In this document: positions 1 to 43,215 of the stretch, piece by piece | Numbering within the stretch: position 1 is the stretch's first letter | Layout of the letters: every line of letters starts with the position of its first letter | Assembly: GCA_030041955.1 (NCBI GenBank) | Contig: JASIAO010000225.1 | Location: forward strand, 1-43,215 | Direction: 5' to 3' | Source of the DNA: Acidobacteriaceae bacterium | GTDB taxonomy: Bacteria; Acidobacteriota; Terriglobia; Terriglobales; Acidobacteriaceae | DNA: 43,215 nucleotides | Notes under the pieces: model-generated | Database searches by the model: none | What the model was told of the DNA's origin: nothing | What the model saw: only the letters and a program-made list of their open reading frames with translations | Made by a program: the position numbers and the translations under genes

Positions 1-111
1 CCGGCTGATGTCGTAACGGCGGCACAACTCCGCCATCGTCCACTCCCCGCTCTCGTACTCCACCGCGAACCGGGCTCGCTCTTCCATCACTCCGCTCACT
101 CTCCAGGGCAT
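1..111 (-). CDS. IS481-like transposase, N-terminal 37 codons (truncated by window edge)
   Basis: Reverse strand from the ATG at 111 reads MPWRVSGVMEERARFAVEYESGEWTMAELCRRYDISR, which resembles the HTH N-terminus of IS481-family transposases. Frame is open to the window edge. Confidence 0.75.
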   Translation of the reverse strand, partial: MPWRVSGVMEERARFAVEYESGEWTMAELCRRYDISR

Positions 112-146
112 GCACGACTTCTACATGCCCCGCTCGCGACGCGAAG

Positions 147-194
147 TGTTACCCATGTCCCCGGTCTGTTCTGTTACCTCTCTGCCCGGTCTGT
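147..194. repeat. Two imperfect 23-bp direct repeats at the presumed IS end
   Basis: TGTTACCCATGTCCCCGGTCTGT (147-169) and TGTTACCTCTCTGCCCGGTCTGT (172-194), 19/23 identical, upstream of the transposase start. Confidence 0.65.
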
Positions 195-206
195 ACCTTG
201 TATCAG

Positions 207-262
207 GGCACGGCTTCAGCCGTGCCGATCAGGCGCAGGAAAAAAGGGGGGGCTTTAGCCCC
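207..262. repeat. REP-like double palindrome
   Basis: GGCACGGCT-TC-AGCCGTGCC (207-226), a perfect 9-bp stem, followed by GGGGCT-TT-AGCCCC (249-262). Confidence 0.65.
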
Positions 263-557
263 TGCGGCTTTTTGCTTCGCGGCGCCTCGAAGCAACACGG
301 GCATACTCCCCTTGCCGGTTTTTGGGGGTTGTGGAGAGTCGCGTGGGAAAATCGAATTCACAAAGGAGTATTGAAGGCGATCTATCAGTTCTCCGCCTTG
401 CTGGCGAAACTACAAAGGCTCAAGAAGCCAGCCCTTCCATAAAAGGGGTGATCAACCAACAGCTCCCCCGCCGACCGGACGGCATTACCTCCGTACCCAC
501 CGCCCCTCCGATTTCCCTTGCCCCCAAATCCCCGCGCAGCCTACCCTGAAAATACGC

Positions 558-585
558 AAAGCCCTGTTCAGTCGAGCAGGGCTTT
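558..585. terminator. Terminator-like hairpin
   Basis: AAAGCCCTG (558-566), 10-nt loop, CAGGGCTTT (577-585): perfect 9-bp stem ending in a short T run. Confidence 0.45.
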
Positions 586-586
586 T

Positions 587-614
587 GGTTTCTGAGCTCT
601 GGTTTCTGAGCTCT
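587..614. repeat. 14-bp perfect tandem duplication
   Basis: GGTTTCTGAGCTCT at 587-600 and again at 601-614. Confidence 0.8.
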
Positions 615-685
615 TGTTCCACCGGCCCAGGCCGGACACGTTCGCCGCTCTTTGATATGACCGCCGCCACACCAGCGCTCTGGAT

Positions 686-727
686 GGCTGACCGGCTTTC
701 AGCGAACCGCTAATCGCTAATCCCTGT
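686..727. repeat. Degenerate 7-bp-phased repeat (copy A)
   Basis: ggctgac cggcttt cagcgaa ccgctaa tcgctaa tccctgt. Confidence 0.55.
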
Positions 728-805
728 TCTCAACAACTTCCGAGGGGATGATGGGGATGTTTTCGCAAAATTGACCCCGGTCGAACTGCAGCCCGGGAGA
801 GGCGT

Positions 806-847
806 TTGCTGATCACTGATCGCTGATCACTCATCCCCAATCGGATC
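806..847. repeat. Degenerate 7-bp-phased repeat (copy B)
   Basis: ttgctga tcactga tcgctga tcactca tccccaa tcggatc. Confidence 0.65.
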
Positions 848-936
848 GCTGTTATCGAGCCAGTAAATCTGTTGTCGAGCTCGTTAACACCTGCGTAAGC
901 TCTTTAGAATCAAGAAGCGCACCGCAGTCAGCCCCA

Positions 937-950
937 GGGGGGTACCCCCC
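937..950. repeat. GGGGGGTACCCCCC palindrome
   Basis: Perfect 14-bp palindrome inside ccccaGGGGGGTACCCCCCctgagg, about 20 bp beyond the stop of the - strand phosphohexomutase. Confidence 0.6.
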
Positions 951-972
951 CTGAGGCCCGATAGGTGCTCCC

Positions 973-2400
973 TCAGCTCGTCAGCGCAAATTCGCGCGCC
1001 GCTTCCAGCAGCCGCGTCACGCTCTCCTTCGAGCACGACTCGGAGTAGATCCGCAGCAGCGGCTCCGTCCCTGACGCGCGCAGCAGCAGCCAGGTCTTCG
1101 CCGCGTTCGGCTTCGACTTCGCCTCGGGATTGTCCAACCAGAACTTGATCCCGTCCAGCGTCTCGACCTTTTCCACCTTCATCCCGGCGAACTCCTCCAC
1201 GCCGGCCTTCGCCCGCGCAATGGTCGCGTTCTTCTGCTGGTCCGGAATATGCAGATCGATCCGCCCGTACTGGTGCTCCCCGTACTCCTGCTGCACCCGG
1301 GCCACCAATTGGCCCAGCGTCTTCTTTTCCTCGGCCATGATGTTGGCCAGCAGCAGCGCATTCAGCAGCCCGTCGCGCTCCGGCAGATGTTTCCTGATCC
1401 CGATGCCGCCCGACTCCTCGCCGCCGATCAGGATGTCCTCCGTAAGCATCAGGTCGCACACAAACTTGAACCCGATCCCATGCTCATGCAGCTTTCGTCC
1501 ATACCGCGCCGCAATCCGGTCCAGCATCGACGTCGTGTTGAACGCCCGCGTCACGTCGCCCGGCCACTGCTTTCGCTCCAGGATCCACTGCAGGATCACC
1601 GCGTAAATCTTGTGTGGATCGACAAAGTTCCCGTTCTCGTCGGCCGCGCCGATCCGGTCCGCATCGCCGTCCGTCACCAGCCCCGCATCGCACTTCTGAA
1701 CGACCACCGTCTCCTGCAGCATTCGGATGTGCGGCTCGATCGGCTCCGGATTGATCCCCGGAAACAGCGGATCGTGGTTCGCGCGAATCTCCACAAAATC
1801 CACGCCGATCTTTTTGAAGATCCCCGCCAGAATCCCCGCGCCCGCGCCATACATGCAGTCGATCGCCAGCTTGAATCCAGACTTCGCGATCAAATTCAGA
1901 TCGACGAACTCCTGGATCGCCTCCACATACGGCGGCACAAAGTTCACCTGCTCGATTTTCGCGGCCTTCGCCGAGGGAACCGGCTTGCCCAGCATCGATT
2001 CAATCTCCGCCATGATCGATGGGCTGCCCGACCCTCCATACGCCGCCTTGTACTTCACGCCATTCCACTGCGCCGGATTGTGGCTCGATGTGATCATCAC
2101 GCCGCCTGCCGCACCGCGATGCTTCACCGCGTACGACAAGGCCGGCGTGGGCGTGATCCGGTCCGCCAGCTGCACCGGAATCCCCGCGCCCGCGAGCACC
2201 TCCGCCACTGCTGCGGCGAAGGCCGGCGATCCAAACCGCGTGTCGTACCCCACGCACACGCCCTTCGTCGCATCTTCGTTCGCGAGCACGTAGTGCGCTA
2301 TCGCCGCCGCCGCGGCCCGCACATTCTCAAACGTGAAATCGTCGGCGATGATGCCGCGCCATCCATCGGTGCCAAACTTTACAGGAGATTTCTTCGTCAT
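973..2400 (-). CDS. Phosphoglucomutase/phosphomannomutase family protein
   Basis: MTKKSPVKFGTDGWRGIIADDF; active-site TSSHNP; metal-binding TDGDADRIG; GGEESGGIG; RASGTEPLLRIY. Confidence 0.93.
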   Translation of the reverse strand: MTKKSPVKFGTDGWRGIIADDFTFENVRAAAAAIAHYVLANEDATKGVCVGYDTRFGSPAFAAAVAEVLAGAGIPVQLADRITPTPALSYAVKHRGAAGGVMITSSHNPAQWNGVKYKAAYGGSGSPSIMAEIESMLGKPVPSAKAAKIEQVNFVPPYVEAIQEFVDLNLIAKSGFKLAIDCMYGAGAGILAGIFKKIGVDFVEIRANHDPLFPGINPEPIEPHIRMLQETVVVQKCDAGLVTDGDADRIGAADENGNFVDPHKIYAVILQWILERKQWPGDVTRAFNTTSMLDRIAARYGRKLHEHGIGFKFVCDLMLTEDILIGGEESGGIGIRKHLPERDGLLNALLLANIMAEEKKTLGQLVARVQQEYGEHQYGRIDLHIPDQQKNATIARAKAGVEEFAGMKVEKVETLDGIKFWLDNPEAKSKPNAAKTWLLLRASGTEPLLRIYSESCSKESVTRLLEAAREFALTS

Positions 2401-2430
2401 CGGCTGGAATTCGATCCAATTTTCGCGGTC

Positions 2431-3576
2431 TTACGTCAGATCCTCATGGCCCCGCGCCGCCAGTTCCTTCACCACTTTGCCCACGTCCTGCGCCCCATGG
2501 CGCGTCGTAATCAGCAGAGCATCTTCCGTCTCCACCACCACCAGATCCTGCACGCCCACCAGGGCGACGACCTTGTTCGGGCTGTAGACGTAATTGTCCT
2601 GCGCTCCCAGCGCGATCGTGTCCTGTGCGTCCACCACATTGCGCTCCGCGTCCGCCTCGTTCTGCTCCACGCGGTATTCGTGCAGCGCCGTCCACGAGCC
2701 CAGATCGTTCCATCCGAACCGGGCCGGCAAACAATACAGATTGGAATGATGCTCGCCCTGCGCCGAGCGTGGCTCCAGAATCGCGTAATCCACGCTGATG
2801 TTTTCGCACTTCGGATACAGCTCTGCAAACACCTGCTCGAATTCCGCCGTCCCCCACGCCGCCGCAATCTCTTCCACCAGCGGAGCCGTCTCCGGCATGT
2901 GCTGCCGCACCGCATTCGCCAGCGTCCGCGCGCTCCACACAAACATGCCGCTGTTCCAGAAGTAATTGCCCGCGGCCACAAACTGGTCGGCCCGCTGGCG
3001 GTTGGGCTTTTCCGTAAACCGCCTCACACGCACCACGCCCGGCTCAAAGGTCTCGCCGGTTTCGATGTACCCGTAGCCCGTCTCCGCCCGCGTCGGCGAC
3101 AGGCCCAGCACCACCATGTTGTCCCCCGCGGCGGCCAGCGCAATCGCCCGCTGGATCAGCGCTACAAACGTCGCTTCATCTCCAATCACGTGATCGGAAG
3201 GGAAGATCCCCAGCACCGCGCCCGGCTGTTGTCGCTCGATCAGAAATGCCGCCAGCCCCGCTGCCGGAGCCGTATTTCGCGCCGCCGGCTCGCAGATCAC
3301 CTGCCGCTCCGGCACGCAGTCCAGCTGCGTGCAGATCGCTTCCGAGAGCAGCCGGTTCGTGATCACCCACACGTCTTCCGGCTTCGACAGCCGCAGCAGC
3401 GGATCCGCTTTCGTCAGACGATCCAGCGTCCGCTGGATCATCGTCCGCTCGCCCTCCAGCGCCAGCACCTGCTTGGCCCGCGCTCGCCGGCTCCGCGGCC
3501 AGAATCGCGTGCCGCTGCCGCCGGCCAGAATCACAGGACAAAACGCTACCGTCTCGGCCATCCGCCTCTGCTCCAA
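2431..3576 (-). CDS. manC: Mannose-1-phosphate guanylyltransferase (start may be the internal MAETV)
   Basis: VILAGGSGTRFWPRSRRARAKQVLAL nucleotidyltransferase signature; FTEKPN; FGWNDLGSW. Confidence 0.9.
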   Translation of the reverse strand: MEQRRMAETVAFCPVILAGGSGTRFWPRSRRARAKQVLALEGERTMIQRTLDRLTKADPLLRLSKPEDVWVITNRLLSEAICTQLDCVPERQVICEPAARNTAPAAGLAAFLIERQQPGAVLGIFPSDHVIGDEATFVALIQRAIALAAAGDNMVVLGLSPTRAETGYGYIETGETFEPGVVRVRRFTEKPNRQRADQFVAAGNYFWNSGMFVWSARTLANAVRQHMPETAPLVEEIAAAWGTAEFEQVFAELYPKCENISVDYAILEPRSAQGEHHSNLYCLPARFGWNDLGSWTALHEYRVEQNEADAERNVVDAQDTIALGAQDNYVYSPNKVVALVGVQDLVVVETEDALLITTRHGAQDVGKVVKELAARGHEDLT

Positions 3577-3595
3577 ACAAACCTCTCAGGATACT

Positions 3596-4540
3596 TCAGG
3601 ACTCCGCCGGTAGGATGCGGATGATCTCCGCCTGGGCATCGGTCTCCAGCGTCCACGGCGGCGTCGCTGCCGGGATCACCGCCATTTGATTGTGCTCGAC
3701 TGCGAATGCCTCGAATGCGTGGCCCGAGATGCGGAGCTGTCCAGACACCACAAACAGCATCTGTACCCGATCCATCGGCGCCAGCACCTGCGCCGCCGAA
3801 CCCGCTCTCACCGGCCATCGCTCGATGCGGAAATACCGCTCGTCAATCAGCACGCTGTGCGCGTTCACTGGCTTCGCCGCAACCTTCCCCGCCCGCGTCT
3901 CCAGCCGCATCGCCGCAAACGACTTCTCCAGGTGCAGCTCTCTCGGACGCCCGTAATCGTACAGCCGGTACGTCAGATCGCTGGTCTGTTGCGTCTCCAG
4001 AATCACCACGCCGGGCCCCATCGCGTGTACCGTCCCGGCATCCACAAAGATCATGTCGCCCTTGTTCACCGGAACCATCGCCAGCAGATTCTCGAGAGAA
4101 CGATCCTCGATCGCCTTCTCTATCTGCTCCCGCGTTACGCCTGGCCGGAAATTCAGCGCCACCTGCGCCCCCGGTTTCGCGTCCAGTGCATACCAGCACT
4201 CCGTTTTGCCGCGCGGCTCACCGTATTTCTGCGCCAGCGCATCGTCCGGATGCACCTGTACGCTCAGCTTCTCCTTCGGAAACAGCAGCTTCACCAACAA
4301 CGGAAAGCTGCGGTTCGCGGGCCCAGGCCCCAGCAAAACCGTATGGCACTGTTTCGTGATATCCGCCAGGCTCACGCCCTTCAGCGGCCCCGTATCGGCC
4401 TTGCACATTTCGCCGGTCAGCCACACTTCGCCGATCGGTTCTCCCTCGGTTTTGTAGTTGTACCAGGGATTCAGGTCGTTGAAGCCCCACGGGCGGGTCC
4501 GAAAAAACGGTTCCAGTCGAAAGGGGGAAAGGGTTTCCAT
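3596..4540 (-). CDS. manA: Mannose-6-phosphate isomerase, type I
   Basis: LSVQVHPDDALAQ, GKTECWYAL, DAGTVHAMGPGVVILETQQTSDLTYRLYDYGR. Confidence 0.93.
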   Translation of the reverse strand: METLSPFRLEPFFRTRPWGFNDLNPWYNYKTEGEPIGEVWLTGEMCKADTGPLKGVSLADITKQCHTVLLGPGPANRSFPLLVKLLFPKEKLSVQVHPDDALAQKYGEPRGKTECWYALDAKPGAQVALNFRPGVTREQIEKAIEDRSLENLLAMVPVNKGDMIFVDAGTVHAMGPGVVILETQQTSDLTYRLYDYGRPRELHLEKSFAAMRLETRAGKVAAKPVNAHSVLIDERYFRIERWPVRAGSAAQVLAPMDRVQMLFVVSGQLRISGHAFEAFAVEHNQMAVIPAATPPWTLETDAQAEIIRILPAES

Positions 4541-4778
4541 GCCTTTTTAGTATGCACGAGAATCTGCGGCTCCCGTGCCGGTGACCGAAACGCGCGCCTT
4601 ACGGCTCAATCATTTGCGATCTGGCTCCTTCAGACACTTGAATTCCCTAAAGCGTTGCCTGTCCGTAGCCTCATTCCCGGGTTCCGGAACCGCGCGCCGC
4701 GATTCTGCGTACACTTATCGCAGTCCGGCGTCCAACTTCCATCCGCACCGTAAAGCCGGTTCAAAGGACTTTCTCCGC

Positions 4779-6005
4779 ATGGGTTTCGCCGAAGCCATCA
4801 AAGTGGCCCTTCAGTCGCTCTGGGCCAATAAGATGCGCACCATCCTCACCGTCATCGGGGTGGTCATCGGCGTCGCCTCGGTCATCGCCATCATCACTCT
4901 CGTCAATGGCGCTGACCGCTTCGTTGCCACCAAGATCTCCCGCCACGGTTCTGACACGCTTACTGTCACGCGTCTGCCTCCAGTCATCTTCAGCGGCGAA
5001 GAGTACCTCCGCGTCAACAAGCGCAAGAACATCACCTGGGAGGAGTACCTTTACCTCCAGCGCACCTGCAGCCTGTGCAAGGTCATCGGCGCCGATATCT
5101 CCTCCACGGGCACGGTCATCAGCGGCAAACAGTCCAGCAACAATACTGACGTCAACGGCTGGACCGCCAGTATGGTCGATATCGACGCACTCAACGTCGT
5201 CCAGGGACGCCCGCTCACCCCCATGGACGAGGAGCTCGGCACCCACAACATCGTCGTCGGCTACGACATTGTCGAAAACCTGCTGCCCAATACCGATCCC
5301 ATCGGCCAGCAACTCCGCGTTGACGGCGAGGTTTACACCATCATCGGCGTCGGCGAACGCCTCGGCGAGACCCTCGGCCAGAGCCAGGACAACTACGTCG
5401 ACATGCCGCTCTCCACCTACCTCCACACCCATGGCGAGCATGAGAGCCTTAACATCTACGCCAAGGCCGGAACCGCCCCCAGCGCGCTTGACAATGCCAT
5501 CGATCAGGTCCGCGCCCTGCTGCGCGCTCGCCGCCACGACCGTCCCGGCGACGAGGACAGCTTCTCCATCTCCACCAACGAAACTTTCGTTCAGGTCTGG
5601 AAGCAGCTCACCGACACCTTCGCCTTCGTCATGGTCGGCATCGCCTCCATCTCCCTGGTTGTGGGTGGCGTCGTCATCATGAACATCATGCTCGTCTCCG
5701 TTACCGAGCGCACCCGCGAGATCGGCATCCGCAAAGCCCTGGGCGCGAAGCGCCGCGACGTCCTCCTCCAGTTCCTCATAGAATCCGCCACCATGGCCCT
5801 CCTCGGTGGCTTTGCCGGAGTCGTAGGCGGAGTGTCTGTCGCCGAAATCGTCACCCATGTCATCGGCTGGCCATCTTCCGTCGCGCTTTGGTCCGTTTTG
5901 CTCGGACTCTTCGTCGCCACCAGCGTCGGCATCTTCTTCGGCGTCTACCCGGCCCACAAGGCCGCCGTCCTCGACCCGATCGTCGCCCTGCGAGCGGAGC
6001 TATAA
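4779..6005 (+). CDS. MacB/FtsX-type ABC transporter permease
   Basis: Start placed at MGFAEAIKVALQSLWANKMRTILTVIGVVIGV; C-terminal FtsX signature IMNIMLVSVTERTREIGIRKALGAKRRDVL. Confidence 0.9.
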   Translation: MGFAEAIKVALQSLWANKMRTILTVIGVVIGVASVIAIITLVNGADRFVATKISRHGSDTLTVTRLPPVIFSGEEYLRVNKRKNITWEEYLYLQRTCSLCKVIGADISSTGTVISGKQSSNNTDVNGWTASMVDIDALNVVQGRPLTPMDEELGTHNIVVGYDIVENLLPNTDPIGQQLRVDGEVYTIIGVGERLGETLGQSQDNYVDMPLSTYLHTHGEHESLNIYAKAGTAPSALDNAIDQVRALLRARRHDRPGDEDSFSISTNETFVQVWKQLTDTFAFVMVGIASISLVVGGVVIMNIMLVSVTERTREIGIRKALGAKRRDVLLQFLIESATMALLGGFAGVVGGVSVAEIVTHVIGWPSSVALWSVLLGLFVATSVGIFFGVYPAHKAAVLDPIVALRAEL

Positions 6006-6009
6006 TCCC

Positions 6010-7263
6010 ATGCGCTTCAACGATCCTCGCGAATCCGTCCGCATGGCCCTCGACACCCTGCGCTCCAACAAGCTTCGTTCCGGGCTCACCGTTCTCGGCA
6101 TCGTCATCGGCGTCGCCACCGTCATCACCATCTCCTCGCTCATTAACGGCGTCAATAACCGCGTCGAAGACATCGCTCACTCTCTCGGCACCAACGACCT
6201 CTGGGTCTTTCGCTGGAACTTCATCGGTATCCGGCCCACCGCGGAGATGCTCGCACGCAAACAGCTCACCCTTGCGGATGCAGATGCCATCGCCAAACTG
6301 CCCCACGTCGTTGCAGTCAACGCCTCCCGTCAGTTCTCCAACTGGAACCTCGGGGTCGGCTACGTCGCCGTCAAGTACAAAGACCGCAAAATCCAGAACA
6401 CTACTCTCACTGGTGCTCTTCCTGCCGCCACTCTGACCAACGACATTCCCATCATCGAAGGCCGGATGTTCAACGAAGACGACGAATTCCGCGCCGCCAA
6501 TGTCACCGTCCTCGGCAATGAGACGGCTGCCAAACTCTTTCCTAACGAGAACCCCATCGGCAAACCTGTCGACATCGACGGCGATATCTTCACTGTCATC
6601 GGCGTCCTCGATAAGGCCAAGCGCCTCTTCGGCAGCGGCGACAATCCCGACGATAATCAGGCCGTCTTCCCGCTAAGTACCTTCCACAAGATCCATCCCG
6701 AGATCGAGGACACCGTCCTTACCATCAAGTACGACGACGCCAAGAACAAGTCCCTAGTCACCGAAGAAGTCCGCATGCTCCTCCGGGAGCGCCGCCGCGT
6801 CCACGTCGAAAAGGACGACGACTTCGCCATCTTCAGCCCCGATTACATCCTGCAGCTCTGGTCCCAGGTCACCGCTGGCCTTGTCATCTTCATGTTTGCT
6901 GTCTCCTCCGTTGGCCTGCTCGTCGGCGGCGTCGGCGTCATGAACATCATGCTGGTCTCCGTCACGGAGCGCACCCGCGAGATTGGCGTCCGCAAAGCCA
7001 TCGGCGCCACCAAACGAAACGTGCTCGTCCAGTTCACCTTTGAAGCCATGACCCTCTGCGCCATCGGCGGCGTCATCGGTATCCTCCTTGGCACGCTCAT
7101 CACCGTCATCATCCGCTATGGCGTCTCGTTCCCCGCCAGTATGTCCACGCTCTGGACCGTCATCGCCTTCGTCGTCTCCTGCGGCATCGGCCTCGTTTTC
7201 GGCATCTACCCCGCCTGGAAAGCCGCCACGCTCGACCCCATCGAAGCCCTCCGCTACGAGTGA
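6010..7263 (+). CDS. MacB/FtsX-type ABC transporter permease (second, tandem)
   Basis: MRFNDPRESVRMALDTLRSNKLRSGLTVLGIVIGVATV; VMNIMLVSVTERTREIGVRKAIGATKRNVL. Confidence 0.9.
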   Translation: MRFNDPRESVRMALDTLRSNKLRSGLTVLGIVIGVATVITISSLINGVNNRVEDIAHSLGTNDLWVFRWNFIGIRPTAEMLARKQLTLADADAIAKLPHVVAVNASRQFSNWNLGVGYVAVKYKDRKIQNTTLTGALPAATLTNDIPIIEGRMFNEDDEFRAANVTVLGNETAAKLFPNENPIGKPVDIDGDIFTVIGVLDKAKRLFGSGDNPDDNQAVFPLSTFHKIHPEIEDTVLTIKYDDAKNKSLVTEEVRMLLRERRRVHVEKDDDFAIFSPDYILQLWSQVTAGLVIFMFAVSSVGLLVGGVGVMNIMLVSVTERTREIGVRKAIGATKRNVLVQFTFEAMTLCAIGGVIGILLGTLITVIIRYGVSFPASMSTLWTVIAFVVSCGIGLVFGIYPAWKAATLDPIEALRYE

Positions 7264-7318
7264 GCCCGCTCTCCAACTGGAGACCGGAGAGTGGCTAATG
7301 GCGTCGCTGACCGTTTCA

Positions 7319-7350
7319 TCCCTGACTGCTGACCGCTTTATCGCTGGCTG
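7319..7350. repeat. Degenerate 7-bp-phased repeat (copy C)
   Basis: tccctga ctgctga ccgcttt atcgctg gctg. Confidence 0.45.
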
Positions 7351-7400
7351 TGCGTTATCATAGAGACACCCGGCGGTCCCTTCCGTCAGCCAGTCTGTCT

Positions 7401-8597
7401 ATGTCAAAAAGCTTGAATCGCGCTATCCTCGGCGTCTCCATTGCCGTTATCCTTGTGGTTTTCCTCGGTGGCTTCGGCCCCGCCGGCGTGTCCGCCGATC
7501 AGAGCGACGGCGCCTACGTTCAGATGGGCGTCTACGAGGACGTCCTCCACAAGATTCAGACCGACTACGTTACCCAGCCCGATATCGACACCGTTACCGA
7601 CGGCGCGCTTCACGGCCTCCTCGAATCGCTTGATGCCGAGTCCAGCTACCTCACCCAGTCTGAATACGCCACCTACCAGGCGCATCAGCACGAGGGGCAG
7701 GCCGGCACTGGTCTTGAGGTCTCCAAGCGCTACGGCTACGGCGACGTGGTCACCGTGGTCCCCGGCAGCCCTGCAGACAAAGCCCACATCCAGGATGGCG
7801 ACCTCATCGAGGCCATCGGCGGCAAATCCACCCGCGTGATGTCCCTGGCCATGATCCGCCTGCTCCTTGAAGGCAAGGCTGGCTCCACCGTCTCCTTCGA
7901 CCTTATCCGCCCCGGCAAAGCGCAGCCCGACAACATCACTCTGACCCTGACCGACGTCGTTCCGCCGTCTCTTGGTGTGCAGCAGTACAAGGACTCCGGC
8001 ATCCTCGACCTCAAGCCGTACATCCTCACCGCGGATCGCGTCGATCAGATCATCTCCCACCTGCGCGCTATGCCGAAGGATGGCAGCACCAAAGTCCTCC
8101 TTGACCTTCGTGACGTCGATGGTGGCGATCCGCAACAGGGAATTCGCCTTGCCAATGCCTTCCTAAAGTCCGGCACCATTACTATGCTTGCAGGTCAGAC
8201 CGTCCCCACGCAGACCTTCACCGCGGAGGCCTCGAAATTCGTCACCTCTGCTCCGCTCGTTGTGCTCGTCAATCACGGCACCGCCGGCGCAGCCGAGATC
8301 GTCGCCGGCGCGATCCTCGACAACAAGCGCGGCGACGTCGTCGGCGACCGCACCTTCGGCCAGGGCGGCGAGCTGAAAACCTTCCCGCTTCCCGATGGCG
8401 CAGCCCTCCTGCTTACCGTGGCGAAGTACGAAACCCCTGACGGTTCGAAGATCGCCGACTCCGCTATCACGCCGAATGTTCAGGTCAGCGAGAATCCCGA
8501 GGACTCCCTGTCCCCAACCCCGCCCAACCCCACGGAGCAGCGCCCGGACGACCAGCTCAACAAGGCCATCGCTATCCTGAAGCAGAAATCGGCCTAG
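7401..8597 (+). CDS. CtpA/Prc-like S41 family protein with PDZ domain, probable inactive pseudoprotease
   Basis: PDZ region GDVVTVVPGSPADKAHIQDGDLIEAIGG; S41 region PLVVLVNHGTAGAAEIVAGAILDNKRGDVVGDRTFGQGGELKTFPLPDGAAL. Start ATG at 7401 (MSKSLNRAILG). Confidence 0.88.
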   Translation: MSKSLNRAILGVSIAVILVVFLGGFGPAGVSADQSDGAYVQMGVYEDVLHKIQTDYVTQPDIDTVTDGALHGLLESLDAESSYLTQSEYATYQAHQHEGQAGTGLEVSKRYGYGDVVTVVPGSPADKAHIQDGDLIEAIGGKSTRVMSLAMIRLLLEGKAGSTVSFDLIRPGKAQPDNITLTLTDVVPPSLGVQQYKDSGILDLKPYILTADRVDQIISHLRAMPKDGSTKVLLDLRDVDGGDPQQGIRLANAFLKSGTITMLAGQTVPTQTFTAEASKFVTSAPLVVLVNHGTAGAAEIVAGAILDNKRGDVVGDRTFGQGGELKTFPLPDGAALLLTVAKYETPDGSKIADSAITPNVQVSENPEDSLSPTPPNPTEQRPDDQLNKAIAILKQKSA

Positions 8598-8616
8598 TTA
8601 GCGTTACGCTGGTAGG

Positions 8617-10845
8617 TTGAACCTCATCACCCCATCCACCTGGGACGACGCGCCTGAGCCGGACCTCGGCTCCCCGCGTTTTCGCCCCGGTGCGGGTCGC
8701 GGCAAGATCGCCGGCAGCGTCGCCCTGGCATTCCTCATCCTGCTCGCCGCCGCCGCAGGCTCCCTCGCCGGCCTCATGCTCGTCTACTCCGTGGATTTGC
8801 CCCAGATCGACCAGCTCGAGCACTACCGGCCCAGCTCCACCACCGAGCTCTACGACGTCCACGGACGCATCATCGGATCCTTTGCCCTTGAGCGCCGCAT
8901 TCCCATCGGCTACAACGATTTCTCCCCGCTCCTGCGCCAGGCCGTCATCTCCACCGAGGACCGCGACTTCGAAAGCCACTGGGGGGTGAACCTGATGCGC
9001 GTCGCCAGAGCCGCCTGGCACGATGTTTTCTCCAAAGGCCGCGCCCAGGGAGCTTCCACGCTCACCATGCAACTTGCCCGCGATCTATTCCTCACCAACC
9101 AGCGCACGCTCTCTCGCAAGCTCCAGGAAATCTTTCTCTCCCTCCAGATCGAGCACCGCTTCACCAAGCAGCAGATTTTCACCCTCTACGGCAACCAGAT
9201 CTACCTCGGTAGCGGCGTCTACGGCTTTGAAGCCGGAGCCGAGTATTATTTCTCGAAGCACGCCAACGATCTCACCCTCCCTGAAGCCGCACTGCTCGCC
9301 GGCCTGCCCAAGGGCCCCGTCGAGTTCTCTCCCATCCTCAGTCCCGAGCGCGCCTTCCGCCGCCGCAATCTTGTTATCGACGCCATGCTGCAGGACGGCA
9401 AAATCACCGTCGCTCAGGCTGAAGCTGCTCGCTCCGCGCCTCTCGGCCTGCACATCGAAGCCCCGCCCAACTCCGTCGCGCCGTGGTTCGTCGAAGAAGT
9501 CCGCCGCGAGCTCGACCGCCGTTTCGGTTCCGAAGAAGTCCACGCCGCCGGCCTCAAGGTCTACACCACGCTCGATCTCGATCTGCAGACGGCCGCCAAC
9601 CAGGCCGTACTCGACGGCCTCGCTGCTTACGAGCGCAGCTGCGGCTGGCGCGGCCATCTTCTCAACGTCATTGCCGGCGGCCTTTCCCTCGACAGCTTCC
9701 AGCACCCGGACTGGACCATTCCGCCATCGCCTGGCCTTTACACCCACGCTCTCGTCACCGGCATTCTTCCGTATCAGGTCGCCGCGCGCATCGGCACGCA
9801 CACCCTCATCCTCACGCCAGACGACTGGTCCTGGAGCCACTTCACCACCGCCGATCAATTCCTCCACGTCGGCGACATCATCTACGTGAAGCTAACCGAT
9901 GTCTCCGGCAACCTCCTCCGCGGTTCGCTTGAGGAAGACACCGGCGCCCAGGGTGCGCTCCTCGCTATGGACAACACCACCGGCGATGTCCTGGCTCTGG
10001 TCGGCGGTCGCGACTTCAATCTTTCCCAGTTTGACCGCGCCACTCAGGCCGAACGCCAGACCGGTTCCTCGTTCAAGGCGTATGTCTATACCGCTGCCGT
10101 CGAAGACGGTCTCACTCCGCAGGACACCATCGTCGACCACCCTGTCTCATGGGGCTCCTATGTTCCGCATAACTACGACGGCAAATACCTCGGCCGCATC
10201 TCGCTCCTCAAGGCATTCGCCGACTCACGCAACATCCCCGCGCTCGAACTGGCCGCTCGCGTCGGCATCGAGAATGTCATCCGCACCGCGCACAAATTCG
10301 GCATCACCACCGATATCCCGCCTTATCTGCCTGTCGCGCTCGGCTCGGCTGAGGTCACCCTTGAGCAGCAGGTCGCCGCCTACTCCGTCTTCCCCAATGA
10401 CGGCATCCGCATCGCCCCGCACCTCATACGCCGCGTCATCGCCGCCGATGGCACGCCGCTCTTCGACGACACCCCTGACGCCACCGAGGTGATCAGCCAG
10501 AAGACAGCCCGCACTATGATGGAATTTTTCCGCGGAGTCACCAGTGAAGGCACCGCCGCCTCGCTCGCCGCGTTGCACCATCCCCTCGGTGGCAAAACCG
10601 GCACCACCAACGATTTCACCGATGCCTGGTTCGTCGGCTTCTCGCCCTCCGTTACTTGTGGCGTCTGGACCGGCTACGATGACCGCGAATCTCTCGGCGA
10701 CAAGGAAACCGGCGCCCGCGTCGCGCTGCCGATCTGGACCGCGTTCATGAAAACCGCTATCGCCTCGTCTCCGAACGAGTCCTTCCTCGCCGATCAGCCT
10801 GCTCCGCCGGCCGCGCAACCCGCCGCGCTGCCCGCCCAACGTTAG
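8617..10845 (+). CDS. Class A penicillin-binding protein 1A (glycosyltransferase/transpeptidase), TTG start
   Basis: GT51 motifs AVISTEDRDFESHWGV and GASTLTMQLARDLFLT; transpeptidase motifs GSSFKA (SxxK), SRN and KTGTT. Confidence 0.93.
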   Translation: MNLITPSTWDDAPEPDLGSPRFRPGAGRGKIAGSVALAFLILLAAAAGSLAGLMLVYSVDLPQIDQLEHYRPSSTTELYDVHGRIIGSFALERRIPIGYNDFSPLLRQAVISTEDRDFESHWGVNLMRVARAAWHDVFSKGRAQGASTLTMQLARDLFLTNQRTLSRKLQEIFLSLQIEHRFTKQQIFTLYGNQIYLGSGVYGFEAGAEYYFSKHANDLTLPEAALLAGLPKGPVEFSPILSPERAFRRRNLVIDAMLQDGKITVAQAEAARSAPLGLHIEAPPNSVAPWFVEEVRRELDRRFGSEEVHAAGLKVYTTLDLDLQTAANQAVLDGLAAYERSCGWRGHLLNVIAGGLSLDSFQHPDWTIPPSPGLYTHALVTGILPYQVAARIGTHTLILTPDDWSWSHFTTADQFLHVGDIIYVKLTDVSGNLLRGSLEEDTGAQGALLAMDNTTGDVLALVGGRDFNLSQFDRATQAERQTGSSFKAYVYTAAVEDGLTPQDTIVDHPVSWGSYVPHNYDGKYLGRISLLKAFADSRNIPALELAARVGIENVIRTAHKFGITTDIPPYLPVALGSAEVTLEQQVAAYSVFPNDGIRIAPHLIRRVIAADGTPLFDDTPDATEVISQKTARTMMEFFRGVTSEGTAASLAALHHPLGGKTGTTNDFTDAWFVGFSPSVTCGVWTGYDDRESLGDKETGARVALPIWTAFMKTAIASSPNESFLADQPAPPAAQPAALPAQR

Positions 10846-10906
10846 GCGAAGCCTGAGCATGGTCACGCCCTCGGCGCGCCCGGCACTCACCGGAGGTATC
10901 CGAAGC

Positions 10907-11650
10907 TCACCGAGCGCGCCGGTCGTGTGGCCCGAAATGATAGCTGATGCCATACATGTACGACATCACATCCAGACCGGGATTCGACGGCACAACGAAG
11001 GCATTCGAAAAATGGTAATCGCCCATGCCCATCCGCAGATCCACCCTCCTGGTCAGCCGGATCTGCAGGCCTGCGCTGGACTGCAGGCTGATGTTCTCGT
11101 AGCTCGCGTTCGGTGACAGCGCCTTCTGGGTGAACACGAGTAATCCGCCCTTCGCCATCAGGTATGGCCTGATCGCCTTACCGTCCCGCCATAAGAGGCG
11201 GAAGCCGATGGGCGTGATTCCGATTCCGGGCACGTATCGCCTGCGCCCTCGGTTCGTGGACACGACGACGCCATAGTAGTTCAGTTGATACGGCTCGTTC
11301 AGGAGCACGAAGGGCAAAAACTCCGCCACATAGTAAACCTGCGCCCCCAGGAAGTAGCCCCAGGAATGCCGGTCGTACTCCACGCCCCCCGTGAACAGCT
11401 TCGAATCTGTCCCCTGGGCAAAGATCTGATAGTTGCCGAAGGAGCCCTGTCCCTCAAACGTCAGGTCGCTCTCCACCCGGTTTCGGATCGGAGGCGCATA
11501 GGATGCTGCGCTCCCTGTTTGGTGCGTATCTTCGCTCGTCTGCCCGACCGCGATCGACGGCGCCAGCACGCTGAACACCGCGACCAGCAGCATCCACCTC
11601 AGGCAAAAGTCCCGATTGTAGCTTTCCTTGTGAGGGCAATAGGGGAACAC
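10907..11650 (-). CDS. Acyloxyacyl hydrolase / PagL-like lipid A 3-O-deacylase
   Basis: Signal peptide, beta-barrel-like alternation, and YHFSNAFVVPSNPGLDVMSYMYGISY, matching the PagL-type HxSN...NPG signature. Confidence 0.72.
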   Translation of the reverse strand: MFPYCPHKESYNRDFCLRWMLLVAVFSVLAPSIAVGQTSEDTHQTGSAASYAPPIRNRVESDLTFEGQGSFGNYQIFAQGTDSKLFTGGVEYDRHSWGYFLGAQVYYVAEFLPFVLLNEPYQLNYYGVVVSTNRGRRRYVPGIGITPIGFRLLWRDGKAIRPYLMAKGGLLVFTQKALSPNASYENISLQSSAGLQIRLTRRVDLRMGMGDYHFSNAFVVPSNPGLDVMSYMYGISYHFGPHDRRAR

Positions 11651-11797
11651 CGGCGCGCAACCTCAATTCCTCGGCTAATTATCCAGCGTTGGCGTTAGTA
11701 AGACTGGAGTTTAAACCCTACCCTGCTAACTCCTGCAAGACATCGCTTCACCGAAATCCACACCGCGCCCGGTTCCACTCGTCACCTCTGCCGGCGC

Positions 11798-12409
11798 TCA
11801 GAAGCGCCACACCAGTCCAGCCGAAGCGCGCCCAAAATAGTTGGGCAGGCCAGGCACGTACGTGGGTACGATATGGAATCGCTCGTTTTCCTTGAAGTAT
11901 GCATACTGGTAATCCCCCGCGACGCGGACAGCGAAGTGTCGGGAAATCGGCGTATCCAGGCCGCCGCCAAGAATCGCGGAGAACGAAGCTGTATCTCCCA
12001 CTGCTCCGCTCGCTCCCCAGTGCATGTTCACGTTGCCTTCTCCGCCCAATCCCTCCACAAAGGCGTACTCCCGCCCGAAGCTTCGGCCGTATTGGCCGCC
12101 GCCCATGATGAAATAGGGATGTTCCAGCGCCCCTTGGTTAGTTCCGCGATAGCCGAACGCGCTCAGTTTGAAACGGAGATCATGCCATGGAGGAATGGCG
12201 AATCCCACATCCCATCCATCGAGAGGTTGATGCTGTCCGCTAACCCCGTTGAGGGAATTCGAGAGAAAACTGTAGCCGCCAAAGAGTTGATAGCGGGACG
12301 CCGGCGTTGTTTGACCGTGGAACTCAGGCGTCAGCGCCATCATTGCGAGCACGCACATCAGCCGCAGCGGCAAGCGGATCGCCAATCTTTTGCGCCCCTC
12401 TTCGGTCAT
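11798..12409 (-). CDS. Small outer-membrane beta-barrel protein
   Basis: Signal peptide-like start, YQLFGGYSFLSNSLNGVSG..., glycine/aromatic alternation, C-terminal ...ASAGLVWRF ending in Phe. Confidence 0.65.
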   Translation of the reverse strand: MTEEGRKRLAIRLPLRLMCVLAMMALTPEFHGQTTPASRYQLFGGYSFLSNSLNGVSGQHQPLDGWDVGFAIPPWHDLRFKLSAFGYRGTNQGALEHPYFIMGGGQYGRSFGREYAFVEGLGGEGNVNMHWGASGAVGDTASFSAILGGGLDTPISRHFAVRVAGDYQYAYFKENERFHIVPTYVPGLPNYFGRASAGLVWRF

Positions 12410-12503
12410 CCACCCGATTTGACCACACCCCTTCGGGTTGTGCCAAGGAGATCCTCAACGGTGACCTGCCATCAGCCGGGCAAGTTCGGTCAGAATCGCC
12501 TCC

Positions 12504-12710
12504 TTACGCTGCGTCCCCCACCCGAATATGCGACGGCAGGAAGTTCAGCATCCACTCCCCTGACCACCGTCTGGTAAACACCGTGTGTCCTTCGAACGAC
12601 ACCGTATACGACCCGTCCGGCAAATCCGCCGGTTCGCCGCTGATGCGGCATCGCGTGAATCGCCGCCCACTCAGTGATTGCTCTGTCCACAGAGTGAGAC
12701 TGCATTCCAT
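12504..12710 (-). CDS. Small hypothetical protein (about 68 aa)
   Basis: MECSLTLWTEQSLSGRRFTRCRISGEPADLPDGSYTVSFEGHTVFTRRWSGEWMLNFLPSHIRVGDAA has protein-like composition, unlike the overlapping frame. Confidence 0.45.
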   Translation of the reverse strand: MECSLTLWTEQSLSGRRFTRCRISGEPADLPDGSYTVSFEGHTVFTRRWSGEWMLNFLPSHIRVGDAA

Positions 12711-12923
12711 CTCCCGCCCCATTCCACGCAATACTGCTCGCACTACTGATTGCACACACCCCTCCCCGTGGCCTTGGAACTAATGTTGGATGCGCCGATA
12801 GGTTTAGTCGTTGACCGCGAAGTTCGTGCGTCGCGAGATAAACCTGAAGTCCAGGATCTTTGCATTTCTGGTTACATCGCGGTCCCCGCGCCTTGTGCCC
12901 CTTTCAGGAGCTAACATTGGGGC

Positions 12924-13736
12924 ATGAAATATTTGGCTGTCTCCCTGGCGCTTGACGTGATGTTCACTCTCTTCGCGCCTGCGCAGCAGGCCGTTCCCGA
13001 TAATGGATCGCCCCAGGCAACGGCCCAGCAGGGCATGAAGGCCGTCGAAAACCTCGATCGCTGGCGTGAAACCCTCATCCCGATGTTCATGAACGATTAC
13101 GGTGACCTGAATCGCTACCACGACGCCGACCTCGCCCTCGCCGCCCCCGCGCCCAATCAGCAGCGCGTTGTATTCTTCGGCGACTCCATCACCGATATCT
13201 GGAACCTCGACCAGTCCTTCCCAGGCAAGCACTACATCAACCGCGGCATCAGCGGCCAGACTACGCCGCAGATGATCGTCCGCTTCCGCCAGGACGTGGT
13301 CGATCTTCATCCCGCCGTCGTCGTGATTCTTGCCGGCACCAACGATCTCGCCGGCAACACCGGCCCCGAGTTCGTCGCCCAGATCGAAGGCAACTACGCC
13401 AGCATGGCGGAGATCGCTCGCGCCAACGGTATCCGCGTCATCTTTTCTTCCGTCACGCCCATCAATGGCTCGCGACCCGACTGGACAAACTACGCGCTGC
13501 TCCGCTCACCGCGAAAAATCCTCGAGCTGAACGACTGGCTCAGGCGTTACTGCGCCGAGCACGGCCTTTTCTATCTCGATTACTACTCGGCGATGGTCGA
13601 CTCCCAGGGCCGAATGAGGTCCGATCTTACCAACGACGGCCTGCACCCCAACGCCGCCGGTTTTGCAGTCATGGCCCCACTCGCCCAGGATGACATCGAG
13701 AAGGCCCTCAGCCAGCCCGTCATGATCGACAAGTAA
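12924..13736 (+). CDS. SGNH/GDSL hydrolase family protein
   Basis: FFGDSITDIWN, NRGISGQTTPQMIVRF, VVILAGTNDLAGN, NDGLHPNAAGFAVM correspond to blocks I, II, III and V. Confidence 0.88.
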   Translation: MKYLAVSLALDVMFTLFAPAQQAVPDNGSPQATAQQGMKAVENLDRWRETLIPMFMNDYGDLNRYHDADLALAAPAPNQQRVVFFGDSITDIWNLDQSFPGKHYINRGISGQTTPQMIVRFRQDVVDLHPAVVVILAGTNDLAGNTGPEFVAQIEGNYASMAEIARANGIRVIFSSVTPINGSRPDWTNYALLRSPRKILELNDWLRRYCAEHGLFYLDYYSAMVDSQGRMRSDLTNDGLHPNAAGFAVMAPLAQDDIEKALSQPVMIDK

Positions 13737-13745
13737 ACCGGAAAA

Positions 13746-14336
13746 CTATTTGCTCGTTTGCGACTGTCCAGGCAGCGCATCCAGCGCCAGATTCAGCTCC
13801 AGCACGTTCACCGTCGGCTCGCCGAGGAATCCGAACTGCCGTCCCTCGATGTGCGATTCCACCAGCGCCCGCACTGTTTCCTCCGGAAGGTGCCGCGCCG
13901 CCGCCACCATCGGCACCTGATACAGCGCGCCCTCCGGAGAAATATCCGGATCCAGCCCCGACCCCGACGTCGTCACCAGGCCGATGGGTACCGGTCCCTT
14001 TGCCTCGGGATCATCCTTGTGCCATTGAGCCACGGCTGCGTCGATCCGAGTCATCAGCGCCTGATTCGTTGGTCCCAGATTCGACCCGCCCGAGCTGGTT
14101 GCATCCCAGCCGTTGCCCGCCGCCGATGGCCTCGAGTGGAAATACCGCGGGCTGGTGAATCCTTGCCCGATCAGCGCCGACCCTACCACCTGACCGTCGC
14201 GTGTAATCAGGGAGCCGTTTGCCTTGGCCGGCATCATCAATTGCGCAAGGCCCGTCACTAACAGCGGGTATCCAATCCCCAGCAGGATGGTCGTGATAAT
14301 CGTGTAGCGAATCGCAATCACAAGCGTGTTTCGCAT
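13746..14336 (-). CDS. kdpC: K+-transporting ATPase subunit C
   Basis: IRYTIITTILLGIGYPLLVTGLAQLMMPAKANGSLI; TSGSGLDPDISPEGALYQ; FLGEPTVNVLELNLAL. Confidence 0.96.
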   Translation of the reverse strand: MRNTLVIAIRYTIITTILLGIGYPLLVTGLAQLMMPAKANGSLITRDGQVVGSALIGQGFTSPRYFHSRPSAAGNGWDATSSGGSNLGPTNQALMTRIDAAVAQWHKDDPEAKGPVPIGLVTTSGSGLDPDISPEGALYQVPMVAAARHLPEETVRALVESHIEGRQFGFLGEPTVNVLELNLALDALPGQSQTSK

Positions 14337-14350
14337 AAGAATCCTCTCCC

Positions 14351-16381
<2,031 letters not shown>

Positions 16382-16399
16382 AACCTTTTTCTCCTCGCC

Positions 16400-18112
16400 C
16401 TACGAAAACAGCACGCCGTGGTGCAGCAGCAGATGTTCCAGGATTGGACCCAGGCTGAGCGCCGGGAAAAACGTCAGCGCGCCCACGATTAGAATCACGC
16501 TCGTCAGCAGCACGGTGAACAGCGGTGTATTCACCGGGAACGTTCCGGGCGAAGGTGGAACGCTCTTCTTCCGCGCCAGATTTCCGGCGAGAGCGAGCAT
16601 CGGTATCATCATCAGGAACCGGCCCGTCAGCATATTGAAGCCGGTCGTGATGTTGTAGAACTTCGTGTTGGCGTTGAGTCCGGCGAAGGCGGAGCCGTTA
16701 TTCCCGGCCGTCGAGACATAGGCGTAGAGAATTTCCGTCAGACCGTGCGGCCCATTATTTGCCAGGCTACTCAACCCTGCGTGCGTGAGCACTCCGATCG
16801 CGGTGAGCACGAGAATCACCAGCGGAAAGATGAGCACATATAACATCGTCATCTTGACGTCGTAGGATTCAATCTTCTTGCCGAGATATTCCGGCGTGCG
16901 CCCTACCATCAGCCCCGCGATAAACACCGACAGGACCACGTAGATGATCATGCCGTAGAGCCCCGATCCCACTCCGCCGAAGATAATCTCCCCCAGCATG
17001 ATGTTGATCAGAGGCACCATTCCTCCCAGCGGCATGTAGGAATCGTGCATCGAGTTGACGGCGCCGCAACTCGCATCTGTTGTGATCGTCGCAAACATCG
17101 AGGAGTCAGTGATGCCGAAGCGCGCCTCTTTGCCCTCCATGTTGCCGCCCGGCTGCAAGGCGCTGGCTTGCTGCGTCACACCGTGCAGCACCGGACTCGG
17201 TTGCGACTCCGCCCAATAACAGACGGTGAATCCCGCGGCAAACAGGATCGACATACAGGCAAAAATCGCCCATCCGTGCCCCGGCGAGCCTGTCATGCGC
17301 CCCAGCGTGACCGTCAGCGCACCGCCGATCAGGAAGATGAGGAACATCTCGATGAAATTGCTGAAGGCCGTCGGGTTTTCGAAAGGATGCGCGCTGTTCG
17401 CGCTGAAAAATCCTCCCCCGTTCGTGCCCAGCTCCTTGATCGCCTCCTGCGAGGCCACCGGCCCCTGCGCGATCGTCTGCGTCTGGTGTTCCAGCGTATG
17501 CGCCACCGTATACGGGTGCAGGTTCTGGATCACTCCCTGGCTCACCAGCACCAGCGCAAACACGATGCACAGGGGCACCAGTACATAAAGACACGTACGA
17601 GTAACGTCGACCCAGAAGTTGCCGATGGTCTTCGCCTCGCGCCGCGCGACCCCCCGCACCAACGCGATGGCCACCGCGATGCCAGCCGCCGCGCTGAAGA
17701 AGTTGTGATAGGCAAGGCCGGCCATCTGCGTGAAGTAACTCATCGTTACATCGTTGCTGTATGCCTGCCAGTTGGTGTTTGTGGTAAACGACGCCGCGGT
17801 ATTCCACGCGAGGAACGCCTCCACTCCGGGCAGATGCTGCGGGTTCCACGGCAGCACATGCTGTAGTCGCTCGAAGACATACGTGAGGATCAGCGAGACG
17901 AAGCTGAACAGCAGCATCGCCACTGTGTATTCCTTCCACGTCATCTCCTCATCGCTGCGGACCCCGGAGACGCGGTAGATCAACCTCTCGAAAGGCCGCA
18001 GGAAGTGGAGCTTCCCTTCGAACACCTTCGCCATGTAAATCCCGAGCGGGCGCACACAGACGAGGAGAACGACGAAATAGACGATAAATTGGAGCCAGCC
18101 ATTGGCGGTCAT
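16400..18112 (-). CDS. kdpA: K+-transporting ATPase subunit A
   Basis: WKEYTVAMLLFSFVSLILTYVFERLQ; NTAASFTTNTNWQAYS; ELGTNGGGFFSANSAHPFENPTAFSNF. Confidence 0.98.
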   Translation of the reverse strand: MTANGWLQFIVYFVVLLVCVRPLGIYMAKVFEGKLHFLRPFERLIYRVSGVRSDEEMTWKEYTVAMLLFSFVSLILTYVFERLQHVLPWNPQHLPGVEAFLAWNTAASFTTNTNWQAYSNDVTMSYFTQMAGLAYHNFFSAAAGIAVAIALVRGVARREAKTIGNFWVDVTRTCLYVLVPLCIVFALVLVSQGVIQNLHPYTVAHTLEHQTQTIAQGPVASQEAIKELGTNGGGFFSANSAHPFENPTAFSNFIEMFLIFLIGGALTVTLGRMTGSPGHGWAIFACMSILFAAGFTVCYWAESQPSPVLHGVTQQASALQPGGNMEGKEARFGITDSSMFATITTDASCGAVNSMHDSYMPLGGMVPLINIMLGEIIFGGVGSGLYGMIIYVVLSVFIAGLMVGRTPEYLGKKIESYDVKMTMLYVLIFPLVILVLTAIGVLTHAGLSSLANNGPHGLTEILYAYVSTAGNNGSAFAGLNANTKFYNITTGFNMLTGRFLMMIPMLALAGNLARKKSVPPSPGTFPVNTPLFTVLLTSVILIVGALTFFPALSLGPILEHLLLHHGVLFS

Positions 18113-18114
18113 GG

Positions 18115-18204
18115 TCAGAACTTCTCCGGATACAGCAGGGCTACGACAAGGTAGACCAGCAGAAATGCGGTGATGAGCAGGATGAAGAGAGTCGTGGTAT
18201 TCAT
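18115..18204 (-). CDS. kdpF: KdpF small subunit (29 aa), absent from the supplied ORF track
   Basis: Reverse-strand translation MNTTTLFILLITAFLLVYLVVALLYPEKF*: KdpF-like single-helix protein ending YPEKF, stop 2 bp upstream of the kdpA start. Confidence 0.9.
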   Translation of the reverse strand: MNTTTLFILLITAFLLVYLVVALLYPEKF

Positions 18205-18208
18205 CGGG

Positions 18209-18295
18209 TTACCTCAGCTTCTCGCACGCGCCCACATAGAGCAGCGCCACGACGAAAAACGCAATTGAGAAAACGATCATGAGAAGGTCGGTCAT
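18209..18295 (-). CDS. 28-aa single-helix membrane miniprotein upstream of kdpF, absent from the supplied ORF track
   Basis: Reverse-strand translation MTDLLMIVFSIAFFVVALLYVGACEKLR*; preceded by AAAGGA; 4 bp separate its stop from the kdpF start. Confidence 0.72.
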   Translation of the reverse strand: MTDLLMIVFSIAFFVVALLYVGACEKLR

Positions 18296-18305
18296 GGAAA
18301 GTCCT

Positions 18306-19805
18306 TTACCAGGATCCTTGCTTGCCGCCATACCACCATACCAGGCCAAGGGTGGCCGTATCCTGGTGGTTGACAGGCGCAGCAGGGTTGCTGGTGATGA
18401 AATAGCGAGTGTTGCTCCAGTCGCGACGGTATTCCAGGAACGCGTCGAATCCGTCGCCCAGCGTGTACTTGTAAGTGCCGGTAGCTTCCTTCAGTGCCTG
18501 AGTGGCATTGCTGAAGAGTCCGCTTCGGTCAGAGAGATATTCGCTTCGCGCCGCCAGCGCCGTCCGCGGGTCGATCTGGTACTGGAGATAGGCTGCTCCG
18601 CCATCGACGTGTTCCGGCGCCGACGAATCACCCGGCGCGGCGTTCGCCCATTCGCGCTCGATGTAGTAATCGCCCTCGCCGGCTACGGTCAGTTTTGACG
18701 TCGCCTGCCAGGTGACGTAGCTGTCAAAAATATCGGTCTTGCCATTGGGAGCGGGGGTAATCGGCGCTTCACAGAGTCCCGGCTGTAGCGGCACCGTACA
18801 ATTCGTGGCCGCTACGGTGTTCGGGTGATCCTGGCCCAGATAGTAGTTCATCGTCCAGCTCACCGCTTTCGCGGGGGTCAAAACGTAACCCCACAGCTCG
18901 TCCTTGTAACCATTCGTAGGCTCTGACTGATTCGTGCCGTTCACAACCCAGTAGTTCAGAGCCAACTTATTGTTAACTTGATAGTTCGCCTTCAGGCCGG
19001 CATGGTAGAAGGGCAGGAAGTAGAAGTAAAAAGACCTCGTGTAGTTCATCTGATCTTTGGCATAGTTCCCCTCGATGCCGAGAGAACTCGCCCATTTGCC
19101 CACGCTCAGGTTGAGGCCGCTGCCCAGGGGAGCGATGTACGATCCGTAAGCCTGGAAGATGTTCCGATAGATTTCCGGGCGCGGCTCGTTGGCCGGATTT
19201 CCCTGCAGCGTCTCCGTGGCCTGGCCGAACTGGAAATCGGTGCGAAAGCCATAGCGGCGATGAACGGTGAGATCGGGCTCGAGGTCGAAGATGAAGTCCG
19301 CCTGGCTGATGCTGAATGTGTTGCTCAATACATCATAAGCGCGCAGGTCGTTCACGCGGCCGGTCGGCTGGTTGAAGTTGTATTCGTAGTAGCCGTCGAA
19401 GTAGTAGTTCAGCGTCGCTCCTCCAGGCAGCGTTCCCGGCAGCCACGAAGTCACCGGCGTCGTCGATGATGCCGGCGCCGCCGCAGCCGAGGTCTGCGCG
19501 GGAAGGGGTGAACTCCCGCCGGAAATGCGGAGTTCTTCGGTCGCCGAAACGAGTGCGGCGGCGGATGTGGACCCCGCCGAGTCCGAAAGCAGGGAATGGG
19601 GCGACGCCGCTTCTCTGGAGTCGGAGATCGACGCCTGCAACTGACGATTCTGCTCTTCCAGCACTGATACCCGGCGCTGGAGGTTGAAGACCATCTGGCG
19701 CAGCTGCTCGAATTCCTGCACGCTCGGTGCGGTCTGCGCGTGAGTGACCGGCGTTCCCATGAAAATCAACAAAGAAAGCAAGGGAAAAGCGCGGATGAAG
19801 TGCAT
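18306..19805 (-). CDS. Outer-membrane beta-barrel porin (OmpL/bbp2-like) with N-terminal coiled coil
   Basis: Signal peptide MHFIRAFPLLSLLIFMGTPVTHAQ; coiled coil EFEQLRQMVFNLQRRVSVLEEQNRQLQ; YYFDGYYEYNFNQPTGRVNDLRAYDVLSNTFSISQADFIFDLEP; C-terminal ...TLGLVWWYGGKQGSW. Confidence 0.78.
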   Translation of the reverse strand: MHFIRAFPLLSLLIFMGTPVTHAQTAPSVQEFEQLRQMVFNLQRRVSVLEEQNRQLQASISDSREAASPHSLLSDSAGSTSAAALVSATEELRISGGSSPLPAQTSAAAAPASSTTPVTSWLPGTLPGGATLNYYFDGYYEYNFNQPTGRVNDLRAYDVLSNTFSISQADFIFDLEPDLTVHRRYGFRTDFQFGQATETLQGNPANEPRPEIYRNIFQAYGSYIAPLGSGLNLSVGKWASSLGIEGNYAKDQMNYTRSFYFYFLPFYHAGLKANYQVNNKLALNYWVVNGTNQSEPTNGYKDELWGYVLTPAKAVSWTMNYYLGQDHPNTVAATNCTVPLQPGLCEAPITPAPNGKTDIFDSYVTWQATSKLTVAGEGDYYIEREWANAAPGDSSAPEHVDGGAAYLQYQIDPRTALAARSEYLSDRSGLFSNATQALKEATGTYKYTLGDGFDAFLEYRRDWSNTRYFITSNPAAPVNHQDTATLGLVWWYGGKQGSW

Positions 19806-19904
19806 GGTCGGCCCCCGGACGAACTTTTTAGTGAAGCGTTTCAGCCGGAAATCCGGCATAAGGGAGTTGTGAAGGAGTCGTAAAGAGACCCCAACCAGCG
19901 CCGT

Positions 19905-21770
19905 CTAAAATTTGACCAGGATCGCGAAAGTAACGATCTGCTGGTCGCGGCGCATATCGGCCTGCCAGAGATCGGGGTAGGCTGGATTGGCGGCGCAGAC
20001 GGCCTTCGCTGCGGCGATATTGGCGGCGTACTCCTGGGAGTATTTCAGCCACGGCATCGCCGTGTACCCGATCCCGGAGTCGGCGGAGGTTGTCCCATTG
20101 GTGCAGGTAAAGTCGTCGGGGTTGCCGATGGAACTCAGCGTGGTTCCACCCGGAGGCGTTGAGCCGCCGCGGCCGGCCCAGTAGGGCGCATCCGAATGAC
20201 GGTAGCCATACTCCGTACGGAAGGTGATGTATTGTTTCGGCATGTAGTCATAGGTGATGGTGCCGTCTGTGCCGTGGAAGGGCTGCCCCGGATCTTCCGG
20301 CCAGTAAGCGCTGCCAGTCACCGCTGTGGCGCCGTTGATGGGGGGCAGCAGAACGAGATAGCGGCCGGGGTTGTTGATCTGGCCCCCGCCGAGGGTTAAT
20401 CCGTATCTGTCATGATTCAACCAGAACCGGTTATAGAACATCCAGCCAAGGAAACTCTGCTTCTGGTAATAAATCGCGGGAGTGGTGGCTGTCGCGGGCG
20501 TGAAGATCTTGTGATCGGCCGACCCGGCGCAGGCCACGCCGCTTCCGCTTTCGCAGCCGGCGTCTCCTGTAAAGGAGAACGCCATCCGATCGAGCTTGTT
20601 GTCAGGCCGATCATAATATTTCAGCTCGAAGCTGTTATCTGTGTGAAAGCGCGTACGGCCGTGGATGCCGAAATCATCTTCGCCGTATCCATAGTTATTG
20701 GAAATGATGTTGATGCTGTTGGTCGGGGTCCATTTGATCTGCCCGCCCAGCCCAGGCTTGGTCCCGTAGCGTGCATAGGATTGCCAGCCGTTGATAAACC
20801 ACGGCTCGATCTTGAGGTGCTGGGTAGGGAAGATCTGGACGCGGGCTCCATTGAAGAACCACGGAGTGTTGGAGGAAACAAATGAAGGCTGGTAGGCCCA
20901 GTTGTCGAAATTGTAGTAGCTGAATAGGCCGATATAGGACAGGAAAATGCCGCCGTCCAGGTTTACGCCGTGCATAACATTCCAGTGATAACCGCCGTAC
21001 GCCTCGGAAAGATAGCGATACGCCTGATCGAGGTCCCACTGGCCGCGCGAAACGCTGGCGTCGTTGCGCGGCGTGGTCGCGGAATACATGCCGAACTGCG
21101 TCATCAACCGGGCATGCACGTGGTCGACCAACAGGTCGCCGCCTACACCCATCTGTTCCAGCTGTACTTCCTGCGCGCGGAATACCTCACTGGATCCACC
21201 GATGGTGTCGTCGGCGGGATGATTGAAGTCCAGGTTGTAATTCGTATCCACCCGAATCTCGGGCGTGAAGTACTTCGTGCACAGCGGGCAATCGATGGTG
21301 CGCGGATTTCCGTTCAGCCAGCCCCACCACGCATCCGCAAAGGGCGTCACCTTGTCTACTGAAGTGCTGGTTTGGGCGGTCGTAGTGGCAGCAGAAGCCG
21401 CAGGTACAACAGAGGAGGCGCCGCTGATCTCCGGGTGAGTGGCGGAAGCCGTCTGGGTGGGCAGGAGGCGCTCTTTGGCAGCAGTCAGCTGGGCGGCGGT
21501 TTCGGCCGTCATGGCCTGAGCAGCGCTTGCCTGTTGCTGCGCCTTCAGCTGAGCTTCAAGTTCCGCGATACGGGCTTTCATCGCCTCGAGTTCCTGCAGG
21601 ATGACGGTATCGGTAGAAGAAGACGGCGCTGGCGGGTTCGCGCTCTTTACGTCGTTGCCGGATTCCGGGGGATCGCTCTGCGCGCTACAGACAGGGGCCG
21701 CAGTGACGAGGCCGAACAACACCAGAAAAAGAACGGACGCACGAAGACGCACGGCAGGGATTAGCGACAT
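19905..21770 (-). CDS. Outer-membrane beta-barrel porin-like protein with N-terminal coiled coil
   Basis: Signal peptide; coiled coil LQELEAMKARIAELEAQLKAQQQ; aromatic-rich beta segments; C-terminal ...QQIVTFAILVKF ending in Phe. Confidence 0.75.
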   Translation of the reverse strand: MSLIPAVRLRASVLFLVLFGLVTAAPVCSAQSDPPESGNDVKSANPPAPSSSTDTVILQELEAMKARIAELEAQLKAQQQASAAQAMTAETAAQLTAAKERLLPTQTASATHPEISGASSVVPAASAATTTAQTSTSVDKVTPFADAWWGWLNGNPRTIDCPLCTKYFTPEIRVDTNYNLDFNHPADDTIGGSSEVFRAQEVQLEQMGVGGDLLVDHVHARLMTQFGMYSATTPRNDASVSRGQWDLDQAYRYLSEAYGGYHWNVMHGVNLDGGIFLSYIGLFSYYNFDNWAYQPSFVSSNTPWFFNGARVQIFPTQHLKIEPWFINGWQSYARYGTKPGLGGQIKWTPTNSINIISNNYGYGEDDFGIHGRTRFHTDNSFELKYYDRPDNKLDRMAFSFTGDAGCESGSGVACAGSADHKIFTPATATTPAIYYQKQSFLGWMFYNRFWLNHDRYGLTLGGGQINNPGRYLVLLPPINGATAVTGSAYWPEDPGQPFHGTDGTITYDYMPKQYITFRTEYGYRHSDAPYWAGRGGSTPPGGTTLSSIGNPDDFTCTNGTTSADSGIGYTAMPWLKYSQEYAANIAAAKAVCAANPAYPDLWQADMRRDQQIVTFAILVKF

Positions 21771-21910
21771 GGGTAATCCTCTCGGGAGCGCAGCATTCTG
21801 CAGGCATAACCGTCCCTGCGGTCTGCGCTCAAACTCTGAAGACTACGGTTCGCTCCGAAAAGAATCTCAAAGCAAATCGTGAGGATTTCATAAGGGATCG
21901 TTTTGCCGTT

Positions 21911-22600
21911 CTACTCCGCACCGCCCTCGGGCACAAAGCGGTAACCCACCCAGGGTTCTGTCTGGATGTACTCCTTGCGCTCGCTGCCCTGAAGCTTCCT
22001 GCGCAGCTGGCCCACAAACACGCGCAAATACTCCGATTGCTGCGCCGCCTGCGCCCCCCACACTGCCGTAAGCAGAGCCCGGTGCGTCAGCACCTTGCCC
22101 GCATTCCGTGCGAAGTAGAGCAGCAAATCGAACTCGCGTGGTGTAAGGTGCACGGGTTTCCCGCACAGAAGTACGCTGTGGGCCGAAGGATCGACAACGA
22201 AATCGCCCGCTTCGATGGCGGACTCGGCCGGCCGCTCCGGGGTGCGTCGCAGGTGGGCGCGAACGCGTGCCAGCAGCTCCTGAATACTGAAAGGCTTGGT
22301 AACGTAGTCGTCGGCTCCCGCATCCAGCGCCTCCACCTTAACGTGTTCCTGGTCCCGGACTGACAGCACCAGAATCGGCGTGTGACTCTTGCGTCGCACG
22401 GCCCGACACAGCTCCACGCCGCTCATGCCCGGCATCATCAGATCGGTGATCAGCAGGTCGGGCTGCCATTCCTCGAAGAGGCGCAGCGCTTCCTCCGGAT
22501 CGTTGACCGTGCGCACGTCGTAGCGCTGCGCGGAAAGCGAGGCCCGCAATACCCTCGTGATTTGGATTTCGTCGTCGACAACTAGAATCCGCTCGGCCAT
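21911..22600 (-). CDS. kdpE: OmpR-family response regulator KdpE
   Basis: ILVVDDEIQITRVLRASL; ITDLMMPGMSGVELC; GADDYVTKPFSIQELLARVRAHLRR; winged helix LTPREFDLLLYFARNAGKVLTHRALL...GYRFVPE. Confidence 0.92.
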   Translation of the reverse strand: MAERILVVDDEIQITRVLRASLSAQRYDVRTVNDPEEALRLFEEWQPDLLITDLMMPGMSGVELCRAVRRKSHTPILVLSVRDQEHVKVEALDAGADDYVTKPFSIQELLARVRAHLRRTPERPAESAIEAGDFVVDPSAHSVLLCGKPVHLTPREFDLLLYFARNAGKVLTHRALLTAVWGAQAAQQSEYLRVFVGQLRRKLQGSERKEYIQTEPWVGYRFVPEGGAE

Positions 22601-22629
22601 GGTTCGCGACGGCGTTATGATCGCCTGTC

Positions 22630-24105
22630 ATGGAGAAGCATACCGCAGCGCGCATCCTCGGCCGTCTCGCCGTTGTTACTGGGGCGGCGTTCGCCCTGGT
22701 CGCGCTCTTCAGGGCAGCGCTGCCAGCGAATCAAACCACCGTGGCGCTGGCATTTCTCATGCTGGTGCTGCTAACCGCTTCGCGGTGGCGCCTGGTGTAC
22801 GCCGTGTACGCGTCGGTTTTGTGCACGCTTCTCTATAACTTCTTTTTCCTTCCGCCTATCGGAAAACTGACCATCCAGGATCCGCAGAACTGGGTCGCAT
22901 TAGCAGCATTTCTCTGCGCGGCTGTCCTGGTGAGCCACCTGGCAACGCGGGAGTCGGAGCATGCTGAAATTTCCGAGCAGCGGCGCCGCGAAGTCGAGCG
23001 CCTGTACGACTTCAGCCAGCAACTGCTGCTCACCGACGACTTGCGCAGCCTCGCGCGCACCACCCCCTCGGCCGCTGCTGCGACGTTTGGCTTTCGCGCA
23101 GTGGCTCTGTATGTGCGCGACGAGGACGCTGTCTATTACTCCGACCCTCGGAACGAGCTGTTGCCTGCGGTGGAACTGAAACTTGCGGCGAATCAGGGCG
23201 ACGTCGCGGTGATCCAGCGCGACGGATGCAGGGTCATTCCCCTCTCCCTGGGCATGCGCTCGCCCGGGGCACTGGCCGTGACCGATGGCGGGTATTCTGC
23301 GGAGATCTATGAGGCGATCGGCAGCCTCATCGCGATTGCTCTGGAGCGCGCCGCCGCGCTGGAACGCAGCAGCCGCCTCGAGGCATCCCGCGAGAACGAG
23401 CGTCTCAGGAGCGCCCTCCTCGATTCAGTGACCCATGATCTGCGCACGCCGCTGACCGCCATTCGCGCAGCCGCGACCACCCTGGTGAGTCAGCCCGACC
23501 TGCCTGATCCTGCGCGCCGGGAACTGGCCGTGGTCGTCGATGAGGAGAGTGCTCGTCTCGACCGGCTCATTGGGCAGGCAGTGGAGATGGCGCAACTCGA
23601 TGCCGAGGCGATCAGGATCGACGCGAAGCCGCAGGGGGTACGGGAACTGATCGAGACAACCCTGGAACAGATGCGTCCGCTGTTGCGCGGGCGTGTGGTG
23701 AGTGTGGAAGCTGCGGAGGGCTTGCCGAAAGCGCCTATGGATCGCGCGCTGATGCGTCGCGTGCTGCGACATCTGATTGAAAACGCCGCAAAGTATTCAC
23801 CTGCCGACTCCCCAATTACTGTCAGGGCAGCTCGAGACGACTACCGTCTGTTGGTGGCCGTGGCGGATCGCGGTCCAGGTATCGACGTGAGCGAGCAGCC
23901 CTTCGTCTTTGATAAGTTTTTTCGCGGCAGCAAACAGAAATCCCAGGTAACCGGCACCGGAATGGGGTTGGCGATCGCGAAGGCTATCGTGGAGGCGCAC
24001 GGCGGAGGCATTGAGTTGAAGAGCCACGCCGGCGAGGGATCGGAATTCATCTTCTGGGTCCCGCTGGCCGTGATGTCCGCGCAGCCTTCCCGCCCAAAAT
24101 CATAA
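22630..24105 (+). CDS. kdpD: KdpD-type sensor histidine kinase, short form (DUF4118 TM region + GAF-like + HisKA + HATPase)
   Basis: Four-helix segment NQTTVALAFLMLVLLTASRWRLVYAVYASVLCTLLYNFFFLPPIGKLTI; H-box DSVTHDLRTPLTAIRAAATTL; HATPase motifs LIENAAKYS, VADRGPGI, GTGMGLAIAKAIVEAHGG. Confidence 0.9.
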   Translation: MEKHTAARILGRLAVVTGAAFALVALFRAALPANQTTVALAFLMLVLLTASRWRLVYAVYASVLCTLLYNFFFLPPIGKLTIQDPQNWVALAAFLCAAVLVSHLATRESEHAEISEQRRREVERLYDFSQQLLLTDDLRSLARTTPSAAAATFGFRAVALYVRDEDAVYYSDPRNELLPAVELKLAANQGDVAVIQRDGCRVIPLSLGMRSPGALAVTDGGYSAEIYEAIGSLIAIALERAAALERSSRLEASRENERLRSALLDSVTHDLRTPLTAIRAAATTLVSQPDLPDPARRELAVVVDEESARLDRLIGQAVEMAQLDAEAIRIDAKPQGVRELIETTLEQMRPLLRGRVVSVEAAEGLPKAPMDRALMRRVLRHLIENAAKYSPADSPITVRAARDDYRLLVAVADRGPGIDVSEQPFVFDKFFRGSKQKSQVTGTGMGLAIAKAIVEAHGGGIELKSHAGEGSEFIFWVPLAVMSAQPSRPKS

Positions 24106-24164
24106 GCATCCAGGCGCGCGCTCGGTTGTGACACGCTGAAACGGTTAACTATGATGGCAGTGCG

Positions 24165-25046
24165 ATGCAGACACGGCGCAGCTTTCTCAGAAACACGGCG
24201 GTTCTTCTCCCTGCGGCGGCTATTGCGAGCCGGAACTGTTTTGCAGCGGCAGCAATTCCGCTGGGCGTACAGCTCTACACAGTCCGCAAGCAGGCTCAGC
24301 AGGACTTGCCGCGCGTGCTGGAGCAAATCCAGCACATCGGTTACCAGGAAGTGGAGACCTGCGCGGATAACTACACCTTTGCCGCCGACGCGCTGCGGCA
24401 CATGATCGTGGATGCCGGCCTGCGCGTTCCCAGCGGACACTTCAACTACGAAGATTTCGGCGCCCGATTTAACTACGCAAGCGAGCTGGGTCTGGAGTGG
24501 ATGGTCTGCCCGATGATTCCGCAGTCGATGCGGGGCTCGGCGGATGCATTCAGGACGGCCGCGAAGCAATTCAACGAATGGGCGAAGAGCGCGAAAGATC
24601 TGGGGATGCGCTTCGCCTTTCACAACCACAATTACGAATTTGCGCCGCTGCAACCGGAGCCGCCCGCAACGACTGCCTCGGCAAAAGTTACTGGCTACGA
24701 CATTCTGATCGAATCTACCGACCCCGAGTTAGTCTTTTTCGAGGTCGATTGTTACTGGGCAGCGCAGGCTGGTCTGGATCCGGTGCGGCTGATGCAGCGC
24801 ATCGGTCCTCGGCTGAAGATGCTGCACCTCAAGGACCGCGCCCCGGGGGCATCCCCATCATTCGTGCCGGATGCGGCTGCGGCCCACTTGGTTCCGGTGG
24901 GCCGGGGCACGCTGGACTGGATGGCGATCCTCGCCGAGGCCGGGCATCTCGGCGCGCAGCACTACTTCGTCGAACAGGACCAAACCAAAGGTCCGCCGAT
25001 CGACGCGCTGCGGCAGAGTTACCGCTATTTGCGCACCATGCCTTAG
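24165..25046 (+). CDS. Sugar phosphate isomerase/epimerase (AP endonuclease 2-like TIM barrel), exported via a Tat-like signal
   Basis: MQTRRSFLRNTAVLLPAAAIAS (RRSFL); IPLGVQLYTVRKQAQQDLPRVLEQIQHIGYQEVE; FHNHNYEF; EVDCYWAAQAGLDPVRLMQRIGPRLKMLHLKD. Confidence 0.87.
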   Translation: MQTRRSFLRNTAVLLPAAAIASRNCFAAAAIPLGVQLYTVRKQAQQDLPRVLEQIQHIGYQEVETCADNYTFAADALRHMIVDAGLRVPSGHFNYEDFGARFNYASELGLEWMVCPMIPQSMRGSADAFRTAAKQFNEWAKSAKDLGMRFAFHNHNYEFAPLQPEPPATTASAKVTGYDILIESTDPELVFFEVDCYWAAQAGLDPVRLMQRIGPRLKMLHLKDRAPGASPSFVPDAAAAHLVPVGRGTLDWMAILAEAGHLGAQHYFVEQDQTKGPPIDALRQSYRYLRTMP

Positions 25047-26110
25047 CTGCGTGCGATCCAGAAGCTGCACGGCCAGACGTTGGTTTCGTCGAGCGTAGGC
25101 GCAAACACCCGCAATTCCGCAGGCATGCGGTCGAAGCTGCCCACCCACTGGGGGAACGCCTGGCGCAGTACATCCGGGTGGAACTGCTGCATCGCACTCG
25201 ACGACCAGACGACGCGAAAGGCGCAATTGAACGATAGAAACGCCTCCAGCATGTACTGCTCGCCCCAGAAGCACAGATTCGTCATCACGAATTTCTCGGG
25301 GTAATCGAGCGGCGTAAAGATGTCATGGAAGTGGATCAGCACTCCTGGCGCAATCTCCGGCAGGATGCGCAGCACCTCGTACAGAACGTCGCTGTCCATC
25401 GAGACGACGTGGCTGGAATCGATGAACAGAATGTCGTTGTGCTGAAGGGTTCGGAAAAGATCGAGCGGGACCTGCTGCACGGGTTTTTCGATCAGCTCCG
25501 TCAGGCCCGCGAGCCCCTCCTTCAGATAAGGCGCCGGGTACGGCTCGATGCTGATCAACTCGCCCGGATGACCCTCCTCGGCGTTCTTGCGCAGCGCTGC
25601 GGCCATCACCAGCGTCGTGTTGCCGCTGCCGATTTCGATAATCCGGTTCGGCTTCCGATGGCGGACGAAGGAGTATGCTACTTCGGCGTCGATGCGTTCA
25701 AAAAAGCCGTTATTGAAGTGAAACTCGCGTTTGCCGTTAGGCAGCGACTCGGGAAATGTCCACTCGGGCGAGTACGGCAGAATGTCGGTCTTGAGGCGCT
25801 GAATCTGTTCGGGAAGGCGGAAGTCGACGGCTGCGCACGGACGGCACGCCTTCCAGTCTTTGTCCTGAAACGACTTGAGTTTGGGCACGGGGAAGTAGAA
25901 GTGGGAGGGAGTGACACTGACCCCCAGTCCCCCCTGCACAGCCTGAAACAAAGACGACAGGGTCACGCGGACCCGGGCACTGCGCATGATACTGCCCACA
26001 GGATCTCCTCGGATTGTGAGACTTGCATTCCTGCAAGGCGGAGCCGCAGGAACTTCGAACTGGCTGACATGTTTGATGTCGATTTTCGGTAAGGGCTGCC
26101 TCTGCGCCAT
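25043..26110 (-). CDS. Class I SAM-dependent methyltransferase family protein (start uncertain; ATG at 25987 plausible)
   Basis: NRIIEIGSGNTTLVMAAAL, GELISIEPYPAPYL, HNDILFIDSSHVVSMDSDVLYE, GVLIHFHDIFTPLDYPE. Confidence 0.78.
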   Translation of the reverse strand: MAQRQPLPKIDIKHVSQFEVPAAPPCRNASLTIRGDPVGSIMRSARVRVTLSSLFQAVQGGLGVSVTPSHFYFPVPKLKSFQDKDWKACRPCAAVDFRLPEQIQRLKTDILPYSPEWTFPESLPNGKREFHFNNGFFERIDAEVAYSFVRHRKPNRIIEIGSGNTTLVMAAALRKNAEEGHPGELISIEPYPAPYLKEGLAGLTELIEKPVQQVPLDLFRTLQHNDILFIDSSHVVSMDSDVLYEVLRILPEIAPGVLIHFHDIFTPLDYPEKFVMTNLCFWGEQYMLEAFLSFNCAFRVVWSSSAMQQFHPDVLRQAFPQWVGSFDRMPAELRVFAPTLDETNVWPCSFWIARS

Positions 26111-26223
26111 CTACTTTCCCGCCGCCGGCTACCCGCATACAGGGTGCGTTCGCCCCTGACCCCCAACCCGGCGCGATAAAATAATGAGATGTTCCCCTCC
26201 AGGCAGACGGGAGAGACGCACCC

Positions 26224-28164
26224 ATGATGCGCTTATGGCGCCTCCTCTACTACGCCCGCCGCTACTGGCTGCAGGCGCTCTCTGCCGTAGTGCTGGCTGC
26301 GGGCGTCGGCCTGCTTGACGCCTTCCGCGTCCTTCTCATTGGCCCCATTTTCGACAATGTTCTTCACCCCGGGGCCGCGGGCCGCGCCCGACAAACGTCG
26401 CTGCTCGGTCCCATCGGCGCGCGCTGGCATGTCAATTTGACCCCCCAGTTACTCGTCCCCCATTGGCTGCACATTAAGAATGACTGGGGCGTCATCGCAT
26501 TCGCTTTTGTCGCATCCACGCTCCTCAAAGGCGTCTGCGATTACACCGGCACCTATCTGGCCAATTACGCCGGCTTTGGCATGATCACCGATATGCGCGA
26601 TGACCTCTATGAAGCCATCCTGCGCCGCTCGGTCGCCTTTTTTCAGAAGCACACCACCGGAAGCCTTCTCTCCGCGCTCATCAACGACATCGAGCGGGTT
26701 CAGTACGCCACCTCGACCATCCTCTCGGATTTCCTGCAGCAGCTTTTCACCCTTGTCTTCATGGTCGTCATCGTCATCGCGCTCGGCGGCCGCCTGGCGT
26801 GGGTACTTCCGGTGTTTGCAGTCATTGCCGCCTGGTCCATCATTCGCATCGGCCGCGATGTTCGCCGCACAACGCGCCGCGGCCAGGACAAATTAGCCGA
26901 CATCCAGAACATCCTGCACGAGACCATCACCGGCAACCGCATCGTCAAAGCCTTCAACATGGAATTTTGGGAACTGCTCCGCTTCCGCCAGGCGGCGAAG
27001 CGGCTATTTCGCGCGAATCTGCGCTCCGTCCGCGCCCAGGCCGTCACCTCCCCGCTCATGGATTTCATCGGAGCGCTCGCCATCGCATTGCTCCTGTGGG
27101 TAGGCCGCAACGAGATCGGCCACGGCGCGATGCAGGAGGGCACCTTCTTCGCCTTCATCGTCGCCCTCTTCAAGATGTACGATCCCATCCGCCGCTTCGG
27201 CGTCTACTACAACAATTTCCAGCAGGCTGCGGGTGCGTCATCAGCCATCTTCGACTTCATGGACGATCAGGATGAGGTGCTCGAAGCCCGCCATCCGCAA
27301 AAGCTGGAGGGCTTCCGCGACAAAATCGAACTCCAGCAGGTGCGCTTCTGCTACAGCGAAACGGATAGCGAAGAGGGGCCGCGCGTGGTCCTCGACGACA
27401 TCAACCTGACCATTCATCGCGGAGAAGTCGTTGCGCTCGTGGGGCCCAGCGGAGCAGGGAAGTCCACGCTGGTCAACCTCATCCCGCGCTTCTTCGACGT
27501 CAGTGGCGGACGAATCCTGGTTGATGGAGTCGATATCCGTCAGGCGAGCCTGTCCTCCCTCCGCGCGCAGATCGGCAAGGTCACGCAGGAGACCATCCTC
27601 TTCAACGACACAGTGCGCAACAACATTGCCTACGGCCAGCCCGATGTTCCGTTCGCGCGTGTCCTTGCAGCGGCGAAGGCGGCTCTCGCGCACGACTTCA
27701 TTGAGCGAATGCCGGAAGGCTACGACACCGTGATCGGCGAGAAGGGATTCCGCCTTTCCGGCGGCGAGCGGCAGCGTCTGGCGATCGCTCGCGCCATCCT
27801 CAAGAACGCGCCCGTGCTCATTCTCGACGAGGCGACATCGGCCCTCGACGCCGAAAGCGAATCTCTGGTCCAGATCGCGCTGGCTAACCTGATGGCTGGG
27901 CGCACGGTGATCGTCATCGCCCATCGTCTCTCTACGGTGCGGCGCGCAAACCGCATTGCTGTGCTGGAAGAGGGCAGAATTACGGCGATCGGTTCCCACG
28001 ATGAGCTGCTGCAAACATCGCCCACCTATCAGAAGCTTTACCGCCTGCAGTTCATGGATCTGGAGCAATCGAATGGGAACCACGTTACCGACCTCGCGAC
28101 CCATGCGGACGAACAGCCAACCCTGCACAGCGAGCCAGCGATAACAGGAAAGACGGGACGATGA
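26224..28164 (+). CDS. MsbA-like ABC exporter (fused TMD-NBD)
   Basis: Walker A GPSGAGKST; LSGGERQRLAIARAILKNAPVLILDEATSALD; N-terminal membrane domain. Confidence 0.92.
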   Translation: MMRLWRLLYYARRYWLQALSAVVLAAGVGLLDAFRVLLIGPIFDNVLHPGAAGRARQTSLLGPIGARWHVNLTPQLLVPHWLHIKNDWGVIAFAFVASTLLKGVCDYTGTYLANYAGFGMITDMRDDLYEAILRRSVAFFQKHTTGSLLSALINDIERVQYATSTILSDFLQQLFTLVFMVVIVIALGGRLAWVLPVFAVIAAWSIIRIGRDVRRTTRRGQDKLADIQNILHETITGNRIVKAFNMEFWELLRFRQAAKRLFRANLRSVRAQAVTSPLMDFIGALAIALLLWVGRNEIGHGAMQEGTFFAFIVALFKMYDPIRRFGVYYNNFQQAAGASSAIFDFMDDQDEVLEARHPQKLEGFRDKIELQQVRFCYSETDSEEGPRVVLDDINLTIHRGEVVALVGPSGAGKSTLVNLIPRFFDVSGGRILVDGVDIRQASLSSLRAQIGKVTQETILFNDTVRNNIAYGQPDVPFARVLAAAKAALAHDFIERMPEGYDTVIGEKGFRLSGGERQRLAIARAILKNAPVLILDEATSALDAESESLVQIALANLMAGRTVIVIAHRLSTVRRANRIAVLEEGRITAIGSHDELLQTSPTYQKLYRLQFMDLEQSNGNHVTDLATHADEQPTLHSEPAITGKTGR

Positions 28165-29072
28165 CACAATCCAGGCAGCCGGTGTACTCGATGACTGGCT
28201 TTGCGCGGCGCAGCGGCCGCGTCTCCGAGACTCTCGGCTTCTCGCTAAGCCTCAAGAGTGTCAACCACCGCTATCTCGATCTCCATATGCGCATGCCCGG
28301 TGGCGCCGAGGAGTTGGAGATGCAACTGCGCCGCCTGCTCAAAGAGAAGCTGCGTCGCGGCCATGTGGAAGTAACGCTGAACCTTGAGCGCAGTCAGAAG
28401 GCCGACGCGGGTTACGACCGTGCTCTCGTGGCCGCGTACGTCGAAGCCTTTCGTGCCGCCGCGCGTGAGCATGGCCTGGCCGGCGAGCCGGATCTCAACG
28501 CGGTGTTTCGCCTCCCCGGCGTCTTGCTTGCCGAGGCCCACAGCGGCGACGAAGAGATGCAGGCGATCCAGGACGCCGCCCTCAAAGAAGTCGATGCACT
28601 CGTTGCCGCCCTGAACGCCATGCGCGCCCAGGAAGGCAAGAGGCTCGCCGACGAGTTGCGGACCGGCATGGAGCGTGTGCGCCGCCTCGTCGACGAAGCA
28701 GCGCTCCTGCGCGAGAAGGTCCAACAGGCGTACTTCGAGCGTCTCTCGCAGCGGCTGCAGACCATGGTGGATGGCAACTTCGACAAGGATCGAATCCTGC
28801 AGGAAGCCGCCCTGATCTCGGATCGCAGCGATGTTGAAGAAGAGGTCACGCGCCTTCGCACGCATATCGATCACTTCACCGGCCTCCTCGACGAAGGCGG
28901 AGAAGTCGGCAAGAAACTGGATTTCCTGTTGCAGGAAATGAACCGCGAGGCGAATACTTTGTTGTCAAAGACCAGCGGCGTGGCCGGAAACGGTACGCGC
29001 ATCACCGAAGCCGGTCTGGCGATGAAGGCGGAGATCGAGAAGGCGCGGGAGCAGGTGCAGAACCTGGAGTGA
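28161..29072 (+). CDS. YicC/YloC family endoribonuclease
   Basis: YSMTGFARRSGR...SLKSVNHRYLDLHMRMP; C-terminal GKKLDFLLQEMNREANTLLSKTSG. ATGA overlap with the upstream ABC gene. Confidence 0.92.
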   Translation: MTQSRQPVYSMTGFARRSGRVSETLGFSLSLKSVNHRYLDLHMRMPGGAEELEMQLRRLLKEKLRRGHVEVTLNLERSQKADAGYDRALVAAYVEAFRAAAREHGLAGEPDLNAVFRLPGVLLAEAHSGDEEMQAIQDAALKEVDALVAALNAMRAQEGKRLADELRTGMERVRRLVDEAALLREKVQQAYFERLSQRLQTMVDGNFDKDRILQEAALISDRSDVEEEVTRLRTHIDHFTGLLDEGGEVGKKLDFLLQEMNREANTLLSKTSGVAGNGTRITEAGLAMKAEIEKAREQVQNLE

Positions 29073-29108
29073 AAGCGCGAAATTTTGTAGCTTGCAGCCG
29101 GCATCAAC

Positions 29109-29150
29109 AGCCGGCCGCTACCAGCCACCGGCTATCAGCTATTGGCCGCG
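29109..29150. repeat. Degenerate 7-bp-phased repeat (copy D)
   Basis: agccggc cgctacc agccacc ggctatc agctatt ggccgcg: GCC/GCT core every 7 bp for six units. Confidence 0.7.
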
Positions 29151-29172
29151 AGAACGAGGCAAAGGGAAAGAC

Positions 29173-29883
29173 TTGGCGGGAATTTTGTTCATCATTTCAG
29201 CGCCGTCGGGATCGGGCAAATCCACGATCGTCAACCAGCTGCGCTCGCTGGTCGCGGGGCTTGAGTTTTCCATCTCCTGGACGACGCGCAGCCCGCGCGG
29301 ATCCGAGGTAGATTCGCGCGAATATCACTTCACCACGCGCGAGCATTTCGAAGAAATGATCCGCTGCGGCGAATTTCTCGAGTACGCCGAGGTCTTCGGC
29401 AACTATTACGGCACCGCGAAGGCCACGCTCCACGAGGCTCTCGCCCATGGCCGAGATCTGCTTCTCGACATCGACGTCCAGGGTGCGGCGCAGGTCCGCA
29501 AGATCATGCCTGAAGCGGTGTCCATTTTCCTCATGCCCCCGTCGCCCGACGTCCTTGCTTACCGCCTGCGCAACCGCAGCCGCGCGGAAGGCAGCGTGCA
29601 GGAAGTGATCATCGGCCGCAGGCTCGCCAAGGCCCGGCAGGAGATTGAGAATTACCGGGAATATGACTATATTTTGGTCAACGATATTTTGGACCGCGCC
29701 GTCGAGGAAATGGCCGCCATCGTTGCGGCGGAACGCCTTCGCCGCAACGGGTCCGGCAACGGCAACTCGCCCGATCGCGAGCGACTGCTGGACATCGCGG
29801 ATGCCTGCCGCCAGGAGAATTCCGAAGCGCGGATTCGGCCCGTGCTGGCGGCGTTCGGCGTGACGGATGATGTAGCAAGCTGA
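29173..29883 (+). CDS. gmk: Guanylate kinase (TTG start)
   Basis: MAGILFIISAPSGSGKSTIVNQL P-loop; SWTTRSPRGSEVDSREYHFTTREHFEEMI; DIDVQGAAQVRK. Confidence 0.95.
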   Translation: MAGILFIISAPSGSGKSTIVNQLRSLVAGLEFSISWTTRSPRGSEVDSREYHFTTREHFEEMIRCGEFLEYAEVFGNYYGTAKATLHEALAHGRDLLLDIDVQGAAQVRKIMPEAVSIFLMPPSPDVLAYRLRNRSRAEGSVQEVIIGRRLAKARQEIENYREYDYILVNDILDRAVEEMAAIVAAERLRRNGSGNGNSPDRERLLDIADACRQENSEARIRPVLAAFGVTDDVAS

Positions 29884-29914
29884 GAACGCGGAAAATTGTT
29901 CGAAGGAGCAGAGG

Positions 29915-30148
29915 ATGAGCATCGAGCAGGATTTTGACAGCAATTTCCGGTACGTTCTGGTGGCGGCAAGGCGCGCGCGCCAGTTGCAAAATGGTGCGGA
30001 GCCCCTGGTTTCCACCCGGTCCCGCAAGGCCTGCCGGGTCGCGCAGGACGAAATTGCCGCCGGAAAAATCGCGTACGTCAAGCCTGAGGGCGCCAAAGTC
30101 CTGAAGCCCGAAGTCGAAGCGCCCGACATTCCCAAATTTGCATCGTAG
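29915..30148 (+). CDS. rpoZ: DNA-directed RNA polymerase omega subunit
   Basis: NFRYVLVAARRARQLQNGAEPLV...KACRVAQDEIAAGKIAY; position between gmk and coaBC. Confidence 0.88.
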   Translation: MSIEQDFDSNFRYVLVAARRARQLQNGAEPLVSTRSRKACRVAQDEIAAGKIAYVKPEGAKVLKPEVEAPDIPKFAS

Positions 30149-30212
30149 TCTGTTAATTTGGCCCCTTTTTCCACGAGCAGCGCTCTCGGCGCCGCAGCGT
30201 AAAATCGCCAGT

Positions 30213-31445
30213 ATGAAAGTCACGGTGGGGGTTTCCGGCGGAATCGCCGCGTACAAAGCCGCGGAGTTGGTGCGCGCGTTGCAAAAGCAGGCTCTGGACG
30301 TGCAGGTTGTGATGACCGAGGCCGCACAGCGCTTCGTCCAGCCGCTCACCTTCGCCGCGCTCACCGGACATCAGGTCATCACCAGCCTGTGGGACTCGCC
30401 GGACACCGCTGAACACGAAGCATCCTCCATCGAGCACATGGATGCAGCGCAGACCACCGACGCCCTCGTCGTGGCGCCCGCGACCGCGAATGTGCTGGCG
30501 AAGTTTGCGCACGGCATCGCCGATGATTTCCTCACCACGCTCTACCTTGCGACCACCGCGCCCGTGATCGTAGCTCCGGCCATGAACGTGAACATGTGGC
30601 AGCATCCGGCGACCCAGGCGAACCTGGAGACGCTGGCCGCGCGCAATGTGCGTATCGTCGCACCCGACAGCGGATACCTCGCCTGCGGCATGATTGGCGC
30701 CGGCCGCCTTGCCGAGATCGACGCGATTGCAGAGGCAGTCCTGGGCGTCCTCCACCACCGCAACGACCTTGCCGGCGAAACCGTGATGGTCACGGCCGGC
30801 GGAACCCGCGAGGCTCTGGATCCGGTGCGATTCCTGGGCAATCGCTCCAGCGGCAAAATGGGCTACGCCATGGCGGAAGCCGCGCAGCGGCGCGGTGCGC
30901 GCGTCATCCTGGTGACGGCCCCGACGGCTCTCCGCGTCCCCGCGGGCTGCGAAGCGGTAACCGTCATCACGACGGAAGAGATGCGCCAAGCCGTGCTCGA
31001 TCGGCTCGATCAGGCAACGATTGTCATCAAGGCCGCCGCGGTTGCGGATTACCGCCCTCGCGTCCAGGCCGGCCAAAAGCTGCGCCGCAGCGGTCCGTTG
31101 ACGCTGGAATTGGAGCCGACGCAGGACATCCTGGCCGAAGTCGTCGAGCGCCGCCGTCCCGATATGCTGGTGATAGGATTTGCCGCGGAGACCGAGGACG
31201 TCCTGGCCCACGGCCGTGACAAGTTGCTCCGCAAAGGCGCGGACGCCATCGTGCTGAATGACGTTTCCCGCGAAGGTGTGGGCTTCGATTCCGAGCGCAA
31301 CGCCGTCACCTTCCTCACCCGCGAACGCGCCATCGAGCTGCCGGAAATGACCAAGCGCGAGCTGGCCGACCACATTCTCGACGAGATTCTCGCCCTGCGT
31401 CGCCCCAGCCATGTGCTGGCCGAATCGGACACCACGGGAGATTAG
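30213..31445 (+). CDS. coaBC: Bifunctional phosphopantothenoylcysteine decarboxylase / phosphopantothenate-cysteine ligase
   Basis: MKVTVGVSGGIAAYKAAELVRAL; APAMNVNMW; VTAGGTREALDPVRFLGNRSSGKMGYAMAEAAQRRGA; KAAAVADYRP. Confidence 0.96.
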   Translation: MKVTVGVSGGIAAYKAAELVRALQKQALDVQVVMTEAAQRFVQPLTFAALTGHQVITSLWDSPDTAEHEASSIEHMDAAQTTDALVVAPATANVLAKFAHGIADDFLTTLYLATTAPVIVAPAMNVNMWQHPATQANLETLAARNVRIVAPDSGYLACGMIGAGRLAEIDAIAEAVLGVLHHRNDLAGETVMVTAGGTREALDPVRFLGNRSSGKMGYAMAEAAQRRGARVILVTAPTALRVPAGCEAVTVITTEEMRQAVLDRLDQATIVIKAAAVADYRPRVQAGQKLRRSGPLTLELEPTQDILAEVVERRRPDMLVIGFAAETEDVLAHGRDKLLRKGADAIVLNDVSREGVGFDSERNAVTFLTRERAIELPEMTKRELADHILDEILALRRPSHVLAESDTTGD

Positions 31446-31447
31446 GA

Positions 31448-32248
31448 TTGGCGCGCAGGCTCTCCCCGGAAACTGAAGAAGCGGTGCGGGCGCGGATCGC
31501 ATATTTTCGCGATCTCGGCGTCTTCGACTTTTACCGTCGAAGCATCAACGCCGCAATCGTGACCGCAGACGATACAGAAGAGATTCCCGCTGCCGTCAAG
31601 GCCGCGCCGGAGACCCCACGCATGCCGAAAGCCCCCGCCCTGCCCATCCTGGAACACCCCTCCGCGCCCGTCGCCCCGGCAGACAAAGCCGCGGCGCTGC
31701 AGGCGATCCGCGACGAGATTGGCAACTGCACGCGCTGCTCCCTGGCTGCCGGCCGGCACAACATCGTCTTTGGCGACGGCGACCCCAATGCCCGCCTTAT
31801 GTTCGTCGGCGAAGGTCCCGGCGCCGACGAAGACGCTCAAGGTTTGCCCTTTGTCGGCCGCGCAGGCCAATTGCTCAACAATATGATCGCCGCCATGGGC
31901 CTGCGCCGCGATCAGGTCTATATCGCCAACATTGTCAAATGCCGCCCGCCGCAGAATCGCGTGCCTGAGCCGCAGGAGGCGCACACCTGCTCACCGTTCC
32001 TCTTTCGCCAGATCGACGTCATCCGTCCCGAGGTCATCGTCGCCCTCGGCTCCACGGCCGCCACCTGGCTGCTCGGAGCAAAAAGTCCGCTGGCTGGGCT
32101 GCGTGGCCGCATCCACCAGTTCCGCGGTGCGAAACTGATCGTCACCTATCACCCCGCCTTCCTGCTCCGCGACCCGCGCCAGAAGAAAGAAGCCTGGGCC
32201 GATCTTCAGATTGCCATGGCCGAGCTGGGGCTCGCTAAAAGCCAGTAG
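31448..32248 (+). CDS. Uracil-DNA glycosylase, family 4 type (TTG start)
   Basis: NCTRCSLA, MFVGEGPGADEDAQGLPFVGRAGQLL, KCRPPQNRVPEPQEAHTC, THY-HPAFLLR region; four Cys consistent with a 4Fe-4S site. Confidence 0.9.
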   Translation: MARRLSPETEEAVRARIAYFRDLGVFDFYRRSINAAIVTADDTEEIPAAVKAAPETPRMPKAPALPILEHPSAPVAPADKAAALQAIRDEIGNCTRCSLAAGRHNIVFGDGDPNARLMFVGEGPGADEDAQGLPFVGRAGQLLNNMIAAMGLRRDQVYIANIVKCRPPQNRVPEPQEAHTCSPFLFRQIDVIRPEVIVALGSTAATWLLGAKSPLAGLRGRIHQFRGAKLIVTYHPAFLLRDPRQKKEAWADLQIAMAELGLAKSQ

Positions 32249-32286
32249 CCGGCCGCTTCTTCGCAACCGGCTGCGAGCTACAGGCT
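32234..32286. repeat. Degenerate 7-bp-phased repeat (copy E), overlapping the UDG gene end
   Basis: GC cores at 32234, 32241, 32248, 32255, 32263, 32270, 32277, 32284 (one 8-bp slip). Confidence 0.6.
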
Positions 32287-32290
32287 CCCT

Positions 32291-33025
32291 TCACCACGGC
32301 AACGTCTGATCTATGTGGAAATACCCGCCCGTTGGGCCGTCGTCCCCGAGCGTCGCTAGGCGTACGCTCGTCTTCGCTCCATCCGGGATCTCCATCGGTG
32401 CCGCGTCGGTACCCATGTCCGTCTTCACCCATCCAGGATGCGCGGAGTTCACCTTGATCTTCGTATTCGCCAGCTCATGCGCCAGGTGAATCGTGAACGC
32501 GTTTAGCGCGGTCTTCGAAGCATCGTAGGCAAACGCCTTGGCGCTGTAAATCGGCGACTTCGGGTCCGCATGCAGGGTCAGCGACCCGAGAATGCTGGAG
32601 AGGTTCACGATGCGTCCCGCCGGCGATTTCCGAATCAGCGGTAGCAGCGTCTGGGTCAGCGCCACAGTGCCGAAAAAATTCGTTTCAAATGTCTCGCGGA
32701 CCACATCCACCGGCGTCGCGCTTGTCTTGTTTGGCCCAAAACTCTCTTTGGAAACCCCGGCGTTGTTGATCAGGATGTCGATGCGCCCGTAGTGCTTGTC
32801 GAAGTAGTCGTAAGCGGCCCGATAATCGGTAGGCTTCGTAATGTCGAAGCGCAGCGCCTGCGCCTGGACGCCTTCTGCCTTGAGCTTCTGCGCGGCGGCC
32901 GTGCCCTTTTCAAGATCGCGCGAGCCAATCACGACGATAATGCCGAGTTTGCCGAGCTGACGGGCGGTTTCGAGGCCAATCCCCTTGTTGCCGCCGGTAA
33001 TAAATGCGACTTTCTCTGCTGCCAT
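32291..33025 (-). CDS. SDR family oxidoreductase
   Basis: VAFITGGNKGIGLETARQL (TGxxxGIG), ILINNAGV, YxxxK-type YDASKTALNAF, HPGWVKTDMG. Confidence 0.92.
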   Translation of the reverse strand: MAAEKVAFITGGNKGIGLETARQLGKLGIIVVIGSRDLEKGTAAAQKLKAEGVQAQALRFDITKPTDYRAAYDYFDKHYGRIDILINNAGVSKESFGPNKTSATPVDVVRETFETNFFGTVALTQTLLPLIRKSPAGRIVNLSSILGSLTLHADPKSPIYSAKAFAYDASKTALNAFTIHLAHELANTKIKVNSAHPGWVKTDMGTDAAPMEIPDGAKTSVRLATLGDDGPTGGYFHIDQTLPW

Positions 33026-33127
33026 AGGTCCTCCGTGGACTTTTTCGGTTGGATTCACCAGACGGCACAGGGATTCAGGAGGCTTTCCGGCCTTCCCACT
33101 GCCGGTTCTGTTACGCTCCGAAAAAGA

Positions 33128-35581
33128 ATGCCTGCTTTTTGTGACGTCGCGGTACCGGTGCCCCTCGACCGCCTCTTTACCTATTCTGTGGGTGAAGCTG
33201 TCCCGGTGGTTGGCGCGCGCGTCTTGGTGCCTTTCCGGAATGAAAAACTGGCTGGCGTTGTGGTGCGTGTCCATGACGATCAGCCCTCCGTGGAAACCAG
33301 GCCGCTGCTGGGCGTGCTGGATTCTGACCCGGTCCTCCCGCCGGAACTCATGGAGCTTGGTCGATGGATCGCGGAGTATTATGTTGCCCCAGTCGGCGAA
33401 GTCCTGCGTTCCATGCTCCCGCTCACCGGTGAAGTGCGCCGCAAGGTCCTTTATCGGATCACTGATACAGGCCGCCAGACGCTCGCATCCGCGGCCGACC
33501 GCGGTGCCTCGCGGCGCTCGCGCCTCCAGGCCGAGGACCAGGATCGCGAATACGCCATCCTCAACGCCCTTGCAGCAGGCGAGCCGCTCTCGGCAGCGCG
33601 GCTGCGATCGTCCACCGGCGCATCAATAACCCTCCTCCACGGCATGCTCCGCAAGAAATGGATTGCGCGCGAGACCGCCGCCGAGGCGCGCGACGCTCGC
33701 CGCACCGTCCGCTACGCCGTTTTGATTCCCGACGTCCGTCTGCCCACGCTGAATGAAAATCAGCAGTTGATTCTCGCCGAGCTGGCTGGGGCCAACGGAG
33801 AACTACCCGTCGCGGAACTGCGGCGTCTCGAAGTTCCTGCCTCAACCCTCACCAGTCTCGTGAAGCGGGAACTCGTTCGGATCGAGGAGCGGCCCGCACA
33901 GTTTCACCTCACGCACCTGCCCGGTTCCAACGCTGACCATCTCCTGAACCCAGCCCAGGACAAAGCCCTCGAAACCATCGCCCAGGCCGTCGAGGCGCGC
34001 ACGTTTCACCCATTTCTCCTGCACGGCATCACAGGATCCGGCAAGACCGCCGTCTATCTTGCCGCGATGCGCAGAGCGCTCGACGCCGGCCGAACCGCGA
34101 TCCTCCTGGTTCCCGAGATCGGCCTCACCCCCGCCATGGCCGCCCAGTTGCATCACGCCTTCGGCTCTGAAGTCGCCCTGCTCCACTCCGCGCTCACGCC
34201 CGAGGAGCGCGGCGAGCAATGGCACCGTATCCGCCGCGGCGAGGCGCGCGTCATCGTCGGAACTCGCTCGGCGATCTTCGCCCCCGTCGCCGATCTGGGC
34301 CTTGTGATCGTCGATGAGGAGCACGATTCGAGCTACAAACAGGAATCCATGCCGCGCTATCATGCGCGCGACGTGGCCGTCGTGCGCGCACGGAGCGCCG
34401 GCGCCGTCGTGGTGCTGGGCTCAGCGACGCCATCGCTGGAAACCTGGCAGAACGGGGTAAAGGGAAAATATCAGCGCGTCGAAATGCGTGAACGCGTGCA
34501 GAACCGTCCCCTGCCCGAAGTCCGCCTGGTCGATATGCGTCAGGAGTTCCAGGAAACGGGACAGGAGCAGCTCTTTTCCCGCGCTCTCATCGAGGAGACT
34601 CGCGCGACCATCGAGCGCGGCGAGCAGGCGATGATCCTGCTCAACCGCCGCGGTTACTCTTTCGTGGTCATCTGCCGCGCCTGCGGCGAAAAGCTGGAGT
34701 GCGAGAACTGCTCCATCGCCCTCACCTACCACAAGGCCAGCGACGACGGCCGTGCGGCTGGCCGTCGCCTGGAGTGTCACTACTGCGGTTACAAGAAGAC
34801 CGTCCCGCAGCGCTGTCCCAAGTGTGAAAGCGAATATCTGTACTTCCTCGGCGCTGGATCGCAGCAGGGCGAAGAGCGTCTGCAGGAGATCTTTCCCGGC
34901 GCTCGCATCGGCCGGATGGATCGCGACACCGTGCGCGGCCGTCACGATCTTGAACGCCTGCTCCTCCGGCTCTATTCGGGCGAAATCAATCTTCTCGTGG
35001 GCACCCAGATGATCGCCAAAGGTCATGATGTGCACGGCGTAACCCTGGTGGGGGTCGTCGGCTGCGATCACGCTCTCGGCCTGCCCGATTTTCGCGCTGC
35101 GGAGCGCGTCTTTCAGCTCATGACGCAGGTTTCAGGGCGCGCGGGTCGCGGCGAACGCCCCGGCCGGGTCATCGTGCAGACGTATCACCCCGATCACTAC
35201 GCGATCCAGTGCGCGGCCAAACACGATTTCGCGGCATTTGCCGAACGCGAGCTGCGATTCCGCCGCGCGCTCCACTACCCGCCATATGCGGCGCTGGCGA
35301 ATGTCGTGCTGCAGAGCCACCGGCTGGAAGAGGCCGCTGGGTGGGCGGAAACGCTGGGCCGCTGGTGCCGCGATACAACACTACCCGGCGCCCGCGTGCT
35401 GGGGCCGGCCAGCGCTCCGATCTCGAGAATCAAGCGCATCTACCGCTTCCATCTGGTTATGAAGTCCGAGAGCCGCCGTTCTCTCCAGGACGCGCTGCGT
35501 CGTCTTCTGGAGCACGCGGAGTTGCAGCGCATTCCCCGGCCAAATCTGATAATCGATATGGACGCAGTCAGCCTCATGTAG
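33128..35581 (+). CDS. priA: Primosomal protein N' (PriA helicase)
   Basis: VAVPVPLDRLFTYSV; HGITGSGKTAVYL; VIVDEEHDSSYKQ; paired zinc motifs CRACGEKLECENC and CHYCGYKKTVPQRCPKC; VSGRAGRGERPG. Confidence 0.96.
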   Translation: MPAFCDVAVPVPLDRLFTYSVGEAVPVVGARVLVPFRNEKLAGVVVRVHDDQPSVETRPLLGVLDSDPVLPPELMELGRWIAEYYVAPVGEVLRSMLPLTGEVRRKVLYRITDTGRQTLASAADRGASRRSRLQAEDQDREYAILNALAAGEPLSAARLRSSTGASITLLHGMLRKKWIARETAAEARDARRTVRYAVLIPDVRLPTLNENQQLILAELAGANGELPVAELRRLEVPASTLTSLVKRELVRIEERPAQFHLTHLPGSNADHLLNPAQDKALETIAQAVEARTFHPFLLHGITGSGKTAVYLAAMRRALDAGRTAILLVPEIGLTPAMAAQLHHAFGSEVALLHSALTPEERGEQWHRIRRGEARVIVGTRSAIFAPVADLGLVIVDEEHDSSYKQESMPRYHARDVAVVRARSAGAVVVLGSATPSLETWQNGVKGKYQRVEMRERVQNRPLPEVRLVDMRQEFQETGQEQLFSRALIEETRATIERGEQAMILLNRRGYSFVVICRACGEKLECENCSIALTYHKASDDGRAAGRRLECHYCGYKKTVPQRCPKCESEYLYFLGAGSQQGEERLQEIFPGARIGRMDRDTVRGRHDLERLLLRLYSGEINLLVGTQMIAKGHDVHGVTLVGVVGCDHALGLPDFRAAERVFQLMTQVSGRAGRGERPGRVIVQTYHPDHYAIQCAAKHDFAAFAERELRFRRALHYPPYAALANVVLQSHRLEEAAGWAETLGRWCRDTTLPGARVLGPASAPISRIKRIYRFHLVMKSESRRSLQDALRRLLEHAELQRIPRPNLIIDMDAVSLM

Positions 35582-35611
35582 CCGGTCTGCGACGAAAGGA
35601 CAAGCAGCGAA

Positions 35612-36514
35612 GTGGAGTATTTGAACGAAGAACAGATCAGAGCGCGCCTGTCCTATCAGGCGCTCATGCCGGCTGTCGAGCAGGCACTCCGGGATCTTTC
35701 GCTGGGCCGCGTTCGGCAGCCGGTGCGGAGCGCTCTGCACCTGGCGCAGCATCACGGCATTCTCGGCCTCATGCCGGCTGTTGACGGCGACCTGATCGGC
35801 ATCAAGCTGGTCACAATCTACGAGCAAAACCGCGATCTCCCCACCCACCAGGCCGTGATCCAGCTCTTCTCGGCCAGGACCGGCGAGCCGCTCGTCGCGA
35901 TGGATGGTCGCCTGATCACGGAAATGCGAACCGCCGCGGTTTCGGCAGTCGCCGTGCGCACGCTGGCGCGCCCGGATGCGCGAGTCCTCGCGATCCTGGG
36001 CAGCGGGGTCCAGGCGCGGTCGCATCTGCAGGCGCTCCGCGGCGTGCGAGCCTTCGATGAGGTGCGAGTATGGAGCCGCACGCCGGCTCATGCGCAGCGC
36101 TTCGCCGATGAATGCGGCGCACAAGCGAAGGAAACGGCGGAAGCGGCGGTGCGCGGTGCGGATATAGTGGTGAGCGTGGCCAACGTTCGTGAGCCGCTGG
36201 TGCTCGGCGCATGGCTGGGAGAACAAACCCTGGTCTGCGCCGTTGCGGCTGTGGGGCCCGATCGCCGGGAGCTGGACGACGCCGCGATGCAGGCCACGGT
36301 GATCGTGGAATCGCGCCATGCGGCCTTGCTGGAATCCGGCGATGTCATCGGCTCCGGAGCGCTTATTGCCGCCGAGATCGGAGAACTCCTGGCCGGTATC
36401 AAACCTCCTCCGGCCCGCGGTCGCATTGTCTTCAAATCACTGGGGGTCGCTGCGACCGATCTGGCTGCCGCGGCGCTGGTTTGGCGTGGATTGACAGGCA
36501 GCTCTGTAGTGTAG
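35612..36514 (+). CDS. Ornithine cyclodeaminase / mu-crystallin family protein (GTG start)
   Basis: GEPLVAMDGRLITEMRTAAVSAVAVRTLARPDARVLAILGSGVQARSHLQAL. Confidence 0.92.
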   Translation: MEYLNEEQIRARLSYQALMPAVEQALRDLSLGRVRQPVRSALHLAQHHGILGLMPAVDGDLIGIKLVTIYEQNRDLPTHQAVIQLFSARTGEPLVAMDGRLITEMRTAAVSAVAVRTLARPDARVLAILGSGVQARSHLQALRGVRAFDEVRVWSRTPAHAQRFADECGAQAKETAEAAVRGADIVVSVANVREPLVLGAWLGEQTLVCAVAAVGPDRRELDDAAMQATVIVESRHAALLESGDVIGSGALIAAEIGELLAGIKPPPARGRIVFKSLGVAATDLAAAALVWRGLTGSSVV

Positions 36515-36569
36515 TAAGCCAAAATAACACGAACGTAACCCGCTTCTGTTTTGAGATTTCAAAAGAGGA

Positions 36570-38939
36570 GTGACTTCCGCCCCTCGCGGTGCGATTCTGA
36601 AGCGTACCTCGGAGTTCAGCGTGGTGCAGCAAGTCCTACTGACTCTGTTCCTTACCTTGTGGATATGGATGCCGGAGTCTCTTTCTTCTCGGGCCGTCGC
36701 ACAAGCCGTTAGCGCTGGCCCTCACCCCCTAACCACCGTCGCCGCAATTCGGGCCCTCTCGCCGGCCGAAGTGGCCGGCGGACTCCCCGTCGAACTCCGC
36801 GCCACCGTCACCTACTACGAACCCCTCGAGGGCCAAATTTTCGTGCAGGATTCTACCGGCGGAATCTACGTCCTTCTTCCCCCGTCGCTTCCCGATGTGC
36901 AGCCCGGAGATGAAGTGCAGATCGTCGGCACTACCACCCCCAGCTTTTCTACGAATGTCGTCGCCACTGGGATCCGATTCCTTTTGCATGGGCAGTACCC
37001 CGTGCCGCTTCCCGTCACCTGGCGCGGATTGGTCGACCGGGCCAACGACTGCCGCTACATCAGCGTCACCGGGACCATCCGCTCCGCAACTCTGCAGTAC
37101 GCAGCTGCATCCATTGCGAACCATACTTATCTGCTCCTGGATCTCCAGACCGACGGCGGATCGCTGCGCGTGCACATGGAGGGCGTCCAGAGTGTCGATC
37201 CCATCCGCCTGCTCGATGCCAAGGTGAAGCTCAGCGGGGTGGTTGGAGGCATATTTGATGGAAAGTTACGGCAAACCGGAGCCGACCTTTGGGTGAGCAC
37301 GGCCGCCCATATGCAGATATTGAAACCGGGTCGCGGGAACCTCGCCGATCTGCCTCTCACTGACATCTCGCGCCTCATGTCCAGTTCTTACGTGTACAAC
37401 GAAAGCCAGCGCGTGCATGTCCGAGGCAGCGTCACCCGCTACCAGCCCGGCATGGAGCTGATCCTGGAAACACCGGATCGCCAGGCTGTCCTGGTGCAGA
37501 CCTACGAGCAAGCTCCGCTGCGCGTGGGCCAGGTGGTCGACGTCGTTGGCTTTCCTTTTGTTCACGAGTATTCCGAAGTCATCAATCAGGCCAACGTGCT
37601 TCCCACCCCGCGCACGCAGCCCCTCGAGCCAGTCCCGATTCAGTGGGACGATGCCATGGCCGGGCATTATCCCTACAACTTGATCTCCATGAACGGGCAG
37701 GTCGCCGCCCAGGTGCACGAGCGGCATCAGGACACGCTCGTGATCCAGTCGGGCTCGCACGTCTTTTCTGCTGTATTGTCCAGAGCTATCTGGAATCAGG
37801 ACTACGATCAGACGGCCCTCCCCGCATTGCCCATCGGAAGCACCGTGCGCGTCAGCGGCGTCTGCTTTGTCCATGCCGGTGGCCCGTGGACAACCGAGCA
37901 GTGGTTCGAAGTGCAGATGCGGAGCCCATCCGACGTCGTGGTTCTCGCCAACCCCTCGTGGTGGACGGTGAAGCACCTCTTTGCTCTCAGCGCCGCCTTG
38001 CTGGCCCTTGTCGTCACAGCCCTGCTCTGGGCCGTGCTCCTTCACCGCAAAGTCCGCATACAAACCGAGCAGCTTCGCCTCACCATGGAATCGGAAGCCG
38101 CGCGCGAGCGCCGCATCGCTTTGCTCGAATCCGAGCGCGCTCGTGTGCTCGAGGCCATCAACAGCATGAGCAGCCTGGACGACGTGCTTTCGATGATCCT
38201 CGGGCTCATCAGCACGCAGCTCCGGAGCAGCGCCTGCTGGTGCGAGCTGCCCGGCGGCGTCCGCGTCGGTGACTCGGTTCCCGATGAATCCTCTGTCCTG
38301 GTTCGGCGCGACATCTACTCCGGCGCCGGAGAGCGCCTTGGATCCCTCGTCGTAGCCGGTGCGGATGTCTATCATCGGCACGGCGGCGAAGTGATGGAGG
38401 TGGGCGCCAGCCTCGCAGCTCTCGCCATCGACACCCGCCGCCTCTACGAGACGCTGATGCACCGCTCCCAGTACGATCAGCTCACCAACGCCGCAAACCG
38501 CTTCCTGCTCGAAGGCCGTCTGGAAGAAACCCTGGCCCTCGCCGCCCGGACTAAGTCTCGCTTCGCGTTGATTTATATCGATCTCGATCAGTTCAAGCGC
38601 GTCAACGACGTCTATGGTCATCGCATCGGCGATCTGTTGCTCCAGCAGGTCACACAGCGATTCTCTGAGAAGCTGCGCAGCATGGATACCCTGGCTCGCG
38701 TGGGGGGCGATGAATTTATTGCGCTCATCCCCATCGTTCGCAACCGCGAGGAAGCCGAGGAGATCGCGCAGCGCCTGCTCCGCGCCTTCGATGCTCCCTT
38801 TGCCGTTGAGGAATATTCCGTGCGCAGCGGCGCCAGCATCGGCATCGCCGTTTACCCCGAAGACGGCCTGACCAGAGACGAATTGCAGAGCGTCGCCGAC
38901 AGCGCCATGTACGCATGCAAAGCCGGCGTCGCCGAGTAA
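36570..38939 (+). CDS. Membrane-anchored diguanylate cyclase with N-terminal OB-like modules (GTG start)
   Basis: N-terminal signal/TM; TM near LFALSAALLALVVTALLWAVLLHRK; GGDEF domain DQLTNAANRFLLEGRLEE...YIDLDQFKRVNDVYGHRIGDLLL...RSMDTLARVGGDEFIALIP. Confidence 0.9.
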   Translation: MTSAPRGAILKRTSEFSVVQQVLLTLFLTLWIWMPESLSSRAVAQAVSAGPHPLTTVAAIRALSPAEVAGGLPVELRATVTYYEPLEGQIFVQDSTGGIYVLLPPSLPDVQPGDEVQIVGTTTPSFSTNVVATGIRFLLHGQYPVPLPVTWRGLVDRANDCRYISVTGTIRSATLQYAAASIANHTYLLLDLQTDGGSLRVHMEGVQSVDPIRLLDAKVKLSGVVGGIFDGKLRQTGADLWVSTAAHMQILKPGRGNLADLPLTDISRLMSSSYVYNESQRVHVRGSVTRYQPGMELILETPDRQAVLVQTYEQAPLRVGQVVDVVGFPFVHEYSEVINQANVLPTPRTQPLEPVPIQWDDAMAGHYPYNLISMNGQVAAQVHERHQDTLVIQSGSHVFSAVLSRAIWNQDYDQTALPALPIGSTVRVSGVCFVHAGGPWTTEQWFEVQMRSPSDVVVLANPSWWTVKHLFALSAALLALVVTALLWAVLLHRKVRIQTEQLRLTMESEAARERRIALLESERARVLEAINSMSSLDDVLSMILGLISTQLRSSACWCELPGGVRVGDSVPDESSVLVRRDIYSGAGERLGSLVVAGADVYHRHGGEVMEVGASLAALAIDTRRLYETLMHRSQYDQLTNAANRFLLEGRLEETLALAARTKSRFALIYIDLDQFKRVNDVYGHRIGDLLLQQVTQRFSEKLRSMDTLARVGGDEFIALIPIVRNREEAEEIAQRLLRAFDAPFAVEEYSVRSGASIGIAVYPEDGLTRDELQSVADSAMYACKAGVAE

Positions 38940-38964
38940 ATACGGCGTGGCCGCTTTCCTGCCT

Positions 38965-40437
38965 CTACCAAGGGCCCAACAGATTCAGCAGCACCGACGG
39001 CATGCAGCCCAGCAGCACCACCAGCCCCGCCAGCAGCCACAGCGTCACGCGCGTGATCGGCGCAATCCGCAGCGCCGGCCTCTCCTGCGCGGCATCGGCG
39101 ACCCACGCCGCTTTCAGCACTCGCAGGTAGTAATAGAGCGAGACGGCGCTCATCGCCACCGCCAGCAGCACCAGCCACAGCAGCCCCAGATGCGGCTCGG
39201 CGGCCAGCGCGGCGCTGAAGATGTAGAACTTTCCGAAGAATCCCGCCAGCGGCGGAATTCCTGCAAGCGACAGCAGAAAGATGAGCAGGCAGACAGCCAG
39301 CCCCGGCGCTCGGCGGTATAGCCCGGCAAGATCCTGGATGTGATCAATCCCCTCGGACTCCAGCGTTCCCAGCACTCCGAACGCCCCCAGCGCCGCCAGC
39401 GCGTACGTGATCACGTAATAAATCAGTGCGCTCAGCCCTCGCGGTGAATGCGCAATGATTCCCAGCAGCATGTATCCGGCATGGCCGATCGCCGAGTACG
39501 CCAGCAATCGGCGCAGGCTCGTCTGCGCAATCGCAGCCAGATTCCCCAGAACCATCGACAGCGCGGCCACAATCACCAGAACCGGGACCCATCCGGGGCT
39601 GTAGTTCCGGAATCCGCCGCGCCCCTCCGCTGCCGGCAGCGCCAGCACCACCACTTGCGCGAAGATGAAGAAGCTCGCGACCTTGGAACTGGACGCAATG
39701 AACCCTGCGCTCACCGTGGGTGCGCCCTGGTAAGCGTCTGGCGCCCATAGATGGAACGGCGCCGCAGCAACCTTGAATCCGAATCCGATCGCCACCATTA
39801 CGATCGCCACCACCAGCAGCGGATCGAGCCCCGGTCCGCTCAGCGCCGCAGCGATCCGCGGTAATTCAATCGATCCCGATAGCCCGTAAACCAGGCTCAT
39901 GCCGAACAGCAGGAAGCCAGCGGACATTCCCCCGAACAGGAAGTATTTCAGCGCGGCCTCTGCCGATTGCCGGCTCTGCTTGTCGAATCCGGTCAGGATG
40001 TAAAGCGAAACTGACAGAAACTCGAGCGCTACAAAAATCAGCAGCAGGTTCTCGGTCGCCACCAGGAACATCATGGCTACGGTGGCAAACAGGATCAGCG
40101 CCAGATACTCGCCCACGTGCCCGGTAAATCGCGTCGACGCGGAGAGCAGCAGCGTGAAAATCGCCAGTGCCAGCAGCGCTATCTGGACAACATGTGTCAG
40201 AGGCGTGATCACCAGCATGCTGTCGGGCAGGCTCGCCTGCTGCGCCGCATGGTTCAGCAGGAACATGGCCGCGAGGCATCCCGCGCAGGCCACAGCCATC
40301 CCCGCCCTCAGCCGAACCTTCAGCGTGGAGCGCCGCAGCACCGTCAGATCGAACGCCAGCAGGAGCAGCGCCGCGACGGTGACCGCAATCTCCGGCCAGG
40401 TGAGCCGCAGCAGTTCGGAATACCTCACTATGCTCAT
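38965..40437 (-). CDS. nuoN: NADH-quinone oxidoreductase subunit N
   Basis: GFGFKVAAAPFHLWAPDAYQGAPTVSAGFIASSSKVASF; GIPPLAGFFGKFYIFSAAL. ATG at 40437 overlaps the upstream stop; GTG at 40443 is an alternative. Confidence 0.92.
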   Translation of the reverse strand: MSIVRYSELLRLTWPEIAVTVAALLLLAFDLTVLRRSTLKVRLRAGMAVACAGCLAAMFLLNHAAQQASLPDSMLVITPLTHVVQIALLALAIFTLLLSASTRFTGHVGEYLALILFATVAMMFLVATENLLLIFVALEFLSVSLYILTGFDKQSRQSAEAALKYFLFGGMSAGFLLFGMSLVYGLSGSIELPRIAAALSGPGLDPLLVVAIVMVAIGFGFKVAAAPFHLWAPDAYQGAPTVSAGFIASSSKVASFFIFAQVVVLALPAAEGRGGFRNYSPGWVPVLVIVAALSMVLGNLAAIAQTSLRRLLAYSAIGHAGYMLLGIIAHSPRGLSALIYYVITYALAALGAFGVLGTLESEGIDHIQDLAGLYRRAPGLAVCLLIFLLSLAGIPPLAGFFGKFYIFSAALAAEPHLGLLWLVLLAVAMSAVSLYYYLRVLKAAWVADAAQERPALRIAPITRVTLWLLAGLVVLLGCMPSVLLNLLGPW

Positions 40438-41975
40438 CGCCACACTCCTTTACGCAGGCCTTCGAAGAGCGGCGAGTTGAGGCTGGGCACGATAAGGTCG
40501 GTCAGTATTCTCGGATACAACCCGACGATCAGCGTCGCGGCGAGCAGCAGCAGGGAACCGAGTTTCTCGGGAAGCGTGATCGGAGGCAGCGGATGTTCGG
40601 TATGACCCGCGCCTGCCGCAGGAGCTTCGCCGAAGAATACTGTGGTAAGAGCCCGCCAGGTGAATGCAATCCCCACCAGAATGCCCACGCCGGCGATGGC
40701 CACCATCCACGGCAGTGCGCGCCACGTCCCCACGAGCACCTGAAACTCAGCGACGAATCCGCTGAACCCCGGCATCCCGATGGATGCCATGCCTGCGAGG
40801 ATGAAGGTCACTGCGGCGAAAGGAATCACGTGCGCCAGCTGCATTGGCGAAAGCTCGCTGAGCTGCCGTGTGTGCGTCCGGTCGTAAACCATGCGTCCAA
40901 CCACGGCGAACAGCAGCCCTGCGATCACACCATGCGAAAACATCTGCAGCACTGCGCCGTCCAGCCCGATCTGCGTCAGCGTCATCAGCCCCAGCAGCAC
41001 AAAGCCCATGTGGCTCACGCTGGAGTAGCCGATAACAAACTTGAAATCCCGCTGGACCAGAGCCACGCTCGCCCCGTAAACGATCCCGATCAGCGCCAGC
41101 ACCGCGAATACGTCGCGCCACGATCCGAACCCCAGCACGTGAAATCCCCACGGATCGAGGCCTGCAGGGAAGAGCATCATCGCCACGCGCAGGCACCCGT
41201 AAGCGCCCAGCTTCATCACCACCCCGGCCAGCAGCATCGACGCCGCCGTCGGCGCGGCAGCATGGCCCGTCGGCGCCCATGTGTGGAACGGCCACATACC
41301 GGCAAGCACGGCGAACCCGACAAACACCATCGGGAACGCCCACATCTGGAAGTGCGCCGGGAACGCATACTGTGAAAGGCCTTCGAGACTCAGCGTCTGG
41401 CCGCCCGAAACCGTCCACGCCGCGACCATACCAGCCAGGACCAGCGCCGATCCGGCAAACGAATACAGCGCCAGTTTCATCGCCGCGTATTCGCGCTGCG
41501 CCCCCGCATTCTCTCCCGTGGCGCCGCGCGGCACCGACCCCCAGATCGCGATCAGAAAGTATTTCGGGATAATCGCAATCTCATAGAACACGAACAGCAG
41601 GAAGAGATCGAAGCTCAGGAAAACCCCGTAAACTCCGCCAATCAGCACCAGAAAGAACGCGAAGAATTCCTGCGTGCGATGTTCTATATTCCACGAAAAG
41701 AGAATCCCCGCCGTCGCCGCAATCCCCGTCAGCAGCAGCAGCGTCAGGCTGATGCCGTCCGCCGCCAAGTGGTAGTCGATCCCCAGTTGCGGGATCCACG
41801 GCACGTCCACCACGCTGACAAACTGCCCTGACTGCCAGTGCGCCAGCGCCACCAGGCTCAATGCCAACCCCGCCAGTGCTGCGAGCAGCGCCAGCACGCG
41901 CGCCGCCTGCTTCGAGGGAGCCAGCCGCGCGGCCAGCGCGCCCAGGAACGAGACGTAGATTGTCCACGCGAGCAT
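40434..41975 (-). CDS. nuoM: NADH-quinone oxidoreductase subunit M (second copy)
   Basis: FVFYEIAIIPKYFLIAIWG; WPFHTWAPTGHAAAPTAASMLLAGVVMKLGAYG; GFSGFVAEFQVLVG. Start ATG overlaps the upstream stop (TGATG). Confidence 0.9.
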   Translation of the reverse strand: MLAWTIYVSFLGALAARLAPSKQAARVLALLAALAGLALSLVALAHWQSGQFVSVVDVPWIPQLGIDYHLAADGISLTLLLLTGIAATAGILFSWNIEHRTQEFFAFFLVLIGGVYGVFLSFDLFLLFVFYEIAIIPKYFLIAIWGSVPRGATGENAGAQREYAAMKLALYSFAGSALVLAGMVAAWTVSGGQTLSLEGLSQYAFPAHFQMWAFPMVFVGFAVLAGMWPFHTWAPTGHAAAPTAASMLLAGVVMKLGAYGCLRVAMMLFPAGLDPWGFHVLGFGSWRDVFAVLALIGIVYGASVALVQRDFKFVIGYSSVSHMGFVLLGLMTLTQIGLDGAVLQMFSHGVIAGLLFAVVGRMVYDRTHTRQLSELSPMQLAHVIPFAAVTFILAGMASIGMPGFSGFVAEFQVLVGTWRALPWMVAIAGVGILVGIAFTWRALTTVFFGEAPAAGAGHTEHPLPPITLPEKLGSLLLLAATLIVGLYPRILTDLIVPSLNSPLFEGLRKGVWR

Positions 41976-43215
41976 CAGAGCCTCACCCCCGCGCTCATCC
42001 CAGCGATCCACTGTGCGATAGTTCCGTGAATCATGCCCGTGATGATCTGCGGATACAGCCCGACGACAAACATCAGCGCAATCACCGGCAGAAACGCCAG
42101 CCGCTCCCCGGTCGTCAGGTCTGTCAGCGCCTGCCAGCGTGGATTCACCGGCCCGGATAATACCTTCTGAATCACGGTCAGCAGGAAGATGGCCGTCATC
42201 AACAATCCCAGCACCGACACCGCCGTGGCCCAGGTCACCAGCGGAAACGATCCCTTAAAGATCAGAAACTCGCCGGGGAACCCATTCAGCCCAGGCAGTC
42301 CGAGCGAAGCGAAGATGGCAATACCCATCAGCCCGGAGAAAACCGGAACCACCTTACGCAGCCCGCCAAAATCGTCGATCCCACGCCCACCCGCCCGCCG
42401 CTCCAGCAGCGTCAGGAACCAGAACAACGCCCCCGCCGTCAGCGCGTGGCTGAAAATCTGCAGCAGCACTCCCGTCAGCGCCGCGGATTTCTCCTGAGCA
42501 AGGTTCGCGTCCGCCCCCGTCAGCTTCGCCGCCGCGCACACTCCCAGAACGCAGTAGCCCAAATGGTTTACCGACGAGTAAGCGAACGTCCGCTTCAGGT
42601 CCTTCTGCACCCACGCGGCGAACGCAGGCAGCACGATGGTCGCCACCGCCAGCCACAGCAGCGGCGTTAGCGCGCGCTGCATTTCCTGCGGAAAGATCGG
42701 CAGCAGAATCCGCAGGAACCCGTAGACGCCCATCTTCGACATCGCTCCGGTCAACAGCATCGTCGTCTCGCTCGGAGCTTCGGCGTAGGCATCCGGCAGC
42801 CATGTGTGGAACGGCACCACCGGCGTCTTCACGGCAAATCCCAGGAACGCAGCCCAAAACAGCACCATTGCTGCCCGGCCATTCGCACCCCAGTGCAGAT
42901 TCTGCGTGAGCGCGGTAGACAATTGGCCGGATTGCGCCATCCGTGCCAGCTCCACGAAATCAAATGTGCCCGTCGCCAGGTAAATCGCCAGAAACGCCAG
43001 CAGCAGTGCCACGCTGCCCACCATCGTATACAGGAAAAACTGCGCCGAAGCACGGCCGCGATTCGGCCCGCCCCAAAGCCAGATCAGGAAGAACGCCGGA
43101 ATCAGGCTCACTTCCCAGAAGATGAACCAGTGAACGAAGTTCAGTGCCGTGAAGGTCCCGAACAAACCGGCTTCGAGGAACAACACGAGCGCGAAATAGA
43201 GTGCGTCCTGCTTCG
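41975..43215 (-). CDS. nuoM: NADH-quinone oxidoreductase subunit M (first copy, N-terminus beyond window)
   Basis: Frame open to window edge (KQDALYFALVLFLEAGLFGTF); FIFWEVSLIPAFFLIWLWGG; FAVKTPVVPFHTWLPDAYAEAPSETTMLLTGAMSKMGVYGFLRI; GLNGFPGEFLIFKGSF. Confidence 0.92.
   Translation of the reverse strand, partial: KQDALYFALVLFLEAGLFGTFTALNFVHWFIFWEVSLIPAFFLIWLWGGPNRGRASAQFFLYTMVGSVALLLAFLAIYLATGTFDFVELARMAQSGQLSTALTQNLHWGANGRAAMVLFWAAFLGFAVKTPVVPFHTWLPDAYAEAPSETTMLLTGAMSKMGVYGFLRILLPIFPQEMQRALTPLLWLAVATIVLPAFAAWVQKDLKRTFAYSSVNHLGYCVLGVCAAAKLTGADANLAQEKSAALTGVLLQIFSHALTAGALFWFLTLLERRAGGRGIDDFGGLRKVVPVFSGLMGIAIFASLGLPGLNGFPGEFLIFKGSFPLVTWATAVSVLGLLMTAIFLLTVIQKVLSGPVNPRWQALTDLTTGERLAFLPVIALMFVVGLYPQIITGMIHGTIAQWIAGMSAGVRL

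Follow-up and report, generated by a model that had tools for sequence, protein, structure and literature searches.

A conserved short ORF preceding kdpF in many bacterial phyla encodes a putative membrane peptide and candidate accessory subunit of the Kdp potassium pump

Background

KdpFABC is the textbook high-affinity potassium pump, a hybrid of a channel and a P-type ATPase, which has been studied almost only in Escherichia coli; all Kdp structures and most of the biochemistry rest on the E. coli complex. The Kdp structures found in the PDB contain three near-identical KdpA sequences of 557 aa, which we take to be those of E. coli. KdpF (PF09604 / TIGR02115), a protein of about 29 aa with a single membrane helix, stabilises the complex in vitro.

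Small ORFs upstream of kdpA have a probable precedent in Clostridium acetobutylicum, in which the operon is transcribed as kdpZYABCXDE (cited in PMC5401905), with two small ORFs (Z and Y) before kdpA; the 1997 paper on this organism reportedly described them merely as putative hydrophobic peptides. Leaders of 120 nt and about 100 nt are reported to precede kdpF in Mycobacterium smegmatis (PMC5401905) and Caulobacter crescentus (PMC8552747), respectively. Here we describe a 28-aa ORF found directly before kdpF in a member of the Acidobacteriaceae. The window analysed is a 43,215 nt stretch (assembly GCA_030041955.1, contig JASIAO010000225.1, positions 1 to 43,215, forward strand).

Results and discussion

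Organisation of the kdp locus

Read along the minus strand, the genes run porin (BBP2), peptide, kdpF, kdpA, kdpB and kdpC (Table 1). The initial annotation had proposed a 28-aa ORF preceded by an AAAGGA site, 10 bp after the porin stop and 4 bp before kdpF, and this held exactly, with 10 nt separating the ORF from the porin stop (18306) and 4 nt from the kdpF ATG (18204). A single copy of the ORF is present in the source genome. An alternative TTG start would give a 46-aa frame; conservation begins only at the ATG of the 28-aa version. The likely Shine-Dalgarno site of kdpF lies in the final codons of the ORF, so the C-terminal codons serve a dual use, and the same arrangement was seen in copies from the same genus. 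The layout matches that of C. acetobutylicum, with two small ORFs before kdpA.

Table 1 Features of the kdp locus in the 43,215 nt window
Feature	Position	Strand	Evidence and remarks
OmpL-like porin (BBP2)	18306..19859	minus	PF07642, 1.1e-55; directly upstream of the peptide
Shine-Dalgarno-like AAAGGA	18307..18302	minus	6 nt 5' of the peptide ATG; overlaps the porin stop codon
Putative membrane peptide ORF	18295..18209	minus	28 aa, MTDLLMIVFSIAFFVVALLYVGACEKLR, followed by a stop codon; provisional name 'KdpZ-like' peptide
GAGG, likely Shine-Dalgarno of kdpF	18212..18215	minus	Within the final peptide codons CTG AGG TAA; 7 nt 5' of the kdpF ATG
kdpF	18204..18115	minus	29 aa; TIGR02115, 8.4e-8; PF09604, 1.4e-6
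kdpA	16400..18112	minus	PF03814, 2.7e-244; TIGR00680, 7.9e-226
kdpB	14351..16381	minus	P-type ATPase domains PF00122 and PF00702, position and sequence
kdpC	13746..14336	minus	Assigned by sequence and position alone, without family search

Two other features of the neighbourhood were observed. Two OmpL-like BBP2 porin genes stand in tandem and in the same direction directly upstream of the kdp operon (window 18306-21770, minus strand). KdpD is split: a histidine kinase with DUF4118 that lacks the KdpD sensor domain (window 22630-24105, plus strand) is divergent to an adjoining KdpE-like regulator (21911-22600, minus strand), and the KdpD sensor domain (PF02702) is encoded on another contig of the source genome, in a 568-aa frame (G000:C310:3677-4300).

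The 28-aa ORF is a protein-coding gene

A homologous in-frame ORF was found directly before kdpF in nearly all Acidobacteriaceae kdp loci of the first type examined, and in a 28-row alignment of copies from this family M1, D3 and C24 were invariant. Comparison of 25 independent pairs of related copies gave a pooled pN/pS of 0.25 and a Jukes-Cantor dN/dS of 0.17; the start codon and the last codons overlapping the kdpF ribosome site were excluded, and the value is approximate as the pairs were picked by nucleotide identity. Nucleotide differences at codon positions 1, 2 and 3 numbered 100, 54 and 201 in these pairs, an unmistakable third-position excess. The ORF is a protein-coding gene under purifying selection. 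The initial annotation was to be refuted if the reading frame were not conserved and showed no synonymous bias; the result was the opposite. Searches of Pfam and NCBIfam with the 28-aa ORF returned no family above the cut-off.

The consensus of the wider family is MxDLLFLxxTxxFFALAxAYVxACERL, with column conservation of 98% for D3, 85% for F14, 71% for Y20, 89% for C24, 90% for R/K26 and 95% for L27. These figures come from local matches that left out many actinobacterial C-termini, and in most Actinomycetota copies C24 is replaced. The sequence reads as a single hydrophobic helix whose N-terminal end is acidic (mean charge -1.0) and whose C-terminal end is basic (+0.9), which predicts N-out/C-in insertion. 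The single hydrophobic helix of the initial annotation held as a sequence pattern of hydrophobicity and charged ends, its topology being inferred. The conserved positions appear to lie on one side of the helix; the statistic is marginal (permutation p 0.049).

Linkage to kdp operons in Acidobacteriota

A six-frame search of 297 Acidobacteriota genomes, blind to gene context and using a profile built from Acidobacteriota copies only, found 79 peptide places, 71 of which preceded a same-strand kdpA by no more than 1 kb, at a median distance of 190 nt. Of the other eight, six were weak matches inside longer frames, one was at a contig end (G329) and one preceded an orphan kdpF (G076). In the same sample 41 kdpA places had no peptide, many of them from one family (f22) with divergent KdpA. 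Second-type kdpA genes of the Acidobacteriaceae had neither kdpF nor the peptide (7/7 loci).

Three side observations concern these loci. The second-type kdpA genes (L272-L278) give matches of about 650 bits, some lying directly after a kdpC-like gene. Many kdp loci of family f22 (L066-L089) have, in place of the missing peptide, a conserved ORF of about 60 aa before kdpF, roughly 90-340 nt 5' of kdpA, with two hydrophobic stretches (MHLVMPWFLPL...FWLIAQ); KdpF of those loci ends PE.FQ, and it is possible that the 60-aa ORF encodes a different accessory protein. The orphan cassette (L093; G076:C2, 3395..3115) consists of a porin, the peptide (MQDLIFSAVTIAFFMVSLAYARFCDRLN, a strong match), kdpF and another hydrophobic ORF, of 30 aa; no kdpA follows, and the genome has two kdpA genes elsewhere.

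Distribution across phyla

For the wider survey, 116 kdpA loci from named GTDB species were sampled by a nucleotide pattern encoding the KdpA motif GTNGGGFFNxN; the sample therefore holds pattern-matching loci only, without weighting by taxon. The Acidobacteriota-only profile identified 70 loci at ≥8 bits just upstream of kdpA, with no other match among 18,964 six-frame segments. After iteration the peptide was found in at least 84 of the 100 loci with sufficient upstream sequence, a lower bound because an obvious copy in Variovorax (L232) remained below the threshold. It was present in Alphaproteobacteria (20/20), Actinomycetes (20/23), Acidobacteriota (12/12), Betaproteobacteria (10/13), Gammaproteobacteria (4/6) and Myxococcia (3/3), as well as in Gemmatimonadota, Nitrospirota, Chloroflexota, Planctomycetota and one of four Bacteroidota loci. 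Plasmid-borne operons extend this range to Deinococcus and to Bacillota, with matches in Subdoligranulum (24.8 bits) and Bacillus badius (21.9 bits). Across many phyla, the family occurs almost only with kdp operons. The conserved family suggested by the initial annotation was confirmed, and is far wider than could be known from a single locus.

Short ORFs not confirmed by the profile occur at the same place in Listeria, Niallia and Bacteroides. That of Bacteroides and Parabacteroides (L141, L287) is a 31-aa hydrophobic ORF before kdpF ending KCVDWFE[KN]I, for which the profile gives no confirmation of homology. No peptide was found in the two Enterobacterales loci checked (Enterobacter and Entomohabitans).

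On a quickly built KdpA tree, presence of the peptide was clustered, requiring 9 changes against a mean of 13.3 after shuffling (0/500 shuffles as low), and peptide-bearing KdpAs fell on both sides of the midpoint root. The tree is consistent with an old trait that was lost repeatedly; this remains only a possibility, as the root is not established. E. coli-type pumps seem to have lost the peptide.

In the collected set of 217 loci, which is partly redundant as some were fetched twice, kdpF is the next gene after the peptide in 215, mostly at -4 to +14 nt, and in 66 the stop codon of the peptide and the start codon of kdpF overlap by 4 nt.

Comparison with described genes and existing annotation

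The peptide resembles KdpF in size, in its pattern of one membrane helix, in being an adjacent cistron of the same operon and, probably, in topology. It differs in conserving MxD...FF...Y..C[ED]RL, whereas KdpF conserves YL..ALL.PE[KR]F, with no detectable homology between them, and in being encoded before kdpF and absent from enterobacteria that have kdpF. Homology with Z of C. acetobutylicum is likely, judging by the homologs in Subdoligranulum and B. badius, the Z sequence itself not having been compared.

In relatives of the two species with described leaders, the ORF starts 77-80 nt (Mycobacterium; L172, L253) and 85 nt (a Caulobacter sp.; L199) before kdpF. This suggests that the mapped or proposed 5'-UTRs of M. 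smegmatis and C. crescentus coincide with the position of the ORF, a reading drawn from these relatives and not from the sequences of those two strains.

That the ORF was unannotated held only in part, for RefSeq lists some members of the family without assigning them to a functional family. WP_212667346.1, a 34-aa Mycetohabitans protein (MDLIYLAGIVLFLGLCMALAAGCDKLRRTPGGRS) encoded directly before kdpF (L284, 1308-1412), is named 'potassium ABC transporter ATPase', and two Azospirillum proteins also encoded directly before kdpF (WP_281280356.1 and WP_275451547.1) are named 'hypothetical protein'. Neither name rests on functional evidence, and the first misleads, as the protein is neither an ATPase nor an ABC transporter. 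No functional study of the peptide was found in the literature searched, which excluded most subscription journals; kdp goes unmentioned in the main text of a mycobacterial Ribo-seq paper.

A putative accessory subunit of the Kdp complex

We favour the reading that the peptide is a small single-pass inner-membrane protein and a second small accessory subunit of the Kdp pump beside KdpF. We put its probability at roughly 0.62, without binding, translation or phenotype data. The initial annotation had raised an additional Kdp accessory subunit as a possibility; this is now supported, yet only by inference, the grounds being operon linkage, coupling and conservation. Two features expected of a small accessory subunit are met: the protein is short, with one membrane helix and charged ends, and it is encoded and conserved together with a large complex. 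By analogy, CydX, AcrZ and similar proteins are tiny helices on large membrane complexes, encoded beside the complex or acting with it; no sequence relation to them is claimed and no binding has been shown.

In the model we propose, the peptide would be synthesised together with KdpF through translational coupling, and its helix would insert N-out/C-in, with the acidic Asp3 end outside and the Lys/Arg26 end inside. It may then pack against KdpA, KdpB or KdpF through the side chains of D3, F14, Y20, C24 and L27, and so packed would stabilise or tune the complex.

Several points count against a subunit. The peptide is absent from enterobacteria and some other lineages, so the pump can work without it; the helical periodicity of its conservation is weak, and C24 is not kept in most Actinomycetota copies. 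Operon linkage by itself would also suit a regulator acting on KdpD or on synthesis. A bolder version, in which Kdp is a five-subunit complex in most bacteria, the peptide is ancestral and constitutive, and E. coli KdpFABC is secondarily reduced, could as easily be wrong as right.

Alternative explanations

The alternative that survives best, though we consider it unlikely, is a regulatory membrane peptide that targets the KdpD/KdpE system instead of the pump, binding, for example, to the membrane portion of KdpD. Sensor kinases can have small membrane peptides as partners, as raised in PMC3618439, and a KdpD sensor domain was found in essentially every strong peptide-bearing genome of the phylum sample. 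However, kdp genomes that lack the peptide have KdpD just as often, and split and full-length KdpD occur alike in peptide-bearing genomes; the presence of KdpD therefore does not discriminate. Moreover, the peptide gene adjoins kdpF-kdpA and not kdpDE, and in the source genome the sensor domain lies on a different contig.

According to a second alternative, the ORF is a leader peptide or coupling device, the act of its translation and not its product controlling expression of kdpF and kdpA. In its favour, the ORF usually lies immediately 5' of kdpF, often overlapping it, and contains the kdpF Shine-Dalgarno site; coupling very likely does exist as a side effect. We nevertheless regard a mere leader as very unlikely, given residues conserved across phyla, the membrane-helix pattern and purifying selection. 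Its position also argues otherwise. In Deinococcus radiodurans, whose operon was published as kdpBAC with a promoter before kdpB (PMC5716572), the peptide is internal to the operon (kdpB-peptide-kdpF-kdpA-kdpC), and in Burkholderia arboris kdpF precedes it and kdpA follows it. Both positions fit a subunit better than a leader, although a further internal promoter in Deinococcus is not excluded. An RNA element or attenuator was considered separately and rejected: an Rfam search gave no match near threshold, and no terminator was found at the peptide site.

It is likewise very improbable that the peptide arose as a duplicate of KdpF, has since diverged and still performs the same role. The two share their size, likely topology and adjacency, with a loose visual likeness (VVALLY...EK). 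Profile-profile comparison gave hhalign probabilities of 0.8% with the first alignments and 0.1-3% with alignments of 192 and 231 sequences, and searches with the KdpF models PF09604 and TIGR02115 did not match the peptide; the claim of the initial annotation that it is distinct from KdpF was upheld. The cistron immediately before kdpA is kdpF and not the peptide, with B. arboris as the one exception.

Finally, short hydrophobic ORFs easily arise by chance, and small size and hydrophobicity are common among type I toxins, but a chance ORF or a toxin unrelated to Kdp is all but excluded by the selection, breadth and kdp linkage of the family, which has no strong copies away from kdp operons except in the one orphan cassette with kdpF.

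Conclusions

The ORF belongs to a broad and overlooked protein family, which has no family entry and no known function. For annotators it provides a missing family, together with a misleading RefSeq name to correct. If it is true that most bacteria encode a further conserved small subunit absent from E. coli, the composition, stability and regulation of the pump would need to be re-examined in other hosts; the Kdp pump of most bacteria may have a part that is missing from every E. coli structure.
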